A stretch of DNA of 64,000 nucleotides from Planctomycetota bacterium (GTDB lineage: Bacteria; Planctomycetota; UBA1135; GCA-002686595): assembly GCA_022446815.1 (NCBI GenBank), contig JAKVCD010000017.1, forward strand, positions 84,907 to 148,906, written 5' to 3'. Every line of letters starts with the position of its first letter. Positions within the stretch are counted from its first letter, which is position 1. Below the pieces are notes generated by a model that was not told the origin of the DNA, ran no database searches, and saw only the letters and a list, made by a program, of their open reading frames with translations. The position numbers were made by a program, and so were the translations under genes. This document shows, in pieces, positions 1 to 64,000 of this stretch.

Positions 1-122
1 CCAAGTGGGCAAGAGACAGCCGCGCTTCTTCTTCGACACGGGCTCTTCGCCCCCCCACTCTAGCTCAGTGTCGGGCAGCCGCTCGACCTCGTCAGGGATC
101 ACATGTTCTTCTTCTTCTGTCA

Positions 123-123
<1 letters not shown>
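1..123 (-). CDS. hypothetical protein, 5' part only
   Basis: The first 41 codons of a gene that runs off the left edge. Its ATG overlaps the TGA of the upstream dehydrogenase gene by one base (TGATG), a translational-coupling arrangement that argues it is a real member of the operon. The visible part is very acidic at first (MTEEEEHVIPDEVERLPD), followed by a basic patch (SKKKRGC) and a more hydrophobic start. This could be a cytoplasmic acidic head before a membrane segment, but the rest is not visible. No family is recognised. Confidence 0.5.
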
Positions 124-986
<863 letters not shown>

Positions 987-1011
987 CGCGGCAGGATAAC
1001 CGAGGCGAGGC

Positions 1012-2046
1012 TCAAGAGCCGGGGATCAGGACGAGCTTCCCGTTCACCTGACGGCCCTCGAGCAGCTCATGCGCCTCGCGCACCTCACTCAGAGGCATGG
1101 AGCGGTCAAGGACAGGGCGGAAGGTCCCGCTCGCGACGCGCTCAAAGATCGGCTCGAGGGCGCTCCGCGGACCCATGGTGCTCCCTAGGACCGAGATGTT
1201 CTTGATGAAGAGGTGCGGCAAGAGGAGAGAGACCTTCGGCCCCGTGGTCCCACCGCAGGTCACGAGCCTCCCGTTGCGCGCGAGGCACCGCATCGAGCCC
1301 TCCCAGGTAGCCGGCCCCACGTGCTCAACGACGACGTCGCAAGAGCCTCCGTCGAGGGCGCCGCGTACCGCCTTGGGCCAAGACTCGTCGCGGTGATCCA
1401 CCGCTGCGTCCGCGCCCAGCTCTTTGACGAGCGAGAGCTTCTCATCCGAACCAGCCGTCGCGACGACTCGGGCGCCGAGGTCCTTCGCGATCTGGATCGC
1501 GGCTGAGCCGACGCCGCTCGCGCCACCTAAGACTAGGACCGTCTCCCCCTCTCGCAACGCAGCGCGGCTCACCACCATGCCCCAAGCCGTGAGAAAGACG
1601 AGCGGGACCGCCGCAGCAGCGACAGGGTCCACGGCATCAGGGAGCTTGGTCAAGAGGCGCTCAGGGAACACGACGAGCTCACAGTCGAGGCCGTCAGAGT
1701 GCTCACCGCGGATCTGGTAGTCGGCCGAGAGGTGATCGTTACCGGCCTCGTCATGCGCAGAGCTGCCCGAGCTATAGCCGGGCTCCAAGATGACCTTGTC
1801 TCCGACTACGAAGCGCGTGACCCCTTCGCCGATCGCGACGACCTCCCCCGTCCCGTCACAGCCGGGGATCATGGGGAGCGGCAGCGGCATGCCAGGCATC
1901 CCGCGTCGCACCCAGAGATCGAGGTGATTGACGCTCACCGCGAGGACCTTAGCGAGGATCTCTCCAGGTCCAGGCGTGGGCTCGGGGAGGTCGACTAGCT
2001 GCAGCACCTCAGGGCCGCCGTGGTCGTGGATCTGTACCGCCTGCAT
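1012..2046 (-). CDS. zinc-type alcohol dehydrogenase-like / quinone oxidoreductase (MDR superfamily)
   Basis: Medium-chain reductase with an N-terminal GroES-like lobe and a C-terminal Rossmann lobe carrying GGASGVGSAAIQIAK (about residue 175), so probably NAD(P)H-dependent reduction of an enone, quinone or enoyl-CoA. The N terminus (GGPEVLQL) is typical of the quinone-oxidoreductase-like branch. At the usual catalytic-zinc Cys position it has N-H-L-D. The lobe that in many relatives holds four structural-zinc cysteines is here a Ser/Asp-rich loop (GYSSGSSAHDEAGNDHLS) with no Cys, so no zinc site is predicted. It starts 2 bases after the enoyl-CoA hydratase stop and is surely co-transcribed. 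Substrate unknown; acyl-CoA-linked by context only. Confidence 0.85.
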   Translation of the reverse strand: MQAVQIHDHGGPEVLQLVDLPEPTPGPGEILAKVLAVSVNHLDLWVRRGMPGMPLPLPMIPGCDGTGEVVAIGEGVTRFVVGDKVILEPGYSSGSSAHDEAGNDHLSADYQIRGEHSDGLDCELVVFPERLLTKLPDAVDPVAAAAVPLVFLTAWGMVVSRAALREGETVLVLGGASGVGSAAIQIAKDLGARVVATAGSDEKLSLVKELGADAAVDHRDESWPKAVRGALDGGSCDVVVEHVGPATWEGSMRCLARNGRLVTCGGTTGPKVSLLLPHLFIKNISVLGSTMGPRSALEPIFERVASGTFRPVLDRSMPLSEVREAHELLEGRQVNGKLVLIPGS

Positions 2047-2048
2047 CT

Positions 2049-2891
2049 CTACTCCCCCTTGAAGCTGGCTTGGCGCTTCTCAACGAAGGCGCTGATCCCT
2101 TCCTTAGCGTCCGCGCTCGAGAAGAGCTTAGCCTGAAGCTCTCGCTCGAGGGCGAGGCCTGACTCTAGAGAGACCTCCAAGCCTGACTGCACCGCGCGCT
2201 TGATGTTTCCAACGGCTAGAGCCGCCTTGCCTGGAGTACAGAAACCCCTCGCATACTCGAGGACGGACGCCATGAAGCTCGCGTCATCCTCAGCATCAAA
2301 GAGCTCGTCCACGAGGCCAAGCTCAACAGCACGCTCGTAGTCGAAGAGCTCTCCTGTCGCCATCGCGCGGATCGCGCGCGACTTACCCAACACCCGGGCG
2401 AGGCGCTGCGTACCGCCAGTGCCAGGCAGAACGCCTAGAGCGACCTCAGGGAGGCCGCACTTCCCTGCGCCTCTGCGCGCCACGCGAACGTCGCAGCCGA
2501 GGGCCACCTCTAAGCCTCCACCGACGCAGTGCCCGCCGAGCGCAGCGATGACGAGCTTGGGAGTGTGCTCTAGGCGCAAGAGAGTCTCGTTCGCGTGGAG
2601 GCAGAAGGCGTACTTGAACTCTGGCGTGACCTCATCGAGCATCGAGATGTCGGCGCCAGCGCAGAAGAACTTCTCCCCCTCCCCAGCGATGACGATCACC
2701 TGCACTTCTGTGTCAAAGCGCGCACGCAAGATCGCCTCGTCGAGGTCGAGCATCATTTCGTGGCTGTATCCGTTCGCCGGCGGGTTGGTCAGCGTGACGA
2801 GGGCCAAGCCCTGGCCAGAGGCGTAGGTCGCCTTGGCGTTGGAGAGCGGCTGCGGATCGGAGAGCGAGGGCGGGCTGGGGGTGTCTGTCAT
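2049..2891 (-). CDS. enoyl-CoA hydratase/isomerase family protein
   Basis: Crotonase-fold enzyme, first gene of the operon with the MDR reductase and hbd. Visible landmarks are the oxyanion-hole segment GEGEKFFCAGADISML (about residues 69-84), the second oxyanion segment HCVGGGLEVALGCDVR, and the active-site loop GLPEVALGVLPGTGGTQRLARVLG with the catalytic Glu. The protein is 280 aa, slightly longer than a minimal hydratase because of a Pro/Ser-rich N-terminal tail. Likely role: hydration of trans-2-enoyl-CoA to 3-hydroxyacyl-CoA, the substrate of the co-encoded dehydrogenase. Other crotonase reactions cannot be excluded. Confidence 0.9.
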   Translation of the reverse strand: MTDTPSPPSLSDPQPLSNAKATYASGQGLALVTLTNPPANGYSHEMMLDLDEAILRARFDTEVQVIVIAGEGEKFFCAGADISMLDEVTPEFKYAFCLHANETLLRLEHTPKLVIAALGGHCVGGGLEVALGCDVRVARRGAGKCGLPEVALGVLPGTGGTQRLARVLGKSRAIRAMATGELFDYERAVELGLVDELFDAEDDASFMASVLEYARGFCTPGKAALAVGNIKRAVQSGLEVSLESGLALERELQAKLFSSADAKEGISAFVEKRQASFKGE

Positions 2892-2943
2892 GGATCGAGT
2901 GGCTGGGCGTTCGCGTGGCGGGATCGTACCGCCTCCTTACACC

Positions 2944-4458
2944 TCAGCGCACTCGATATCGGTTGTCCGTCGGCGGTGTCAAAGGACCGTCCGCGAAGCT
3001 CCGCTCAAGGAGCGTGCGCAGGAGGATCTGGTCGTGGGTGACGCTCTTCGCCTTTCTCAACATCTGATAGTTGTCCCCACCCTCAGCGATGAAGTTGTTC
3101 GTCACGACTCGGTAGAATCGAGCCGGGTCGAGAGGCTCTCCACCGACGAGGACTCCCAAGAGCTTGGGCGCCTCCTCATTCGACACCTCGAGGGTGAGAC
3201 CGCTAACTTCGAGGCCGGTGTGCGCGGTCCCCTCTACCGCCTGTCGCAGGGTCGCCTCGAGGTGCACCCCTTCAAGCTCGAGAAGGACCGGATGGTTACC
3301 AAAAGGCAGCAGCTCAAAGAGGTCTCGTCGGGTGACCGGACCCCTAGGGAGGTCGCAGCGGATGCCGCCGCGGTTCTGGAAGGCGCAGTCGCCGCCGAAG
3401 TGGGCCCGAAAAGCGTCGGCGATTAGGTTGCCAGCGCCAGACGACTCGACAGAGGAGCGCGCACGCTCAAGGGGCGCAGTCAGCTCACCGATCACCTCGC
3501 CCATGTTGGCCTCCGTCGCTTTGAGGAGAGCTCCACAGAGCTCCTCGACTCGTTCTACACGAGCCCCCTCAATGGGCTCGTCTAGAAGACTCATCACCTG
3601 ATACTCACGGCGCGTGACCTCGTCGGTCTCGAGGTCAATCCATAAGTCCAGCCGTCCTAAGTTGCTCGCCTTACTACCTACCTGCCCGATCAGAACATCC
3701 CCCTCTAACACTCCCTCTCTAAGGTAAGAGTGAGAGTGTCCGCCCGCGATAAACACCAAGTCCGGATGCGCTCGCGCCAAAGCCCTGTCTGTATCGACGC
3801 CGAGGTGAGTCGCGGGGAGTACAAGATCAACATCCCGACCGAGCTCCTCCCTAACCTTAGAGAGCTCCTCTACCGGGTCTGTGAAGATGACCTCCTTCGT
3901 GTCGGAGTGAGTAATGCTAGGTGTCGCTTGGCTCAAGAGCCCGACGACGGCGACCTTTAGACCAGCGCGCTCGAAGACGCGGTAAGGCGGCGCCCAATCA
4001 ACGCGCTCACCAGATTTCTCGCGTACGTTCGCGAGCACTGCAGGAGCCATAGCGCGCGCAGCTGTCCCCTTGAAGGAGGCCGCCCCGTGGTCGAGCTCGT
4101 GGTTTCCTACGCACATGGCGTCGTACCCGACTGCTGCCATCGCTGTCACAAAGGCCGCCCCCTCTTCCAAGAGCCCCTCTGGAGTCCCAGAGGACCAGTC
4201 GCCTCCGTCGATCATAAGGACATTCTCTTCTCCGACCTCCTCATGTACGGTCCGCACAGCGGCGGCGAGACGAGGCAATCCTCCAATCAGCGGCGGTTCT
4301 TCACCACCCAGCCAAGTCGCCGGCCGCGGCTGCACCTGACCGTGGACGTCATTCGTGTGCAGGATCACGAGGTGAGCCTCCGCAGGACGACCGAGGTCAC
4401 CCGACGACGCGACCCCGAGGGCCGCGCAGAGGATCCAAGCGACGCGAGGGACTACCAC
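2944..4458 (-). CDS. secreted bifunctional metallophosphatase / 5'-nucleotidase (UshA-like)
   Basis: Two-domain 5'-nucleotidase family protein of 504 aa. The N-terminal hydrophobic segment (VAWILCAALGVASSG) looks like a signal peptide, so it is probably periplasmic. The calcineurin-type metallophosphoesterase domain shows HTNDVHGQ (about residues 34-41), DGGDWSSG, GNHELDHG, ATHLGVD and GGHSHS, all metal ligands. The C-terminal substrate-binding domain carries SSGAGNLIADAFR, NRGGIR and FGNHPVLLELEG. Likely hydrolyses extracellular nucleotides or related phosphoesters. The GTG start overlaps the end of the upstream MuiA-like gene by 7 bases, indicating coupled translation. The exact substrate is not decidable. 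Confidence 0.9.
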   Translation of the reverse strand: MVVPRVAWILCAALGVASSGDLGRPAEAHLVILHTNDVHGQVQPRPATWLGGEEPPLIGGLPRLAAAVRTVHEEVGEENVLMIDGGDWSSGTPEGLLEEGAAFVTAMAAVGYDAMCVGNHELDHGAASFKGTAARAMAPAVLANVREKSGERVDWAPPYRVFERAGLKVAVVGLLSQATPSITHSDTKEVIFTDPVEELSKVREELGRDVDLVLPATHLGVDTDRALARAHPDLVFIAGGHSHSYLREGVLEGDVLIGQVGSKASNLGRLDLWIDLETDEVTRREYQVMSLLDEPIEGARVERVEELCGALLKATEANMGEVIGELTAPLERARSSVESSGAGNLIADAFRAHFGGDCAFQNRGGIRCDLPRGPVTRRDLFELLPFGNHPVLLELEGVHLEATLRQAVEGTAHTGLEVSGLTLEVSNEEAPKLLGVLVGGEPLDPARFYRVVTNNFIAEGGDNYQMLRKAKSVTHDQILLRTLLERSFADGPLTPPTDNRYRVR

Positions 4459-6107
4459 CCTGTGACTCGCAGCTCCTTCGGGTAGCGCAGCTCCACAGAG
4501 TAGACGAGGTCAGCCTCTCCGTTCGCGGGCACGTTGAGCTCCCAAGTATGGATCCCCTCTTCCTCTAGCTCTTGATCCCAGCGCTCACCCGTGAGGCGCG
4601 CGGGCTCGCTCCTAGGAACAAGGACCTCAAGCCTAGAGTCCTTGGAGATCGGCACGGACTCTCTAACGAGCACCGTCACAGAGCCGTCTGCGTTAGCGAC
4701 GGTGCTCCCAAAGTTCTCAAAGTGGACACGCCAAGAGCGGCGCTTGCTCATGACGCTCGAGAGGAAGCCGGGCTCCTCCTCGATGTCTTCAAACTGTGTG
4801 CGCTCAACGCTGATCATCGGCGCAGCCCCGAGATGGAGCGTGAACTCTTGCTCTGCCTGGACCATCCCGAGGGAGGCTTCGCCGAGATAGTCTGCGCCAA
4901 AGAAGACCGCAGCTCGCCCAGGCAGGAGAGTCCAGGGGCTCGTATTGCTCGCGACACCTCTCAACCAGACCGTCGGGTCCAAGGCCGGCGCACAGTAATA
5001 CTCTGGATCGGCCTCTAACTCAGCCTGGCCGACAAGGACGAGCGTCGGCTCATCCCTTGACTCTACGGTTTCGACCCTCGCGATTCGGTAGCGCAGCGAG
5101 AGCCCCTCAGACTCAACGGCCGCATGAGTCCACGCGAGATCAGCGACCCCGCCCTCTCGCACCTCTTCACCTAAAGAACCGATCGCTTCCATAGGCATCG
5201 CCTCGCTGTCGAAGCTCACTGCCCTGCTGCCGAAACGCTCCTTCGCCGCAGGCTCTAGGACGTCCACCCAATTGGACTGAGGGTCAGGCCCCTGCGCGCC
5301 GAGGTGCGGTTGAGCTGTCGAGAGCAAGAGCTCCACGTTGTCCCAATCCTCCAGGGTCTTCTGATAGACCTCTGCGCGATAGACGAGCCGAACGCTCTGC
5401 GCGTCGCTCGCGGCACGCAGGTCATAGACCGGGCTCCAGCCGGCGCGATTGACGACGTACTCAACCTCAATGCGCCCGCCGGCGCCAGACAGACCAGCCG
5501 TCTCGACTAAGACATCGACCACAGGGCGGAGCGCGCCGCTGCGCGCATCGCCGATCTCATGCTCAAGCCTCTTGATCACCTCGCCCTGCTCTTGAAGCGC
5601 CCAGCCGAGCTCTCGCTTCTCGGTGAGCAGCTGATCCATCCTGCGTGAAAGGAACTCAAAGCTTGCGTCCCATGCCTCAACAGGGGCGGTCCCCTCCGAG
5701 AGACTCTTCGCGCTCGCCTCCTGCTCCCGGTTGAAGAGCTCGGTGAGGTGTGCCCGCATAGCCTCGTTCAATCTCCCCCGATCATTCGCTGCCTCTAACT
5801 CCCGCCTAGCAGCCTTGAGCTCCTCCACGAGGGCGGCGATCTCCTCGTCAGAGACCTCTTTTTGTAAGCGCTCGAGGACCTCCACTCGGACGATCTCTGC
5901 GCTCGCACACTTCACCCTGACCCTAGAGCGATCGAGATCATTCGTAAGTCCGGAGATGACGTAGCTCCCGTCGGCAGAGAGCAGCTCAGAGGAGCGGTGG
6001 ACATGGGCCGAGTTCGGGTAGACCGTCACCGAGTCGATACTAGCGTCGAGGACCTGCGGGTCCTGCGAGAGGGGCGCGGCTAAGAGAGCGAATGCGAGAA
6101 CTTGCAT
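4452..6107 (-). CDS. MuiA-family protein (DUF4139/DUF4140), secreted
   Basis: 551 aa with a cleavable-looking signal peptide (MQVLAFALLAAPLSQ). The N-terminal DUF4140-type region begins SIDSVTVYPNSAHVHR and is followed by a helical, Glu/Arg-rich stretch (about residues 85-180) likely to form a coiled coil. The C-terminal DUF4139-type beta-rich region has VEYVVNRAGWSPVYDLRA, YRAEVYQKTLEDWDNVELLLSTAQP and a late VHFENFGSTVANADGSVTVLVRESVP. Members were named for mucoidy inhibition in E. coli; the biochemical function is not established. The start is supported by AGGAGG six bases upstream. It is probably the first gene of a two-gene operon with the 5'-nucleotidase. Confidence 0.85.
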   Translation of the reverse strand: MQVLAFALLAAPLSQDPQVLDASIDSVTVYPNSAHVHRSSELLSADGSYVISGLTNDLDRSRVRVKCASAEIVRVEVLERLQKEVSDEEIAALVEELKAARRELEAANDRGRLNEAMRAHLTELFNREQEASAKSLSEGTAPVEAWDASFEFLSRRMDQLLTEKRELGWALQEQGEVIKRLEHEIGDARSGALRPVVDVLVETAGLSGAGGRIEVEYVVNRAGWSPVYDLRAASDAQSVRLVYRAEVYQKTLEDWDNVELLLSTAQPHLGAQGPDPQSNWVDVLEPAAKERFGSRAVSFDSEAMPMEAIGSLGEEVREGGVADLAWTHAAVESEGLSLRYRIARVETVESRDEPTLVLVGQAELEADPEYYCAPALDPTVWLRGVASNTSPWTLLPGRAAVFFGADYLGEASLGMVQAEQEFTLHLGAAPMISVERTQFEDIEEEPGFLSSVMSKRRSWRVHFENFGSTVANADGSVTVLVRESVPISKDSRLEVLVPRSEPARLTGERWDQELEEEGIHTWELNVPANGEADLVYSVELRYPKELRVTGW

Positions 6108-6197
6108 AGAGGACCTCCTGGGTCAGGACTTCGTCGTGGCAGATTATCTGGAACGACGCTGCTCCGCACTCTGTTGGAGGAATCCCTGCAGCGGAGC

Positions 6198-7709
6198 CTA
6201 AACAGCGGCCTCATTGCCGACGTCCATCGTGTCTAAGAGGGCCTTTGAGGCCGCCTCTCTGACGCCGTGGGTCCCGCCCTTTCTCCGACCGAAGATCTGC
6301 CCGATGTTCTTCCAGCCGAGCTTGAAGTCATCGAGCATCCCATAGCCTGAGACCACGGCATGCTGATACCAGAGGAAGGCTAGGAGGGTGAAGTCATAGA
6401 GGGGGTTCCGAGGCAGCTTGATCAAGAGCTTGATCAGCTGCGGCCCGAAGGGGAGGTAGACACCGACGTTGAAGAGCTTCTGGAGATTGACCACCTCACG
6501 GAGGTCGTCGCGACGCATCTGCGAGTCCAGCTGCAGCGAGGGCCCGATGTCTCTGGACTCTTCGACGCGCCCTGCCTCAAAGTCCTCGACCCCGAGCTCT
6601 GTGGACTTGAAGGGGCGATAGATGAGGACTGTGCACCCCTGCGGCTTGATGCGGCGATTCACCTCGACCGTATTGAACATGTCTTCAAGGGTCTCGGCGG
6701 GCGAGCCCATGATGTTGTTGGTGCGGAAGGTGATCCGATGCTTCCGTAAGAGTCGAGGGATCTCCTCGACCATGTTGTCGGTGTAGCCCTTGCGGTAGAC
6801 GCGCATGCGAACGTCCTCGTTCCCCGACTCAAGCCCGAACTGCACAGAGGCGCAGCCCGCACGCTTCAGCTGAACGATCTCCTCTTCGTCGAGGTAGTTG
6901 ATGTTGATGTTGCATGCGAAAGGCAGCCCCACGCGAGCCGGCCACTTCTCCGCGAACTCCTCGAGCCAGCCGCGACTCATGTTCAGCGCAGCGTCTCCAA
7001 AGTTGACCATCCTGAAGCCTGGGTAGCGGGCGCGGATATCAGTCATCTCATCACAGAGGTAATCCACCGACTTCGTGCGATTGAAGGTCTCGCCCTTCGC
7101 GCCACTCACCCACTCCCGCTTCATCCTAGGCACAGTGCAATAGGTACAGTTGTTCTGACATCCGCGGCTCGCGTGTACCTGCATCACTCGCTTCGAGCGG
7201 AGGAAGGGGTACTTGTAGAAGAGGTCTACGTCCGGGAAGGGCAGCGTGTCGAGGTCTTGGATCGCAGGTCGGATCGGGTTGAGGAGCGGCGCGCCGTCCT
7301 GGAGGGAGCCGACGTTTGCTATCTCCGCGATCGAACGGTCAGCCGCCCAGGCCTCGACGAGGTCCAGCATCGCGTACTCAGCCTCCCCCTTCGTGATCGC
7401 GTCCACATACTCGGCGTCATTGAGGATGCTGGAGTCGAAGGAGGGGTGCGGTCCCCCCATCACGACCTTGAGGTGCGGGAGCGCGAGCTTCCATCCGAGC
7501 ACGTGCTCTCGCGCCCAGTCCTCTTGGCCAGTCGTGGCGTAGATGCCGATGACGTCTGGCGCCCAACGCAGGACCGCGCCTGCAAAGTCTCGCTCCTCGC
7601 TCGTGATGAAGCAGTCGGTCTGATGTCCCGCAGCCTTGAGGACACTCGAGAGGACCTTGACCCCCTCGAACTCGTGGCAGGTAGTGACGATGAAGGCGAC
7701 GCGGGCCAT
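6198..7709 (-). CDS. B12-binding domain radical SAM protein
   Basis: 503 aa class-B-type radical SAM enzyme. The N-terminal 140 residues form a cobalamin-binding-like Rossmann domain (VAFIVTTCHEFEGVKVLSSVL; DVIGIYATTGQ; VVMGGPHPSF). The radical SAM core follows with CQNNCTYC (CxxxCxxC, about residues 183-190) for the 4Fe-4S cluster, and FGLESGNEDVRMRVYRKG as the later SAM-binding region. Such enzymes methylate unactivated carbon or phosphinate centres or do other B12/SAM chemistry; the substrate is unknown. It is divergently transcribed from a second B12 radical SAM gene, separated by about 175 bases, so the two may share a control region. The hydrophobic C-terminal segment (LYDFTLLAFLWYQHAVV) suggests a membrane or lipid substrate. 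Confidence 0.88.
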   Translation of the reverse strand: MARVAFIVTTCHEFEGVKVLSSVLKAAGHQTDCFITSEERDFAGAVLRWAPDVIGIYATTGQEDWAREHVLGWKLALPHLKVVMGGPHPSFDSSILNDAEYVDAITKGEAEYAMLDLVEAWAADRSIAEIANVGSLQDGAPLLNPIRPAIQDLDTLPFPDVDLFYKYPFLRSKRVMQVHASRGCQNNCTYCTVPRMKREWVSGAKGETFNRTKSVDYLCDEMTDIRARYPGFRMVNFGDAALNMSRGWLEEFAEKWPARVGLPFACNININYLDEEEIVQLKRAGCASVQFGLESGNEDVRMRVYRKGYTDNMVEEIPRLLRKHRITFRTNNIMGSPAETLEDMFNTVEVNRRIKPQGCTVLIYRPFKSTELGVEDFEAGRVEESRDIGPSLQLDSQMRRDDLREVVNLQKLFNVGVYLPFGPQLIKLLIKLPRNPLYDFTLLAFLWYQHAVVSGYGMLDDFKLGWKNIGQIFGRRKGGTHGVREAASKALLDTMDVGNEAAV

Positions 7710-7885
7710 GACCTGATCCTATTCGAGTGAGTCCGCTTGTGGGCGCACCAATCGAGAGTCTGACCCGAGACGGCGTGAGTCACACAGAGATCGAACAATA
7801 TCTGCGCGTCTAGGATGAATCCTTGGCTGGCACCGTTGACACTTCGGCCTCTTCAGGTTTGTCTGGACCTCAGCCACGAGCCGCC

Positions 7886-9295
7886 ATGATCCGCACTTTC
7901 CGAACCGCGCTGGTACAGACCTACCACCCCTATACCCAGCTGACTCATGTCCACCCCTTAGGGATCATGAGCTTGGCCGCCTCTGCGCGCGAGCACGGTC
8001 ACAGCGACCAACACATCCTCGACATGAAGGTCGAGCGCTGGAGCGTTGAGGAGGCCGCCGACGCCCTCGAGGCGCTCCAGCCTGACGTCATCGGACTCTC
8101 AGCCATGACCTATGAGGCTGGCTGCATGCACGAGCTCGCGCGCGAGGTGAAGCGCAGGATGCCCGAGGTCAAGATCGTCTGCGGAGGGCCTCATCCGAGC
8201 GTCGCCGCCGAAGACGTGATGGCAGATCTCGCCGTGGACTTCGTCGTTCGCGGTGAAGGAGAGGAGACCTTCTGCGAGCTCCTAGACGGTATCCGAGACG
8301 GTCGCCGGGACTTCAGCGGATGCGCTGGTCTCAGCTGGCGTGATGAGTCCGGCACCCTGCGAACAGAGCTGGACCGCGCAGCCCCCAAGGACCTCGACAA
8401 CCTCCCCCACCCGGCCTGGGACCTCATCGACCACGAGAAGTACCACGCCATCCCACGCGGCGGCGTGATCTACGCACACCGCGAGTTCGCGACGATGTTC
8501 TCCTCGCGCGCCTGCCCCTGGCGCTGCACCTACTGTCACAACTCCTACGGGAAGCTCTTCCGTGAGCGCTCTGCGGAGGACGTGCTTGAGGAGATCGACC
8601 TCTTGGTCACGAAGTACGGCGTGAAGGAGCTCGTCTTCATGGACGACATCTTCAACCTCAAGGCGGAGCGCGCGAAGGGCATCGCGCGCGGCATCATCGA
8701 GCGCGGCTATGACCTCAAGCTCACCTTCCCCAACGGCTTCCGCGGGGACATCCTTGATGAAGAGCTCGTCCTCCTCCTTAAGGAGGCAGGTATGTACCGC
8801 TGCATGGTCGCTGTCGAGAGCGCGAGCCCGCGTATTCAGAAGGTCATGAAGAAGCGCCTGAAGATCGACAAGGTGAAGAACATCGTCGACTTCATCGCAG
8901 AGCAAGGGATCCTCGTGCACGGCGCTTTCATGCTCGGCTTCCCCTCCGAGACCGAGGAGGAGATGCGCGCGACCATCGATTGGGCAGCCGAGAGCTCCTT
9001 CCACACCGCGGCCTTCTTCCGCGTCATCCCCTTCAAAGGCACAGAGCTCTTCGACGAGGTCGAGCACGCCGGCTACCAGCTGCCAAACGACTGGTCTGCT
9101 TATGAGCCTTACCAGACCGATATCAATCTCTCAGAGGTCGAAGAGAGCGAGATCTTCAAGCTGCGTAAAGCTGCTTACCGGCGCTTCTATATGAAACCCA
9201 AGCGCCTCTGGCGGATCTTTAAGTTGATCCCCAACAAGCTGACGATGGTGCCCTACCTCTCGCTCGTCTTCGCCCAGCGAGCCTACGCGCGCTGA
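7886..9295 (+). CDS. B12-binding domain radical SAM protein
   Basis: 469 aa from the ATG at 7886 (MIRTFRTALVQT). A TTG at 7823 would add 21 low-complexity residues and is less likely. It has an N-terminal cobalamin-binding-type domain (HPLGIMSLAASAREHGH; DVIGLSAMTYEAG; IVCGGPHPSVAAEDVM) and a radical SAM core with CPWRCTYC (CxxxCxxC) followed by HNSYGKLFRERS. MVAVESASPRIQKVMKKRL and GFPSETEEEM are typical later core motifs. It belongs to the BchE/HpnP/P-methylase-like superfamily, but the reaction cannot be assigned. Similarity to its divergent neighbour is at the domain level rather than a recent duplication. Converges on the EamA gene two bases downstream. Confidence 0.88.
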   Translation: MIRTFRTALVQTYHPYTQLTHVHPLGIMSLAASAREHGHSDQHILDMKVERWSVEEAADALEALQPDVIGLSAMTYEAGCMHELAREVKRRMPEVKIVCGGPHPSVAAEDVMADLAVDFVVRGEGEETFCELLDGIRDGRRDFSGCAGLSWRDESGTLRTELDRAAPKDLDNLPHPAWDLIDHEKYHAIPRGGVIYAHREFATMFSSRACPWRCTYCHNSYGKLFRERSAEDVLEEIDLLVTKYGVKELVFMDDIFNLKAERAKGIARGIIERGYDLKLTFPNGFRGDILDEELVLLLKEAGMYRCMVAVESASPRIQKVMKKRLKIDKVKNIVDFIAEQGILVHGAFMLGFPSETEEEMRATIDWAAESSFHTAAFFRVIPFKGTELFDEVEHAGYQLPNDWSAYEPYQTDINLSEVEESEIFKLRKAAYRRFYMKPKRLWRIFKLIPNKLTMVPYLSLVFAQRAYAR

Positions 9296-9297
9296 GC

Positions 9298-10287
9298 TCA
9301 GCTCGCGGAGAGAATCCCTGCCACACCCAAGAACCCGAGGAGGGTCCCGGCGACGGCGCGCCAGCCGTGACGCTCTCCGAAGAGCGGTCCTAGCGGCAGG
9401 GTGAAGAGCGGCGTCGTGGCAAACAAGACCGCACTGATCCCACCGCGGAGCTCGCGCAGCGCATAGTTGAAGGGCAACAGGTTGATGACAGAGGCGATGA
9501 GCGTCGCAAAGAGCAGGCGCTTCATCATCTCCGGGTGATGAAAGGGTCGTACCAGCTCCTTCGTCTCTCCACCGCCTCGACGTCCTAGCAGCGAGCCGGC
9601 GTCAAAGATCATCGCGAGCAGGAACGCGCCGATAACGCCCGCGCCGAGGCGGATCACGGTCCCCGGCACGACCTCGACACCCTCCATCCCGCCGTGGCCG
9701 AGCATATTCCCAGCGCCGCCACAGATCGCGCACAAAAGGGCGAGGTAGACGCCGTGTCGCTTCTTGCCGATGGTCTGCCCATCCGCGTTGGGCTCGTCGA
9801 GGATCACGAGGGTCGCGCCTCCGAGGACGAGCGCCATCGAGGCGATCTCCTGTGTGTTCAGCTCCTCCCCCAAGAGCATCCAGGACAGGAGCGCAGCCGT
9901 CGGAACGTTTAGCTGCGCGACCACCCCTGTCACCTGCACCCCGCAGCGCGCCACTGCGCCGAAGAACAGCGCGTCACCGATCGCGAAGCCCAAGAGCCCG
10001 CTCCAGGCTAGCCACGCCAATGAGGAGGAGCCTGGGACAGCGCCGCCGACGATGAGCCACACACCGACGAAGGCTAAGCATGCCGTGAGGTTCTTGATCA
10101 TGCACGCGGAGGCGGCGCTCGGGCGGCGCGCCGGGTCCGGGTCGGCCAAGACCCTCCGGAAGAGGTGCGAGCCTATCCCCCAGGTGCAGGCCGCATAGAG
10201 GGCCGCGAGGGCAGGGAGCTCTAGATCGATGAAGAGGGCTAAGTGCACGAGAGAGAAGGTAGCGCAGCACAACTCAAGACGAACCAC
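9298..10287 (-). CDS. EamA/DMT-family permease
   Basis: Polytopic inner-membrane protein of 329 aa with about ten hydrophobic segments arranged as two repeats of the EamA fold. Typical signatures are ACTWGIGSHLFRR in the first helix, AQLNVPTAALLSWMLLGEELNTQEIASMALVLGGATLVI at the end of the first repeat, and ATTPLFTLPLGPLFGERHGWRAVAGTLLGFLGVAGIL at the end of the second. The family exports or imports small metabolites (amino acids, nucleotide precursors and others); the substrate is not predictable. The listed start is a GTG; a second GTG 39 bases downstream is possible. Stands alone, divergent from the small membrane gene at 10325. Confidence 0.88.
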   Translation of the reverse strand: MVRLELCCATFSLVHLALFIDLELPALAALYAACTWGIGSHLFRRVLADPDPARRPSAASACMIKNLTACLAFVGVWLIVGGAVPGSSSLAWLAWSGLLGFAIGDALFFGAVARCGVQVTGVVAQLNVPTAALLSWMLLGEELNTQEIASMALVLGGATLVILDEPNADGQTIGKKRHGVYLALLCAICGGAGNMLGHGGMEGVEVVPGTVIRLGAGVIGAFLLAMIFDAGSLLGRRGGGETKELVRPFHHPEMMKRLLFATLIASVINLLPFNYALRELRGGISAVLFATTPLFTLPLGPLFGERHGWRAVAGTLLGFLGVAGILSAS

Positions 10288-10324
10288 TCCCTCATAGAAA
10301 GCGCGCTCGCTTAGACTGTCGTTT

Positions 10325-10681
10325 ATGAAGTGCTGCCTCGGCTGCCTGATGTCCCTCGGAGCGCGCCTCGCCCTCTTCGTGCTCTTCCTGACGAGCGATT
10401 ACTTGGGCGACGCCTATGAGCTCAACTTGTGGCCCTTCTTGGGCTTCATCTTCCTCCCCTGGACGACCCTCGCGTACGCCTACGCGCAGAACGAGGCCGG
10501 GGGCCTCGAGGGGCCCTACCTCGCGCTCTGGCTCATCGCCCTCCTCACAGACCTCTTCTCCACTCGGGTGAACGTGTCAAAAGACTCAGAGGCGCGGCTC
10601 AAGATGAACAAGATCGTCCGCAAGAGGTCTGGCGCGAGGGTCGTAGACGCAGAGGTCATCGACGTCGACGAGGACGCGTAG
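10325..10681 (+). CDS. small hypothetical membrane protein
   Basis: 118 aa starting ATG-AAG-TGC. Two or three membrane segments are visible: LGARLALFVLFLTSDYLG, LWPFLGFIFLPWTTLAYAYA and PYLALWLIALLTDLF. The C terminus is cytoplasmic-type and charged (KMNKIVRKRSGARVVDAEVIDVDEDA). It lies 7 bases before the polytopic gene at 10689, so they are probably co-transcribed. No family is recognised. The GC-rich third codon positions and the operon position support it as real. Confidence 0.7.
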   Translation: MKCCLGCLMSLGARLALFVLFLTSDYLGDAYELNLWPFLGFIFLPWTTLAYAYAQNEAGGLEGPYLALWLIALLTDLFSTRVNVSKDSEARLKMNKIVRKRSGARVVDAEVIDVDEDA

Positions 10682-10688
10682 GTTCGCA

Positions 10689-12521
10689 TTGCAGAGCGCC
10701 GAGGCGAGCAGATGGAAGCGCGGCCGAGCCCTCCTCGCCCTCGCTGTGCTCGCGCTCTTCTCTGCGTTCATACGCGTTGAGATGGCGCGGGGGGACGCAA
10801 ACTTCTCTGGGGCTACCGTAGAAGGCCTCCTGAAGAGCGACCCCGCGCTAGTTCACTACGTGACCTCAAGGATCGTAGAGGGCGGCGGCAGCGCGCCCCC
10901 AGCGCTGCGGTCGGACCCACTGGTGGAGCACCCCGCAGGCATGGACCTCCCATCAGCGCTGACCATCGGACAGGAGTACCTGATCGCCTGGTCTCACCTC
11001 CTCTTCGGAGGAGAGCGCCCCCTCCATGAGACCGCCTTACTCCTGATGGCGCTCACAGCAGCGTGCGCGCTCTTCGGGGTCTTTGGCGTCGCTCGAGAGT
11101 GGACCGGGTCCTACAGCTGGGGGCTCTTCGCTGCGCTCTCTTGGACCCTCCTGCCTGGCGCATACCGCTCTGTCGGCGTGCTCTTCCTAAGAGAAGACCT
11201 CGCCTTCCCGCTCCTCATGGCCGGCCTATGGGCGCTCCTGCGTGGGCGTCGCACTCGTCGTCCCATGGACCACCTCCTTGCCGGCGCGCTGCTCGGGCTC
11301 GCCCTAGCGACTTGGCACGCCAGCGCGCACTTCGCGCTCATCATCGCAGCTTGCCTGCTCACGAGCGTGCTCCTCGGCAGAGAGCGCCCAGCCCCTGCCA
11401 AGCTAGGACTCCTCGTCCCCCTCGCCGCCGTCATCACAGTCTCCCTCTTCCCCGTGGGTCGCGCGCGCCTGCTCTTCCTCACCCCTGCCCTCTTTGTCCT
11501 CACTGCCGCTGCGGTCGCAAATCGGCCCGGTATAGACAAGTCACGCAGGGCGATGGAAGCGCTCGGGATCCTCCTCTTGGGGGCCATGCTCTCCCGCCTC
11601 TTCGGCGGCGGAGTCGTCGAGGACTCCCACGTGCACGAGCTCCTCATCGCTAAGCTCCTGCACCTCGGCCAACGCCCCCTCGACCCCTCCGTGCTCACCT
11701 TTGACGCGCGCCTCCTCTGGCAAGGCCCCTTCGAGACCTCCTCGCTCACCCAAGCGCTGCTCTCGCTCAGCCTCGCAGCCCTCGGGCTAGCGGCCGCCCT
11801 CAAGCGTGACCTCCTCTCTCACTTTGCTCGCGCTCTAGTTCTGCTCTCCACGGCAGCTGGCTGGCTCATCACCCGCGTCCTGATCCTCCCGACCGCGCTG
11901 CTCCCTGCGGCCGGAGCCACCCTGCTCGCTAGGAATGAGCGCGGACCCGCTATGGCTGCGGCGCTCTTGATCGCGCAGGCGGGGCTCTTCTACCAGCACG
12001 TCTCTACCCATGAGCTCTCTTGGTACAAGCCGCCCGGACGCCAAGCTGAGCTCGAGGCCATGATCAGCGCCGTCGAGGCAAACGTCCCGCCTGGAGAGGC
12101 GGTCGCGTGCGACTTCATGAACTCCACGGCGATCCTGACACACACCCGCCGACCGATCTTAGTCCAGCCGAAGTACGAGCTAGACGCGAGCCGTCGCGCT
12201 GCCGAGGACTTCTACCTTGGCTTCTTCCATGCAGAGGCGAGCGAGTTCAAGCGCTCGCTCCTTGAGGAGCAGCGCTGCCGCTACCTCTTGGTGGACCGCT
12301 TCACCCTCGGAGTGCTCAAGGCCACCCGATACCTCGCCGGGCTCCGCCCTGGAGAGGAACCGCCCGCGGAGTCCGCAGCGGCTGCGCTGCTCTCACAGGA
12401 CGAGCGAGTCCTAGAGAGTCTCCCGGGCTATGAGCTCATATGGCGCAGCACCGGCGACGTGCTCCAGCGCAACGGGAGCCCTTACGACCTCTATCGGCTC
12501 TACAGGCTCACGCCAGAGTGA
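10689..12521 (+). CDS. large polytopic membrane protein, GT-C/STT3-like glycosyltransferase candidate
   Basis: 610 aa with roughly 11-13 hydrophobic helices and a soluble C-terminal domain from about residue 450. The layout resembles GT-C enzymes such as STT3/PglB/AglB. An early extracytoplasmic loop is rich in acidic and His residues (LVEHPAGMDLPSALTIGQEYL). A Pro/Arg-rich helix (SVGVLFLREDLAFPLLMAGLWAL) follows, and the C-terminal part contains EAVACDFMNSTAILTHTRRPILVQPKYE, reminiscent of the STT3 soluble domain. A true WWDYG motif is absent, so the oligosaccharyltransferase role is only a hypothesis. It begins at a TTG; no ATG exists before the first membrane helix. Confidence 0.55.
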   Translation: MQSAEASRWKRGRALLALAVLALFSAFIRVEMARGDANFSGATVEGLLKSDPALVHYVTSRIVEGGGSAPPALRSDPLVEHPAGMDLPSALTIGQEYLIAWSHLLFGGERPLHETALLLMALTAACALFGVFGVAREWTGSYSWGLFAALSWTLLPGAYRSVGVLFLREDLAFPLLMAGLWALLRGRRTRRPMDHLLAGALLGLALATWHASAHFALIIAACLLTSVLLGRERPAPAKLGLLVPLAAVITVSLFPVGRARLLFLTPALFVLTAAAVANRPGIDKSRRAMEALGILLLGAMLSRLFGGGVVEDSHVHELLIAKLLHLGQRPLDPSVLTFDARLLWQGPFETSSLTQALLSLSLAALGLAAALKRDLLSHFARALVLLSTAAGWLITRVLILPTALLPAAGATLLARNERGPAMAAALLIAQAGLFYQHVSTHELSWYKPPGRQAELEAMISAVEANVPPGEAVACDFMNSTAILTHTRRPILVQPKYELDASRRAAEDFYLGFFHAEASEFKRSLLEEQRCRYLLVDRFTLGVLKATRYLAGLRPGEEPPAESAAAALLSQDERVLESLPGYELIWRSTGDVLQRNGSPYDLYRLYRLTPE

Positions 12522-12525
12522 ACGC

Positions 12526-13302
12526 TCAGCACCAAGAGTTGTTGAGCAGCTCGCCGACTCCGCCAGCGCCGGGGACGATGTAGTTCGTGTCGTCCAAGCC
12601 GCGCTCTTCGTCCCATCGTTCGCCAGGCGTGCATGAGAGGACATCGCTAGGAGAGAGCCCACGGTCAAGGCGACCTGCATAGACGCTCACGCTCTCGTCA
12701 AAGTCGAGCACGACGCGCAAGAACTCTGGCGTACAGATCATCGGCATGAGGATGACCTTGGCGGGCCGCCCGTAGTGCTCAAAGTAGTGCTCAAGAGCGC
12801 AGACAGTCGTCGCGCCGGTCGCTCCCATTGGGTCGGGCAGGATGAGAGTCGCTCCCTCTACAGTGCCGCCGACCTTGCTGCCAGAGAGGTCTGCGCCAGT
12901 CGCGCGACCAGACTCGTCCTCTGTGCGCGCGATGTTCAGGTGATCAAGGCGTACGTCTGCGCCCGGAAGCAACTGTGAGATTCGCTCAAAGCAGAGCTGC
13001 GCAGGGAGGATCCCGGCGCGGATCACGTCACAGATCACGACCGAGCCGGCGTCGCTCGCGAGCTCGCCGCGCCAGATGCCAGAGTCTGGGTGCTTTGCGG
13101 ACATCCTCGTCGCGACCTCAGCCTGAGCCTTCGGGAGCTCTTCAAAGGCCTCCGCGAGCAAGACCTCATAGACCGACCGTAGCAGCGCGAGGAGCTCTGT
13201 TCTTGAGACCGCCTCTGTCGAGGCGCGCGCGATCGCCGTGCTGACGAAGGACCCGCCAGCCAGGTGGACGCGAGGGCCGTAGGCGTGCGGGGCGGCGCTC
13301 AC
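12526..13302 (-). CDS. upp: uracil phosphoribosyltransferase-like protein
   Basis: 258 aa PRTase. The recognisable core includes VICDVIRAGILPAQLCFERI, the PRPP loop ILPDPMGATGATTV (compare DPMLATGGS in canonical Upp), and the Upp-type C terminus with DRGLDD-like residues followed by NYIVPGAGGVGELL, which binds uracil. It is about 50 residues longer than E. coli Upp and divergent in the PRPP loop (Pro before Asp; GAT for the usual GGS), so a related base specificity is possible. Expected reaction: uracil + PRPP to UMP, cytoplasmic salvage. Its GTG start overlaps the stop of the upstream aminotransferase by 4 bases (GTGA). It ends 4 bases from the convergent gene at 12521. Confidence 0.78.
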   Translation of the reverse strand: MSAAPHAYGPRVHLAGGSFVSTAIARASTEAVSRTELLALLRSVYEVLLAEAFEELPKAQAEVATRMSAKHPDSGIWRGELASDAGSVVICDVIRAGILPAQLCFERISQLLPGADVRLDHLNIARTEDESGRATGADLSGSKVGGTVEGATLILPDPMGATGATTVCALEHYFEHYGRPAKVILMPMICTPEFLRVVLDFDESVSVYAGRLDRGLSPSDVLSCTPGERWDEERGLDDTNYIVPGAGGVGELLNNSWC

Positions 13303-14537
13303 GCCTCTCCCCCTGCCGCCTTGAGGCCCTCTTCTAGAGCGGCGACGAGGCGCGGGACTTCCGAGGCCTGCGTGGAGCAGAGCGCGATGCGGACGGCGCC
13401 TTGAAGCGGGACGACATAGACGCCGAGCTCTCTCATGCGCGCCGCTGTCTTCTCAGCGTCAGGCGTAAAGACGCTCACGAAGAAGCCTCCCTCATAGCGG
13501 GGGTAACGGAGCGATGTTCCGCTGGCTGCTTGGTTGAAAGCGTCTACGCGCTCTCGGAGCAAGCGCTTGAGCACCTCCCGCTCGCCTGTCGCGCGGCGGC
13601 GCTTCTCAGGATCGAGGAGCAGCTCGGTGATCGCGACCATCGCCTGGTGGTTGCAGTTTGACCAGGTCCCACGACACGCGAAGCCCATCGCAGCCTTCAG
13701 CCGCTCACGCTCTGAGGGGTTCGGGTGGACTGCGATGAGCGCTCCGACCCGCGCGCCGTACTGCGCGAAGGCCTTCGAAGCTGTCCACGCGACAAGGAGC
13801 TGGGCGCAGTGAGCGAAGCGCTCGACGTGCTCAACCCAACGCTCAGAGCCTGCGGCGCCAAAGCGTGCGTAGGCGAGGTCCAGCAGGAAGGTGACCGGTC
13901 CGCTCTTGGAGTTTCGCTCGATGATCTCCGAGAGCCCCTCCCACTCATCATCGTCGAGCGAGTACCCCGTCGGGTTATTGCACGGGAAGTTAGAGATGAA
14001 GAGGACGCGCCCCTGCCGCTCGAGCTGCTTCGAGAGGCCCGCGTCAAAAGCCTCAAGGTTAAAGCGACCCTCATCATCAAACATCGTGAAGGTCTCGACC
14101 TTGCGGGCGGTGTGCGCGGCGATGGTCTGGTACGGACCCCAGTAATACTCCGGCACCAGGATGGAGTGACCAGGCTCAAGGAAGCTCGTGATGGCGTGCA
14201 GGATCGCGCCTGTGCCCCCGGGAGTCGCTGCAGCTACAGAGAACTTGTTGAGCGGGCTCCTCCCGAAGGTGTCGTCGATCACCGCTTGCTGAAAGGCGGG
14301 CTCTCCGGAGATCGGCGCGTAAGAGGCAGCACGGCGCGGATCGACCTTAGCGACCGCGTCGCTTACAGAGGGGAGGATCGCAAGACCTCCGTCGTCCTCT
14401 AGGAGCGCGCCGATCGTCGCGTTCAAGATCGACTCTCCTGCAGCCGCGCGCTTCCTCGCTTCAGCGTTGAGGCTAAAGATCGGGTCGTCCCCGGAGCGGC
14501 CTGCGGCCAAGGGGATCAGGGTGGTGTCGAAGACCAT
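13299..14537 (-). CDS. class I/II pyridoxal-phosphate aminotransferase
   Basis: 412 aa from the ATG at 14537; an upstream ATG at 14570 adds 11 residues. Fold-type I aminotransferase. The motif NFPCNNPTGYSLDDDEW and the Asp of LLDLAYARFG (which contacts the PLP pyridine nitrogen) are visible, as is the Schiff-base Lys in WTASKAFAQYGARVGAL. The cofactor phosphate cup is GGTGAILHA. The N-terminal segment (PIFSLNAEARKRAAAGESILNATIG) resembles aromatic/aspartate-type transaminases. Substrate unassigned; translational coupling to a uracil PRTase gives no obvious pathway. A hairpin with an AT-rich flank lies just upstream at about 14625-14655. Confidence 0.85.
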   Translation of the reverse strand: MVFDTTLIPLAAGRSGDDPIFSLNAEARKRAAAGESILNATIGALLEDDGGLAILPSVSDAVAKVDPRRAASYAPISGEPAFQQAVIDDTFGRSPLNKFSVAAATPGGTGAILHAITSFLEPGHSILVPEYYWGPYQTIAAHTARKVETFTMFDDEGRFNLEAFDAGLSKQLERQGRVLFISNFPCNNPTGYSLDDDEWEGLSEIIERNSKSGPVTFLLDLAYARFGAAGSERWVEHVERFAHCAQLLVAWTASKAFAQYGARVGALIAVHPNPSERERLKAAMGFACRGTWSNCNHQAMVAITELLLDPEKRRRATGEREVLKRLLRERVDAFNQAASGTSLRYPRYEGGFFVSVFTPDAEKTAARMRELGVYVVPLQGAVRIALCSTQASEVPRLVAALEEGLKAAGGEA

Positions 14538-14664
14538 AGATTCAGTGGAGAGCGAATGTGCGCTGCGCATCGGTAGATTCCGAAGGGCTGGAGCGAGCGC
14601 TTACCACCTCATGTAGCAGCGCTAGGGGCACCAGCAGGAGCCCCTTTATACCATCGACTGCGAG

Positions 14665-15819
14665 TTAGCCGCCGAGTTGGACGACGTCGAGGGCCCGCTG
14701 CTCGTCTGCAGAGAGCTCTCGGCCTTGATAGGTCCTGTGATCATGGGCTCGTATGCCCCTCAGGGCCAAAAAACGATCGAACCAGGGCCTAGAGCGGCCG
14801 TCGTCCGCGATCCAGTCTGTGGCCGCCGCCGCGTAGAAGTTCAGCTCTGGCGAGAAAGGATCTTCACCGAGGCCCTCGAGCGCGTGCCGCAACGCGAGGC
14901 TGTGCCGATCCTGCTTGCTCATACCGAGGATCTCTCGGGGGACCTGTTCTTCAGGGGCGCGCCCTGGGATCAAGAGCTCCAGCTCCAGCAAGCGCTCCGC
15001 AGCCGCTTCAACCGCGACGTCTCGTGCGGCGAGCTCAGCTGAGAGCGCGCGTCGAAGCCGTGCTGAAGACAAGCTCGCAGCCATACGCCTAACCGTGTCC
15101 TCCGTCGCTCCAAGCTGCGCCCTGAGGAGCTCTTCTCTCATGTCCTTGCGAGGTGTGCGCGCTGCAGAAATCAAGGCGTCGACGGCCTGATCCTCAACCG
15201 GCTCCCCGGCGAAGTCGCTCGCCTCTAAGAGGTCCAAGTCAGAGATCAGCGTGCGCAGGAGCGCAGCCGAGCGATCTACCCTGCGCGCGATGCTGACGGC
15301 CTCTTCGTCGGAGAGGTACACAGACCCAGTCTGGCTCGCCAAGAGCAGAGCCAGGCCGCCCCGAAGCTCTAGGAGCTCACGCTCCACTCCGCGCTGCGCC
15401 AAGCGCCGGACGCCAAAGGCGGGGTCTAACAGACAGATCGCGAAGGCGCGCGCGCGCTCATCACCCACAGCTAGTTCGGTCGAAGCCCTCAGGCTGAGCT
15501 CTTCGAAGCGACGCAGCTGCTCACCTAGCGTGCCTGTAGCGCTGTCTTCGACCAGGCCCATGCAGCGGCGCTCACCGAGCTTCTTTGCAGCGAGCGAGCG
15601 GCGCAGCTCAAGGGCCGCTTCGAGTCCAAAGAGGTCTCCGGCGAGCTGCCGCTCGAGCGCGGTCTTCGGGCGCGCCAGCGACTTGCTGATGTCGTGCGCG
15701 CTCCCACCTCCGGCGAGCGCAGGGCGACCGTCGGGGGCCTTCGGTTCCTCTACCTGAGCCCCAGCGACCCCGGCAGCGAAGAGCAGGAGGACCGTCGCCG
15801 CTCTAGGCGAAGGGGCCAC
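14665..15819 (-). CDS. hypothetical secreted helical protein
   Basis: 384 aa with the start placed at the GTG at 15819. It is preceded by a strong AGGAGGGGG ribosome site and begins directly with a signal peptide (VAPSPRAATVLLLFAAGVAGAQ). An ATG at 15912 would add 31 residues ahead of the signal and overlap the upstream gene by 110 bases, so it is rejected. After the signal the protein is Ala/Leu/Arg/Glu-rich, almost entirely predicted helix, with no Cys-based or catalytic motif that I recognise. Last gene of the MinD-ParA-HhH operon; overlaps the HhH gene by 17 bases. Function unknown. Confidence 0.7.
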   Translation of the reverse strand: MAPSPRAATVLLLFAAGVAGAQVEEPKAPDGRPALAGGGSAHDISKSLARPKTALERQLAGDLFGLEAALELRRSLAAKKLGERRCMGLVEDSATGTLGEQLRRFEELSLRASTELAVGDERARAFAICLLDPAFGVRRLAQRGVERELLELRGGLALLLASQTGSVYLSDEEAVSIARRVDRSAALLRTLISDLDLLEASDFAGEPVEDQAVDALISAARTPRKDMREELLRAQLGATEDTVRRMAASLSSARLRRALSAELAARDVAVEAAAERLLELELLIPGRAPEEQVPREILGMSKQDRHSLALRHALEGLGEDPFSPELNFYAAAATDWIADDGRSRPWFDRFLALRGIRAHDHRTYQGRELSADEQRALDVVQLGG

Positions 15820-16672
15820 CTGCCCCCTCCTGATCTCCGCTGTCCGCGCGGGGATCTTGGGGAAGTCCGCTCTCAGGAGACGCGGGAGAGAAGCGCTCAT
15901 CCCCGCTCTCAAAGCTCCCAGTGAGCTCCTTCAGGACCCGCATCGCGTCAGCGAGCTCATCATCACCAGTCTCGCTAGGGGTCGCAGCAGAGGCGCTCTG
16001 GGGCTGGACCTCCACAGGAGCGCCTCCCACGCTGCCCAGCGCGCGCTTCGCGAGGAAGCTAACCCTGCAAGCCTCGCTATAGGTGCGGCCTGTAGCTCTT
16101 GAGAGCACGAGCGGCTCGACCTCGACCAAGGAGCTCAAGGTCGAATAGCCAGCGGCGCGCAGCGCATCTCGGAGCTGCTGATCTACGCCCTCTAGGATGT
16201 CTGAGGTGCGCTCGGTCGCCGCCACCTGAGGCGCAGTCTCTTGAGGAGCGCTCTCGGTTGTGGTGGCCGCGCGCTCAGCGGCGGCCTCCTCCTGGTCCCA
16301 TCGCTCCATCACGGGCGCAAGGATCGCAGCGATGTCGGGCTTCTTGCGCAGGCCCTCAGCCTCTGCGCTCGTCGGCTCAGGCTGCGCCGTCGCCGCATCA
16401 GGCATCGGCTGAGTCGTCCCACCGGATGAGGAGCTGCTCGGGTGCATCCTCTCTTCTCGATCGAGCCCCTCCGTGTTCATCCTCATGGCGAGCATCCGTG
16501 CCTCTCGGTGGAAGCGGCGAGCCTGCGCCATGGAGAGCCCGAGGACTTCCGCGGTCGTCTCTACTGAGCAGCCGAGCACTTCGTCGATCGTGTTCAGCTC
16601 CGCCTCACGGAGGCGCTTGAGAGAGGCCGGGCCGTCTGCGTGCAGGGTGCATAAGAGTGCCAAGGTGTCCAT
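15803..16672 (-). CDS. protein with two helix-hairpin-helix-like domains
   Basis: 289 aa. A first HhH-like module is near residues 12-60 (ADGPASLKRLREAELNTIDEVLG...LSMAQARRFHREARM). A second lies near residues 165-215 (ILEGVDQQLRDALRAAGYSTLSSLVEVEPLVLSRATG), the arrangement seen in RNA polymerase alpha-CTD-like or DUF4332-type HhH units. The linker and the C terminus are low-complexity, rich in Ala, Thr, Glu and Ser, and probably disordered. HhH units often bind DNA or proteins non-specifically, so a nucleoid-linked or scaffold role beside two ParA-type ATPases is a reasonable inference. The gene begins 4 bases after the ParA-like gene ends. Confidence 0.7.
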   Translation of the reverse strand: MDTLALLCTLHADGPASLKRLREAELNTIDEVLGCSVETTAEVLGLSMAQARRFHREARMLAMRMNTEGLDREERMHPSSSSSGGTTQPMPDAATAQPEPTSAEAEGLRKKPDIAAILAPVMERWDQEEAAAERAATTTESAPQETAPQVAATERTSDILEGVDQQLRDALRAAGYSTLSSLVEVEPLVLSRATGRTYSEACRVSFLAKRALGSVGGAPVEVQPQSASAATPSETGDDELADAMRVLKELTGSFESGDERFSPASPESGLPQDPRADSGDQEGAGGPFA

Positions 16673-16676
16673 GAGT

Positions 16677-17480
16677 TCAGTCTCCGGGGAGAGGGGTCGA
16701 GACGCTCTGCGTGAGCTCGCTGGGGCCGGCCGGCTCCATCAGGCACTCCGACGCGAGGGCGTCAAAGTCACCAGCCGCGCGCGATCTCTTGTCTAAAATT
16801 TGTACCGGGACGCCGCATGCCGCCGCCTCTCGAAGGCGCACGCTGGTCCGGATCACGCTCTCAAACAGGACGGGGCCAAAGCGTGAGTGGAGGGCGAAGA
16901 GGAGGTCTCTCGCGAAACGGGTGCGCCGATCAAAGAGCGTCGCGAGGACTCTCATCTCGAAGCGCGAGTCATCTCTCGTGCGAATCTCTTCGAAGATAGA
17001 GAGCGCCTTAACCGCGCCTTGCAAGGCGAACGCCCCTGTCTCCACGACCAAGATCGCCGTGTCTGATGCGCGCAGCGCGTTGATCGTGAGGACACCATCA
17101 GCGCGCGGGGGACAGTCCAAGAGGACAAAGTCGTAGCGCTCCTCGAGGCCCCGGAGGGCGAAGCTCAGGGCCTGCTCAGGCCTGAGAGTGTGCTCTGCGC
17201 GCTCCTCGAACTCTGCGAGGCGGAGATCTGCCGGGATGAGGTCGATCCCGCCAGGAGCCGAGGTGATTACGCTCTGGATGTCGCAAGTCCCTGCGAGCAC
17301 CTCAAGGGAGGTAGGCTCATCGCCCGGATCGCACCCGAGCCCCATCGTTGCGTGCCCCTGAGGGTCTAAGTCGACGAGCAAGACGCGGCGACCCCTCGCT
17401 GCGAGCGCACCAGCGAGATTCACGGCGGCGGTGGTCTTGCCACAGCCTCCCTTCTGGTTCACGAAGGAGAAGACCTGCAT
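16677..17480 (-). CDS. ParA-family ATPase
   Basis: 267 aa from the ATG at 17480 (MQVFSFVNQKGG); an ATG 39 bases upstream adds a tail not typical of the family. Deviant Walker A with signature lysine KGGCGKTT at residues 10-17, switch I VDLDPQGHATMGLG, and Walker B DFVLLDCPPRADG. The pattern is that of chromosome/plasmid partition or Soj-type ATPases that dimerise on ATP and bind DNA non-specifically. No adjacent ParB-like gene is seen. The neighbours are a MinD-like ATPase upstream (60 bases) and an HhH protein downstream (4 bases), so it may position a cellular cargo rather than a plasmid. Confidence 0.88.
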   Translation of the reverse strand: MQVFSFVNQKGGCGKTTAAVNLAGALAARGRRVLLVDLDPQGHATMGLGCDPGDEPTSLEVLAGTCDIQSVITSAPGGIDLIPADLRLAEFEERAEHTLRPEQALSFALRGLEERYDFVLLDCPPRADGVLTINALRASDTAILVVETGAFALQGAVKALSIFEEIRTRDDSRFEMRVLATLFDRRTRFARDLLFALHSRFGPVLFESVIRTSVRLREAAACGVPVQILDKRSRAAGDFDALASECLMEPAGPSELTQSVSTPLPGD

Positions 17481-17539
17481 CACGAGTTGGATGGCACTCC
17501 ATGGAGGCCTCCGATTCAAGAACTTCCCTGCAGCGATCC

Positions 17540-18427
17540 TCAGCGCAAGGCAGAGCGAGCGCGGTCGTAGAAGTGCTTACCGGTGTGTGCGCGCGCCAAG
17601 CCGTCCCAAGCTCCGAGGGAGCGCAGCCCTGCGGCAGCGGGAGAGTCATAGCCTGAGAGCGCCAGGGGTGCCCTCGCGCGCACGCTCCGCGGGACCTCAA
17701 GGTCTGCTGGCACCCAGCCAGCGAGCTCCAAGTCACGGCCTAAGAAGCGCTTTGAAACCTTAGAGAGGCGATCGTAAGCCTCTAACGCGACGCTGTAGTC
17801 CTCAGCACGATTGATCACGACCCCAGCCCGAATGCCTGGGTTGACCGTCTCAGCACGCTTGAAGACCGCGTAGGCGTCCGAGAGAGCGGTCACCTCAGGG
17901 TTGGTGACCAACAAGAAGGAGCTGGCCGCCGCGAGGTGCGCGATCACCGCGTAACCCAATCCAGCGCCGTGGTCGATGATGAGCAGGTCATGGCTCTCTT
18001 CGAGGGAGCGCAGCGCACCGAAGAGCTTGCCGAGCTCTCTGCGCGTGGGGTTCACCAAACGCGCTCGGCCAACACCCCCGGAGAGCACCTTTACCCCGGC
18101 AGGGCCCTCTAGGAGGGCCTGCTCAGGCTCAACCTCGCCGTCGAGGACAGAGCCGAGGTCGTGCTTGGGCGTCAACCCGAGCAAGAGGTGCGCGTTCGCG
18201 AGACCAGCGTCAAAGTCCACCAGGCAGACTCTCTCGCCAGCCGCTGCGCGCATGCAGGCCAAATTGGAGGCGATGACGCTCTTTCCGACGCCCCCCTTCC
18301 CGCTAGCTACACAAACGACACCCGCCTTTTGGAAGGTTTCGTGTTGAGGGCCTGAGAACGGCCAGCGCGAGCGAGGCGTTCGGCGAAGCTTTGTGAAGTC
18401 CCACATGGAAGATCGCGAAGCCATCAT
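17540..18427 (-). CDS. MinD/FlhG-like P-loop ATPase
   Basis: 295 aa. Deviant Walker A GKGGVGKS (about residues 43-50), switch I VDFDAGLANAHLLLGL and Walker B DLLIIDHGAGLG. VVINRAEDYSVALEAYDRL and LELAGWVPADLEVPRSVRARAPL match the FlhG/YlxH/MinD-like branch; the VDFDAGLANAHLLLG stretch is close to FlhG. FlhG-type proteins set flagellar number and site. No flagellar gene is in view, and the basic N-terminal tail (DFTKLRRTPRSRW) differs from the DQAxxLR motif of FlhG. First gene of a four-gene minus-strand operon. Called MinD-like; partner unknown. Confidence 0.85.
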   Translation of the reverse strand: MMASRSSMWDFTKLRRTPRSRWPFSGPQHETFQKAGVVCVASGKGGVGKSVIASNLACMRAAAGERVCLVDFDAGLANAHLLLGLTPKHDLGSVLDGEVEPEQALLEGPAGVKVLSGGVGRARLVNPTRRELGKLFGALRSLEESHDLLIIDHGAGLGYAVIAHLAAASSFLLVTNPEVTALSDAYAVFKRAETVNPGIRAGVVINRAEDYSVALEAYDRLSKVSKRFLGRDLELAGWVPADLEVPRSVRARAPLALSGYDSPAAAGLRSLGAWDGLARAHTGKHFYDRARSALR

Positions 18428-18497
18428 CCATCTCGCCCGCCCAGATTCAACGCTCTGTCAGGGCAAGTTCGTCACATCGTGGCGAGCTTAGATCTGC

Positions 18498-20024
18498 TCA
18501 GCTGAGTCGGATGGGGTCACCGATGCGGTGGACCTTCATCACGTTCGTCGTCTTCGCGATTCCCGGCGGGACCCCCGCGACGAAGACAATGAGCTCCCCG
18601 CTCTCTGCGTAGCCCCGCTCAATAAGCATCTTTGAGCCCTCTTGGAGCATGTCTTCGAGGCTCGACCAGCGGGCGACCGGAACCGGCCTCACGTTGGCCA
18701 GAGCTGTCATCCAGCGGACGGTCTTCAACAGGGGAGAGAGCCCGAAGATGCTTGCGTCCGGACGGTAGCGAGACATCAAGCGAGCGGTGTTCCCCGTCTC
18801 AGAGAAGCAGACGATCTTTTCGATCCCGAGGACGCCAGCGCATTGGACCGCAGCCATGGAGACAGCATCTGCCGTCTCGACCTCCGCTCCTGCGTGCTCC
18901 ACGTCGGGTAGGGACTGAAAGCGCTCGCTCTCTTCCACAGCGAGGGCGATGTTCCGCATCGTGCGGACAGCTTCGAGGGGGTTCTCACCGACCGCTGTCT
19001 CGGCAGAGAGCATGATCCCGTCGGTCCGATCCAAGATCGCGTTCGCGACGTCCGTTACCTCGGCCCGAGTCGGGCGGGTGGTCGTGATCATCGACTCAAG
19101 CATCTCGGTCGCTGTGATCGTAAAGCAGCCCGCTTTCAAAGCAGCCGCTAGGAGGTCCTTTTGAACGATCGGGAGGCGCTCGAGGTCCATTTCGACGCCT
19201 AGATCACCGCGCGCGATCATCAGTCCGTCAGCGTGCTCGAGGATGCTGTCGAGGTTCTCGACCGCGACTCGGCGCTCCACCTTGGCGATGATCAGCTGGT
19301 CAGGAGCGAGCGCGCGGATGCGGATCAAGTCGTCGCCGCTGCCGACGAAGCTCACCCCGAGGAAGTCTGCTCCGGCTTCCTTGGCGAACTCAATCCACTC
19401 ACGGTCCGCCGGAGTCGGCAGCTCATATTGAATGTCTGAGTCGGGCAGGTGTAGACCCTTACGAGTCGCGATCCGACCAGCCCTGCTGACGCGTGCTTTG
19501 AGCCCGTTCTCGACGTACTCCTCAACAATGAGCTCTGCAGCGCCGTCAGCGACGAGCACTCTGTCACCAGGCCGAACAGCGCTTAGAGCACCGCCGCAGT
19601 CGAGGTAAATCTCCCCTTCCCCTGCGAGCTCACCCCCGTCTCGAAGCACGTACTCTTCATCGAGCGCAAGCTCCAGAGAGTCGCCCTCGAAGGAACCCAG
19701 CCGCATCTTGGGGCCGGGCAAGTCGCAGAGGATCCCGACAGAGCTCTGCCGGGCCTTGGACTCTTTGCGCACGTTGTTGATCAGCTCGCGCAGGTCTTCG
19801 CGGTCGCCGTGGCTGAAGTTGATGCGAGCGATGCTCATCCCCTGCTCAATCAACTCGCCGATCTTGTCTGCGCTCGCTGGGCCAAGGGTCGCGACGATCT
19901 TCGTCCGCGGCCTCAGCTCTAGGCTGTTCTCCGGTCCCATATCAGTCACCTCCTCGTACACGCCATCTTTGACTGACTGTATGGTCGCATCTCCGCTATC
20001 TCTTTTTACTTCTACTGCCTTCAT
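18498..20024 (-). CDS. pyk: pyruvate kinase
   Basis: Phosphoenolpyruvate + ADP to pyruvate + ATP, last step of glycolysis. The family order is intact: TKIVATLGPAS and ARINFSHGDREDLRE (PEP/nucleotide site) near the N terminus, the B-domain insertion, the signature IIAKVERRVAVENLDSIL, then GLMIARGDLGVEM, TATEMLESMITTTRPTRAEVTDVANAILDRTDGIMLSAETAVG, and the allosteric C domain starting about residue 365. It is 508 aa, longer than most because of a roughly 30-residue N-terminal extension (MKAVEVKRDSGDATIQ...). It starts 20 bases after the end of the SelW-like selenoprotein gene and is very probably co-transcribed with it. Confidence 0.96.
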   Translation of the reverse strand: MKAVEVKRDSGDATIQSVKDGVYEEVTDMGPENSLELRPRTKIVATLGPASADKIGELIEQGMSIARINFSHGDREDLRELINNVRKESKARQSSVGILCDLPGPKMRLGSFEGDSLELALDEEYVLRDGGELAGEGEIYLDCGGALSAVRPGDRVLVADGAAELIVEEYVENGLKARVSRAGRIATRKGLHLPDSDIQYELPTPADREWIEFAKEAGADFLGVSFVGSGDDLIRIRALAPDQLIIAKVERRVAVENLDSILEHADGLMIARGDLGVEMDLERLPIVQKDLLAAALKAGCFTITATEMLESMITTTRPTRAEVTDVANAILDRTDGIMLSAETAVGENPLEAVRTMRNIALAVEESERFQSLPDVEHAGAEVETADAVSMAAVQCAGVLGIEKIVCFSETGNTARLMSRYRPDASIFGLSPLLKTVRWMTALANVRPVPVARWSSLEDMLQEGSKMLIERGYAESGELIVFVAGVPPGIAKTTNVMKVHRIGDPIRLS

Positions 20025-20044
20025 TGCGCGTCTCCTGCGAGCGC

Positions 20045-20266
20045 TCAGCTCACCATGAGCTTGGGGATCTCCTGATATGCAGGGAACCTCCCTGTGTCCT
20101 TCTTTGAGAAGACCAAGTCTCCATCGACCGTGACCTCGAAGACTCCTCCTGAACCCTCGATGAGTTCTACCTCGATCCCATCAAAGGCTCTCTTGAGCTC
20201 AGCGACCAGACCGGCCGCTTGAGGGTGATAGCTTCATTGCACGCAGAACTCGATCTGGACGTTCAT
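20045..20266 (-). CDS. selW: SelW/Rdx-family selenoprotein with in-frame UGA (CxxU)
   Basis: 73-codon gene whose eleventh codon is TGA (20234..20236). Read as selenocysteine it gives MNVQIEFCVQUSYHPQA, the CxxU redox motif of the SelW/SelT/SelH (Rdx) thioredoxin-like family. The remainder (GSGGVFEVTVDGDLVFSKK, then GRFPAYQEIPKL) is the family's diagnostic GGxFEVxxDGxLxxSKKxxGRFP pattern. The reading frame is otherwise open to a TGA stop at 20045. A hairpin 14 nt after the UGA fits a bacterial SECIS. The role is probably a small thiol/selenol reductase or glutathione-linked redox protein; bacterial substrates are unknown. It is followed by pyk with a 20-base gap. A conventional gene caller would miss it or cut it short. 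Confidence 0.9.
20201..20219 (-). promoter_or_regulatory. predicted bacterial SECIS hairpin of selW
   Basis: In the mRNA, AGCGGCCGGUCUGGUCGCU folds into a 7-bp stem (one G-U) with apical loop GGUCU. The stem begins 14 nt after the UGA and the loop 21 nt after it. A loop starting with G, within the 16-37 nt spacing expected for SelB-recognised bacterial SECIS elements, is what the established model requires. The hairpin lies inside the coding region, as bacterial SECIS do. Confidence 0.75.
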
Positions 20267-20418
20267 TCCTGCTCTCTAGGGCGTGTGGGGAGGGGGTAGG
20301 AGGTCTGAGATGCTCTCAGAGCCTGCCAAGACAATACGGTACACGTACATTCTGGGACGCCGCAGAGGCCTATTCCAGCCTCTCTAACAGGACTCATACG
20401 AAAGTCACTCCACAGAAG

Positions 20419-20441
20419 GAACCTAGAAGCCACCTAGGTTC
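20419..20441. promoter_or_regulatory. 8-bp inverted repeat in the selW-pyk / protease intergenic region
   Basis: GAACCTAG and CTAGGTTC are perfect complements around a 7-base spacer (AAGCCAC). The repeat sits in the 254-base gap between the divergent selW-pyk operon and the M36 protease gene, about 80 bases before the protease ATG. An AT-rich stretch follows (20444..20465), out of place in this GC-rich genome and a likely promoter region for the protease. The repeat could be an operator or an RNA hairpin in a leader; neither is proven. The rest of the gap holds nothing that I recognise. Confidence 0.4.
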
Positions 20442-20520
20442 GTCAATTACAGATAAATTAAACACGGTAGGTATGCCAACCGGCTTCAGGGCGAAACAAC
20501 TATACATTCCCTTAACGATT

Positions 20521-23517
20521 ATGATCCAGCATGCGACAGCACTCACACTGCTCCTCTCTGTAGCAGCAGCTCAGTCCTCCCCTGATCTCCCTGGGATCGA
20601 ATCTGCGCAATCACTCGAACTTTGGCGCGCTGACCACGGCAGGAGCTGGAAGACCATCACTAGCCGAGGCACAGGGCACCCTGATTTCCTCTTCGGAGGC
20701 AGCGCCAAAGCAGCGGCTACCCCCATCGACGACGAGGGCTTCGCAGCTGCGGCGCTCGACTTCATCGCGCGCACCGAGGGCATTCACGGGATGGAGACTG
20801 AGACGCTCGCCTTGGATCGAGCCCTCCTGCTGCCCTTCGGCCAGATCGGTTCGACCGACAAGATGACCGTTCGCTTCCACCAGTTCATCGGCGACCTCCC
20901 CGTTAAGGACGGCGCTGTCAACGTGCTGATGGACATGAGCGGGCAGCTGCTCTCTGTACAGTCATCTGGCCTCCCGAAGGTCAAGGGCTTCGACACGACC
21001 GCCACACTCTCCCCCGCAGGAGCCCTCAGCGCAGCTGAAGCAGCCTTCGAGGCTGAGTTTGGCCTGACCCCCACCAGCCTCACCATGCCGGAGCTCTACG
21101 TGGTGCAGCTTGAGGATGGAGAGCGCATCCGACCTGCCGTCGCTTACGAGGTGCAAGCCCTCTGGCAAGAGACAGACTTCGACCCTGAGGGAGAGATCTA
21201 CTGGATCGAAGCCAACACCGGCGCAGTAGTGAACCGTATGCCCGCTATCCACAACTTTGATGTGACAGGCACGGTCTACACCATGGCGACCCCCGGCACC
21301 GGACCTGACTCTGCAGGCAATCCCGAGGTTCAGCAGCCTGTCTCTTATGTGCTCGTTCAGAGCTCCGCTGGCAGCACTCTCACGGATGTAAACGGGAACT
21401 TCTCCATCTCCGGTACTGACGGCCCCCTAAACATCACGATCTCCTACGACGGCACCTTCTGCAGCGCGAACAACCAAGCTGGCTCTGACTACTCCTTCAC
21501 CGGGAGCGTCAGCGGTAACGGCAACAGCGTGCTCCTGAACCCCTCCTCGCAGACAAACGCTACGGCAGAGGCTAACGCCTATCAGAACGTGAACCTCATG
21601 AGGGAGTGGGTTCGCGCCATCATCCCTGGCGATAACACGGCTGACTTCGATGCCACCGCAAACTGCAACATCTCGTCGAACTGCAACGCCTACTTCGACG
21701 GCTCCTCGATCAACTTCTTCACCGCAGGTGGGGGCTGCGTCAACACAGCCTACTCTTCCGTGGTCGCCCACGAAGAGGGGCACTGGCTCAACGTGCGCTA
21801 CGGGACCGGAAACGGTAATGACGGCATGGGCGAGGGGAACGCTGACATCTTTGGCATGTACCTCTACGACGACCCCATCGTCGGACTGAACTTCTGTGGC
21901 AGCGGCTGCAACATCCGAAACGGCCTGAATGCCAACCAGTTCTGTGGTGACAGCAACCCCGGCTGCTACGGAGGCGTGCACGCTGACGGCCAGCCCTGGA
22001 TGGGCGCTGCTTGGAAGATCCGCAGGAACCTCAAATCCACGAACGGCAGCTCGGCGGGTTCACTGGCTGCAGACACCCTCTTCCTGGGCTGGATGAACGC
22101 CTACAACCAGACTCAAATCCGGTCGATCATCGAGACGCAGTGGCTCACCCTCGACGATAACGACGGCAACATCGACAACGGGACGCCCAACTACCAAGAC
22201 ATCGACGGTGGCTTCCGCGAGCAAGGCTTCCCGGGCTACGACCTCGACGTCATCGGGATCACTGGGGTCACTGAGCTCCCCAACACAGACAACGAGCTCC
22301 TGCCCTATGTCGTCGACGCGACGGTTCAGTCCTACGTGGGCTCTTCCATCACCTCTGCCACGATCCGTTATCGGGTGAATGGCGGACCGTGGGCCTCCGC
22401 GACGATGAGCCCCGCTGGCGGAGACCTCTACACCGGTAGCATCCCGCCCCAAGACTCGCCTACTGTGGTCGAGTACTACGTCCAGGCCTCGGACGCGGGA
22501 AACAACGGGGCGACCAGCCCTGAGAACGCTCCCACGAGCGTGTACTCGTTCGTGGTCGGTGTCATCCAAGAGGTCTTCGCGGACAACTTCGAGTCCAACC
22601 TCGGTTGGACCGTAGGCTCAACCGGTGACTCAGCTACGACCGGCGTCTGGGTGCTCGGAGCTCCGATCGGGACGGATGCGCAGCCTAACCAGGACCACAC
22701 GACCGTAGGCCAAGAGTGCTACTTCACTGGCCAAGGCTCGGTCGGCGGCAGCGTTGGTGAGAACGACGTAGACGGCGGAGTCACCAGCCTCGTCTCGCCG
22801 ACGATGGACCTCTCCGACTACCCGATCGCGACCGTGAGCTTCTGGCTCTGGTACTCAAACAACGCAGGCGCATCGCCGAACGAGGACATCTTCCAGGTCC
22901 AGATCTCTGCCAATAACGGCAGCTCCTGGACCGACGCGCTAACGATCGGCCCCTCGGGCGACAACACGGAAGGAGGCTGGTACCGCTACGAGCTCGCCAT
23001 CCATCAGTTTGTGACGCCGACAGCTCAGGTGCAGCTCCGCTTCCAGGCCAGCGATCTCGGCAGCGGCTCCATCGTCGAAGCCGCCGTCGACGACCTCGTC
23101 CTCATCGGGATCGGAGCCCTTGACGGTTGCGCCGAGCCGACTAACTACGGCCAGGGCAAGGTCTCGAGCGCTGGAGCAGCGCCCATCATCAGCTCCTTCG
23201 GCACGCCCAGCGCGACCACGAACGACTTCGTCGTCAATGTGGACCTCGGCGTCTCGAACCAGCCTGCGATCCTCTTCTATGGCCCTGGCTCTGATGACGC
23301 GCCGTTCTTCGGAGGCACTCGCCTCGTGAGCCCGCCCATCTCTCGGGCCGGCGTGAGGGTCCTAGACGTCTTCGGCTCTGCCAACTGGGACTACCCGGTC
23401 GGTCCGGCGGACATCTCTGTCACCCGCTACTTCCAGGTCTGGATGAGGGACCCGGCGAACACGGACGGGACAGGCGTCGGGATGTCTAACGGACTCCTCG
23501 TCATCTTCTGCGAATAG
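20521..23517 (+). CDS. secreted M36 (fungalysin)-family metalloprotease
   Basis: 998 aa from the ATG at 20521, which begins directly with a signal peptide (MIQHATALTLLLSVAAAQ); an ATG 48 bases upstream adds a less plausible tail. An FTP/PepSY-type propeptide spans about residues 80-240 (VRFHQFIGDLPVKDGAVNVLMD). A carboxypeptidase-regulatory-like beta insert follows (VTGTVYTMATPG...LTDVNGNFSISG). The catalytic domain has the zinc motif VVAHEEGHWLN (HExxH) and the third-ligand segment MGEGNADIFGMYLYDDP. Downstream are Ig/MAM-like beta regions. The last 110 residues, after GCAEPTNYGQGKVSSAG, are a Gly/Ser/Pro-rich beta domain of the kind repeated at the end of planctomycete exoproteins. Role: extracellular protein degradation. 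A strong terminator follows. Confidence 0.88.
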   Translation: MIQHATALTLLLSVAAAQSSPDLPGIESAQSLELWRADHGRSWKTITSRGTGHPDFLFGGSAKAAATPIDDEGFAAAALDFIARTEGIHGMETETLALDRALLLPFGQIGSTDKMTVRFHQFIGDLPVKDGAVNVLMDMSGQLLSVQSSGLPKVKGFDTTATLSPAGALSAAEAAFEAEFGLTPTSLTMPELYVVQLEDGERIRPAVAYEVQALWQETDFDPEGEIYWIEANTGAVVNRMPAIHNFDVTGTVYTMATPGTGPDSAGNPEVQQPVSYVLVQSSAGSTLTDVNGNFSISGTDGPLNITISYDGTFCSANNQAGSDYSFTGSVSGNGNSVLLNPSSQTNATAEANAYQNVNLMREWVRAIIPGDNTADFDATANCNISSNCNAYFDGSSINFFTAGGGCVNTAYSSVVAHEEGHWLNVRYGTGNGNDGMGEGNADIFGMYLYDDPIVGLNFCGSGCNIRNGLNANQFCGDSNPGCYGGVHADGQPWMGAAWKIRRNLKSTNGSSAGSLAADTLFLGWMNAYNQTQIRSIIETQWLTLDDNDGNIDNGTPNYQDIDGGFREQGFPGYDLDVIGITGVTELPNTDNELLPYVVDATVQSYVGSSITSATIRYRVNGGPWASATMSPAGGDLYTGSIPPQDSPTVVEYYVQASDAGNNGATSPENAPTSVYSFVVGVIQEVFADNFESNLGWTVGSTGDSATTGVWVLGAPIGTDAQPNQDHTTVGQECYFTGQGSVGGSVGENDVDGGVTSLVSPTMDLSDYPIATVSFWLWYSNNAGASPNEDIFQVQISANNGSSWTDALTIGPSGDNTEGGWYRYELAIHQFVTPTAQVQLRFQASDLGSGSIVEAAVDDLVLIGIGALDGCAEPTNYGQGKVSSAGAAPIISSFGTPSATTNDFVVNVDLGVSNQPAILFYGPGSDDAPFFGGTRLVSPPISRAGVRVLDVFGSANWDYPVGPADISVTRYFQVWMRDPANTDGTGVGMSNGLLVIFCE

Positions 23518-23542
23518 TCGCAGAGCGATACACACACACTTT

Positions 23543-23574
23543 AGAGGCCGGCAGGGAAATCCCTGCCGGCCTCT
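23543..23574 (+). terminator. Rho-independent terminator after the M36 protease
   Basis: A perfect 14-bp stem (AGAGGCCGGCAGGG pairing with its complement) around a 4-base loop AAAT, followed by TTTCGT, 25 bases after the protease stop. It should end the protease transcript, so the gene at 23745 needs its own promoter within the 170 bases that follow. I see no other feature in that stretch. Confidence 0.85.
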
Positions 23575-23744
23575 TTCGTATCCCGAAGGGTCAACTGGAG
23601 GGGTCCCCCTCCATACATTCCTGCGCGCTATCCGTCCTCATCACTAGCCGAACCGAGGTCCAACGCGGATAATCACGCAGTCCGAGAAGAGCTCAGTAGC
23701 CCTAAACAGGCTCGCCCCAAAAAAGACGAATCCACAGCATCCAA

Positions 23745-24821
23745 ATGAAGCGCACCCTCTCCCTCGCAGCCCTCGCCATCCTCGCCTCTCCCCTCCTGAT
23801 CTCTTGGGAGCGCCGCGGGACGGAGATCTCTTTCGCCGTAAAGTCTGGCTCGACGCTCACGAAGTCCTTCGAGTTCGAAACCGAGATGACCCTCGATAAC
23901 TTCGACATGACCATGAACGGTCAGGAGCCCCCGATGATGCCTGGGATGGATATGACCGTCCTGACCACCATCAACATCGAGGTTGAGGACACCTACTCGA
24001 AGGTTGAGGATGGACGCCCCACGATGCTCACCCGCTCTTTCGAGGCCCTCACGGGCAGCTCCGACATAACGATGGAGCTCGACATCATGGGCGAGGTCCA
24101 GAACCAAGACATGTCGATGGCGAGCAGCAGCGTCCTCGAAGGAGAGACGGTCGAGTTCGTCTGGAGCAAAGAAGAAGAGGCTCATGAGCCGGTCTTACCC
24201 GACGGCTCTTCACTTGAAGAGGAAGACGTCGATGGCCTCGTTGAGGACATGGACTTCCGCTCCCTCTTGCCCGATGATGAGGTGGATGAGGGCGACGAGT
24301 GGGACGTCCCGCTCGAGTCTCTGCACCTGATCCTCGCGCCTGGCGGCGACACCAAGCTCATCCCCGAGGAGATGGAGGAGGCCGGCGGCCTTGGAGGCGG
24401 AGGCGAAATGGGCTCGGTGAACGACTACTTCAACGAGGACGTGGAGGGTGAGTTCACCGCGACCTTCGCTGGGATGCGCAAGATCGAAGACGCTGAGTAC
24501 GCCGTCATCAAGTTCAGCTTCGAGCTCACGAACGCCGTCGATCTAACGGATCAGATCCGTGAGTCCATGGAAGACAGCGACCTCCCTGAGGGGGTCGGCG
24601 AGATGGAGATCGAGCACACCGACATCGAGATCGCATACGAGGGAGAGGGTGAACTCACCTGGGACCTCGACGCTGGCCACTTCCACACCTTTGAGGCCTC
24701 CGGTGAGTTCGAGCTCCTCATGGAACAAGGGATGATCATGAACGCCATGGGCCAAGAGATGTCTTTGGAGCAGACCATGGAGCTCTCCGGCTCACTCGCC
24801 TTCGACGTGAGCGCAGAGTGA
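23745..24821 (+). CDS. acidic secreted protein of unknown function
   Basis: 358 aa with a signal peptide (MKRTLSLAALAILASPLLISW). The mature part is extremely acidic and Met-rich, with many Glu/Asp clusters (EEEDVDGLVEDMDFRSLLPDDEVDEGDEWDV) and beta-strand-like repeats such as EGEFTATFAGMRKIEDAEYAVIKFSFEL. The mid-protein phrase VDEGDEWDVPLESL is the kind found in DUF6263-like or lipoprotein-type planctomycete proteins, but I cannot name the family. Its TGA overlaps the GTG of the next gene (GTGA), so the two are translationally coupled. The acidity would suit metal or calcium binding outside the cell; this is inference only. Confidence 0.7.
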   Translation: MKRTLSLAALAILASPLLISWERRGTEISFAVKSGSTLTKSFEFETEMTLDNFDMTMNGQEPPMMPGMDMTVLTTINIEVEDTYSKVEDGRPTMLTRSFEALTGSSDITMELDIMGEVQNQDMSMASSSVLEGETVEFVWSKEEEAHEPVLPDGSSLEEEDVDGLVEDMDFRSLLPDDEVDEGDEWDVPLESLHLILAPGGDTKLIPEEMEEAGGLGGGGEMGSVNDYFNEDVEGEFTATFAGMRKIEDAEYAVIKFSFELTNAVDLTDQIRESMEDSDLPEGVGEMEIEHTDIEIAYEGEGELTWDLDAGHFHTFEASGEFELLMEQGMIMNAMGQEMSLEQTMELSGSLAFDVSAE

Positions 24822-27289
24822 AGCCCCTCACAGCGCTCTTCCTCTTCACCGCTCTAACAGCTGCGGCTGACGACGTCACTGAGCAGGCAGAGCGCCTGCT
24901 CGGTGGCGGTCTCTTCGAAGACGCTGTCACCCTCCTCGCGCCCGAGCTAGAGCGAGAGCCAGAGGACGGAGAGCTACGAGAGCTCTACTCGCAAGCCCTA
25001 GCTGGGGTCGGCCGAATCGATGAGGCCGCGCACCAGCTCCAGACCGCGGTGGATCTCTTCAGGATCTCAGGAGACGCTACCGCTGAGCGAGCAGCGCGAC
25101 GCCAGCTAGAGAAGGTCGACCCCGAGGCGAAGGCTGTCCGCAGCTTCTGGAACAAGACCACGGACCTCATGGGCGAGTCAGCCCGAGACCTCATGACGGA
25201 GGAGCAGCTCGAGCGCGCCTCTGTCTATCTTGAGGGCCTCATCCCCTTCGTCGGACTGAAAGAGCGCGGAGAGCTGCAAGAGCTCCTAGATCAAGCGAAG
25301 GCCCAGCAGGAGGAGCTCGACCTCGGCCGGGCTGAGCAGCGTAACCAAGTCCGGACCGTAGAGAGCAAGCGCTACAAGATCAGGGCGGCCCTTGAGAAGG
25401 AGACTGTGGACCTCGTCGCGGACACGATGGACCGCCTCTTCGACTTCTACGTCGACATCTACTTTGACGGAGACTTCGCCCTCGTCGACCAGCTCATACC
25501 CGAGAAGGCGACACTGACGATCCACGGCACCAAGGCAGACATGTTTCGCGAGTTCCCCGGCGGCCCAGAGAGCGCCCCCGCTGGCCTCGGCGGCTGGTGG
25601 CAACCGGGTCGGAACGTCGTCCACGCCTACGACACCAGCACCACGAACGGTACGCGCGAGGAGCTCCTTGGAACGCTCTTCCACGAGGCGAGCCACCAGT
25701 TCATGACTGCGCTCTGCAACCAAGGCGGCGGCTGGGCACCTGCGTGGCTGAACGAGGGCACCTCGAGCTTCTTCGAGGGCGCGACCATACTCGTCAGCGG
25801 TGAGGTCCTCTGGCCTGACGCAGCCATCCAGCGCCTGCGGACGCTCAGCCGCTTCCTCTCCAACGGCGGCGGCCCTGGGGTCGAGAAGGTCCTCGAATTC
25901 TCTGCCCCTGGCTCATACCCCGGCGAGTACTACTGCTATGGCTGGGGACTCATGTACTTCATGCAAGAGTACGAAGATCCGAAGACCCTCGAGAAGGTGT
26001 ATCGGCCGCTCTACTCCAAGTACCGAGAGATAATCACCACCAGTGACAAGCGCCGTCCTCCTCTGCCCCTCTTCAAAGAGGTGTTCTTGGGCGCGAGCTC
26101 CCCGCTTGGGCATGACACTCTCGAGGACTTCATCGAGGACTGGGAGCGGTGGATCCTGAAGAGCGTCCGGCCGCTGTCGCTCGGGAATGCCCGCAGGGCC
26201 GCGAGGATCAAGCGCGCAGAGGGCTACCTCGCCGCCGTCGAGCGCTGGGGAGACTCAAAGCCCGCGGAGTCTGAGCGCCGCCTCGAGCAAGCCCTCAACG
26301 ACCTCGAGTACGTCATCACCGAGCTAGACGACGAAGAGCTCCCTGATGTCGACCTGCTCTTGCAGCAGCGCGACATCCTCAAGCGGCTCGACAGGCCTAA
26401 GACTGAGTCGGTCATCATTGAGCGCATCTTGGACGCAGTGGACCGGGAGCTGCACGAGCTCTCAAAGAGCGAGTACAAGGACCTCGAAGAGAGACTGAGC
26501 CGCCTCGACCGCAAGAACGCGGTGCTGAGGCTCGCGCGCAGTCGCGCGCGCCTGCAAGCGGGCCGCTCGCACACCATCCTCGACCGCTACCTCGAGTACG
26601 ACCCCCCGTTCCTCCTGCGCGCCTCTGCCTTCGCGACGCAGGTCGCAGAGGCCCTCAGCGACCCGAAGATCGACGCTCGTGCCAAGGAGCTTCGCGCGCG
26701 GTGCGCCGAGGCAGGCCTGGGCGCCGGCGCAGGCAGGCGGCTCTTCGCCAAGAAAAACTCGGACTGGGTCAGCATCTTCCCTGCGAAGTCCGAAGCTATC
26801 TTCCGCCAGTCCAAGGATCAGATCACCCTTGAAGCCGAGGGCGGCGCGCCGACCGGGAGGATCTGCACTGCTGTGCCGGTGACCGGCGAATACGAGATCC
26901 GCTGCGTGATGGAGCGTGATGAGGTCGAGTTCGGCAAGGTCCACGGGATCGTCTACAGCGGGAATGAGGAGGACGGGTGGATGGTCGTTGGGATCGACTC
27001 TGACGGCGAGCTGTTCCTCTGGCTCTACACGAACGACGATGGCGTTGTGACGCGAGACATCTGGGACGACTGGATCGATGAAGACCCCGACCCCCCGATA
27101 GCAGAGGATGAGGACCCGACAATGAGTGTGCGTGTGCTCCCTGAGGGGACCCTCTTCGTGACGATCGGAGAGCGAGCACCTCTTGAGATCGAGCTGCCTG
27201 TTGAGATGCCCACCTCGAGCTACGTCGGCGTGTTCGTGAAGGGAGGCTCTATCAAGCTCTCCGAGGTTGTCATCGAGGACTCCCACTAG
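24818..27289 (+). CDS. secreted DUF1570-type gluzincin with TPR and lectin-like domains
   Basis: 823 aa, GTG start, short signal peptide (KPLTALFLFTALTAAAD). A TPR-like N-terminal region spans about residues 20-105. A predicted metalloprotease region has FHEASHQFMTALC (HExxH, about residue 288) followed 20 residues later by WLNEGTSSFFEG, a gluzincin-like pair in DUF1570 style. A long helical region follows. The last 180 residues look like a concanavalin/LamG-type beta sandwich (YEIRCVMERDEVEFGKVHGIVYSG...GVFVKGGSIKLSEVVIED). Likely a cell-surface or periplasmic peptidase. Coupled to the acidic gene upstream. Compare the relative at 53486, which lacks the catalytic residues. Confidence 0.75.
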   Translation: MKPLTALFLFTALTAAADDVTEQAERLLGGGLFEDAVTLLAPELEREPEDGELRELYSQALAGVGRIDEAAHQLQTAVDLFRISGDATAERAARRQLEKVDPEAKAVRSFWNKTTDLMGESARDLMTEEQLERASVYLEGLIPFVGLKERGELQELLDQAKAQQEELDLGRAEQRNQVRTVESKRYKIRAALEKETVDLVADTMDRLFDFYVDIYFDGDFALVDQLIPEKATLTIHGTKADMFREFPGGPESAPAGLGGWWQPGRNVVHAYDTSTTNGTREELLGTLFHEASHQFMTALCNQGGGWAPAWLNEGTSSFFEGATILVSGEVLWPDAAIQRLRTLSRFLSNGGGPGVEKVLEFSAPGSYPGEYYCYGWGLMYFMQEYEDPKTLEKVYRPLYSKYREIITTSDKRRPPLPLFKEVFLGASSPLGHDTLEDFIEDWERWILKSVRPLSLGNARRAARIKRAEGYLAAVERWGDSKPAESERRLEQALNDLEYVITELDDEELPDVDLLLQQRDILKRLDRPKTESVIIERILDAVDRELHELSKSEYKDLEERLSRLDRKNAVLRLARSRARLQAGRSHTILDRYLEYDPPFLLRASAFATQVAEALSDPKIDARAKELRARCAEAGLGAGAGRRLFAKKNSDWVSIFPAKSEAIFRQSKDQITLEAEGGAPTGRICTAVPVTGEYEIRCVMERDEVEFGKVHGIVYSGNEEDGWMVVGIDSDGELFLWLYTNDDGVVTRDIWDDWIDEDPDPPIAEDEDPTMSVRVLPEGTLFVTIGERAPLEIELPVEMPTSSYVGVFVKGGSIKLSEVVIEDSH

Positions 27290-27299
27290 GAGCGCGATC

Positions 27300-27812
27300 G
27301 TGAGCGACTCGCTGCAGCGCTACCTCCCTGATCGCGCTTTTCCGCCCTACGCCTTCCTCCCAGGCCGCGACCCCCACCCGACCAGAGACCCGCGCGGACA
27401 CTCCTACACTGGGGAGGCTGAGCCAGAGGCCGCCTATCTCCCGGCGAGCGACTGGGGAGAGAACGAGGAGTACTTGTTCGGCTGCGACCTCTACAACGCT
27501 GGCTACCTCTGGGAGGCGCACGAAGCCTGGGAGAGCATCTGGCATCCGTCCAAGCACGATGAGGTGCAAGCTGACTTTCTACAGGGTCTGATCCAGTGCT
27601 CTGCGGCGAGTCTCAAAATCCCCATGGGTCAGCCCGAAGGTCTCCTCAAGCTCTCTCAACAAGGGACCAAGCGCCTAGAGGACGTGATGAAGAGCGTCGG
27701 TCCGAGCTACATGGGACTGGACCTCGCGAGCTTCCTCGCAGAGTTCCGAGCCTTCGCGGGCTCTTCCCCCTCCTCAGCAGAGGAGCGGCCGCTGATCGAG
27801 CTCGAGCGCTGA
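27300..27812 (+). CDS. DUF309 domain-containing protein
   Basis: 170 aa from the GTG at 27300, which has AGGAG seven bases upstream; the frame stays open to 27267 but that overlaps the preceding gene. The DUF309 signature is clear: YNAGYLWEAHEAWESIWHPS, then DFLQGLIQCSAASLKIPMGQPEGLLKLSQQGTKRL. The helical domain contains conserved His and Glu residues suggestive of metal binding, but no activity is established for the family. A convergent terminator follows. Confidence 0.85.
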   Translation: MSDSLQRYLPDRAFPPYAFLPGRDPHPTRDPRGHSYTGEAEPEAAYLPASDWGENEEYLFGCDLYNAGYLWEAHEAWESIWHPSKHDEVQADFLQGLIQCSAASLKIPMGQPEGLLKLSQQGTKRLEDVMKSVGPSYMGLDLASFLAEFRAFAGSSPSSAEERPLIELER

Positions 27813-27823
27813 GCGGCGTGGCT

Positions 27824-27863
27824 AAAAAAGAGCGCGGGGCAAGCATCGCTGCCCGCCCCGCGC
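27824..27863 (-). terminator. Rho-independent terminator of the Cys-Sec selenoprotein gene
   Basis: GCGCGGGGC at 27832-27840 pairs with GCCCCGCGC at 27855-27863 (9 bp). On the minus strand it is followed by TTTTTT (the A-run at 27824-27829). It sits 24 bases past the extended stop at 27887, and not near the internal UGA at 28025. That supports reading through the UGA. It may also serve the convergent DUF309 gene. Confidence 0.8.
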
Positions 27864-27886
27864 GTGTCTCATTCTGAGAGGAGGTC

Positions 27887-29077
27887 TCAGCCCTTAGTCG
27901 TGGGCCCCTCATCTCCTTTACGCTTCATCTTCAGATCTCCGAGCAGGGGGTGCTCGTACTCAAGGGTCACTGCGGGGTCGGCCTTGTCATCTACACTCAC
28001 GGTGTAGTCATCCCAGCGACCGCCTCAGCACAACTTGAAGCGACCTGAGGCGATCTGCTTCTTCGTGCGCTCATCCGTCACGAGGATCTTGGGGCCGACA
28101 TCAGAGGGTGAGAAGCCCTTGTACTCTTCACCGGCCTTGCCGAGGAAGCGCAGCGCGTTCGGAGAGACGGTGATCTTCCCGTTGTCGAACTTCCAGTCAT
28201 AGACCGCCGTAACCGGGCCACCCCACTCGAGGGCGTAGGCACCAGCAGCGGGGACCTCGAAGGGCTTCATGTCGCCCTTCTGGATCTGGGCTGAGAGGCT
28301 CCGCTTCTTGATCGCGGCGCTCTTCAGCACGTAAGAGCCTGCGGGGACCTTGAGGCCCTTCTTGCAGTCAGCGAGGTTGAACTGGAAGCGACCGTCGGTG
28401 CTCTCTACGAGCGCCGAAGTCAGGCTGCCGTTACCCTCGTACTCCTTGGTCATGTCGAGGTTACCGGTCTCCCCCTCGAAGGCTGACCAGCTGGCGGCCT
28501 GGCCGTTAGCCTGAAGCTCCAAGGAGTAGAGCTCTCCACCGAGGCTCAGAACCTCAGTGATCGGCGTCGCCGCCTCACCCTTGCCGTCGACATAGCAGTC
28601 CACCGCGTAGTCGTTCCAGCGACCGTTGCTGTTGGCATCAATGATCGAGACCATGTTGCCGTTGACCTTGCCCTTCATGACCCCGCCAGAAGCATAGAAC
28701 CACTTCTCGCCGGTGTGGCGCAGGCGGATGGCATAGGTGAAGGAGTTGCCCTCTGCGTCCTCGCCCTTGAGCTTGGCGCTGCCCTTCATCCCTTTGCAGG
28801 TCTGGTCGAGTCGTCCGTCACCGTTCGTATCGATGTCTAGCTTCTCAGCACCCTCAGGTCCGTAGACCTTCGCGAGGAAGCCGCCCCCGTCACCGTGGGG
28901 GATCGAGATCTCATCCGTGATCTCTACCCAAGACTCGCCGGGGACGACGTACTCCCATTTGCTTACGGGCTTGTAGTCCAAAGACGCGCTGTTCCCCTCA
29001 GAGCCTGCCGCGGTCGCCGAGCTAACGACGGCCAAGCACATCAGGCTGAAAGAGGAGAGGTTTCTAGCAGTGGTCAT
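27887..29077 (-). CDS. secreted protein with a C-terminal Cys-Sec pair (in-frame UGA), new family candidate
   Basis: 396 residues when the TGA at 28025..28027 is read as selenocysteine (residue 351), giving FKLCUGGRWDDYTVSVDD and 38 more residues to a TGA stop. A signal peptide is present (LMCLAVVSSATAAGS). The mature part is beta-rich with two EF-hand-like DxNxDG-type loops (IDTNGDGRLDQ about residues 80-90; IDANSNGRWNDYAVD about 150). The segment after the Sec repeats the phrase GRWxDYxVxxDxK found at the second loop, so the readthrough part is homologous to the body of the protein. The vicinal Cys-Sec recalls the GCUG redox end of mammalian thioredoxin reductase. A six-bp SECIS-like hairpin follows the UGA, and the only terminator is beyond the extended stop. 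I do not recognise the family. No clear Shine-Dalgarno. Confidence 0.8.
27991..28007 (-). promoter_or_regulatory. predicted bacterial SECIS hairpin of the Cys-Sec protein
   Basis: CUACAC-CGUGA-GUGUAG: a perfect 6-bp stem with a 5-nt loop having G at position 2. The stem starts 17 nt after the UGA and the loop 23 nt after it. Both values are close to those of the hairpins in the two other UGA genes nearby. Confidence 0.75.
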
Positions 29078-29279
29078 ATGAAAATTTGTGGTTTGGGCCC
29101 GGAGAGGGAGGCAGAGAGTGCCATCGGTCGTCCAAGCCGATTTCTACCTTGCAGCGTACGCTCAGGGCATAGATTCAGCCACATTGAGATGCCTCGCACT
29201 ATGTAACTAAGAGGCAAATGCGGTTTTTGGGGCATAGAGCGGCTCCCTCGAGCGAGTGAGCCGCGCGCTGGTGACGGCT

Positions 29280-29627
29280 CTAGAAGAGCTCTTCGTAGGC
29301 CTCTGGGTGGAAGCCGATCATCCAGGTCTTTCCCTTCCGAATCGCGGGGGCGCGGAGGTTTCCGCTGGGGCCTAGGCAGGCCTTGATGAGCTCTGCCTCC
29401 TGGGGGGGGTCGTTCTTGAGATCGAACTCTACGATCTTCTTCCCCTTAGCGACTACCACACGGGTCGCGTCCCCCAAGACCTTCATCAGGTCACGGTCTC
29501 CGAAGCGCTCTTTAGTTGCGTTGACGGTCTCACGGATCGTCACGTCGCGTCCGGCGAGGAAATCGTCGGCGCGGGTGCAGCTCGTTCAGCCCTTTCGGTG
29601 GTAGTACCAGTCGATTCTCTTCGCCAT
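29280..29627 (-). CDS. ArsC/Spx-like thioredoxin-fold selenoprotein with in-frame UGA (UxxC)
   Basis: 115 residues. The ATG at 29627 has a perfect AAGGAGG six bases upstream, and codon 14 is TGA (29586..29588). With Sec inserted the N terminus reads WYYHRKGUTSCTRADDFL, the ArsC/Spx/glutaredoxin-like pattern where Sec replaces the first Cys of CxxC. The remainder, with RETVNATKERFG, VVVAKGKKIVEFDL, then GPSGNLRAPAIRKGKTWMIGF, is the arsenate-reductase-like fold with its cis-Pro (RAPAIR). Starting only at the GTG at 29543 would remove the active site and leave no ribosome site. Probably a redox enzyme of the thioredoxin superfamily; substrate unknown. Lies between the Cys-Sec protein and the peptidase genes, all on the same strand. 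Confidence 0.9.
29546..29573 (-). promoter_or_regulatory. predicted bacterial SECIS hairpin of the UxxC protein
   Basis: A 10-bp imperfect stem: CGCG/CGCG, CCG/CGG and CGA/UCG, with one A bulge and one A-C mismatch, capped by the loop UUUCC. It begins 12 nt after the UGA and the loop begins 23 nt after. The spacing fits, but the loop lacks the G usually found in its first two positions, so this is a weaker SECIS than the other two. Confidence 0.55.
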
Positions 29628-29708
29628 GTGAGCCCTCCTTGAAGCTCTCTCCTGATTGGGTCAGCGCTGGCCTATGAGGATCCCATAGACGACAGCAGCC
29701 TACAAAAA

Positions 29709-30323
29709 CTAGACCGGGTCAACCTCAGCGCATCCGTAACGGAGCGCGGGGACGAGCTGCCCGAGGAAGGAGCGAACCACCTCGAACTGCTCTTCAAGCG
29801 GGACGACATCAAGCGGCGGGACGTGCAAGAAGAGGCCCCGAGAGTCTCTCCTGAGCGCCTCTGAAAGGATCGCGTGGTAGGCGCACTCACAGACGAAGCC
29901 ACCCGCGTCGTCAGAGCGCTCGACCGCGATGCGAGCGACGCCGCTCAAGAGCTCAACCGCGAGGTCCATGTCGACCCGAGTCGCCCTGTTCCCCGCTGCG
30001 AGCGGCGAGAGCTCGCTCGCGGCGACGCCGTCGTTGTCCTTCTTCTCAGAACCGAGCGTCGCGCTCGCGCGCGACTCCAAGCGGAAGGTGCTCCCTTGGT
30101 GCACGCCCATCCCCAAGATCAGCTCCGGGGTTCGGTCTTCGCTGTCCAAGAGCTCGCGGAGCTTCGGCGCGACACCCTCAAAGGTGACGGGCAGCACTGC
30201 GCCACGCACCTCGAGGCCAGGGGGAGAGTCTGCGCCTACGGCCTGGGCGACTAGGCCGCTGGGGTTCTCAGTGACGCCTTGGAAGGGTCCAAAGCCTGTT
30301 AGGAGTGCTAGGGGTCTGCTCAT
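29709..30323 (-). CDS. pcp: pyroglutamyl-peptidase I family protein
   Basis: 204 aa from the ATG at 30323 (MSRPLALLTGFGPFQG); longer frames start inside the divergent promoter region. C15 cysteine peptidase that removes N-terminal pyroglutamate. Motifs seen: TGFGPFQGVTENPS at the start, the catalytic Cys in SDDAGGFVCECAYHAIL (compare SNSAGRYVCN in the family), and the catalytic His in GLFLHVPPLD. The substrate pocket region LGMGVHQGSTFRLESRA carries the usual acidic/Arg residues. Length is normal. Cytoplasmic. Confidence 0.85.
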   Translation of the reverse strand: MSRPLALLTGFGPFQGVTENPSGLVAQAVGADSPPGLEVRGAVLPVTFEGVAPKLRELLDSEDRTPELILGMGVHQGSTFRLESRASATLGSEKKDNDGVAASELSPLAAGNRATRVDMDLAVELLSGVARIAVERSDDAGGFVCECAYHAILSEALRRDSRGLFLHVPPLDVVPLEEQFEVVRSFLGQLVPALRYGCAEVDPV

Positions 30324-30385
30324 AATCGAGATTGCTGACGTACAGAGTATCCCCGTTCTCTGATTTGGTCGCGTAACCTTGGAGA

Positions 30386-31783
30386 ATGATCGCAACGATT
30401 TTCGCTGCCGTCCTCTGCCTCTCTCCCGTCCAGGACAGCCTGGAGCCGGAGCAAGTGAGCGCGATCGACAAAGTCTTCCAGCGCTGGAACCGCCTGACCA
30501 GTCCTGGCTGCGCGGTCGCCGTCTATCAACGAGGACAGCTCGTCTACGGGAAGGGCTTCGGCTCAGCCAACCTCGAGCACAGAGCGCCGATCGGGACAGA
30601 CACCGTCTTCAGGATCGCGTCGACCTCAAAGCAGTTCACCGCCGCGTGCGTGCTGCTCTTAGAGATGGACGGCCAGCTCTCTAGGAGAGACGACGTCAGA
30701 GAGTGGTTCCCGGAGCTCCCCGAGTACGAGCAGCCGATCTTGGTCGAGGACCTCCTCCATCACACGAGCGGCCTCAGGGACTACCTGCAGCTCCTCATGT
30801 GGGCCGGTCACTCCGACGAAGCGGGGGTAGACGAAGAGCTCGTCCTAGACCTCATCACTCGTCAGCGCGGCTTGAACCACCTCCCTGGAGAGGCTTACTC
30901 CTACACAAACACTGGCTACTTCCTGCTCTCCCTGCTCGTCGAGCGGGCGAGCGGCGAGTCCCTCCGCAAGTTCGCAGCGCGCCGCATCTTTGAGCCGCTA
31001 GAGATGCGGCAGACCTTCTTCAACGATGACGCCGACGAGGTCATCCCTTCGCGCGCGACAGGCTACGAGCGTGGCTGGCTCAACAGCGCCTTCAGGATCT
31101 CTGAGACGCGGATGGAGCTTGTTGGAGACGGCGGGGTGTTCACGAGCGCCCAAGACCTCCTGCGGTGGGACCACAACTTCTATGAGCCAAAGCTAGGCGG
31201 ACAGACGTTCATCGAGCGCATGATCGAGCCTGCGGTCTTGAGGACAGGCGAGGTCCTCAACTACGCGAGCGGACTCGCGGTCGACACCTGGCGTGGCCAA
31301 GAGGTCATCTCCCATGGCGGTGCATTTGTCGGCTTCCGCGCGGAGATGATGCGCTTCCCCGAGAAGCAGACCACGATCGTTTGCCTCGCCAATAGAGCAG
31401 ACTTTGAGCCGACGGCTCGCTGCTATGAGGTCGCCGAGGCCCTCTTCCTCGACCTCGGGAGAGAGGAAGAGCCCGGCTTGCAGCCTGGGGGAATCGACCC
31501 GGGGGTCGACGACTCACTCCCTGCTAGGGAGCCCGAGGCTTGCGCGGGTCGCTACACGAGCGAGGAGCTCGGGGTCACCTGGAGCTTCCGAGTCGCAGGC
31601 GAGCACCTCTACCTAGAAGGCCTCTGGGAGAAGCCCCAGCGCATGAGGATCAATAAGCGCGGAGTCTGGACCGGCGTAGGGGCAGAGTTCCGCTTCTACG
31701 TGGACAGCGAGGGTCGCGTCGCCCGCTTCACGCTGAGCGGAGGCCGGGCTCGCGGGATCGAGTTCAAGCGAGCGCGCGATTGA
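30386..31783 (+). CDS. serine hydrolase, class C beta-lactamase/D-Ala-D-Ala carboxypeptidase family
   Basis: 465 aa with a signal peptide (MIATIFAAVLCLSPVQD). Penicillin-binding-fold hydrolase: catalytic SxxK as STSK (about residue 70), YxN as YTN (about residue 172) and the third motif HGG (HGGAFVGFRAEM). The last 110 residues form a small beta domain (AGRYTSEELGVTWSFRVAG...) common to secreted esterases of this family. Likely periplasmic; could hydrolyse esters, D-amino-acid peptides or beta-lactams, and nothing in the sequence favours one. Divergent from pcp. Confidence 0.88.
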   Translation: MIATIFAAVLCLSPVQDSLEPEQVSAIDKVFQRWNRLTSPGCAVAVYQRGQLVYGKGFGSANLEHRAPIGTDTVFRIASTSKQFTAACVLLLEMDGQLSRRDDVREWFPELPEYEQPILVEDLLHHTSGLRDYLQLLMWAGHSDEAGVDEELVLDLITRQRGLNHLPGEAYSYTNTGYFLLSLLVERASGESLRKFAARRIFEPLEMRQTFFNDDADEVIPSRATGYERGWLNSAFRISETRMELVGDGGVFTSAQDLLRWDHNFYEPKLGGQTFIERMIEPAVLRTGEVLNYASGLAVDTWRGQEVISHGGAFVGFRAEMMRFPEKQTTIVCLANRADFEPTARCYEVAEALFLDLGREEEPGLQPGGIDPGVDDSLPAREPEACAGRYTSEELGVTWSFRVAGEHLYLEGLWEKPQRMRINKRGVWTGVGAEFRFYVDSEGRVARFTLSGGRARGIEFKRARD

Positions 31784-31830
31784 ACAGCCGCCCGGGCGGT
31801 TAGACTGCACGGGCACAGCAGGACCGCTCA

Positions 31831-33204
31831 ATGCCTGAGAACAAGATAGTAAGGATCGCGAACGGCCAAGGCTTCTGGGGAGACTCCATCCTCGGTCCTA
31901 TCCGCCTCGTCGAGGAGGGCCCCCTCGACTACTTGACCCTCGACTACCTCGCCGAGGTGACGATGAGCATCATGCAGAAGCTCAAAGGCAGGGATCCCAA
32001 CAAGGGCTACGCGACCGACTTCGTGAGCCTCCTCGACCGCATTCTCCCGACCCTCGTCGAGAAGGACATCAAGGTCGTCGCCAACGCCGGCGGTGTGAAC
32101 CCCCAGGCGTGCATGGAGGCAGTGCTCGAGGTCATGCGCTCCCACGGCCTCGAGGGAGAGAAGGTCGCCATCGTAGAGGGGGATGACATCCTCGACGGGA
32201 TCGATGGGCTGATGTCCTCGGGAGAAGAGTTCCTCAACATGGATACGGGCGCGCCTCTCTCTAGCGTCCGAGAGCGCGTGACCAGTGCGAACGTCTACCT
32301 CGGCGCCTTCCCGATCGCGGAGGCTCTCGCCACAGGCGCAAGAATCGTCATCACTGGGCGTGGCACAGACCCCGGCCTCGTCCTCGGTCCGATGATCCAC
32401 GAGTTCGGTTGGCAGCCCGGCGACGACGACCTGCTCGCTGCGGGGACCGTCGCGGGTCATATCGTCGAGTGCGGCGCCCAGTGCACGGGCGGTAACTACA
32501 CCGACTGGCGGAGCGTCCCCGACCTCGCGCGCGTGGGCTATCCGATCATCGAGGCTGAAGCGGACGGCTCCTTCGTCATCACGAAGCACGAGGGCACCGG
32601 CGGCGCGGTCAACATCGACACCGTCTGCCACCAGCTCGCCTATGAGATGGGCGACCCCGCCGCGTACTTGACACCTGATGTGATCGCTGACTTCACGAGC
32701 TTCAAGATTGAGCAGGACGGGCCAGATCGCGTCCGAGTCAGCGGCGTGAAGGGCGCCCCCGCTACTAGCCTGTACAAGGTCTCCATGAGCTACTCCGACG
32801 GCTGGAAGTCTGTCGGAGAGCTGACCATCTCAGGGCCGGACGCCCTAGAGAAGGCCCGACTCTGTGCGGCGATCGTCTGGGAGCGCCTGGCGATGGACGG
32901 ATGCGAATACCCCGAAGAGGAACGCCTCGAGGAGTACGTCGGCGCCGGCGTCTGTCACCGTGGCATCCCCGGAGCTGAGACAGACGCACCACCGGAGGTC
33001 ATCCTCCGTATGGGCGTGAAGGGTCCTGACAAGGCTAAGGTCAGCCGCTTCGGCCCGGAGCTCGTCCCTCTCGTGACGAGCGGCCCCCCTGGCGTGACCG
33101 GCTTCGCGGGCGGCCGCCCCAAGGCCGCGGAGATCATCGGCTTCTGGCCGAGCCTCGTGACGAAGGACAAGATCCAGACAACGGTCAGCGTGCTCACCGC
33201 CTGA
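31831..33204 (+). CDS. AtuA-family protein (DUF1446)
   Basis: 457 aa. The acyclic terpene utilisation AtuA core is recognisable: IANGQGFWGDSILGP at the N terminus, ANAGGVNPQAC, NVYLGAFPIAEALATGARIVITGRGTDPGLVLGPMIHEFGW, and the Cys-rich GHIVECGAQCTGGNYTDW. AtuA is required for citronellol/geraniol-type catabolism in Pseudomonas, but its reaction is not firmly established. Here it is followed by a separate small gene matching the AtuA-like C-terminal domain, and then by phosphate acetyltransferase, so the operon may feed an acyl-CoA/acyl-phosphate step. Confidence 0.88.
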   Translation: MPENKIVRIANGQGFWGDSILGPIRLVEEGPLDYLTLDYLAEVTMSIMQKLKGRDPNKGYATDFVSLLDRILPTLVEKDIKVVANAGGVNPQACMEAVLEVMRSHGLEGEKVAIVEGDDILDGIDGLMSSGEEFLNMDTGAPLSSVRERVTSANVYLGAFPIAEALATGARIVITGRGTDPGLVLGPMIHEFGWQPGDDDLLAAGTVAGHIVECGAQCTGGNYTDWRSVPDLARVGYPIIEAEADGSFVITKHEGTGGAVNIDTVCHQLAYEMGDPAAYLTPDVIADFTSFKIEQDGPDRVRVSGVKGAPATSLYKVSMSYSDGWKSVGELTISGPDALEKARLCAAIVWERLAMDGCEYPEEERLEEYVGAGVCHRGIPGAETDAPPEVILRMGVKGPDKAKVSRFGPELVPLVTSGPPGVTGFAGGRPKAAEIIGFWPSLVTKDKIQTTVSVLTA

Positions 33205-33222
33205 GCCAAAGGAGATCACTAG

Positions 33223-33567
33223 GTGCCCATCGTTTCTCTCTCACAGATCGCAGCCGCCCGCTCCGGTGACAAGGGTGAGGGCTCGAATGTTGGCGTCCTC
33301 GCCAAGTCGGACGCGGCCTATGCCTTCCTAAAAGAGGCCCTCACAAGAGAGGCTGTCGCAGCGCACATGTCCGGCATCAACCGCGGTGCGGTGCGGCGCT
33401 ACGAGGCGGACAACCTCCGCCTCCTCAACTTCCTACTCGAAGACAGCCTCGGCGGCGGCGGCTCGGCCTCGCTCTTGACCGATGCTCAAGGTAAGACGCA
33501 CGGGCTCGCGCTCCTGCGTATGGAGCTCGACGTCCCCGAGGAGATACTGAGCGAGCTCGAGAGCTAG
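33223..33567 (+). CDS. AtuA-like small domain protein
   Basis: 114 aa, GTG start with GGAG ten bases upstream. The N-terminal phrase [26 protein letters not shown] is the RSGDKGxxxNVG signature of the ferredoxin-like domain that is often fused to or encoded next to AtuA. The second half ([34 protein letters not shown]) is equally typical. Almost certainly the partner subunit of the AtuA protein 18 bases upstream. Biochemical role unknown. Confidence 0.82.
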
Positions 33568-33578
33568 AGCCCTGCACG

Positions 33579-34529
33579 ATGAACATCGCCGAAGAGATCC
33601 GAGCGAGAGCCCGCAGAGCCAATCGACGCGTCGTCTATCCAGAGGGAGGCGACCAGCGGATCTGGCAGGCAGCTGCCAGCTTGGCCGCAGAAGGCCTCGC
33701 TCGCCCAGTCCTCATCGACGCCGGCGGTGTCAGCTCGCCTCCTGCTGGCGTTGAGGTCGTACGCCCCGCGAGCGACCCTCGGCTCGAGACCTTCGCTGCC
33801 GAATACTATGAGCTCCGCAAGGCGAAGGGAGTCAGCGAGGAGGAGGCGGCCGAGCGCGTCGCTGACCCCTTAATCTTCGGCGCCTTCCTCATCCGCTCTG
33901 GCGACTGCGACGCTGGCGTCGCGGGCGCGGCGTCCACCACCGCTGACGTCCTGCGCGCAGGGATCCAGGTCATAGGGACAGCCTCGGGAATTCGGACCGT
34001 CTCCTCGTCCTTCTTGATGATCACAGATGAGGGCCCCCTCACCTACGCGGACTGCGGAGTCGTCCCCGACCCAGATGCAGAGCAGCTCGTCGACATCGCC
34101 CTGGCCTCTGCAGAGAGCCACCGCAAGCTGACCGGGCTCTCTCCCAAGGTCGCCATGCTCTCCTTCTCCACCAAGGGTTCGGCAGAGCACCCACGCGTCG
34201 AGAAGGTCAGGACCGCCGCTGCCCTCCTCGCCGAGCGCGCCCCCACCCTCTGCGTAGACGGCGAGCTGCAAGTGGATGCCGCGATCGTGCCCGAGGTCGC
34301 GGCGCAGAAGGCGCCCCGCTCCCCGCTCTCTGGTCGCGCCAACGTCCTCGTCTTCCCAGACCTAGACAGCGGGAACATCGCCTACAAGATCACTCAGCGC
34401 ATCGCCGGCGCGGTCGCGCTCGGCCCGCTGGTTCAAGGCCTCGCTCGCCCCTACATGGACCTCTCCCGCGGGTGCACAGCGGAGGACGCCGCGATGGTCG
34501 GCTGCATCTCTGCGGTGCTAGCTGAGTGA
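33579..34529 (+). CDS. pta: phosphate acetyltransferase (or phosphate acyltransferase)
   Basis: 316 aa, the compact form without the DRTGG regulatory domain. Acetyl-CoA + Pi to acetyl phosphate + CoA. Signatures: [16 protein letters not shown] at the N terminus, [101 protein letters not shown]. Family members acting on butyryl or other acyl groups look similar, and its place after the AtuA pair leaves a non-acetyl substrate open. No acetate kinase gene is adjacent. Confidence 0.9.
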
Positions 34530-34533
34530 GCCC

Positions 34534-34881
34534 ATGAGCGACGCGCTCAAGGCGGTGGCGACCATCGAGGACTTTGAGCGCCTCGATCTGCGCGTTGGAA
34601 GAGTCCTCAGCGTCGAGGACTTCCCTGAGGCCAAGAAGCCAGCCTGGCTCCTCAGCCTCGACCTCGGCCCCCTCGGACTAAAGCGTTCGAGCGCGCAGGT
34701 GAAGTGCTATGAGCGTGAGGAGCTAGAGGGACGGCTCGTCGTATGCCTCTGCAACCTGCCGCCGCGCCAGGTGGGCCCCCACCTCTCCGAGGTATTGGTG
34801 CTCGGCGCGGTCGAGGATGACGGGGTAGTGCGGCTCCTCAAGCCTGCACCTGACTGCGCCCCCGGGACCCCCATCGCCTGA
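34534..34881 (+). CDS. csaA: CsaA-like tRNA-binding domain protein
   Basis: 115 aa single OB-fold of the EMAP-II/tRNA-binding type. The pattern FERLDLRVGRVLSVEDFPEAKKPAWLLSLDLG...LKRSSAQV and the end LPPRQVGPHLSEVLVLGAVEDDGVV match CsaA, a dimeric tRNA-binding, chaperone-like protein. It is 4 bases after pta. A small translation-associated or export-chaperone role is known for B. subtilis CsaA; here it is inferred. Confidence 0.88.
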   Translation: MSDALKAVATIEDFERLDLRVGRVLSVEDFPEAKKPAWLLSLDLGPLGLKRSSAQVKCYEREELEGRLVVCLCNLPPRQVGPHLSEVLVLGAVEDDGVVRLLKPAPDCAPGTPIA

Positions 34882-34907
34882 TCGGCGCGCGCCCTTATGA
34901 TTCAGAG

Positions 34908-35441
34908 ATGAACCGCCCCCTACGCTCTCTGCTCGCGCTCTCCCTCTTCACCCTCGGCAGCTGCAAATCACCTGGGGGTGACTTCGAGGAGCTCCGCTTC
35001 GACAGAGAGGGATCCGCTCAGCAGCTCGTCCGGTTCATGGCCTTGGAGGGTGACTGGCGCATCGTCGGCGGAGACCCCTCCGAGGGCCCGACGCACACAT
35101 ATCGAACGATCGCCAACGGGACCGTGGTCGTCGAGACTGCTTTCCCTGGAGAGCCTCACGAGATGATCTCGGTCTTCCATCTGGACGGACCCAAGCTGGT
35201 CATGACCCATTACTGCGCAGCAGGAAATCAGCCCTACATGATCGCGGAGCACCCCAGCGGCGACAGGGTCCACTTTCGCTTCCAGCGAGCGAGCGACCTC
35301 AACTTCCCAGGCGCACCACACATGCGTGACGCCAGCTACCACTTCATCGACCGCGACCGGGTCACTTCGAGTTGGAGCTACTGGGAGGATGGTAAGAAGT
35401 CGAGCGACATGAACATCGACCTCGAGCGCGTACCGGATTGA
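34908..35441 (+). CDS. putative lipoprotein
   Basis: 177 aa with a type II signal peptide ending in the lipobox LGSC (MNRPLRSLLALSLFTLGSCKS). The mature domain is a lipocalin-like/DUF1579-type beta sheet: FMALEGDWRIVGGDPSEGPTHTYRTIANGTVVVETAFPGEPHEMISVFHLDGPKLVMTHYC, ending SSWSYWEDGKKSSDMNIDLERV. This is typical of small ligand-binding or stress lipoproteins. Function not recognised. Ends just before a bidirectional terminator. Confidence 0.7.
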   Translation: MNRPLRSLLALSLFTLGSCKSPGGDFEELRFDREGSAQQLVRFMALEGDWRIVGGDPSEGPTHTYRTIANGTVVVETAFPGEPHEMISVFHLDGPKLVMTHYCAAGNQPYMIAEHPSGDRVHFRFQRASDLNFPGAPHMRDASYHFIDRDRVTSSWSYWEDGKKSSDMNIDLERVPD

Positions 35442-35467
35442 CCGCGAGACTCGCGCCTGTCCTCATA

Positions 35468-35510
35468 AAAATGAACCAGCCGGCCACACCGCGAGGTGTG
35501 ACCGGCCGGC
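35468..35510. terminator. bidirectional hairpin terminator between convergent genes
   Basis: CCGGCC.ACACC pairs with GGTGT.GACCGGCCGG around a GCGA tetraloop, with two mismatches. The minus strand has TTTTT immediately after (the A-run at 35468-35472), so it terminates the Cys-rich lipoprotein gene best. On the plus strand the U-run is short. Confidence 0.75.
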
Positions 35511-35532
35511 CTGTTCTGATTGGGAGCGAGCC

Positions 35533-35745
35533 TTAGCTCTCCATCATCTGCCCGGTGGCGGGGCAGACCATGTCAGAGCACTCGCTCATGGCACCAGCGC
35601 ACTCCATTTTCTGAGCATCGCTGCACTCGGTGGCGCAGGCGCCGCCAGGGGCGCTGGCGTCCGCGGCGTCAGTGACAGCTTGGCTGGTGGAGTTGCAAGC
35701 GACGGTCGCGGTGGCGACCAGGATGCTGAGGAAGAGGTTTTTCAT
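35533..35745 (-). CDS. small Cys-rich lipoprotein
   Basis: 70 aa with a lipobox (VATATVAC, Cys at 17) and a short Ser/Ala linker. The tail holds five or more cysteines in a regular spacing (GACATECSDAQKMEC, then SECSDMVCPATGQ). The Cys spacing suggests a disulfide-knotted or metal/FeS-binding outer-membrane or periplasmic miniprotein. Family not recognised; it resembles small Met/Cys-rich copper-binding lipoproteins only superficially. Monocistronic, ended by the terminator at 35468. Confidence 0.65.
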   Translation of the reverse strand: MKNLFLSILVATATVACNSTSQAVTDAADASAPGGACATECSDAQKMECAGAMSECSDMVCPATGQMMES

Positions 35746-35883
35746 CTTATTGTCCTGTTGGGGCCGCCAGACGGTCGGCCAGTTGTTGGAGCTCCTTGAG
35801 AGGCCCTGATAAACGAGCCGGAGTACCTCAAGGTACGTGTCTTAGCCCGCCCTTGGGGGAATTTCGTGTAGAAAAGAGCAGAG

Positions 35884-36183
35884 ATGACATCGAAGAGGAA
35901 AAACCATCCAGCGAAAACGTACTCCCTAGACCTCCACGGGGTGCCCCCTCACCGCGTAGATGCAAAGCTCGAACAACTCCTCTACGACGCGTTCCGCTCA
36001 AAAGCTAGGCAAGTCGAGATCGTGACGGGACGCGGGGCGAGCAATCGCTCTGGGACGGCTGTCCTCAGGGGGAGGGTTGAAGCTTGGATTCGGGAGAACA
36101 AGAGCCGCTTCAACATCACACAATACGAGAGGATGAACCGGGGCGGCGCGCTGCTCTTGCAGCTCAAGGAGCGATCCTCTTAA
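35884..36183 (+). CDS. Smr-domain protein
   Basis: 99 aa stand-alone Smr (MutS2 C-terminal-like) domain. The motif SLDLHGVPPHRVDAKLEQLL contains the LDLHG signature, and IVTGRGASNRSGTAVLRGRVEAWI contains the TGxG loop, both characteristic. Smr domains nick or bind nucleic acids, often in ribosome quality control. Basic N-terminal tail (TSKRKNHPAK). Its TAA lies inside the first arm of a terminator. Confidence 0.88.
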   Translation: MTSKRKNHPAKTYSLDLHGVPPHRVDAKLEQLLYDAFRSKARQVEIVTGRGASNRSGTAVLRGRVEAWIRENKSRFNITQYERMNRGGALLLQLKERSS

Positions 36184-36223
36184 AGAGAGCATCCAGTAAA
36201 GCTCTCGTTCAAAAGAGGTTTTT
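36176..36223 (+). terminator. nested terminator overlapping the smr stop codon
   Basis: The outer arms CCTCTT (36176-36181) and AAGAGG (36213-36218) enclose a perfect inner hairpin, GAGAGC/GCTCTC (36185-36206). TTTTT follows directly (36219-36223). The stop codon of smr begins at the end of the first arm. It separates smr from metH, which must therefore have its own promoter in 36224-36282. Confidence 0.8.
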
Positions 36224-36282
36224 GAGCGTGGCTTGTGACTTATCTCGCTCCGCGAGGAACAATAGCCAGCGTCACCCACTCC

Positions 36283-39200
36283 ATGAGCGCGAACGAACAG
36301 AAACTCCACGCCCTCCTGCGCGACCGCATCCTCGTGCTCGATGGGGCGATGGGGACGATGATCCAAGCTGAAGGGCTTACCGAGGCGGACTTTCGCGGGG
36401 AGCGGCTCAAAGACCACGAGAAGGACGTTAAGGGCAACAACGAGCTGATCAACCTCTCACGCCCAGACATCCTGCGAAAGATCCACGACGCGTTCCTCGA
36501 GGCTGGCTCGGATATCATCGAGACCAACACCTTCAGCGCTACTCAGGTCGCACAGGCTGAGTACGGCCTCGAGCACCTCGCTCGTGAACTGAACTTAGAA
36601 GGTGCGCGTATCGCTCGCGAGGCTGCGGACGCTTGGACAGCCAAGACCCCCGACAAGCCTCGGCTCGTCGCCGGCGCCATTGGCCCCACGAGTCGCACGC
36701 TCTCGATGTCCCCGGACGTCGAGAACCCAGCGTTCCGCACGATCGACTTCGATCCCCTGAAAGACGCCTATGTTGAGCAGGTCACTGCCTTAATGGAGGG
36801 CGGCTGCGACATGCTCCTTATTGAGACGGTCTTCGACACGCTGAACGCAAAAGCGGCGATCGTCGCGTGCGAAGAGGCCTTTGATGCACTCAAGGCTCGG
36901 CTACCCATCCTCATCTCCGTAGCCATAACCGACGCCTCAGGTCGTACGCTCTCAGGACAGACCCTCGACGCGTTCTTACACACGGTCCTCCATGCGGGGC
37001 CTCTCGCGGTTGGGGTGAACTGTTCCCTCGGGGCAACAGAAATGCGTCCCTACATTGAAGAGGTCTCACGACTCTCGCCGACGCACACGATCTGCTTCCC
37101 AAACGCTGGCCTGCCTAACGCTTTCGGTGAATACGATGAGGGCCCCTCCGTCACCGGCAGCCTCCTCGATGAATTCGCAGAGAGTCAGCTCATCAACATC
37201 GTTGGTGGCTGCTGTGGCACGACCCCCGCTCACGTCCGTCGCATCTCGGACGCTGTCGCTAAATATCAGCCACGTAAGCTCACTCCCAAAGAGCCGGTCA
37301 CTCGCTTCACAGGCATGGAGCTGTTGACCATCACGCCCGAGTCCAACTTCATCATGGTCGGCGAGCGCACGAACGTGACGGGCTCCGCGCGCTTCCGCCG
37401 CCTGATCAAGGAGGAGGACTTCGAGACAGCCATCGAGGTCGCACTTGAGCAGGTCCGAGGTGGCGCGAACATCCTCGACGTGAACATGGACGAAGGCATG
37501 CTCGACTCTGAGCAGTGCATGACGAACTTCTTGCGCTTGCTCTCTGGCGAGCCGGAGATCGCCCGTATCCCGGTCATGATCGACAGCTCTAAGTGGAGCG
37601 TACTAGAGGCGGGGCTGCGCGCGACGCAGGGCAAATGCGTCGTGAACTCGATCTCCTTGAAGGAGGGTGAGGAGGACTTCCTCGAGAAGGCTCGTACGAT
37701 CCGGCGCTTTGGCGCGGGCGTCGTAGTGATGGCCTTTGACGAGACCGGCCAGGCCGACACGACCGAGCGAAAGGTTGAGATCTGCGAGCGCGCCTACAAG
37801 CTCCTCACCGAGCAGGCCGACTTCCCCGCGGAAGACATCATCTTTGACCCGAACATCCTCGCAGTCGCCACTGGCATCGAGGAGCACGATCGCTACGCCC
37901 TCAACTTCATCGATGCTACGGCCCTCATCAAGGAGCGTTGCCCCGGCGTCCACATCTCAGGCGGGGTCTCCAATCTCTCCTTCTCCTTCCGGGGCAACAA
38001 CCGCGTTAGGGAGGCCATGCACTCAGCCTTCCTGTACCACGCCACTAGAGCCGGGATGGACATGGGGATCGTCAACGCCGGACAGCTCGAGGTCTACGAG
38101 GACATTCCCCCGGATCTCCTCGAGCACGTCGAGGACGTCCTGCTCTGCCGCCGCACAGACGCCACCGAGCGCTTGGTCTCCTTCGCAGAGACCGTCAGCG
38201 GAGGGGGCAAGGAGCGTGTTGAGGACCTCTCTTGGCGCGAGGGCACCGTTGAGGAGCGCCTCTCGCACGCCCTCGTTCACGGCATTACGGACTACATCGA
38301 AGACGACACAGAGGAGGCTCGCATCGCGCTGGGTAAGCCCCTCTCTGTGATCGAGGGCCCCTTGATGGACGGCATGCGCGTCGTCGGCGACCTCTTCGGG
38401 GCGGGCAAGATGTTCCTGCCTCAGGTGGTCAAGAGCGCGCGCGCCATGAAGAAGTCCGTGGGCTACCTCGAGCCCTTCATGGAGGAGGACTCTGAGAGCG
38501 GGAGCTCTCAGGGGACCGTCGTCATGGCGACCGTGAAAGGCGACGTCCACGACATCGGGAAGAACATCGTCGGCGTGGTCTTGGGCTGCAACAACTACGA
38601 GGTCATCGACCTCGGCGTGATGGTCCCGAGCAACGTGATCCTCGACACCGCGGAGGAGCGCGGCGCCGACATGATCGGGCTCTCCGGGCTCATCACCCCT
38701 TCGCTAGATGAGATGGTCACTGTCGCGAAGGAGATGGAGCGCCGCGACATGAAGCAGCCGCTGCTCATCGGCGGCGCGACGACGAGCCGGCCTCACACCG
38801 CCGTGAAGATCGCGCCCACTTTCAACCAACCCGTCGTGCACGTGAAGGACGCCTCCCTCGCCGTCAACGTGGTCTCTGACCTACTCGACTCCAAGCGAAA
38901 GGTCGCCTTCGACGAGGCCAACAGGGCCACCCAAGCAGAGCTACGCGAAAAGCACGCGACCCGCGGCAACAAGCGCCTACGCACCATCGCTGACGCGCGA
39001 GAGGCCGCCTTCCTCTGCGAGTGGGGCGACCACACGCTCCCTAAGCCTGACTTCACCGGCGCTCAGATCCTCGAAGACTTGAACCTCGCTGAGCTCAGCC
39101 GCTACATCGACTGGACCTTCTTCTTCACCGCCTGGGAGCTCAAGGGCAAGTTCCCCGCGATCCTAGAAGACGAGAAGTTCGGTGCGGCGGCGCGCGAGCT

Positions 39201-39948
39201 CTACGACAACGCCCAAGAGCTCCTCCACCAGATCGTCGAGGAGCGTCTGCTCCGCTCACGAGCCGTGATCGGGTTCTGGCCCGCGGCGAGCGAGCTGGAT
39301 GACATCGTCCTCTTCACTGATGAGTCTCGCGAGCAGGAGCTGCTGCGCTTCCCCATGCTGCGCCAGCAGAAGGAGATCGAGGGCGACCCCAGCCGCTCCC
39401 TCGCAGACTTCGTCGCCCCGCGCGACTCGGAGCGCCAAGACTACATCGGCGCCTTCGCCGTGACCGCCGGGCTCGGTGCGGGCGAGCTCTCCAAGCGATA
39501 CGAGGCAGAGAACGACGACTACACGGCGATCATGGTGAAGGCCCTCGCTGACCGTCTGGCAGAGGCCGCCGCCGAGGCTATCCACGAGCGCGCCCGGCAA
39601 ATCTGGGGCTATGGCGAGGGCGAAGAGCTCGGCAAGCGCGGCCTCATCGACGAGGACTACCGTGGCATCCGCCCCGCCTTCGGCTACCCCGCTTGTCCGG
39701 ACCACAGCCTCAAGGGGCCCCTCTTGGACCTCCTCGAGGCGGACAGTATCGGCCTCGGTATCACCGAGAATGGCGCCATGACCCCGGCCGCGAGCGTCAG
39801 CGGCCTCTACTTCGCCCACCCCCAAGCGCACTATTTCCAGCTAGGGAGGCTCGGCCGCGACCAGATCGAGGATTACGCCGAGCGAAAGAGCCAGAGCGTC
39901 GCAGAGACAGAGCGTTGGCTCGCCTCCCACCTCGCTTACGACGTCTGA
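36283..39948 (+). CDS. metH: cobalamin-dependent methionine synthase
   Basis: 1221 aa from the ATG at 36283 ([28 protein letters not shown]); the reading frame extends 16 codons further but starts in the leader. All four modules are present: the homocysteine domain ([11 protein letters not shown]; zinc Cys in GVNCSLG and GGCCGTTP), the 5-methyltetrahydrofolate pterin domain ([34 protein letters not shown]), the cap and B12 domain with the cobalt-ligand motif [14 protein letters not shown] (about residue 760), and the C-terminal AdoMet activation domain ([17 protein letters not shown]). Transfers methyl from 5-methyl-THF to homocysteine; requires B12 and reductive reactivation. Length is full. 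Confidence 0.95.
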
Positions 39949-40002
39949 GCACCTAGGGCGTGTATCCTCTGGGGCTCCCCCCCTGTCTAAGGAGCCTCGA
40001 CC

Positions 40003-40659
40003 ATGGAACGCGTACTCGAACCCGAAGTGATGGACACCGCCGAAGAGGCGGCTGAGTACGACTCCATGGACCACACCGGTCCGAATGAGAGCTTCCTGGC
40101 GCGGCTCATAGAGCTCGGCGCCAAAGGGAGCTTCCTCGACATCGGGACCGGCCCCGGCCACATCCCTGTCATGGTCTGCCGGGCAGTCCCTGAGAGCACC
40201 GTGGTCGGTGTGGATCTCTCCAAGAACATGCTCATCCACGCAGAGCGGCACCGCGAGGCCTCACCCTACGCAGACAGGATCGAGTACCACCTGATGGACG
40301 CTAAGGACCTCGGTCTCCCCGACGCCCACTTCGACACGGTCTACTCGAACACCATCCTGCACCACATCCCGGACCCCCGCCCCTTCTTGAGCGAGGCCTA
40401 CCGGATGCTGCGCCCCGGCGGCGCGCTCTTGATCCGCGATCTGTTCCGCCCCGACTCCGAGGCGCGCCGTGACGAGCTCGTCAACCTCCACGCGGCGGAC
40501 GCCTCCCCTAACCAGCGCGAGCTCTTCCGCGCCAGCCTGCACGCGGCCTTCACCCCTGACGAGCTCCGGGCCATCGCCTCTGAAGTCGGCCTGAAGGACG
40601 CGGAGGTGGTCGTCGATTCCGACCGCCACATGTCCCTGCAGGTCGCTGCGCAGGCGTAG
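40003..40659 (+). CDS. class I SAM-dependent methyltransferase
   Basis: 218 aa. The SAM-binding fold is complete: motif I FLDIGTGPGHIP (about residues 45-56), acidic motif II VVGVDLSKNML, and motif IV NTILHHIPDPRPFLSEAYRMLRPGGALLIRDLF. It resembles small ubiquinone/arsenite-type methyltransferases in layout but carries no diagnostic substrate motif. It lies 54 bases after metH with no terminator between, so it may read through from that gene. Confidence 0.85.
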   Translation: MERVLEPEVMDTAEEAAEYDSMDHTGPNESFLARLIELGAKGSFLDIGTGPGHIPVMVCRAVPESTVVGVDLSKNMLIHAERHREASPYADRIEYHLMDAKDLGLPDAHFDTVYSNTILHHIPDPRPFLSEAYRMLRPGGALLIRDLFRPDSEARRDELVNLHAADASPNQRELFRASLHAAFTPDELRAIASEVGLKDAEVVVDSDRHMSLQVAAQA

Positions 40660-40751
40660 GACTTCCTGGGTCGGTCTCTACATTTATTGATGCGCTAAAG
40701 GGAACAGCAAGACATGATGTGCCCCGACCGAAGAGGTCATAGAAGGATCCA

Positions 40752-40982
40752 ATGACTCAAGCTGATTGCAAGGCCTGCCGCCACTTCAAGAGCGCTCCTT
40801 ACCAGGCGCGCATCGACGGGTGCTATCACCCGGACCACATGAAGGTCTCTCAGAAGGATGCATATCTGAGCGAGCAAGAGACCCCCGGAGACCACCGGGT
40901 CATCAACCGTCGAGGCAGCTGCGGGGACTTTGAGTCCCACCCTAAGAATCGCTCGCTCCTCTCGCGCATCTTGAGCGACTGA
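40752..40982 (+). CDS. small cysteine/histidine-rich protein, possible metal-binding
   Basis: 76 aa with AGAAGGA five bases before the ATG. The cysteines and histidines sit as CKACRHF, GCYHPDH and GSCGDFE, a pattern that would fit a small zinc or iron-sulfur ribbon. A basic C terminus (KNRSLLSRIL) follows. Family not recognised. Confidence 0.65.
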   Translation: MTQADCKACRHFKSAPYQARIDGCYHPDHMKVSQKDAYLSEQETPGDHRVINRRGSCGDFESHPKNRSLLSRILSD

Positions 40983-41044
40983 GGCCCGACTAGGGGCACT
41001 ATCGGCACCGACGTGCACTTCGTCTACCTAGGCCGCTTCGGCAG

Positions 41045-41653
41045 CTAGGCGCGCTCCGGCGGACCAGAGTGGACGAGGTGATCAAAGGGCAGCGCCCTGA
41101 TCACCTCTGCCTCGACCGCCGCGAAGCGCTCAAGCTCGCTCGTCACTTCGGCCTCAGAGAAGTTCTTGCGGGCAGCGTCGAGGAAGAAGGCCCTGTGGCT
41201 CGCCTCAGAGCTGAGGAGTTCAGCGTAGAGCGCCCGCAGCTCCTGATCCTCTAGGTGGTCAGCTAGGAGGCGGAATCGCTCGAGGCTGCGCGCCTCGATC
41301 AAGGCCGCTACGAGCAGGCGGTCGAGGAGGTGCGGACTCCTCCCTGAGACCCCTCGCTGCAGGAGCTCACCCGCGTAGCGGTTGCCGCTGACCGGGGCCA
41401 AGCGACCGCCGCGAGCCTCGATGATCGCGACGACTTGACCGAAGTGCTCGAGCTCTTCGTGGGCGATCTTAAGGAGCTCCATGATGAGCTCAGGTCGCTG
41501 AGTGTTCTTGGCGATCAAGGCCTGTGCAGAGGCCGCCGCCTTGAGCTCACAGTGGGCGTGGTCCGAGAGCAGCGCGAGGGTGTCTGTCCCCACAGCGTCG
41601 ACCCACTCTCTAGGGGTCGCCCACTTGAGCGGAGTGACGCGCGCGTCGCTCAT
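41045..41653 (-). CDS. miaE: tRNA-(ms2io6A)-hydroxylase-like protein
   Basis: 202 aa from the ATG at 41653 (MSDARVTPLKWATPREW). Di-iron ferritin-like protein of the MiaE family, which hydroxylates ms2i6A37 of tRNA in gamma-proteobacteria. Helical metal-ligand motifs: DHAHCELKAAASAQAL, KIAHEELEHFGQVV (ExxH), AALIEARSLERF and ELLSSEASHRAFF (ExxH). The start overlaps the TGA of the upstream cobalamin adenosyltransferase gene by 4 bases (ATGA). Substrate inferred from the family. Confidence 0.85.
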   Translation of the reverse strand: MSDARVTPLKWATPREWVDAVGTDTLALLSDHAHCELKAAASAQALIAKNTQRPELIMELLKIAHEELEHFGQVVAIIEARGGRLAPVSGNRYAGELLQRGVSGRSPHLLDRLLVAALIEARSLERFRLLADHLEDQELRALYAELLSSEASHRAFFLDAARKNFSEAEVTSELERFAAVEAEVIRALPFDHLVHSGPPERA

Positions 41654-42228
41654 CCCTGGCGAGCGCCAGGCTTCCACTCCACGTCTGCTTCCCCGTTCGA
41701 ATTCAGGGCGCGAGCGAGGACAAAGAAGAGGTCTGAGAGGCGGTTCAGGTACACGAGGACCTCGGGGTTCACCGGTCCCGCAGCCTCCTCACGGCTCATG
41801 CTGCCGAGCTCAGAGACCAAGCGCTCAGCGCGTCTGCAGACCGTGCGCGCGAGGTGCAGCCACGCTGCCTCCGAGGTTCCACCAGGGAGGATGAAGGACC
41901 TGAGCGGCTGGAGAGACTCGTTCGCCTCGTCGATCTTCGCCTCAATCGCCTGTGTATAGGCAGCGGTCACGCGCAGAGCGCCCGGGTCTTCCGTCGGGAC
42001 GCAGAGGTCTGCGCCCACATCGAAGAGGTCGTTCTGTATGCCCCTCAGTAGGCTGAACCAAGGCTCAGCCACACCGTCCGCGAGGAGGACCCCAAGGACT
42101 GAAGAGAGCTCGTCTGTCGTGCCATAAGCAGCGACCCTGCAGTGATGCTTCGGGAGCCGCTCTCCGTCTCCGAGACCTGTGGAGCCGTCGTCTCCAGACC
42201 GGGTATAGATGCGATCGAGGTGAACCAT
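41650..42228 (-). CDS. cob(I)alamin adenosyltransferase, PduO/MMAB type
   Basis: 192 aa. ATP + cob(I)alamin to adenosylcobalamin. The PduO-type landmarks are clear: the N-terminal P-loop-like RIYTRSGDDGSTGLGDGERL with GDDG and TGL, RVAAYGTTDELSSVLGV, IQNDLFDVGADLCVP, FILPGGTSEAAWLHLARTVCRRAERL (PGG...RRAER), and EVLVYLNRLSDLFFVLAR. Full length. With metH, 3.6 kb away, and two B12 radical SAM genes, the organism clearly uses cobalamin coenzymes. Translationally coupled to miaE. Confidence 0.93.
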   Translation of the reverse strand: MVHLDRIYTRSGDDGSTGLGDGERLPKHHCRVAAYGTTDELSSVLGVLLADGVAEPWFSLLRGIQNDLFDVGADLCVPTEDPGALRVTAAYTQAIEAKIDEANESLQPLRSFILPGGTSEAAWLHLARTVCRRAERLVSELGSMSREEAAGPVNPEVLVYLNRLSDLFFVLARALNSNGEADVEWKPGARQG

Positions 42229-42277
42229 CCCATCATGATAACGCGATTTGCAGCCGCCCGGGACCCATCAGGTTAGT

Positions 42278-42712
42278 ATGAGGCCCGTGAAGATCCTGCT
42301 CCTCCTCATCTGCTCCCTCGGCCTGAGCGCGGCAGCGCCTCCTGTGGCGCCGTCCGCCGCTCAGGATCCGGTCTACGAGCTCTCGCTCCTCGACCTCATG
42401 AGCATCGAGTATAAACCAGGTCAGAAGCTCCCGACCTGGGTGCGCGCGCTCAACGGACACAAGGTTCGAGTCGAGGGGTACATGGCGCTCGGTACGCCGG
42501 AGGGACTAGAAAAGTTCGAGCTCGTCTGGGACTCCTGCGGCTGCGGGCAGAGCATCGTGAATCACTTCATCGAGGTCACCCTCACCGAAGAGACGACAGC
42601 CTTCAACCCAGACATCATCTACGTCGAAGGATACTTCTACGCAAGCGAGGTCCGTGAGGACGGCTATATCGTGAGCCTCTTCAGGCTCAAGGCCCCCAAG
42701 ATTCAAATATGA
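42278..42712 (+). CDS. secreted hypothetical protein (DUF3299-like)
   Basis: 144 aa from the ATG at 42278; a GTG nine bases later is also possible. Signal peptide KILLLLICSLGLSAAAPPVAPS. The mature domain is an OB-like beta barrel: GHKVRVEGYMALGTPEGLEKFELVWDSCGCGQ and the matched VEGYFYASEVREDGYIVSLFRL. The Cys-x-Cys pair (CGCG) is probably a disulfide or ligand site. The pattern resembles DUF3299-type periplasmic proteins. It overlaps the HEAT gene by 4 bases (ATGA). Confidence 0.6.
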   Translation: MRPVKILLLLICSLGLSAAAPPVAPSAAQDPVYELSLLDLMSIEYKPGQKLPTWVRALNGHKVRVEGYMALGTPEGLEKFELVWDSCGCGQSIVNHFIEVTLTEETTAFNPDIIYVEGYFYASEVREDGYIVSLFRLKAPKIQI

Positions 42713-43935
42713 GGGCTGCTGCGCTGCTGCTCGCGTTCACCACGACGGCTCCCCTACAAGACGAGGGCGACCCCGCGGCAGAAGCGCGCCGCCTCCTTGA
42801 AGTTGCTACGGAGGGCTCACCTCGCATCCGCACGCAAGCCTCCTTGCGGCTCGCTGCGATGGGAGAGGATGGTGCTGCAGTCGTACGAGAGCGTTTAGAG
42901 GCTGAGAGTGGCTACCTCTCCCTTGGGCCTGCCCTCTATGAAGCCCTCTCTGCCTTTGAAGACGAGCGCATGCGCGTCGCCCTCTGGGAGAGCCTCGACG
43001 ACGTTATGAACCCGTGGCGCCCAGCGGGCGCACGGGCCCTCGCGAAGACCGCAAAGATGGAGGAGCAGCCGCGCTTCCAAGCGCTGCTCACAGACCGAAT
43101 CTCAGCTGTGCGAGCTGAGGCCGTCGCGGGCGTCGCTGTGGGTGATGAGGCCCGCGCGAAGGAGGCTCTCCGCGCCTCTCTCATAGATCAGAACGGGCGC
43201 GTGCGCCGCCGCGCTGCGACGGCCCTAGCAAAGCTAGGTGAGCACGCAGCCCTTGCCTGGCTCATCGAGGATCTGCGGCGAGACGACTCATGGCTCGACA
43301 TGCGGCTAGGTCGCATAGCCCGAGCTGAGGCTGCTCAAGCTCTCGGTAAGCTCCTCGGCCGAGAGGCGATCGCTGGGTATAGCTCCCGCAGCGCGCCTGA
43401 CAGCGCTGAGGCGCAGGCGAAGATCCAAGCCCTAGAGGCTCGCTGCCGCGAGCTCGCAGGCGATGACTGGCCTGTCCTTCCTGACATCGCGCGAGCGCCA
43501 GGCGAGATCCAAGGCGAGGTCATCGGCGTCGAGCTGCTCTCTTGTCGTGAGGGCGAGCTCCTGCTGCGATGGACGACTGATGACAAGCTCGTGGTCGGTG
43601 AGGGAGACACAGACATCCGTGACCTCCCCGAGGGCTCCACAGCTCTGCTCCTCGAGCGCGCGCAAGAGGCCTTGGAGGTCCTGGGAAATACACGCGCCTA
43701 CGGAGACCCTGGGTGCGACCTCGAGCGCCATCACTTCAGGCTGCCAGGCTCAAGCCGCGCCTGGACGATCCAGCTCTCCAAGGGGCCAGAGGCCGTCCCC
43801 GACCTGCGCCCTGCCGCGCTCCACCCCGTCGCTGAGGCCATGATCCAGAGCGCGGGTGCAGCCGGACTGGAGCAGGGTTGGGAGGAGCAGATCAGGAGGA
43901 CCTTCGAGTCCCTCGGCGGCCCGCTGTCGGAGTGA
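42709..43935 (+). CDS. HEAT-repeat secreted protein
   Basis: 408 aa with a hydrophobic N terminus (MRAAALLLAFTTTAPLQD). Several HEAT-like helix pairs are visible between residues 25 and 220 (ASLRLAAMGEDGAAVVRERL; VRAEAVAGVAVGDEARAKEAL; RVRRRAATALAKLGEHAAL). The C-terminal 170 residues form a separate domain with alternating beta and helical segments. Scaffold proteins of this type are common in the periplasm of planctomycetes; no catalytic motif is seen. Translationally coupled to the DUF3299-like gene. Confidence 0.7.
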   Translation: MRAAALLLAFTTTAPLQDEGDPAAEARRLLEVATEGSPRIRTQASLRLAAMGEDGAAVVRERLEAESGYLSLGPALYEALSAFEDERMRVALWESLDDVMNPWRPAGARALAKTAKMEEQPRFQALLTDRISAVRAEAVAGVAVGDEARAKEALRASLIDQNGRVRRRAATALAKLGEHAALAWLIEDLRRDDSWLDMRLGRIARAEAAQALGKLLGREAIAGYSSRSAPDSAEAQAKIQALEARCRELAGDDWPVLPDIARAPGEIQGEVIGVELLSCREGELLLRWTTDDKLVVGEGDTDIRDLPEGSTALLLERAQEALEVLGNTRAYGDPGCDLERHHFRLPGSSRAWTIQLSKGPEAVPDLRPAALHPVAEAMIQSAGAAGLEQGWEEQIRRTFESLGGPLSE

Positions 43936-43936
43936 G

Positions 43937-44689
43937 TCAGTCGTCGTCTTTCGCGGTCAGTTCGAGCCCGAAGTCTGAAGGCTTAGAGTCGCTCCCGAGG
44001 GCCCTCATCAGCTGGTGCCAAGCGCTCGCGTCCCGCGTCTCCATCGGAGCGCGCGAGAAGACGCGCTCGATCATTCGCTCTGCGTCTGCCGCGACGCGCT
44101 CGGACTTCGCCACCTGGCCCGCGAGGATGTGCTTCAGGTGCGCCTTCAAGAACTCCCGCTGAGCACCCGTGAGGGGGTGACCTCCTGACTCGTTTGGCAG
44201 GCGCACCTCACCGCTGAAGAGCGGCTGCAAGACCACCCCTACAGCCATCGCAAGGTTGAGAGAGGTGTGCCGCTTGGAGGTACGGATGTGGATGAGTCGA
44301 TGGCAGAGAGCGGCCTCTTGGGCATCCATCCCCGCGGCCTCGTTCCCGAAGACGAGGGCGACGCGCTCGCTCTCTAGCTGCGCCCGCTCAGCGATGTCCT
44401 CTTTGACCTTCATCCAGTCTTCGAGGATCACGTTGTCCCGCCCGCGAGCTGTGAAGCCGACCACGTGAGTGCAGTCTTCGAGGGCCTCCTGGAGCGTCTC
44501 GACGACACGCAGCTCACGCAGGGCGTCCTCGACGCCGTGGGACATCTGAGTGAACTCAGGGTGGACCAAGAGCGCAGGGCGCTCAGGCTTCACTAGCACG
44601 ATCTCGCAGGGGCCGAAGTTCTCGACCACCCGCAGGATCATCCCGACGTTTCGAGGGCCTTGCGGCCTGCAGAGGATGACGCGCTTCAT
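43937..44689 (-). CDS. TrmH-family (SpoU/TrmJ-like) RNA 2'-O-methyltransferase
   Basis: 250 aa. SPOUT fold with the deep-knot motifs: N-terminal RPQGPRNVGMILRVVENFG, motif 2 RVALVFGNEAAGMDAQEAALC, and motif 3 HIRTSKRHTSLNLAMAVGVVLQPLF. Length and the RNVG start suit TrmJ/TrmH-type enzymes that 2'-O-methylate tRNA. Overlaps the threonine-dehydratase gene start by 4 bases. No extra RNA-binding domain. Confidence 0.88.
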   Translation of the reverse strand: MKRVILCRPQGPRNVGMILRVVENFGPCEIVLVKPERPALLVHPEFTQMSHGVEDALRELRVVETLQEALEDCTHVVGFTARGRDNVILEDWMKVKEDIAERAQLESERVALVFGNEAAGMDAQEAALCHRLIHIRTSKRHTSLNLAMAVGVVLQPLFSGEVRLPNESGGHPLTGAQREFLKAHLKHILAGQVAKSERVAADAERMIERVFSRAPMETRDASAWHQLMRALGSDSKPSDFGLELTAKDDD

Positions 44690-45666
44690 GCCTGTGCTCG
44701 GATCGCCTCCAGCTGCGCTGGGTCAGGGTTCCCGCCAGAGACGACGGCGACCACGCGGAGAGGGTCCGCTGCGCTGCGACCCTCGAGGAGCGCCTCAGGG
44801 AGACCGCCGCTCAAGACGAGCGCGGTGGTCGCCGCGCCTGCAGGCTCTACGACCTCACCTGTGCGAACGAGCGCGGCTTGGGCCGCGAAGGTGTCCTCAT
44901 CTCGTACGAGCAGCACGCCGTTCAAGGTCTCTAAGCAGGTCGCGATATTGACCGCGCCAGAGCTAGGTGGGCAGAGCCCCTGCACCTTGGTCGTGATCTC
45001 TTCTAGCGGCACCGGCGCGCCGCTCGCGAGCCCGCGACTCATCGAGGGTGCGCCCTCCGGCTCCACCCCGATGACCTGGACCTTCTCACCGAGGCTCTGA
45101 CGGACAGCGAGGGAGATCCCGGTGACGAGCCCACCACCGCCGACCGGCGCGAGGATGAGCTCCACCTCTGGATCTTGCTCCACGATCTCTATCCCGACCG
45201 TCCCAGCTCCCTGCAAGGTGCGCTCTGCGTCGTAGGGATGGATGAGCACCGCGCCTGCCGCGACACGCTCGGCGCACATCTCCTCAGCGAGCATGCGCGT
45301 CTCCCCGAGGACGACCTCAGCGCCGTGCTCGCGGCACGCGGCGATCTTGTTCGGGTAGGCGTCTGCGGGCATGACGATCGTCGCTGGGACGCCAGCGCGC
45401 TCAGCCGCCCAGCTGAGCGCCTTGCCGTGATTCCCCGAGCTGGTCGCTATCACCCCGCGAGTTCGCTCTTCCTCTGTGAGGAGCGAGACTTGGTTCCACG
45501 CCCCGCGCGACTTGAAAGAGCCCGTCACCTGCTGATTCTCCAGCTTCAGCCACAGCCGCACGCGCTCGTCCGGGACCTCAAAGGGGACGATCGGGGTCCG
45601 CGTGACGACGCCCTCGAGGCGCGCCACGGCTTCGCTGATCTGAACGTCTGTGCGAGCCTGAGTCAT
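44686..45666 (-). CDS. threonine dehydratase-like / serine racemase family PLP enzyme
   Basis: 326 aa from the ATG at 45666; the frame stays open to 46287, but those codons lie antisense to the divergent dus gene and are not part of it. Fold-type II PLP enzyme. The Schiff-base Lys is in VTGSFKSRGA (about residue 53), the Ser/Asn phosphate loop is ATSSGNHGKAL, and the tetraglycine loop is LAPVGGGGLVTG. No ACT regulatory domain is present, so it is the short catabolic-type or serine-racemase-type form. Removes water from threonine or serine, or racemises serine; the choice is not resolved by sequence. Confidence 0.87.
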   Translation of the reverse strand: MTQARTDVQISEAVARLEGVVTRTPIVPFEVPDERVRLWLKLENQQVTGSFKSRGAWNQVSLLTEEERTRGVIATSSGNHGKALSWAAERAGVPATIVMPADAYPNKIAACREHGAEVVLGETRMLAEEMCAERVAAGAVLIHPYDAERTLQGAGTVGIEIVEQDPEVELILAPVGGGGLVTGISLAVRQSLGEKVQVIGVEPEGAPSMSRGLASGAPVPLEEITTKVQGLCPPSSGAVNIATCLETLNGVLLVRDEDTFAAQAALVRTGEVVEPAGAATTALVLSGGLPEALLEGRSAADPLRVVAVVSGGNPDPAQLEAIRAQA

Positions 45667-45724
45667 CTCCGGGAGGATAGCGGATCGACAGCGTGAGCGG
45701 ACGAGGTCAACATAGGTAGCGTCC

Positions 45725-46696
45725 ATGAGTCTCCAAGCCCACCAAGACCGACACGCCACAGCCAGCGCGCCCGCGCTCCCTTTTACAGGGCCTTGGCTGC
45801 TCGCCCCGATGGAGGGCGTCACGGAGCCGGTGTTCTTAGAGCTCGTCCTGAGCCGTAACTCGGCCGAGCACCTAGGAGGTGCCTTCACCGAGTTCGTACG
45901 GGTCACAGACCACCCGATCCCCAAGAAGCGCCTCGCGGCCCGACTCGCGCTCGCCCCCTTCAAGGCGCCTGTGGGACTCCAGCTCATGGGCGCAGACCTC
46001 GCGGCCCTCGCAGAGACAGCGCGCAACGCTGAAGAGGCCGGAGCGCCGATCCTTGACCTCAACTTTGGCTGCCCCGCTAAGGGTGCGCTGCGTGGGTGCG
46101 CAGGCTCAGCGACCCTCACCGACCCATCGCGCGTCGAGGAGATCGTGCAGGCCTGTCGAGCAGCTGTCTCAGAGATCCCTGTCACGGCCAAGATGCGCGC
46201 GGGCTTTGACGACGACACCCTGCTAGAGGAAAACGTGCGCGCTGCGGAGGCTGGTGGTGCAGCGCTCGTCACCGTCCATTGCCGCACGAAGGCAGAGCGC
46301 TATTGCCCGGAGCTCGACTGGACCCGCCTCGCTAGAGCAGTCGAAGCAGCAGAGGGGCCGGTCTGTGGGAACGGAGGCGTGAAGACACACGCCGACCTCG
46401 AGCGCATGAGACGTGAGACGGGCTGCCAGCTGGTCATGGTCGGTCACGGCGCGCTCGCTAACCCTTGGATTTTCTCAGGCGTCAGGGTCAACCCCGCCGA
46501 AGCAGCGCGCTTCCTCTTGGAGTACTCGGAGAGGCTCTGCGCCTCCGGCGCCCCGACCAAGGGCAGCGTACAGCGGGTCAAGCAGCTGCTCGTCCACTGG
46601 ACCGCCGGGGGGCTCTGTGAAGATCGAGCGAGCTGGCTCCGAGAGCGCGACCCTGAGGCCCTGCTCTCTAGGCTTCGTGAGGTTGCCTCTTCCTGA
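45725..46696 (+). CDS. tRNA-dihydrouridine synthase
   Basis: 323 aa FMN-dependent TIM-barrel enzyme. N-terminal signature WLLAPMEGVTEPVF, LQLMGADLAALAETARNAEEAGAPILDLNFGCPAKG with the catalytic Cys in NFGCPAK, AKMRAGFDDDTL, TVHCRTKAERY, GNGGVKTHADLERM and MVGHGALANPWIF. Reduces uridine in tRNA D loops. The subtype (DusA, B or C) is not assigned. Divergent from the threonine-dehydratase-like gene. Confidence 0.88.
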   Translation: MSLQAHQDRHATASAPALPFTGPWLLAPMEGVTEPVFLELVLSRNSAEHLGGAFTEFVRVTDHPIPKKRLAARLALAPFKAPVGLQLMGADLAALAETARNAEEAGAPILDLNFGCPAKGALRGCAGSATLTDPSRVEEIVQACRAAVSEIPVTAKMRAGFDDDTLLEENVRAAEAGGAALVTVHCRTKAERYCPELDWTRLARAVEAAEGPVCGNGGVKTHADLERMRRETGCQLVMVGHGALANPWIFSGVRVNPAEAARFLLEYSERLCASGAPTKGSVQRVKQLLVHWTAGGLCEDRASWLRERDPEALLSRLREVASS

Positions 46697-46805
46697 TGCG
46701 CAGTCGGTCAGGCACAGAAGCTGGCTTCGGAAGCTACACTGGGCGCGCTAAGCAGCAGGCCTCACCTGCGACGATTGTCATATCCAATCGAGAGAGCATC
46801 TCCCC

Positions 46806-47264
46806 ATGAAGATCACTGACGGCATCTACGTAGAGCTCGACTACCAGCTCCTCGACCGCGAGGGAGAGGTCATTGAAACCAGCGACGACGCTGGGAGGCT
46901 CGTCTATACCCACGGCGCCGAGGAGATCCCGCCCCCGCTAGAGGCCGCTCTCGAGGGCGCCAGCGAGGGTGACATCCGTGAGGTCCGCCTCGAGCCCGCG
47001 GACGCCTTCGGAGAACGAGACCTCGAGTCCATCTTCAGCGTCCCCACGGACTTGCTCGGGGAGGACGCCGTCCCTCGCTCCGGGGATTGGATCGACATGG
47101 TGGTGGAGCCCGAGGACGGTGATGAGTTCACAGAGCCTTATGAGCTCGAGGCCCAGGTCGTCTCCGTCGAAGATGACGCAGTCATCCTCGACACAAATCA
47201 CCCTCTCGCAGGCCAAGAGGTCACTTTTCAAGTGACTGTCGCCACGGTCTCTAAGCCCGAGTGA
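46806..47264 (+). CDS. slyD: FKBP-type peptidyl-prolyl isomerase, SlyD-like
   Basis: 152 aa. The SlyD-type FKBP core with the inserted-in-flap domain: GIYVELDYQLLDREGEVIETSDDAGRLVYTHGAEEIPPPLEAALEGASEGDIREVRLEPADAFGERD, then a beta-rich IF region, and VILDTNHPLAGQEVTFQVTV as the closing segment. The His/Cys-rich metal tail of E. coli SlyD is missing. Cytoplasmic prolyl isomerase and chaperone. Confidence 0.9.
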   Translation: MKITDGIYVELDYQLLDREGEVIETSDDAGRLVYTHGAEEIPPPLEAALEGASEGDIREVRLEPADAFGERDLESIFSVPTDLLGEDAVPRSGDWIDMVVEPEDGDEFTEPYELEAQVVSVEDDAVILDTNHPLAGQEVTFQVTVATVSKPE

Positions 47265-47295
47265 CGCGCTCCTCTCTTGGGGCTAGGCTTCGGCA

Positions 47296-48306
47296 GTGAT
47301 CACGCCCCAAATCCTCGACCCGCGGCGCCCCTTGGCGCTCCCTGCCGGAGCTCCGCCGCTCCTCGCTGTAGTCGTCGACACCGAAGAGGAGTTCAACTGG
47401 AGCGCGCCCTTCGATCGCGACGCGACCTCCGTTGAGGCGCTGAGGGAGCTCTACAGATTCCAAGAGGTCTGCACTGAGCATGAGGTCGTCCCCACCTACG
47501 TCTGTGATTGGCCCGTCGTCACGTCAGGAGAGGGAGCGCGGGCGCTCGGCGAACACCTCAACCTCGGGCGCTGTGAGGTCGGTGCACACCTCCACCCCTG
47601 GGTGACGCCCCCGCATGTTGAGGAGGTCACAGACCACAACTCCTATCCCGGGAACCTCGCCCCAGATCTTGAGCGTGAGAAGCTCGAGGGGCTCACTGGA
47701 GCGATCGAAGAGCACTTCGGTAAGCGCCCCGTGGTCTACCGAGCCGGGCGCTACGGCCTCGGACCTCGCACTGCCGAAGCCCTCGTCGCGTTGGGCTATA
47801 CGGTAGACGTCTCCCCCCTAGCCGGCTTCGACCTGAGCAAAGACGGAGGTCCGGACTGGTCCGACCTCGACGCTGCTCCCTACTCCTTCGGGCCTAGCGG
47901 CGCCCTCTTGGGTTTGCCAGCCACCGGCGGCTACGCAGGTTGGCTCGCTGGTGGAGGCGCGCTGCATCGCGCGCTGCACGGCCCCCTACCACGCGCGCTG
48001 AGGCTCCCTGGGATCTTGAGCCGGCTCGGAGCCTTTGAGCGCCTCGCGCTCTCTCCTGAAGGCTTCACTCTCGCCCACATGCAGCGCCTCACCCGCGCCC
48101 TCTTCTCGCGCGGGCGGCGGGTCTTCCAGCTCTCACTGCACAGCCCCTCCATGCTGCCAGGCTGCACTTCCTACGCTCAAAATCCCCAAGAACGGGACGA
48201 ACTGCTCGCTCGCTGTTCGGGTTACTTCCGTTGGTTCCGAGAGGAGATGGGGGGAGAGGTGGTCACGGCCAGCTCTCTCCCTCAAAGACTGGAAGCCTCT
48301 GCGTGA
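47296..48306 (+). CDS. WalW-like polysaccharide deacetylase-family protein
   Basis: 336 aa, GTG start. NodB-like TIM barrel: LLAVVVDTEEEFNW holds the metal-binding Asp (VDTEEEF), VPTYVCDWPVV, GAHLHPWVTPP is the His-based metal site, and YRAGRYGLGPRTAEAL and SLHSPSMLPG complete the fold. Close to WalW/LpsB-type proteins encoded beside LPS or surface-polysaccharide genes. Its stop overlaps the GTG start of a carbamoyltransferase (GTGA), so the pair likely decorates the same glycan. Confidence 0.8.
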   Translation: MITPQILDPRRPLALPAGAPPLLAVVVDTEEEFNWSAPFDRDATSVEALRELYRFQEVCTEHEVVPTYVCDWPVVTSGEGARALGEHLNLGRCEVGAHLHPWVTPPHVEEVTDHNSYPGNLAPDLEREKLEGLTGAIEEHFGKRPVVYRAGRYGLGPRTAEALVALGYTVDVSPLAGFDLSKDGGPDWSDLDAAPYSFGPSGALLGLPATGGYAGWLAGGGALHRALHGPLPRALRLPGILSRLGAFERLALSPEGFTLAHMQRLTRALFSRGRRVFQLSLHSPSMLPGCTSYAQNPQERDELLARCSGYFRWFREEMGGEVVTASSLPQRLEASA

Positions 48307-50120
48307 AGATCCTCGGTATTTCCCCCCTCGACAAGGACGCCTCTGCCTCCCTCGTCGAAGACGGTCGCCTGCTCTTCGGTGCTGGCGAAGAGCGCTTCAG
48401 CCGCGTGAAGCAGCACGCTGGCTTCCCAGCCCTCGCGATCCGCGCCGCCCTCGAGGCTACGAACACGGACCCTGCGGAGCTCGATCAGGTCGCCTACCCA
48501 TTCCTGACCTCCGAGCGCGAGGCTAAGCACATCAGGGACGCGATGACCTCAGAGCGCTCCCTCGCGCGCGACGGCGCCTCTGCCAGTGAGCTCAAGCGGC
48601 TCATCACCGCGGCGAAGGCCCGAGTACCTGAGCGAAGCGCGCCGGTACATGGCCTCGCCTCCGCCAATCAGCGCGTCGAGCGCCCGCTCTTCAAGCGCCT
48701 CGCCTATGACCTCCTCGGCGTCTCATCTCTCTCGACGAAGGTGGCGCTGCGACACTCCGCGAGCTGGGCCGAGCGCGCGATCCAAGAGCACGCCCGCTGG
48801 TCTGAAGAGCTCTTGACCGGTCTCAAGGAGCTTGGGCTCGAGAACAAGGTCAAGCGCTACGAGCACCACCTCTCACACGCTGCGAACGCTTACCTCGCGA
48901 GCGGCTTTGATCGCGCCCTGGTGCTCACGCTCGACGGCTATGGCTCTGGGCTGGCAGGCTCAGTCGGTGTCGGCGAGGGCGGCCACCTCAAGCGGCAGCA
49001 CGGCCTGCGCTTCCCCTACTCCCTCGGCACCTTCTACGAGATGGTGACGAGCGCGCTCGGGTATCACCCCGATCGCCATGCAGGGAAGATCGTCGGCTTG
49101 GCCGCCTACGGAGACCCCGCGATCCTCGACGAGGTCGTCTCCCACCGCTTCCACCACGAGGGCGGCGGCTTCCGCATCGACCAGAACCTCAACCCCTTCT
49201 TCGCGAGACACCTCGCGGTCAACTTCCCCATGGTCGATGTCGCCGCGGCCTGGCAGTTCGTCTTGGAGAAGGTCGCCGTGCGCCTCGTCGAGCACTGGGC
49301 GGGCATTCTTGGCTGCTCCAACGTCGTGCTCTCAGGCGGCGTCACCGCGAACGTGAAGATGAACCAGCGCATTCACGAGGCGGAGGGGATCGAGGGGATC
49401 TTCATCTATCCCAACATGGGCGACGGAGGCTGCGGCAGCGGGATTGCGATGCACCAGTCGTGGCCTGGCGGCGAGCCTGTCCCCTTCGAAACCGCCTACC
49501 AAGGCCCTGAGTTCACCGAAGACGAGTACCTCAAGGCGATTCAGGCGGCGGGCCTTGAGGTCGAGCGCCCTGACCACATGGCTGCGGAGGTCGCCGACCT
49601 CATCCACAACGGCTCTGTGGTGGCTCGCTTCGACGGCCGCATGGAATATGGACCGCGAGCCCTCGGTAACCGCTCGATCCTCTATCACGGCAGAGAGCCT
49701 GAGGTGAACCAGTGGCTCAACCAGCGCCTCGGGCGCACGGAGTTCATGCCCTTCGCGCCGGTCACCCTCTATGAAGAGCGCCACAAGTGCTACCGCAATC
49801 TGAGCGGCGCGGAGCATACAGCCGAGTTCATGACCATCACCTTCGACTGCACAGACTTCATGAAGGAGTCATGCCCCGCAGCAGTGCACGTGGACGGCAC
49901 CGCCCGCCCGCAGCTCATCCGCCGAGAGAAGAACCCGGTGTACTACGACATCGTCGCCGAGTATCAGAAGCTCTCAGGCATCCCCTGCCTGATCAACACC
50001 AGCTTCAATATGCACGAGGAGCCGATCGTCTGCACTCCAGACGACGCCGTGCGCGCCTTCCTCGACGGCCGCTTGGACGTGCTGTCGATGGGGCCCTTCT
50101 TGGTCCGACGCCCCGACTAG
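48303..50120 (+). CDS. NodU/CmcH-type carbamoyltransferase
   Basis: 605 aa from the GTG at 48303. Actin-like ATPase fold: MKILGISPLDKDASASLVEDGRLLFGAGEERFSR at the N terminus, HHLSHAANAYLASGFDRALVLTLDGYGSG, the phosphate motif LSGGVTANVKMNQRI, RMEYGPRALGNRSILY, LGRTEFMPFAPV and FNMHEEPIVCTPDDAVRAFL. The family transfers carbamoyl from carbamoyl phosphate via a carbamoyl-AMP intermediate to a hydroxyl on a sugar, lipid or antibiotic. Adjacent WalW-like gene suggests a surface-glycan acceptor. Converges on the TorF-like gene one base downstream. Confidence 0.9.
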   Translation: MKILGISPLDKDASASLVEDGRLLFGAGEERFSRVKQHAGFPALAIRAALEATNTDPAELDQVAYPFLTSEREAKHIRDAMTSERSLARDGASASELKRLITAAKARVPERSAPVHGLASANQRVERPLFKRLAYDLLGVSSLSTKVALRHSASWAERAIQEHARWSEELLTGLKELGLENKVKRYEHHLSHAANAYLASGFDRALVLTLDGYGSGLAGSVGVGEGGHLKRQHGLRFPYSLGTFYEMVTSALGYHPDRHAGKIVGLAAYGDPAILDEVVSHRFHHEGGGFRIDQNLNPFFARHLAVNFPMVDVAAAWQFVLEKVAVRLVEHWAGILGCSNVVLSGGVTANVKMNQRIHEAEGIEGIFIYPNMGDGGCGSGIAMHQSWPGGEPVPFETAYQGPEFTEDEYLKAIQAAGLEVERPDHMAAEVADLIHNGSVVARFDGRMEYGPRALGNRSILYHGREPEVNQWLNQRLGRTEFMPFAPVTLYEERHKCYRNLSGAEHTAEFMTITFDCTDFMKESCPAAVHVDGTARPQLIRREKNPVYYDIVAEYQKLSGIPCLINTSFNMHEEPIVCTPDDAVRAFLDGRLDVLSMGPFLVRRPD

Positions 50121-50121
50121 C

Positions 50122-50901
50122 TCAGAACATCCAGCGCAGGCCGACGCCTAGCCAGAGGTTCGCGTCATCTCGGCCAGCAGCCTTGAGGCTGTCGGCGAGG
50201 GCGCTTGAGACGAGCGTGCTCCCCGCCAAAGTCCCTGTAATGTCTAAGGTCGGGGTGTAGCGCCAACGCATGACTGCCTCAGCGGTCAGGTCTGCGAAGC
50301 CCGCCTCATCAGCGCCGTAGAGCAGCGCGGACTGATCCTTGTCGGCGTAGGCGAGGTGGTACGCAGTCTCAAGGCTCAAGCCGTCTTCGAGCTCCCAGCC
50401 GCGGACTAAGCCCACCTGGGTGTAGAGGCCGTCGCCATCCTCGAGGTCGTAGTACGCCGAAAAGACCGGGCGCATACCGAAGAACTCAGCGGTGAGCGCG
50501 TACCTCAGCTTCGCCTCGTTCGTGTCGCCATAACCGTCGATGTTCGGATAGCTCCTGTTCACTACTGCGGCGCTGAAGGTCCCGTCATGTAGGTCCCAGA
50601 TCCAAGTGGGCTCGAGCTCGACGCGAGTGATCTGACCCCCGTTGCCGTCGGGGAAGACTCCGTCCCCAGAGTCGTTGGTGCCGTCCGCGTTCATGAAGCT
50701 CCCCAAGCGGAAGCGCTGGCCCTCGCCTAAATCCACAGCCCAAGCAGAGAGCGCTTGGAGCGCCTTGCCGTCCGTCTGGCTGACGCCACGGAAGACGTGC
50801 TGAGAGAGGACACGCACCTCAGCATCAACCCTCGGAGGCTCGCTGACGGTGGCGCAGGAGGAGGCGAAGGCGAGGAGGGCGGCGGTGAGGGTCCTGGGCA
50901 T
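50122..50901 (-). CDS. TorF-family putative porin
   Basis: 259 aa. The signal sequence (LLAFASSCATVSEPP) has a possible lipobox. The N-terminal DAEVRVLSQHVFRGVSQTDGKALQALSAWAV is the phrase VxRGxSQTDGxPALQ of TorF proteins. The rest is alternating amphipathic strands ending in an aromatic C terminus (LWLGVGLRWMF), as beta-barrel outer-membrane proteins do. Predicted outer-membrane channel; substrate unknown. TTTTTTT-like AT-rich DNA just upstream may mark its promoter. Confidence 0.75.
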   Translation of the reverse strand: MPRTLTAALLAFASSCATVSEPPRVDAEVRVLSQHVFRGVSQTDGKALQALSAWAVDLGEGQRFRLGSFMNADGTNDSGDGVFPDGNGGQITRVELEPTWIWDLHDGTFSAAVVNRSYPNIDGYGDTNEAKLRYALTAEFFGMRPVFSAYYDLEDGDGLYTQVGLVRGWELEDGLSLETAYHLAYADKDQSALLYGADEAGFADLTAEAVMRWRYTPTLDITGTLAGSTLVSSALADSLKAAGRDDANLWLGVGLRWMF

Positions 50902-51068
50902 GGTGTTTTTTTGTCTAGGTGGCAGAGCGAACGACCGAGTGTGAGGGCAAGGGGCGATTTACCGCAAGGGCCGCTCCACGATCTCCTCCCGCACCCAAGT
51001 ATTCGGATATCCTAAAGTGTGCTAATTGCACTCCATGAGCGTCCCCAGCCACCCTCACGTGGCGGCTC

Positions 51069-53489
51069 ATGGGCTATAAGGCCAACAAGATGCCCTATCT
51101 CCTCGTCATCGGACTCCTCGTCCTCGCTATCTGCCTCCTCTACCAAGGCCGCGGCCTGCTCTCCTGGGTCTTGCCCCTAGGGATAGGCTTCCTCTACTGC
51201 CGCATCGCGCTGGACGCTTGGGGCCCGAGTGTCGCAGGGCTCTTTGTCATCTACGCCCTCTGCGTAGCCGTCTTTGGTGTCCCTGCGATCCGTCGTGCGG
51301 TCCTCACAAAGAACATCCTGCCCGCGATGGCAGCGATCTTCCCCAAGATGTCCGAGACCGAGCGTGTCGCGCTCGAGGCTGGAACCGTCTGGTGGGACGC
51401 AGACCTCTTCAGCGGTAAGCCGGACTTCAAGAAGCTCATCGACTTCAAGGTCAGCCCCGTCTCTGCTGAAGAGCGGAGCTTCCTAGATAATGAGTGCGAA
51501 GAGCTCTGCCGGATGCTCGACCCGTGGCAGATTCACCTAGACCAAGGGATCTCTGAGAGCGCGTGGGACTTCGTGAAGTCGAAGGGCTTCATGGGCCTCA
51601 TCATCTCACCGGAGTATGGCGGCAAGGGCTTCAGCGCTCAGGCCGTAAGCGAGATCGTCACGAAGCTCTCCAGCCGCTCGATCTCTGCTGCTGTGACGGT
51701 CATGGTGCCCAACTCTCTCGGGCCCGCGGAGCTCCTGCTCCACTACGGGACCCAGGAGCAGCGCGACCACTACCTCCCCCGCCTCGCTGACGGTCGCGAG
51801 GTCCCCGCCTTCGCCCTCACCGAGCCGAACGCCGGCTCAGACGCGGGCGCGATGTCCTCGCACGGTGTCGTCTGCAAGGGCGAATGGGAGGGCAAAGAGG
51901 TCCTGGGTATGCGCCTCACTTGGAACAAGCGCTACATCACCCTCGCCCCCGTCGCGACGCTGCTCGGCCTCGCCTTCAAGCTGCGCGACCCTGACGGGCT
52001 CCTAGGCGACAAGGAAGAGCTCGGCATCACCTGCGCCCTCGTCCCGACTGACACCCCGGGCGTGGTCCATGGCAGGCAGCACAACCCCCTCAGCATCCCC
52101 TTCTACAACGGCCCCACAAGCGGCGAAGACGTCTTCGTCCCCCTCGACTTCATCATCGGCGGGCCTGAGCGCGCTGGGTACGGCTGGCGAATGCTGATGG
52201 ACTGCCTCTCTGCTGGGCGCGGCGTCAGCCTGCCCGGGATGTCCGGAGGAGGCTCGCAAGGGATCACGCGCGGCGTCGGCGCTTACGCCAGCATCCGCGA
52301 GCAGTTCGGGATCCAGATCGGACTCTTCGAAGGCATCCAAGAGCCCCTCGCCCGCATCGGCGGTCTCACCTACACCATCAACGCCGCGCGCACCCTCACC
52401 GCTGGCGCAGTAGACGCTGGTGAGAAGCCCGCGGTGATCTCCGCCATCGTCAAGGCCTACCTGACAGAGGCGATGCGGGTCACCATCAACGACGCGATGG
52501 ACATTACAGGCGGCGCAGGCATCTGCATGGGGCCGCGGAATATCCTCGCGCAGGCCTATCAGGGGATGCCGATCAGCATCACCGTCGAGGGCGCGAATAT
52601 CTTGACGCGCAGCATGATCATCTTCGGGCAGGGCGCGATCCGCTGTCACCCCTACGCCTTCGAGGAGATGAGCGCTGCTTGGGATCGTGACGTCGCGCGC
52701 TTCGACCGCGCGCTCTTCGGACATGTCGGCAGCATGGCCTCCACCTTCGTTCGAGCGAGCCTGCTTGGCGCGACCTGCGGCCGCCTCGCGACCCCTCCCA
52801 CTCCTGGCCCCACGGCGCGACACTTCCAGCAGCTCTCACGGATGAGCGCGGCCTTCAACATCTGCTCGGAGGTCTCCATGGCGACCCTCGGCGGGAGTCT
52901 GAAGTTCCGCGAGCGACTGACGGCTCGTCTCGCCGACGCCCTCTCTTGGATGTACCTCTCGAGCGCGGCCTTAAAGCGCTTCATCGACGAGGGACAGACT
53001 GAGCGCGACCGCCCCTTCATGGAGTGGAGCTGTGCACATGCTCATCACGAGGTGCAGCGCGCGCTCATGGAGCTCTTGGACAACATGCCCAACAAGCTGC
53101 TTGGGCGCATCCTCAAGCTGAAGCTCTTCCCCTGGTGGTCGCGCGTCAGTCCGCCCTCCGATCGCCTGGCCTCGAAGATCGCGAACGCGCTCCTCGATGA
53201 CGGTGAAGCCCGACGCCACCTCACGACGGAGATCTACATCCCTGGGCCGGAGGACCTCGGCCTCGGCCGCTTAGAGGCGGCGCTAGACCACGCGGTCGCC
53301 GCGCGCCCAGCCCGCAAGAAGCTCAAGGACGCCCAACGCGCAGGCCATCTCCCGCGCGCAGAAGAGCTCGCGGTCCTCGATGAGGCTGTAAGCCGGGGGA
53401 TCTTGAGCGAGATCGAGCGAGGGCTCATCGTCGAGGCCAAGCGGAGCCGCGACGAGGCTGTCCAAGTCGACGACTTCGAGCGCAACTAG
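51069..53489 (+). CDS. fadE: FadE-type acyl-CoA dehydrogenase (with DUF1974 domain)
   Basis: 806 aa. Two hydrophobic N-terminal helices (LLVIGLLVLAICLLYQG) precede an acyl-CoA dehydrogenase core with GFMGLIISPEYGGKGFSAQAV, AFALTEPNAGSDAGAMSS and ITGGAGICMGPRNILAQAYQGMPISITVEGANILTR, followed by the helical C-terminal DUF1974 domain. The catalytic base lies in the VEGANILTR region. FAD-dependent, membrane-anchored first step of beta-oxidation; pairs functionally with the ech/hbd operon at the window start. Its stop codon overlaps that of the convergent downstream gene, sharing a CTAG. Confidence 0.92.
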   Translation: MGYKANKMPYLLVIGLLVLAICLLYQGRGLLSWVLPLGIGFLYCRIALDAWGPSVAGLFVIYALCVAVFGVPAIRRAVLTKNILPAMAAIFPKMSETERVALEAGTVWWDADLFSGKPDFKKLIDFKVSPVSAEERSFLDNECEELCRMLDPWQIHLDQGISESAWDFVKSKGFMGLIISPEYGGKGFSAQAVSEIVTKLSSRSISAAVTVMVPNSLGPAELLLHYGTQEQRDHYLPRLADGREVPAFALTEPNAGSDAGAMSSHGVVCKGEWEGKEVLGMRLTWNKRYITLAPVATLLGLAFKLRDPDGLLGDKEELGITCALVPTDTPGVVHGRQHNPLSIPFYNGPTSGEDVFVPLDFIIGGPERAGYGWRMLMDCLSAGRGVSLPGMSGGGSQGITRGVGAYASIREQFGIQIGLFEGIQEPLARIGGLTYTINAARTLTAGAVDAGEKPAVISAIVKAYLTEAMRVTINDAMDITGGAGICMGPRNILAQAYQGMPISITVEGANILTRSMIIFGQGAIRCHPYAFEEMSAAWDRDVARFDRALFGHVGSMASTFVRASLLGATCGRLATPPTPGPTARHFQQLSRMSAAFNICSEVSMATLGGSLKFRERLTARLADALSWMYLSSAALKRFIDEGQTERDRPFMEWSCAHAHHEVQRALMELLDNMPNKLLGRILKLKLFPWWSRVSPPSDRLASKIANALLDDGEARRHLTTEIYIPGPEDLGLGRLEAALDHAVAARPARKKLKDAQRAGHLPRAEELAVLDEAVSRGILSEIERGLIVEAKRSRDEAVQVDDFERN

Positions 53490-54946
53490 TCAGCTGTCTC
53501 GACGAGCCACTGCCTGAGTCGCTCGTCGAACTGGCGGAGGTCCATCCCGAGCTCTTCGAGGAATACCTCGTGAGCTGTGAGCCCCTTGCCGATCTTCTTG
53601 AGGATCCTCGGGAGGGCGCCCGGGCGACCTTCAACGAAGAAGGCCACAGCAGCGTTACAGACGAGCAGGTCCTCGGTGCTGAGCTTGTTCACGCTCTTGC
53701 CATAGAGCTGAAAGAAGCTCGGGAGCTCTCCCTCCTCGAGGAGGACGCGCGCCTCATCGAGCCAGTCCACATCTCGCTTCGAGAGCTTCTCACGCATCGC
53801 CGCGTCATCCTTAGCGCTGAGGTAGCGCGAGGGGGAGACGAACCATGTGAGGTGCGTACCAGTGATCTTGTGCGTGAAGTAGAGCCCGACACCTTCAAAG
53901 GCCCAGCCGTGCTCGTGGGTGATCTGATGGCCGTTGAAGAGCAGGTTTGAGATCCCCTGGCGGCAGGCCGAGTCTAGCCTGCGGTGCTTGTCTCCAGACC
54001 AGCTCCCAAAGTCGCGCGCGCCCTCTAAGGTCGCGCTCTCTAAGCCGAGGAGGAACTCTCTCTGGCCGTCTGCGACCTTCGGGTGTCGCGCGAGGAAGGT
54101 CGCCTGCTCGCTCTTGTTCCTCAAGAGGAAGTAGGTCAAGTCGCTCGAGTAAGCGCACTGCCCGCCGACATACTCCCGCAGGAGATCCCGCGCGACGCGC
54201 AAGTTCTCCGAACAGGTGCGGAGCTCCTCGTCCTCAACCGTCCCGACGACTCGGACCCCGCCGCGCTCTAAGGCAGCCGTGAAAGAGATCTCGAGACCTC
54301 GCTCCACGCTGTTGAGCTCGACCTCCTTAGCCGGCTTGAGCTCGGCCCTGGTCCTGGCCTCGAGCTTGATGAGCTCTCCGCGCCCCTCGGCAGCGTTAGC
54401 CACCTCCATCATCACCCACTGCCCCTCGCGCTTCACCTCAAAGCGCAGGCCTCGCGCCCACTCGCTCTCGGGATCGACGGCGAGCACGTCCGCGATGATC
54501 TTGTCCTTCAAGAGGGCAGGGAGCTTGTCCTCTTGTCGCTCGTACAGCGCGCGCAGCGCGCTTACGAAAGGACCAGAGATCTCCGCTCTTCGAGACATGG
54601 CCTCCTCGAGGTCGCGCTTCGAGCGATCTATCGGTTTGGGCCGCTTGCCCTGCTCCCAGCTCCCGTCCCGCTGCTTCTTGTGACCGAGGCCACGGTGGGC
54701 CTCCTCATCGTCAGGGAGGAAGCGCAGGACAGCCTCATAAGCGAGGGCGCGCTGCAGCCAGAGCTTCTTCTTCTTGCACCACTCCGCGTGCTCCTTGAAG
54801 CGCGCGACGAGCCCCTCGAGCTCGCGCGCTCGAAGCTCCTCATAGCTCTCACCCTCATCCTGCTGCCAGCTGGCAGGCGCAGCAGCGGGGAGCGCCACAG
54901 CTGAGCCGAGGAGGCAGAGGCTGAGCGCGCTTGCGAGGAGCTTCAT
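53486..54946 (-). CDS. secreted DUF1570-like protein with degenerate active site
   Basis: 486 aa from the ATG at 54946 (MKLLASALSLCLLGSAVALPAAA, a good signal peptide). A helical charged N-terminal part (LRARELEGLVARFKEHAEWCKKKKLW) is followed by TPR-like residues (LAYEAVLRFLPDDEEAHRGLG) and a DUF1570-like region around HRRLDSACRQGISNLLF...GWAFEGVGLYF. Aligned with the relative at 24818, the HExxH position reads ACRQG, while the downstream Glu of WAFEG is kept. A pseudo-protease role is therefore likely. It lies 17 bases after aconitase. Confidence 0.65.
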   Translation of the reverse strand: MKLLASALSLCLLGSAVALPAAAPASWQQDEGESYEELRARELEGLVARFKEHAEWCKKKKLWLQRALAYEAVLRFLPDDEEAHRGLGHKKQRDGSWEQGKRPKPIDRSKRDLEEAMSRRAEISGPFVSALRALYERQEDKLPALLKDKIIADVLAVDPESEWARGLRFEVKREGQWVMMEVANAAEGRGELIKLEARTRAELKPAKEVELNSVERGLEISFTAALERGGVRVVGTVEDEELRTCSENLRVARDLLREYVGGQCAYSSDLTYFLLRNKSEQATFLARHPKVADGQREFLLGLESATLEGARDFGSWSGDKHRRLDSACRQGISNLLFNGHQITHEHGWAFEGVGLYFTHKITGTHLTWFVSPSRYLSAKDDAAMREKLSKRDVDWLDEARVLLEEGELPSFFQLYGKSVNKLSTEDLLVCNAAVAFFVEGRPGALPRILKKIGKGLTAHEVFLEELGMDLRQFDERLRQWLVETAD

Positions 54947-54963
54947 ATGAGGGGCTCCTCCCC

Positions 54964-57657
54964 TCACTCAGCAGCGAGTCGTCGTAAAACGTACTGGAGG
55001 ATCCCGCCGTGGCGGTAGTACTCCGCCTCGCCCGGGGTGTCGATCCGGACGAGCGCGCCGAAGGTCTTCTGGTTGCCGTCGGCGTCCGTCACCGTAACCG
55101 TCACCTCTCCGCCAGTCGGCGAGCCCTCTTGGAAGCGCTCGGCCAGACCGGTGATGGAGTATGTCTCGCGCCCCGTGAGCCCGTGACTCTCAGCACTCTC
55201 CCCCTCAGCGAACTGCAGGGGCAAGATGCCCATGCCTACGAGGTTGGAGCGGTGGATCCGCTCGAAGGATTCCACGATCACTGCGCGCACGCCGAGGAGG
55301 TTCGGGCCCTTCGCAGCCCAGTCTCGACTCGAGCCCGTGCCGTACTCCTTGCCGCCGATGACGATGGTCGCGACGCCGTCAGCGCGATAGCGCTCAGCGG
55401 CCTCGAAGATCGAGGTCACCTCACCAGAGGGCTGATGCTCGGTGATCCCTCCCTCAGTCCCAGGAACGAGGCGGTTCTTGATGCGCACGTTGGCGAAGGT
55501 GCCGCGCATCATGACCTCATGGTTACCGCGTCGGCTGCCGAAGGAGTTGAAGTCCTTCTCCTCTACGCCGTTCTCGCGGAGGTAGGCCGCGGCCGGTCCG
55601 TCGAGCGCGATGGAACCAGCCGGAGAGATGTGGTCCGTGGTGATGGAGTCACCGAAGAGCCCGAGGACGCGCGCGCCCTCGATGTCCGCTACCGTCCCCG
55701 GCTCAGGGCCGAGGCCCTCGAAGTAGGGCGGATTGCGCACGTAGGTAGACGCCGGCGCCCAGTCGTAGGTGTCACCGGTGGGCGCGTCGATCGCGTTCCA
55801 GCGCTCGTTGCCGCCATATACATCTGCGTAAGTCGCAGAGAACATCTCGCGGCTGACCGCAGCGTCGATGGCATCTTGAACCTCCGTGGGGCTCGGCCAG
55901 ACGTCCCGGAGGTAGACCGGTTCGCCGTCGCTCCCCATCCCGAGGGGTTCGTTCACGATGTCATCTGCCACGCTACCTGCGAGGGCGTAAGCGACCACGA
56001 GCGGCGGACTCGCGAGGTAGCTCGTACGCACTTTGGTGTGAACGCGCCCCTCGAAGTTGCGGTTGCCCGAGAGGACCGATGCGCTGACGAGTGCGCCTGA
56101 GTCGATCGCGGCCTCAACGTCTGAAGGGAGGGGTCCAGAGTTACCGATGCAGGTCGTGCATCCGTAGCCGACCACGTCAAAGCCAAGCTCCGCGAGCGGG
56201 TCGATGACGCCGGCCTTTTGGAGATAAGCCGTCACGACCTTTGAGCCGGGCGCGAGGGAGGTCTTCACCCAGGGCTTCACGTTCAGCCCGCGCTCGACCG
56301 CCTTCTTTGCGAGGAGGCCTGCGGCCATCATCACGTTCGGGTTTGAGGTGTTCGTGCAGCTCGTGATCGCAGCGATCACGACCGCGCCGTGCCCGACCTC
56401 GAAGGTCTCGCCGTCGCGCTCAATGGCGACGCTGGAGTCTGCGACGTCTTCGCGGCCGAGGTTCGCGAGGACCTCCGCCTTCACCTTGGCGAACTCGGGC
56501 GCCATGTCAGCGAGAGCCACGCGGTCCTGCGGACGCCTGGGGCCGGCGAGGGAGGGCACGATCTCACCGAGCTCCATCTCGATGACGTCGGTGTAGGTCG
56601 CGTCTTTGCTCTCCTCTGTGAGGAACATGCCCTGCTCGCGGCTATAAGCCTCGACCAGCGCGATCTGCTCTTCGCTGCGGCCGGTGAGGCGTAGGTAGTT
56701 CAGGGTCACCTCGTCGACGCCGAAGAGGCCGCAGGTCGCGCCGTACTCAGGCGCCATGTTCGCGATCGTAGCGCGGTCCGCGAGGGGCAGCGCGGCAAGG
56801 CCGGGCCCGAAGAACTCGACGAACTTGCCCACCACGCCGTGCTCACGCAGGCGCTCGACGACGCGCAAAACGAGGTCTGTGGCTGTCGTACCCTCAGGGA
56901 GCTCACCCTTGAGGCAGACGCCGACGACTTGGGGCACGAGCATGGAGACGGGCTGGCCTAGCATGGCGGCCTCAGCCTCGATCCCGCCGACGCCCCATCC
57001 CAGGACGCCGATGCCGTTGACCATGGTCGTGTGGCTGTCTGTACCGACGACAGTGTCAGGGCACGCGAAGCCCGTGGAGTCTTCCATGACGACCCGCGCG
57101 AGGTACTCAACATTGACCTGGTGGACGATACCGGTCTCCGGGGGCACGACCTCGAAGTTGTCGAAGGCGCCTTGACCCCAACGCAGGAAGGCGTAGCGCT
57201 CGCCGTTCCGCTCGAACTCACGCTCCGCGTTCGTAGCGAGCGCCTCGGGGGTGCCGAAGGCGTCGACCTGAACCGAGTGGTCCACGACCATCTCCGCGGG
57301 CTGCAGCGGGTTGATCTTGCGCGGATCGCCGCCGAGGGTCTTCATCGCGTCGCGCATCGCGGCGAGGTCGACGACCGCAGGGACCCCTGTAAAATCTTGC
57401 ATGAGCACGCGCGCCGGGCGGTAAGAGATCTCCACCGAGGGCTTCGCTTGCGGGTCCCAGCTGAGCAGCGCCTCGATGTCATTCCTGGTCACGCTCACCC
57501 CGTCCTCGTGACGGAGGAGGTTCTCTAGGAGGATCCGGTGCGCCAGCGGGAGGCGAGCGATGTCATGGCCCTGCTCTTCGAGGGCGCGCAGGCGCGCGAT
57601 CTTGTACGTCTTCCCTCCGACTTCGAGGGAACCCTTGGCTTGGAAGCTGTCTTGCAT
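54964..57657 (-). CDS. acnA: aconitate hydratase A
   Basis: 897 aa from the ATG at 57657 ([23 protein letters not shown]); the open frame extends 23 codons upstream without homology. AcnA/IRP-type aconitase: domain 1 [14 protein letters not shown], the 4Fe-4S cysteines in [12 protein letters not shown] and [14 protein letters not shown], the [23 protein letters not shown] segment, domain 4 with [18 protein letters not shown] and the substrate loop [18 protein letters not shown]. Interconverts citrate and isocitrate in the TCA cycle. Full length, all key residues present. Upstream of the DUF1570-like gene, which may be co-transcribed. Confidence 0.95.
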
Positions 57658-57750
57658 CGTTGATCTGGGTTGGCTCCGGCGTGGATGAGGCCCGAGAGGA
57701 TACGACACTCGACGGGAGAGCGGCACCCGCCCTCTGCCTTGTCTCGCTCT

Positions 57751-60726
57751 TTAGCGGCGCTCGAGGGTGGAGTCAGTAGAGACGCCCTTGCTCCAGAGCT
57801 CTCCAGGCTCATCGCCGCCGCTTGTATGCTCACGGCAGATGTGCAAGTTCTCTCCCAAGCGCAGGGCAGCGTGACCGACGCTCTCCAAGACGACGCCATC
57901 GAGCACCCCTGAGCCAGCTCCGACGAGAGCGGCGTAGCCACCACGAAGAATCGAGCGTTCGCAGAAGACCTCTAGGCGACCTTGGCCCTCTACTGCGCTG
58001 CGATCTCTAGAGGAGAGCGCGCATGTATCTAGGTAGACCATCCGTGGCCCCTGCAGGCACGAGGCCGTAGTGCGCAGCTCGCTCTCGCGCGCGAAGAGCG
58101 CGCTGACTCCGACAAAGCGCATCAAGATGGGACCTCCCCTGCCGCCCTTTGAGCTGGCAGGACTTCCGAGCACACAGCTCGAGAGCGTGACGACGCTGTC
58201 TGTCGCCTGCACCCCCATCGAAGAGGAGCTCAGCTCGCAGTCCTTCAGGAGGAGTTCCCCGCCAAGGATCGTGACCCCGACACCAGATCGAGGCTTGAGC
58301 TTGAGGTTCTCGAGCGTGACCTTCGCGCCCTCATCAATGATAAAGGATGCGTGGATGAAGACCTCCCCCTCACCGATGAGGTGGACCCCTTCACCGCCGG
58401 TGCGCAAGGTCGAGAGGCTGCCGCTCTCAGCTTCATAGACGCCCGCAGGAACGAGAATTGTCTCCCCCACACCAGAGCGCCTGCACTCGTCTAGGATCGA
58501 CGCGAGCTCATCGAAGTCACCGGGCTCAACTCGGAGGGGCTCTTGAAGTGAGCGCGGCTCCTGGAAGAGGCGCTCTCCGAGGCGGCGCGCGGCGACTTGT
58601 CGAACCATAGGATCGCGGACGACGTCGAGCGCTGCGGCCAGGAAAGACCCAGGCGCCTCTCTCCCTTCGAGGCGATCCTCGAGCAGCGCGAGCACGAGCC
58701 TCGCACGGGCGATGGCCTCCTCTTCCCTGACGAGGTCCCCGAAGGAGGCCTCGAGATCTGAGACAACCTGCAAAACGAGGAGTCGGGTCCAAACCTCAGC
58801 CTCGCTCACCGCGCCCTGGAGAGAGTCAGCGAGCTGGATCGGGTCTAAGGCGCTCATGAGCTCTAGCTCTCGCGCGACCTCGATGAGCTCCAGCCCCTCC
58901 GAGTGAGCGCGGACGCCGGGACTCTCTACTCGTGGCGGGAGCAAGAGCGCTATCGATGCGACGTCCCGTACAAAGCCCTCTGGGTCCACCTCCGCGAGGA
59001 CCTCAAGGTGCGCTCGAGCCTGCTCAACATCTCGGACCTTGAAAGCGCCAAAGGCCCGGACCAAGGGGTCCGGATCGAGGAAGCCTGGCAGCGCTGTCTC
59101 ATCAAGACCGAGCTCGTTCGCCCGCTTGAGAAGCAGCTCAGGCACGAGCGCCTCCGCTGGCGCGCTGACGGCATCCTCGTTCCCGAGTCCGCTCAAGAGC
59201 TCCCTAGCAGCGGCCGCTTGTTCGGGGTTCTCGGAGGAGACGACCTCGAGAAGCTGCGGCCGCGCGCGCTCACCGACGACGGCGAGGAGCTCTCTCGCAC
59301 GCTGTCGTCGCGCATAGTCAGGCTGGCCCAGCTCTGTGATCGCCTCGCGGATCCAAGCCTCCGTCTGCTCACCGCCATCGTCACCGACCAAGACTGAGAT
59401 GGGGACGCTGGGGGCCGAGGGGCCATGGGGCCCCAAGCGGAGGCGAGTCCGGTAACGACAAGGGCCAGTGATCCCTGGGTTCGGGTCGATCAGCAAGGCC
59501 TCGCCTCCAGTCGTGTCCTCGGTGACGAAGACCCACTCTTCTGAGTCATAGCCCTGCTCTCGCTCAAGCGAGAGGATCGGCTCACCGAGACCCAAGCCGA
59601 GGAAGCCACCAGGGACGCTCGCCTTGACGCTAGCCCCACCCTCCGGGAGACCCTCTCCACCAAGCGTCATCGGAGTCGGGAGCAGGACGCGCCCGCCGTC
59701 AATGGCGGCGCTGAGCTTCAGTTGAGCCTTCTCCTCTTTGATCTCTCCGAGGCTCAGGCGGGCGTACAGCCCCTCTGGGAGATAGAGCGCGAGGTCACGC
59801 CCCTCGGACAGGAAGAAGCGCTGCGGTCCGTAGCCCGGTGTGTCCTTTGGCGGGAGCTCCCAGGCGTCTCGCCCGTTCGCGACCAAGGCCCTGATGAGCA
59901 CGCCTTCGCCCGGCCCGATCTGCACCCCCTTGGGGTTGATGTACTCAAGCTGGATGTCAACGCGCGCGCCGCCCACCTCGCCGGTGAGCACGTTCACTCC
60001 GTCACCCTGTCCGACCTCGACGGGACCGTCCACGACACCGCCTGCTATCGCGCGCGTGCGGGATCCCATCCCGCCGCCCTCGAGGACGACCCTGTACTCC
60101 ATGAGCACGTCGGGCTCGACCTCCGCGTCTGTCCACCAAGGCTCCGTCGAGGTACCGGCAGCCTCCCACGCGCCCACTCGCTCAGCTCGTAAGGCTCGGC
60201 GCTCTATGATCCAACGCGCGCTCTCTCGATCGCTCCTCCCCCAACTGAGCTCGACCCCTTCAGGTCGCGCGCGCCAAGAGAGCCCGGCCGGCTCACGCGA
60301 GAGCAGGAGCTCTTCGCCAGAGAGGTGCGCCCGCTCCATCGTGATGCGTCCTGCGCCTACCGCGAGGACCCTGAGATAACCCCAGCCGAGCTCCCCGAGC
60401 TCGTAGCACCACTCGCTCCCGACGAGGGTCATGACCCCCGGCTGCGGAGCGCCGCCCTCACCCCTCTCGATCCGATCACGCTCGGAGGCGCCTGGGATCA
60501 GACTGAGCAGCGCGGGCCCCAGCAGAGACTCGCCATCCCAGGTGAGGGCTTGAACCGCTTCGACCGGCGCGAGGTTTGAGACGGTGCCGGTGCCGAGGTC
60601 CAAGTAGAAGCCCACCGGGAGCTCCACGTCCTCCCAGGTGCGAGGCCCCTCCATCCCCGGCTGGGGGCCTAGGAGCGTGAGACAGAGGAGCGGGGCGAGG
60701 AGCATCATGGGACCATCCACTTCCAT
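57751..60726 (-). CDS. large secreted protein with HEAT-like and right-handed beta-helix regions
   Basis: 991 aa from the ATG at 60726 (MEVDGPMMLLAPLLCLTLLGPQ signal). Codons upstream of it run antisense through tRNA-Ala and are not coding. The first 450 residues are beta-rich with fibronectin-like character (GEELLLSREPAGLSWRARPEGVELSW). The middle has HEAT-like helices (ITELGQPDYARRQRARELLAVVGERARPQLLEVV). The C-terminal 230 residues read as a parallel beta helix (GGEGVHLIGEGEVFIHASFIIDEGAKVTLENLKLKPRSGVGVTILGGELLLKDCEL). A cell-envelope role is likely; no catalytic motif found. Confidence 0.7.
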   Translation of the reverse strand: MEVDGPMMLLAPLLCLTLLGPQPGMEGPRTWEDVELPVGFYLDLGTGTVSNLAPVEAVQALTWDGESLLGPALLSLIPGASERDRIERGEGGAPQPGVMTLVGSEWCYELGELGWGYLRVLAVGAGRITMERAHLSGEELLLSREPAGLSWRARPEGVELSWGRSDRESARWIIERRALRAERVGAWEAAGTSTEPWWTDAEVEPDVLMEYRVVLEGGGMGSRTRAIAGGVVDGPVEVGQGDGVNVLTGEVGGARVDIQLEYINPKGVQIGPGEGVLIRALVANGRDAWELPPKDTPGYGPQRFFLSEGRDLALYLPEGLYARLSLGEIKEEKAQLKLSAAIDGGRVLLPTPMTLGGEGLPEGGASVKASVPGGFLGLGLGEPILSLEREQGYDSEEWVFVTEDTTGGEALLIDPNPGITGPCRYRTRLRLGPHGPSAPSVPISVLVGDDGGEQTEAWIREAITELGQPDYARRQRARELLAVVGERARPQLLEVVSSENPEQAAAARELLSGLGNEDAVSAPAEALVPELLLKRANELGLDETALPGFLDPDPLVRAFGAFKVRDVEQARAHLEVLAEVDPEGFVRDVASIALLLPPRVESPGVRAHSEGLELIEVARELELMSALDPIQLADSLQGAVSEAEVWTRLLVLQVVSDLEASFGDLVREEEAIARARLVLALLEDRLEGREAPGSFLAAALDVVRDPMVRQVAARRLGERLFQEPRSLQEPLRVEPGDFDELASILDECRRSGVGETILVPAGVYEAESGSLSTLRTGGEGVHLIGEGEVFIHASFIIDEGAKVTLENLKLKPRSGVGVTILGGELLLKDCELSSSSMGVQATDSVVTLSSCVLGSPASSKGGRGGPILMRFVGVSALFARESELRTTASCLQGPRMVYLDTCALSSRDRSAVEGQGRLEVFCERSILRGGYAALVGAGSGVLDGVVLESVGHAALRLGENLHICREHTSGGDEPGELWSKGVSTDSTLERR

Positions 60727-60831
60727 TCTACCACCCCCAAAGGGGCTCCTCGGGGCCCCAGAGGGCGCAACAAAGGAGGCTAGGACTACCGCTGCAGGGG
60801 ATTCCACACTAGACTCCCTGCCCGCAAACGT

Positions 60832-60907
60832 GGGGACGTGGCTCAGTTGGTAGAGCGTCGCGTTCGCAACGCGAAGGTCGTGGGTTCGACTCCCATCGTC
60901 TCCACCA
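60832..60907 (+). tRNA. tRNA-Ala (CGC)
   Basis: Complete cloverleaf of 73 nt plus an encoded CCA. The anticodon loop TTCGCAA gives CGC (codon GCG). The acceptor stem carries the G3-U70 pair that identifies alanine tRNA. T arm GTGGG-TTCGACT-CCCAT; D arm GCTC/GAGC. The strong GC-rich hairpin 60912..60953 follows. Confidence 0.95.
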
Positions 60908-60911
60908 TTCA

Positions 60912-60953
60912 CGCCGCGGGCCGTCGAGCGAGATCGCCTCGATGCCCGCGGCG
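60912..60953 (+). terminator. terminator-like hairpin after tRNA-Ala
   Basis: A perfect 10-bp stem (CGCCGCGGGC with GCCCGCGGCG) around a 22-base loop, followed by ATCTTCTAG. The T-rich part is short but the stem is very strong. It lies between tRNA-Ala and the convergent end of the RNase D gene. Confidence 0.65.
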
Positions 60954-60978
60954 ATCTTCTAGCTAGAGCGGGCCGTGC

Positions 60979-62205
60979 TCAGCGACGGCGCCGACGTCGC
61001 GGCTTCCAGCGGCCGCTCGACTCGTCTGCCTTGAAGTTACGGACGACCTCAGCGAGCGCCTCTCCGTGGACCTCCGCCTGCCAGGTCTGTACTCCCTCGA
61101 TCTGGCCGATCGCATCCGCGCTCTTCGGCTGCTCTCGGGCAATGCGCGCCATCGAGAGGCGATGCAAGACGAGCGAGGCGTCATAGCCCGCGCGCTCTGC
61201 CTCCTCTCGGCGCCAAGACTTCAGGCGGTCCTGTAGCTCTCCGCCTGCCTCGTCGAGGACCACCTCCCCCTCCTTTAGCGGCTTAGGCGGCATCTCACGT
61301 ATAGGCTCTAGCTCGTCTGCGTCATCAAGCGCGTCGAGGATGTCCCCCCCGATGCGTCGAACGATCCCCCAAGAGACCCCTTGGACGTCGGAGAGCTGCT
61401 TCTCAGTCTCAGGCGCACGGCGAGCGATCTCGATCACAGCTTGGTTGCTGAAGACCCGGAAGCAGGCCTGATCGCGCTCACGCGCGAGACGATCTCTCAG
61501 AATGAAGAGCTCTCGCGCGTTCCTGCGAGCGCGCGGATCGAGGGCACGCGCGCCCTTGAGCTTCGCCCACCCGTCAGGATTGAACTCAGGCCACTCCGTG
61601 CGGATCGCCTCGAGGCGCCTGCACTCTCCCTCTAACACCTGCATGAGGCCGCGGCGCTCAAGCTCTTGAGTCTGCTCACGTCGGAGCTCTGAGAGGAAGC
61701 GGGTGTCCAAGCGCGCGTAGGCGATCTGCTTGTCGGTCAGCGGACGCTTCCCCCAGTCTGAGCGCTGGAGGCTCTTGTCGAGCTCAATCCCAAAGCGCTC
61801 TGCGAGGACAGCTCCGAGCCCCGGCGCCTCGGAACCCAGCGTCGCCTCTGCCGCGCGGGTGTCGTAGAGGTTCTCCATCGTGAAGCCATACTGCCTCTGG
61901 AAGAGGAGCACGTCGTATTCACCATCGTGGAAGAGCTTGCACTTTGTCGGATCCGCGAGAAGCTCGCCGACCCTGCTGATGTCGAAGCCCGCGAGCGGGT
62001 CTACCAGCCAGTCCTTCCCCTTGGCAGAGATTTGGATCAGGCAGATCTTCTCCCGGTAGCTGTAGTAGCTGTCAGCCTCCGTATCGATCGCGACCTCGTC
62101 AACGTCAGCGATCTCTTCACAGAGAGCGTCGAGCGCCTCGACAGAATCCACCCAGCCCGGCTCAGGCAGGTCGTGAATTCCGTCTTGTCGTGCGCGGCTC
62201 GTCAT
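60979..62205 (-). CDS. rnd: ribonuclease D
   Basis: 408 aa from the ATG at 62205 (MTSRARQDGIHDLPEPGW). DEDDy 3'-5' exonuclease: Exo I VAIDTEADSYYSYREKICLIQI, Exo II KCKLFHDGEYDVLLFQ, Exo III YARLDTRFLSELR with the DEDDy tyrosine. Two HRDC-like helical regions follow (RRNARELFILRDRLARERDQACFRVFSNQAVIEIARR and ADAIGQIEGVQTW), and the tail is extremely basic (RWKPRRRRRR). Processes tRNA 3' ends. It begins four bases after the T-tract of the tRNA-Asp terminator and has no Shine-Dalgarno. The frame upstream of the ATG is the tRNA-Asp antisense artefact. Confidence 0.92.
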   Translation of the reverse strand: MTSRARQDGIHDLPEPGWVDSVEALDALCEEIADVDEVAIDTEADSYYSYREKICLIQISAKGKDWLVDPLAGFDISRVGELLADPTKCKLFHDGEYDVLLFQRQYGFTMENLYDTRAAEATLGSEAPGLGAVLAERFGIELDKSLQRSDWGKRPLTDKQIAYARLDTRFLSELRREQTQELERRGLMQVLEGECRRLEAIRTEWPEFNPDGWAKLKGARALDPRARRNARELFILRDRLARERDQACFRVFSNQAVIEIARRAPETEKQLSDVQGVSWGIVRRIGGDILDALDDADELEPIREMPPKPLKEGEVVLDEAGGELQDRLKSWRREEAERAGYDASLVLHRLSMARIAREQPKSADAIGQIEGVQTWQAEVHGEALAEVVRNFKADESSGRWKPRRRRRR

Positions 62206-62209
62206 GAAG

Positions 62210-62240
62210 AAAAAACCCCCCATCGGACAAGGACGGGGGG
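62210..62240 (-). terminator. Rho-independent terminator of tRNA-Asp, abutting the rnd start
   Basis: CCCCCCGTC pairs with GATGGGGGG (9 bp, one G-U) around the loop CTTGTCC, followed by TTTTTT. Only CTTC separates the T-tract from the rnd ATG. Any read-through from the tRNA promoter would place the hairpin directly over the rnd translation start. Confidence 0.85.
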
Positions 62241-62251
62241 CTTGGGCGGGA

Positions 62252-62328
62252 TGGCGAGGATGACGGGACTTGAACCCGCAACCTCCGGCGTGACAGGCCG
62301 GCACTCTAACCAATTGAGCTACATCCCC
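62252..62328 (-). tRNA. tRNA-Asp (GTC)
   Basis: Complete 74-nt cloverleaf plus encoded CCA (GCCA end). Anticodon loop CTGTCAC gives GTC (codon GAC). The discriminator base is G73, as expected for aspartate. T arm GCGGG-TTCAAGT-CCCGT. Followed by the terminator at 62210..62240 and then rnd. Confidence 0.95.
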
Positions 62329-62390
62329 GCGGGGAGCGCGGAATTGTAGCGGCGGCTCTCGTCCTGTCCAGTCTGTGCCTGCTCTTCAGC

Positions 62391-63215
62391 TCAGCAATGG
62401 GCCTTGGCCTCTTCCCAAGCGGCGATGAGGCGAGCCAGCGAGTGCCCAGTGACCCCTCCCTCCCCGAGAGAGCTCTCCATGCGCCGAAAGCGCTCTTCAA
62501 AGCGCCTCACAGCTGCCCTGCAAGCCCCCTCAGGGTCCATTCCAAGGTAGTTCCCCAGCTGGGCTCCAGCTAAGAGGACGTCCCCAAGCTCGGCCAGAGC
62601 GCGCTCCCGGCGCTCACCTTCGAGCCCCTCAGGGCCCGTAACACCATCCAGCTCCGCCTCAAGCTCCTCGACCTCCTCCTTGAGCTTCGCGAGCGCGCCA
62701 CGCGCGTCCTCCCATGCGAAGCCCGCAGCGACCGCCTTCTCACACGTGCGCTGGGCGCGCTGTAAGGCAGGCAAGGCCTTGGGGACACCCGCGAGAGCGC
62801 TCGTGTCCTCATCCTTGCTGGCTCGCTCAGCCTTCTTGATCGCCTCCCAGCGACCCACAACCTCCTCGGCCTCAGTGATCTTCTCTTCCCCGAAGACGTG
62901 CGGGTGCCGCCGTACGAGCTTGTCCGCGATCGCTCTTGAGGCGTCGCCCAAGTCGAAGCGCCCAGCCTCCTCAGCGATCCGACAGATCATCGCGACGACC
63001 ATCATCACGTCCCCAGCCTCCTCAATGACGTCGGCGTCTGCGCCCGACTCCACCGCCTCCAAGAGCTCGAAGGACTCTTCGATGAGATGAGGCGCCATGG
63101 TCTCGACGGTCTGCTTTCGATCCCAGGGGCAGCCATCCGGTGCGCGGAGCCTGTCGATGACCTCGAGTAGCCTGTCGAAGACCTCACCGCGCGCGTCTCG
63201 TGATGACTCAGCCAT
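62391..63215 (-). CDS. mazG: nucleoside triphosphate pyrophosphohydrolase MazG
   Basis: 274 aa with two MazG-type helical halves. Half 1 shows the signature [53 protein letters not shown] (EExxE...ExxD metal site) and [13 protein letters not shown]. Half 2 has the shorter degenerate repeat [26 protein letters not shown] and [22 protein letters not shown]. Removes pyrophosphate from (d)NTPs, protecting nucleotide pools. Its start overlaps the end of queC by 8 bases. Confidence 0.93.
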
Positions 63216-63939
63216 CGCCGCTCACCGCCTCAGCGTATGGGATCGGATCTTCCACCCCAGCCTCCTTGAAGCCAGCTAAGCGCAGGATGCAGGTGTCACA
63301 TCGCCCGCACGCGAGCGGCCCATCCGCGGTGATCACAGGGTCATAGCATGAGTGAGTCAGGCTGAGGTCAACGCCGAGCTCAACCCCCCGAGTGACGACC
63401 TCCGCCTTGGTCATCTTGAGGAGCGGCGCCTGCACTCGGAACTTCGCGCCAGCCTCAGCACCTGCGACAGTCGCCACCTCCGCCAGCGCCTCAAAGGCCT
63501 GCAAGAATTCCGGCCTGCAGTCGGGATAGCCCGAGTAGTCGACGATGTTCGCGCCGATGAAGAGGTCTCTCGCCTTCAGGAGCTCTGCCCAGCCCAAGGC
63601 CATCGAGAGGAAGACGGAGTTTCGCGCAGGCACGTATGTGATCGGGACGCTGTCGCCGATATCGGCCTCTGGGCGATCCTTGGGGACCTCGATGTCGTCG
63701 GTGAGCGCCGAGCCTCCGATCGCGCTGAGGTCCACCTTTACGACGCGGTGCTCCTTCGCGCCGAGCGCCTCCGCCACCCGCGCCGCCGCGGCCAGCTCCA
63801 CCTCGTGCCGCTGTCCATAGTCGACGCTGATGGCGTAGGTCTCGAAGCCCGCGGCGTGAGCCTCGGCGAGGGTCACGCTGGAGTCCAAGCCTCCTGAGAG
63901 GAGGCACACTGCCTTGGGTTGATCGCTCTGGGGCGCCAT
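63208..63939 (-). CDS. queC: 7-cyano-7-deazaguanine synthase
   Basis: 243 aa ATP-dependent ligase of queuosine/archaeosine precursor synthesis. PP-loop motif [14 protein letters not shown] near residue 11, [73 protein letters not shown], and the C-terminal zinc cluster [10 protein letters not shown]. Converts carboxy-deazaguanine to preQ0. Coupled to mazG by overlap. Together with dus, miaE, rnd and the TrmH-type gene it adds to the tRNA-modification content of the window. Confidence 0.94.
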
Positions 63940-63955
63940 GCCCGCAGCATAAGGT

Positions 63956-64000
63956 TCAACCGTCGCTGCTCGCCTCCGTTTCCTCGTTCTGTGTCTGCCA
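63956..64000 (-). CDS. C-terminal tail of a gene entering from the right edge
   Basis: The last 14 codons ([14 protein letters not shown]) and a TGA stop in an acidic reading frame that ends 16 bases before the queC ATG. Other frames are open too across the edge, so the choice is tentative. Confidence 0.25.

Follow-up and report, generated by a model that had tools for sequence, protein, structure and literature searches.

Does the UGA that closes a 350-codon reading frame in this planctomycete DNA end a protein, or is it a sense codon for selenocysteine (Sec) within a longer one, and what kind of protein would that be? In the window (the whole stretch of 64,000 nucleotides that was analyzed), the frame runs on the minus strand from the ATG at 29077 to a TGA (ORF 28025..29077), continues in frame for 45 codons and closes at a second TGA (27889..27887). 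The original prediction had the coordinates and the 350-codon frame with its 45-codon continuation right, and its main reading, that the UGA encodes Sec in a candidate new selenoprotein family, was supported by the family comparison and by a hairpin. Judged from sequence, Sec insertion at UGA 351 is well supported, and the probability that this is a genuine selenoprotein family is put at about 0.96. The gene is easily missed because mechanical ORF calling stops the protein at the UGA. The features of the locus are as follows.

27887..29077, minus strand: predicted selenoprotein gene from its ATG through the second TGA, coding for 396 residues of which number 351 is Sec (frame and family alignment)
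28025..28027, minus strand: UGA codon 351, predicted to be read as Sec (TGA in 70 of 82 loci at the aligned column)
29006..29077, minus strand: likely signal peptide of about 24 residues (sequence inspection)
28598..28639, minus strand: EF-hand-like acidic loop, residues 147-160 (28-row alignment)
27890..28231, minus strand: Sec-containing C-terminal beta domain (residues 283-396; from a model of the domain with mean pLDDT 81.2)
27991..28007, minus strand: SECIS-type hairpin CUACAC-CGUGA-GUGUAG, its stem beginning 17 nt and its loop 23 nt beyond the UGA
27832..27863, minus strand: intrinsic-terminator-like stem-loop 3' of the second TGA, 14 pairs, then TCTTTTTT
29280..29627, minus strand: upstream neighbor, an ArsC-family selenoprotein gene with UGA at codon 14 (29588..29586)

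The 14-pair site at 27863..27832 is the terminator that had been noted just past the extended stop; four weaker terminator-like sites found in the same scan all lie on the plus strand.

To collect homologs, a protein search was run in 61 related genomes, of which 45 gave matches, and a 28-row profile search in 392 genomes of the phylum, of which 95 gave matches at 1e-20; both counts include long paralogs that share the beta domains only. The phylum search contributed 30 returned loci and a further 38 picked by score, UGA and length. From 106 scored loci, 8 duplicates and 16 loci below 140 bits were removed (among the latter L118 and L119, which carry a UGA at the motif), and the remaining 82 non-redundant loci, from Planctomycetota, were aligned. 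At the column of codon 351 the alignment holds TGA in 70 loci, TGC in 6, TGT in 1 and other codons in 5, a proportion of 70 UGA to 7 Cys that overstates the share of Sec because the 38 loci were picked partly by UGA. Neither TAA nor TAG occurs at this column among the 82 loci. The terminal stops of 65 Sec genes (five with unclear ends omitted) were TGA in 31, TAG in 21 and TAA in 13.

The residue pair at the site is Cys-Sec in 52 loci, Ser-Sec in 7, Sec-Sec in 4, Gly-Sec in 4 and Thr-Sec in 3. Pairs without Sec in second place were CC (3), SC (2), LC (1), a reversed Sec-Cys (1, L096) and five others. The alignment of L105 is doubtful, and in L113 the UGA is displaced. It had been asked whether homologs simply end at the Cys before the UGA. 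They do not: conservation extends beyond the UGA, and five clean homologs (L028, L039, L041, L045 and L078) have Cys in place of Sec. The pattern by which bacterial selenoproteins are recognized, a UGA aligned with UGA or Cys and conservation beyond it, was thus found here with 70 UGA and 5 clean Cys among 82 loci. Invariant in the 28 aligned rows are D147, G152 and D160 of the acidic loop, and G202, P245, Y249, G286, P324 and Sec/Cys. In a maximum-likelihood tree built with the active-site columns left out, by a quick method that gave weak deep forks and several long branches, Sec forms are spread throughout and Cys requires at least two changes.

Conservation of the tail was also apparent at close range. 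Between the window gene and its same-genus homolog, 128 of 135 tail nucleotides are identical, compared with 83 of 135 in the ungapped 3' flank, and the seven differences after the UGA all fall at third codon positions (six synonymous, one not), a bias that is weak taken alone (P 0.07 against the body's own distribution). Two arguments offered earlier for translation of the tail did not hold up. The motif GRWxDYxV does occur in both body and tail, but in the 28-row alignment the body copy is part of a DxNxNGxxxDxGxD-like loop and the tail copy part of a GGGFxxYSxxVP-like stretch; since the copies fall in different family motifs, the repeat is taken as a chance likeness. Third-position G+C is 0.82 in the body and 0.69 in the tail, but it is also high in the 3' flank (0.76), so the measure discriminates nothing.

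The predicted 6-bp hairpin with loop CGUGA, 17 nt after the UGA, was confirmed and proved to be conserved in the family. The loop lies 23 nt from the UGA in 62 of the 70 Sec rows and 20 to 32 nt from it in the other 8. Two stem geometries occur, one unbulged and one in which a U bulges out of the 3' arm. A fixed-register six-pair stem in either geometry was complete in 64 of 70 rows, compared with a mean of 2.96 (sd 1.71, maximum 10) in 500 synonymous randomizations that kept the amino acids and drew codons mostly from the rest of the gene; because both geometries were read from the tested sequences, this is a test of consistency and not an independent prediction. Counting from the loop, the second base pair links a first codon position with the third position two codons further on. 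All 70 rows have it paired, where 31.9 were expected (maximum 42), as G-C in 35, U-A in 16, A-U in 15 and C-G in 4. With the unbulged geometry applied to every row, the covariation score was 0.376 against 0.083 for shuffled alignments (0 of 500 as high) and paired cells reached 77.3% against 61.2%, both scores being inflated by sequence relatedness. Two of five covariation measures were unremarkable: 62 of 500 shuffles reached the count of pairs changed on both sides, and 152 of 500 reached that of further pair types. When the register was slid, scores fell below those of the true one on four measures and equaled it on one.

The full stem is kept in one of the five clean Cys rows (L078), and also in the Sec-Cys locus, where its register follows that locus's own UGA. 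In two Sec-Sec loci (L026 and L100) the first UGA lies 23 nt ahead of the loop and the second UGA 20 nt. A test of hairpin energy against synonymous codons gave a mean z of -0.56 over 70 rows, where the four control windows ranged from -0.34 to +0.08, and 40% of randomized copies matched the stability of the window hairpin; it told little, and the fixed-register pairing test was used instead.

The accessible text of a 2026 selenoprotein inventory (PMC13188914) gives limits for the bacterial SECIS element (bSECIS) of a 3- to 9-nt loop, a 4- to 16-bp stem, a loop 16 to 37 nt from the UGA, a G within the first two loop positions and a free energy of -7.5 kcal/mol or lower. The window hairpin satisfies the shape limits (loop CGUGA, stem 6, distance 23 nt), and its computed energy is -19.7 kcal/mol over the 57 nt after the UGA and -6.3 kcal/mol for a 30-nt piece around the hairpin. 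No Rfam SECIS match was obtained, either over the whole window at gathering scores or over 27860..29700 at E up to 5. With SelB-decoded bSECIS selenoproteins the window gene shares the in-frame UGA, the hairpin directly downstream with its loop at 23 nt, and Sec/Cys exchange in homologs; it differs from them in lacking a sequence match to a named family and in its nearly all-beta model. The hairpin would direct Sec decoding in a SelB-type arrangement.

The presence of the sel genes in the genome had been named as a check, and the outcome was mixed. The assembly that holds the window (3.2 Mb, 92% complete) contains selB (353 bits) and selA (409 bits, interrupted by a contig end), both over cut-off; neither tRNA-Sec (selC) nor selD gave a match over cut-off there. 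These two are present on a single contig of a same-genus genome (G001; its selD contains one TGA), in which the selB match is below cut-off. Over the 61 related genomes, matches over cut-off numbered 58 for tRNA-Sec, 59 for selA and 57 for selD. In the phylum sample, 42 of the 50 genomes that carry a Sec form (a hand-compiled list) gave a tRNA-Sec, as did 186 of the remaining 342 (Fisher P 3e-5, for genomes that are related by descent and hence not independent). Of the eight Sec-form genomes without tRNA-Sec, four have selB over cut-off (G000, G229, G301 and G318; selB was searched in 15 genomes) and one has selA (G357), the remaining three being G227, G242 and G302. A contig scan, sensitive to close relatives only, returned one Planctomycetota match, isolate ALOHA_ZT_46, at 86% identity.

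Inspection of the N terminus indicates that the protein is likely exported. In an AlphaFold model of residues 1-396 with Cys substituted for Sec (mean pLDDT 88.9), almost only strands are predicted, with the Sec position placed between strands of the C-terminal domain. The acidic loop at residues 147-160 may bind calcium, as its EF-hand-like sequence suggests. A thioredoxin fold was not recognized in this nearly all-strand model, and no FAD/NAD(P)-binding domain was matched in Pfam at E up to 1. Mammalian thioredoxin reductase carries a GCUG center. The likeness to that enzyme drawn earlier was correct in that Cys, Sec and Gly follow one another here and that a reductase domain is lacking, but the likeness is weak: 45 residues follow the Sec, and the residue ahead of it varies within the family, with Cys in 52 of the 70 Sec rows and Ser, Sec, Gly or Thr in 18.

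The original prediction did not recognize the family, and neither did the databases. The best match of 28 members had an E of 0.045 in NCBIfam (June 2026) and of 0.0075 in Pfam (GEVED, in 2 of 28); eight divergent proteins gave one NCBIfam match (15.5 bits against a cut-off of 127) and none in Pfam at 0.1. Foldseek against the PDB gave a best E of 5.8e-4 (TM 0.15 to the query) for the whole protein and of 0.011 for the Sec domain, with a best TM to the query of 0.46 among the matches listed, and a PDB profile search gave at best an antibody light chain (E 0.005). No known PDB fold was accepted for the model, since these Foldseek E and TM values are weak. In its accessible text, the 2026 inventory counts 119 selenoprotein families or subfamilies, and none given there is recognizable as the window family (PMC13188914). 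Other selenoprotein families are reported in the accessible part of the deep-Sep paper (PMC12013277), and unnamed members of the present family could be included in a study of two selenoprotein-rich planctomycetes, as far as its accessible text goes (PMC4807772). Nothing nearer appeared among the literature matches listed, the scope of that search excluding preprints and most subscription papers. By sequence, the window gene is a putative member of a new, unnamed family of selenoproteins that are likely exported.

Related architectures were found among the loci and their genomes. One locus of 82 (L098) continues from the family part into a separate AhpC-TSA/thioredoxin domain with WCGPC, and one (L113) has an N-terminal zf-HC2 zinc finger. 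Many searched genomes also carry long paralogs (about 690 to 745 residues; for example L029, L031, L033 and L036), whose central and C-terminal beta domains are related in sequence to the window protein; they differ from it in an additional N-terminal part and, in those read, in having neither Sec nor Cys at the site. No gene is common to most of the 21 neighborhoods compared. In one subfamily (L139-L143 and L145-L147) the gene is followed, wholly or partly, by a protein of about 780 residues with weak TPR matches, a protein of about 500 residues without a Pfam match and a MoxR-type ATPase. The upstream neighbor in the window matches NF041106 (ArsC_rel_Se_1) at 134.2 bits against a cut-off of 85, and mechanical ORF calling yields just an 87-residue piece of it. 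Like the window gene it is a selenoprotein gene on the same strand, 202 bp away, but its product is small and ArsC/glutaredoxin-like, with Sec at residue 14 and no sequence relation seen to the window protein.

For function, about even odds are given to a selenol redox protein that acts after export and relies on a TlpA-like thioredoxin for its recycling. The selenolate of the extracytoplasmic protein would react with an oxidant or an oxidized substrate; members that have a vicinal Cys or a second Sec could then close a selenenylsulfide or diselenide, and in the other members the partner thiol would be supplied from outside. A TlpA/ResA-type thioredoxin would then regenerate the selenol. Because Cys is absent beside the Sec in 18 of 70 Sec rows, a vicinal selenenylsulfide of the thioredoxin-reductase type cannot be general. 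The redox function is suggested by Sec/Cys exchange, by the one thioredoxin fusion and by general knowledge of selenoproteins, and the ArsC-type selenoprotein next door counts in its favor. Counted against it are that the fusion is a single case, that the beta domains are kept without Sec in the long paralogs, that tRNA-Sec and selD are missing from the gene's own assembly, and that the gene adjoins sel genes in four genomes, which allows a role in selenium metabolism.

That last point leads to a possible but rather unlikely alternative, in which the protein would serve the Sec pathway from outside the cytoplasm by binding, reducing, storing or sensing selenium compounds, its own UGA tying the full-length product to selenium supply. 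In four distant genomes from three families of the phylum, the family gene adjoins selD or selA, with selB on the same contig in three and tRNA-Sec in two. It is followed by selD, selA and selB in L149; by selD, selA, a second selD-like frame (by eye, with an in-frame UGA ahead of it), other genes, selB and tRNA-Sec in L150; by selD, tRNA-Sec, selA and selB in L151; and by selA, a small lipoprotein-like frame and, by eye, a selD-like frame in L152. The excess of tRNA-Sec among Sec-form genomes, within its limits of common descent, points the same way. Against this, no adjacent sel gene was seen in the window and twenty neighborhoods of 7.5 to 12 kb, whose ORFs are partly annotated; ordinary selenoproteins such as fdhA also cluster with sel genes, according to the accessible text of PMC4807772; and Cys forms exist.

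The sel clusters held further frames. The 139-residue lipoprotein-like frame beside selA in L152 (8667..8251, minus strand) has a UGA in YYG-U-GGTCNGYSWLIP (motif YYG-U-GG...YS) and a hairpin; it has no match in NCBIfam or Pfam, and it looks like the Sec domain standing alone. An 84-residue frame in the L150 cluster (5284..5033, minus strand), which ends CST-U-GSK-stop and matches no family, is possibly another small selenoprotein. The SelD of L151 (4991..3345, minus strand; 548 residues) resembles the AhpD part of NF041537 over residues 470-542 (E 5.3e-13, far below that model's cut-off), a possible SelD-AhpD fusion.

Trapping of mercury, copper or similar metals or organometals outside the cell by the Cys-Sec pair is unlikely. 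Such pairs occur in the MerB-like SaoL, HgcA, SaoC and the metal-binding MbdU, as described in the accessible text of PMC13188914, but the first residue of the pair is Ser, Thr or Gly in 14 of 70 Sec rows, which makes a poor two-ligand site, and no adjacent metal gene was recognized among the partly annotated neighbors. A redox sensor, in which oxidation of the Sec alters the beta domain and a signal crosses the membrane, is somewhat less plausible still. It would fit the zf-HC2 locus, which combines that finger with the domain as in anti-sigma factors and has an in-frame UGA near the usual place, but that locus is the sole example, it sits on a long branch of the tree and its UGA is shifted in the alignment, and the window protein has no zf-HC2-type domain. 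Finally, it is highly improbable that this UGA acts as an ordinary stop, with the downstream reading due to chance or plain read-through: the lack of tRNA-Sec and selD over cut-off in the gene's own assembly and the weak whole-hairpin energy test would fit such a stop, but TGA at one aligned column in most loci without any TAA or TAG, Cys homologs that read through, and the fixed-register hairpin with covariation above shuffles speak against it.

With UGA 351 read as Sec, a beta-domain scaffold would join the known selenoprotein repertoire, in which most characterized members have a thioredoxin-like fold, as stated in the accessible text of the inventory (PMC13188914). The Cys-Sec, Ser-Sec, Thr-Sec, Gly-Sec, Sec-Sec, Sec-Cys, Cys-Cys and Ser-Cys centers of the relatives form a natural series on the neighbor of Sec, and because the gene adjoins selD, selA and selB in some lineages, a link to selenium supply can be tested. 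Tentatively, and on the improbable side, the Sec beta domain may be an old, dedicated part of planctomycete selenium biology, heading the sel cluster in some lineages and serving as a module, in secreted, lipoprotein-like, thioredoxin-fused and zinc-finger-fused forms, that senses or handles extracytoplasmic selenium or oxidants.
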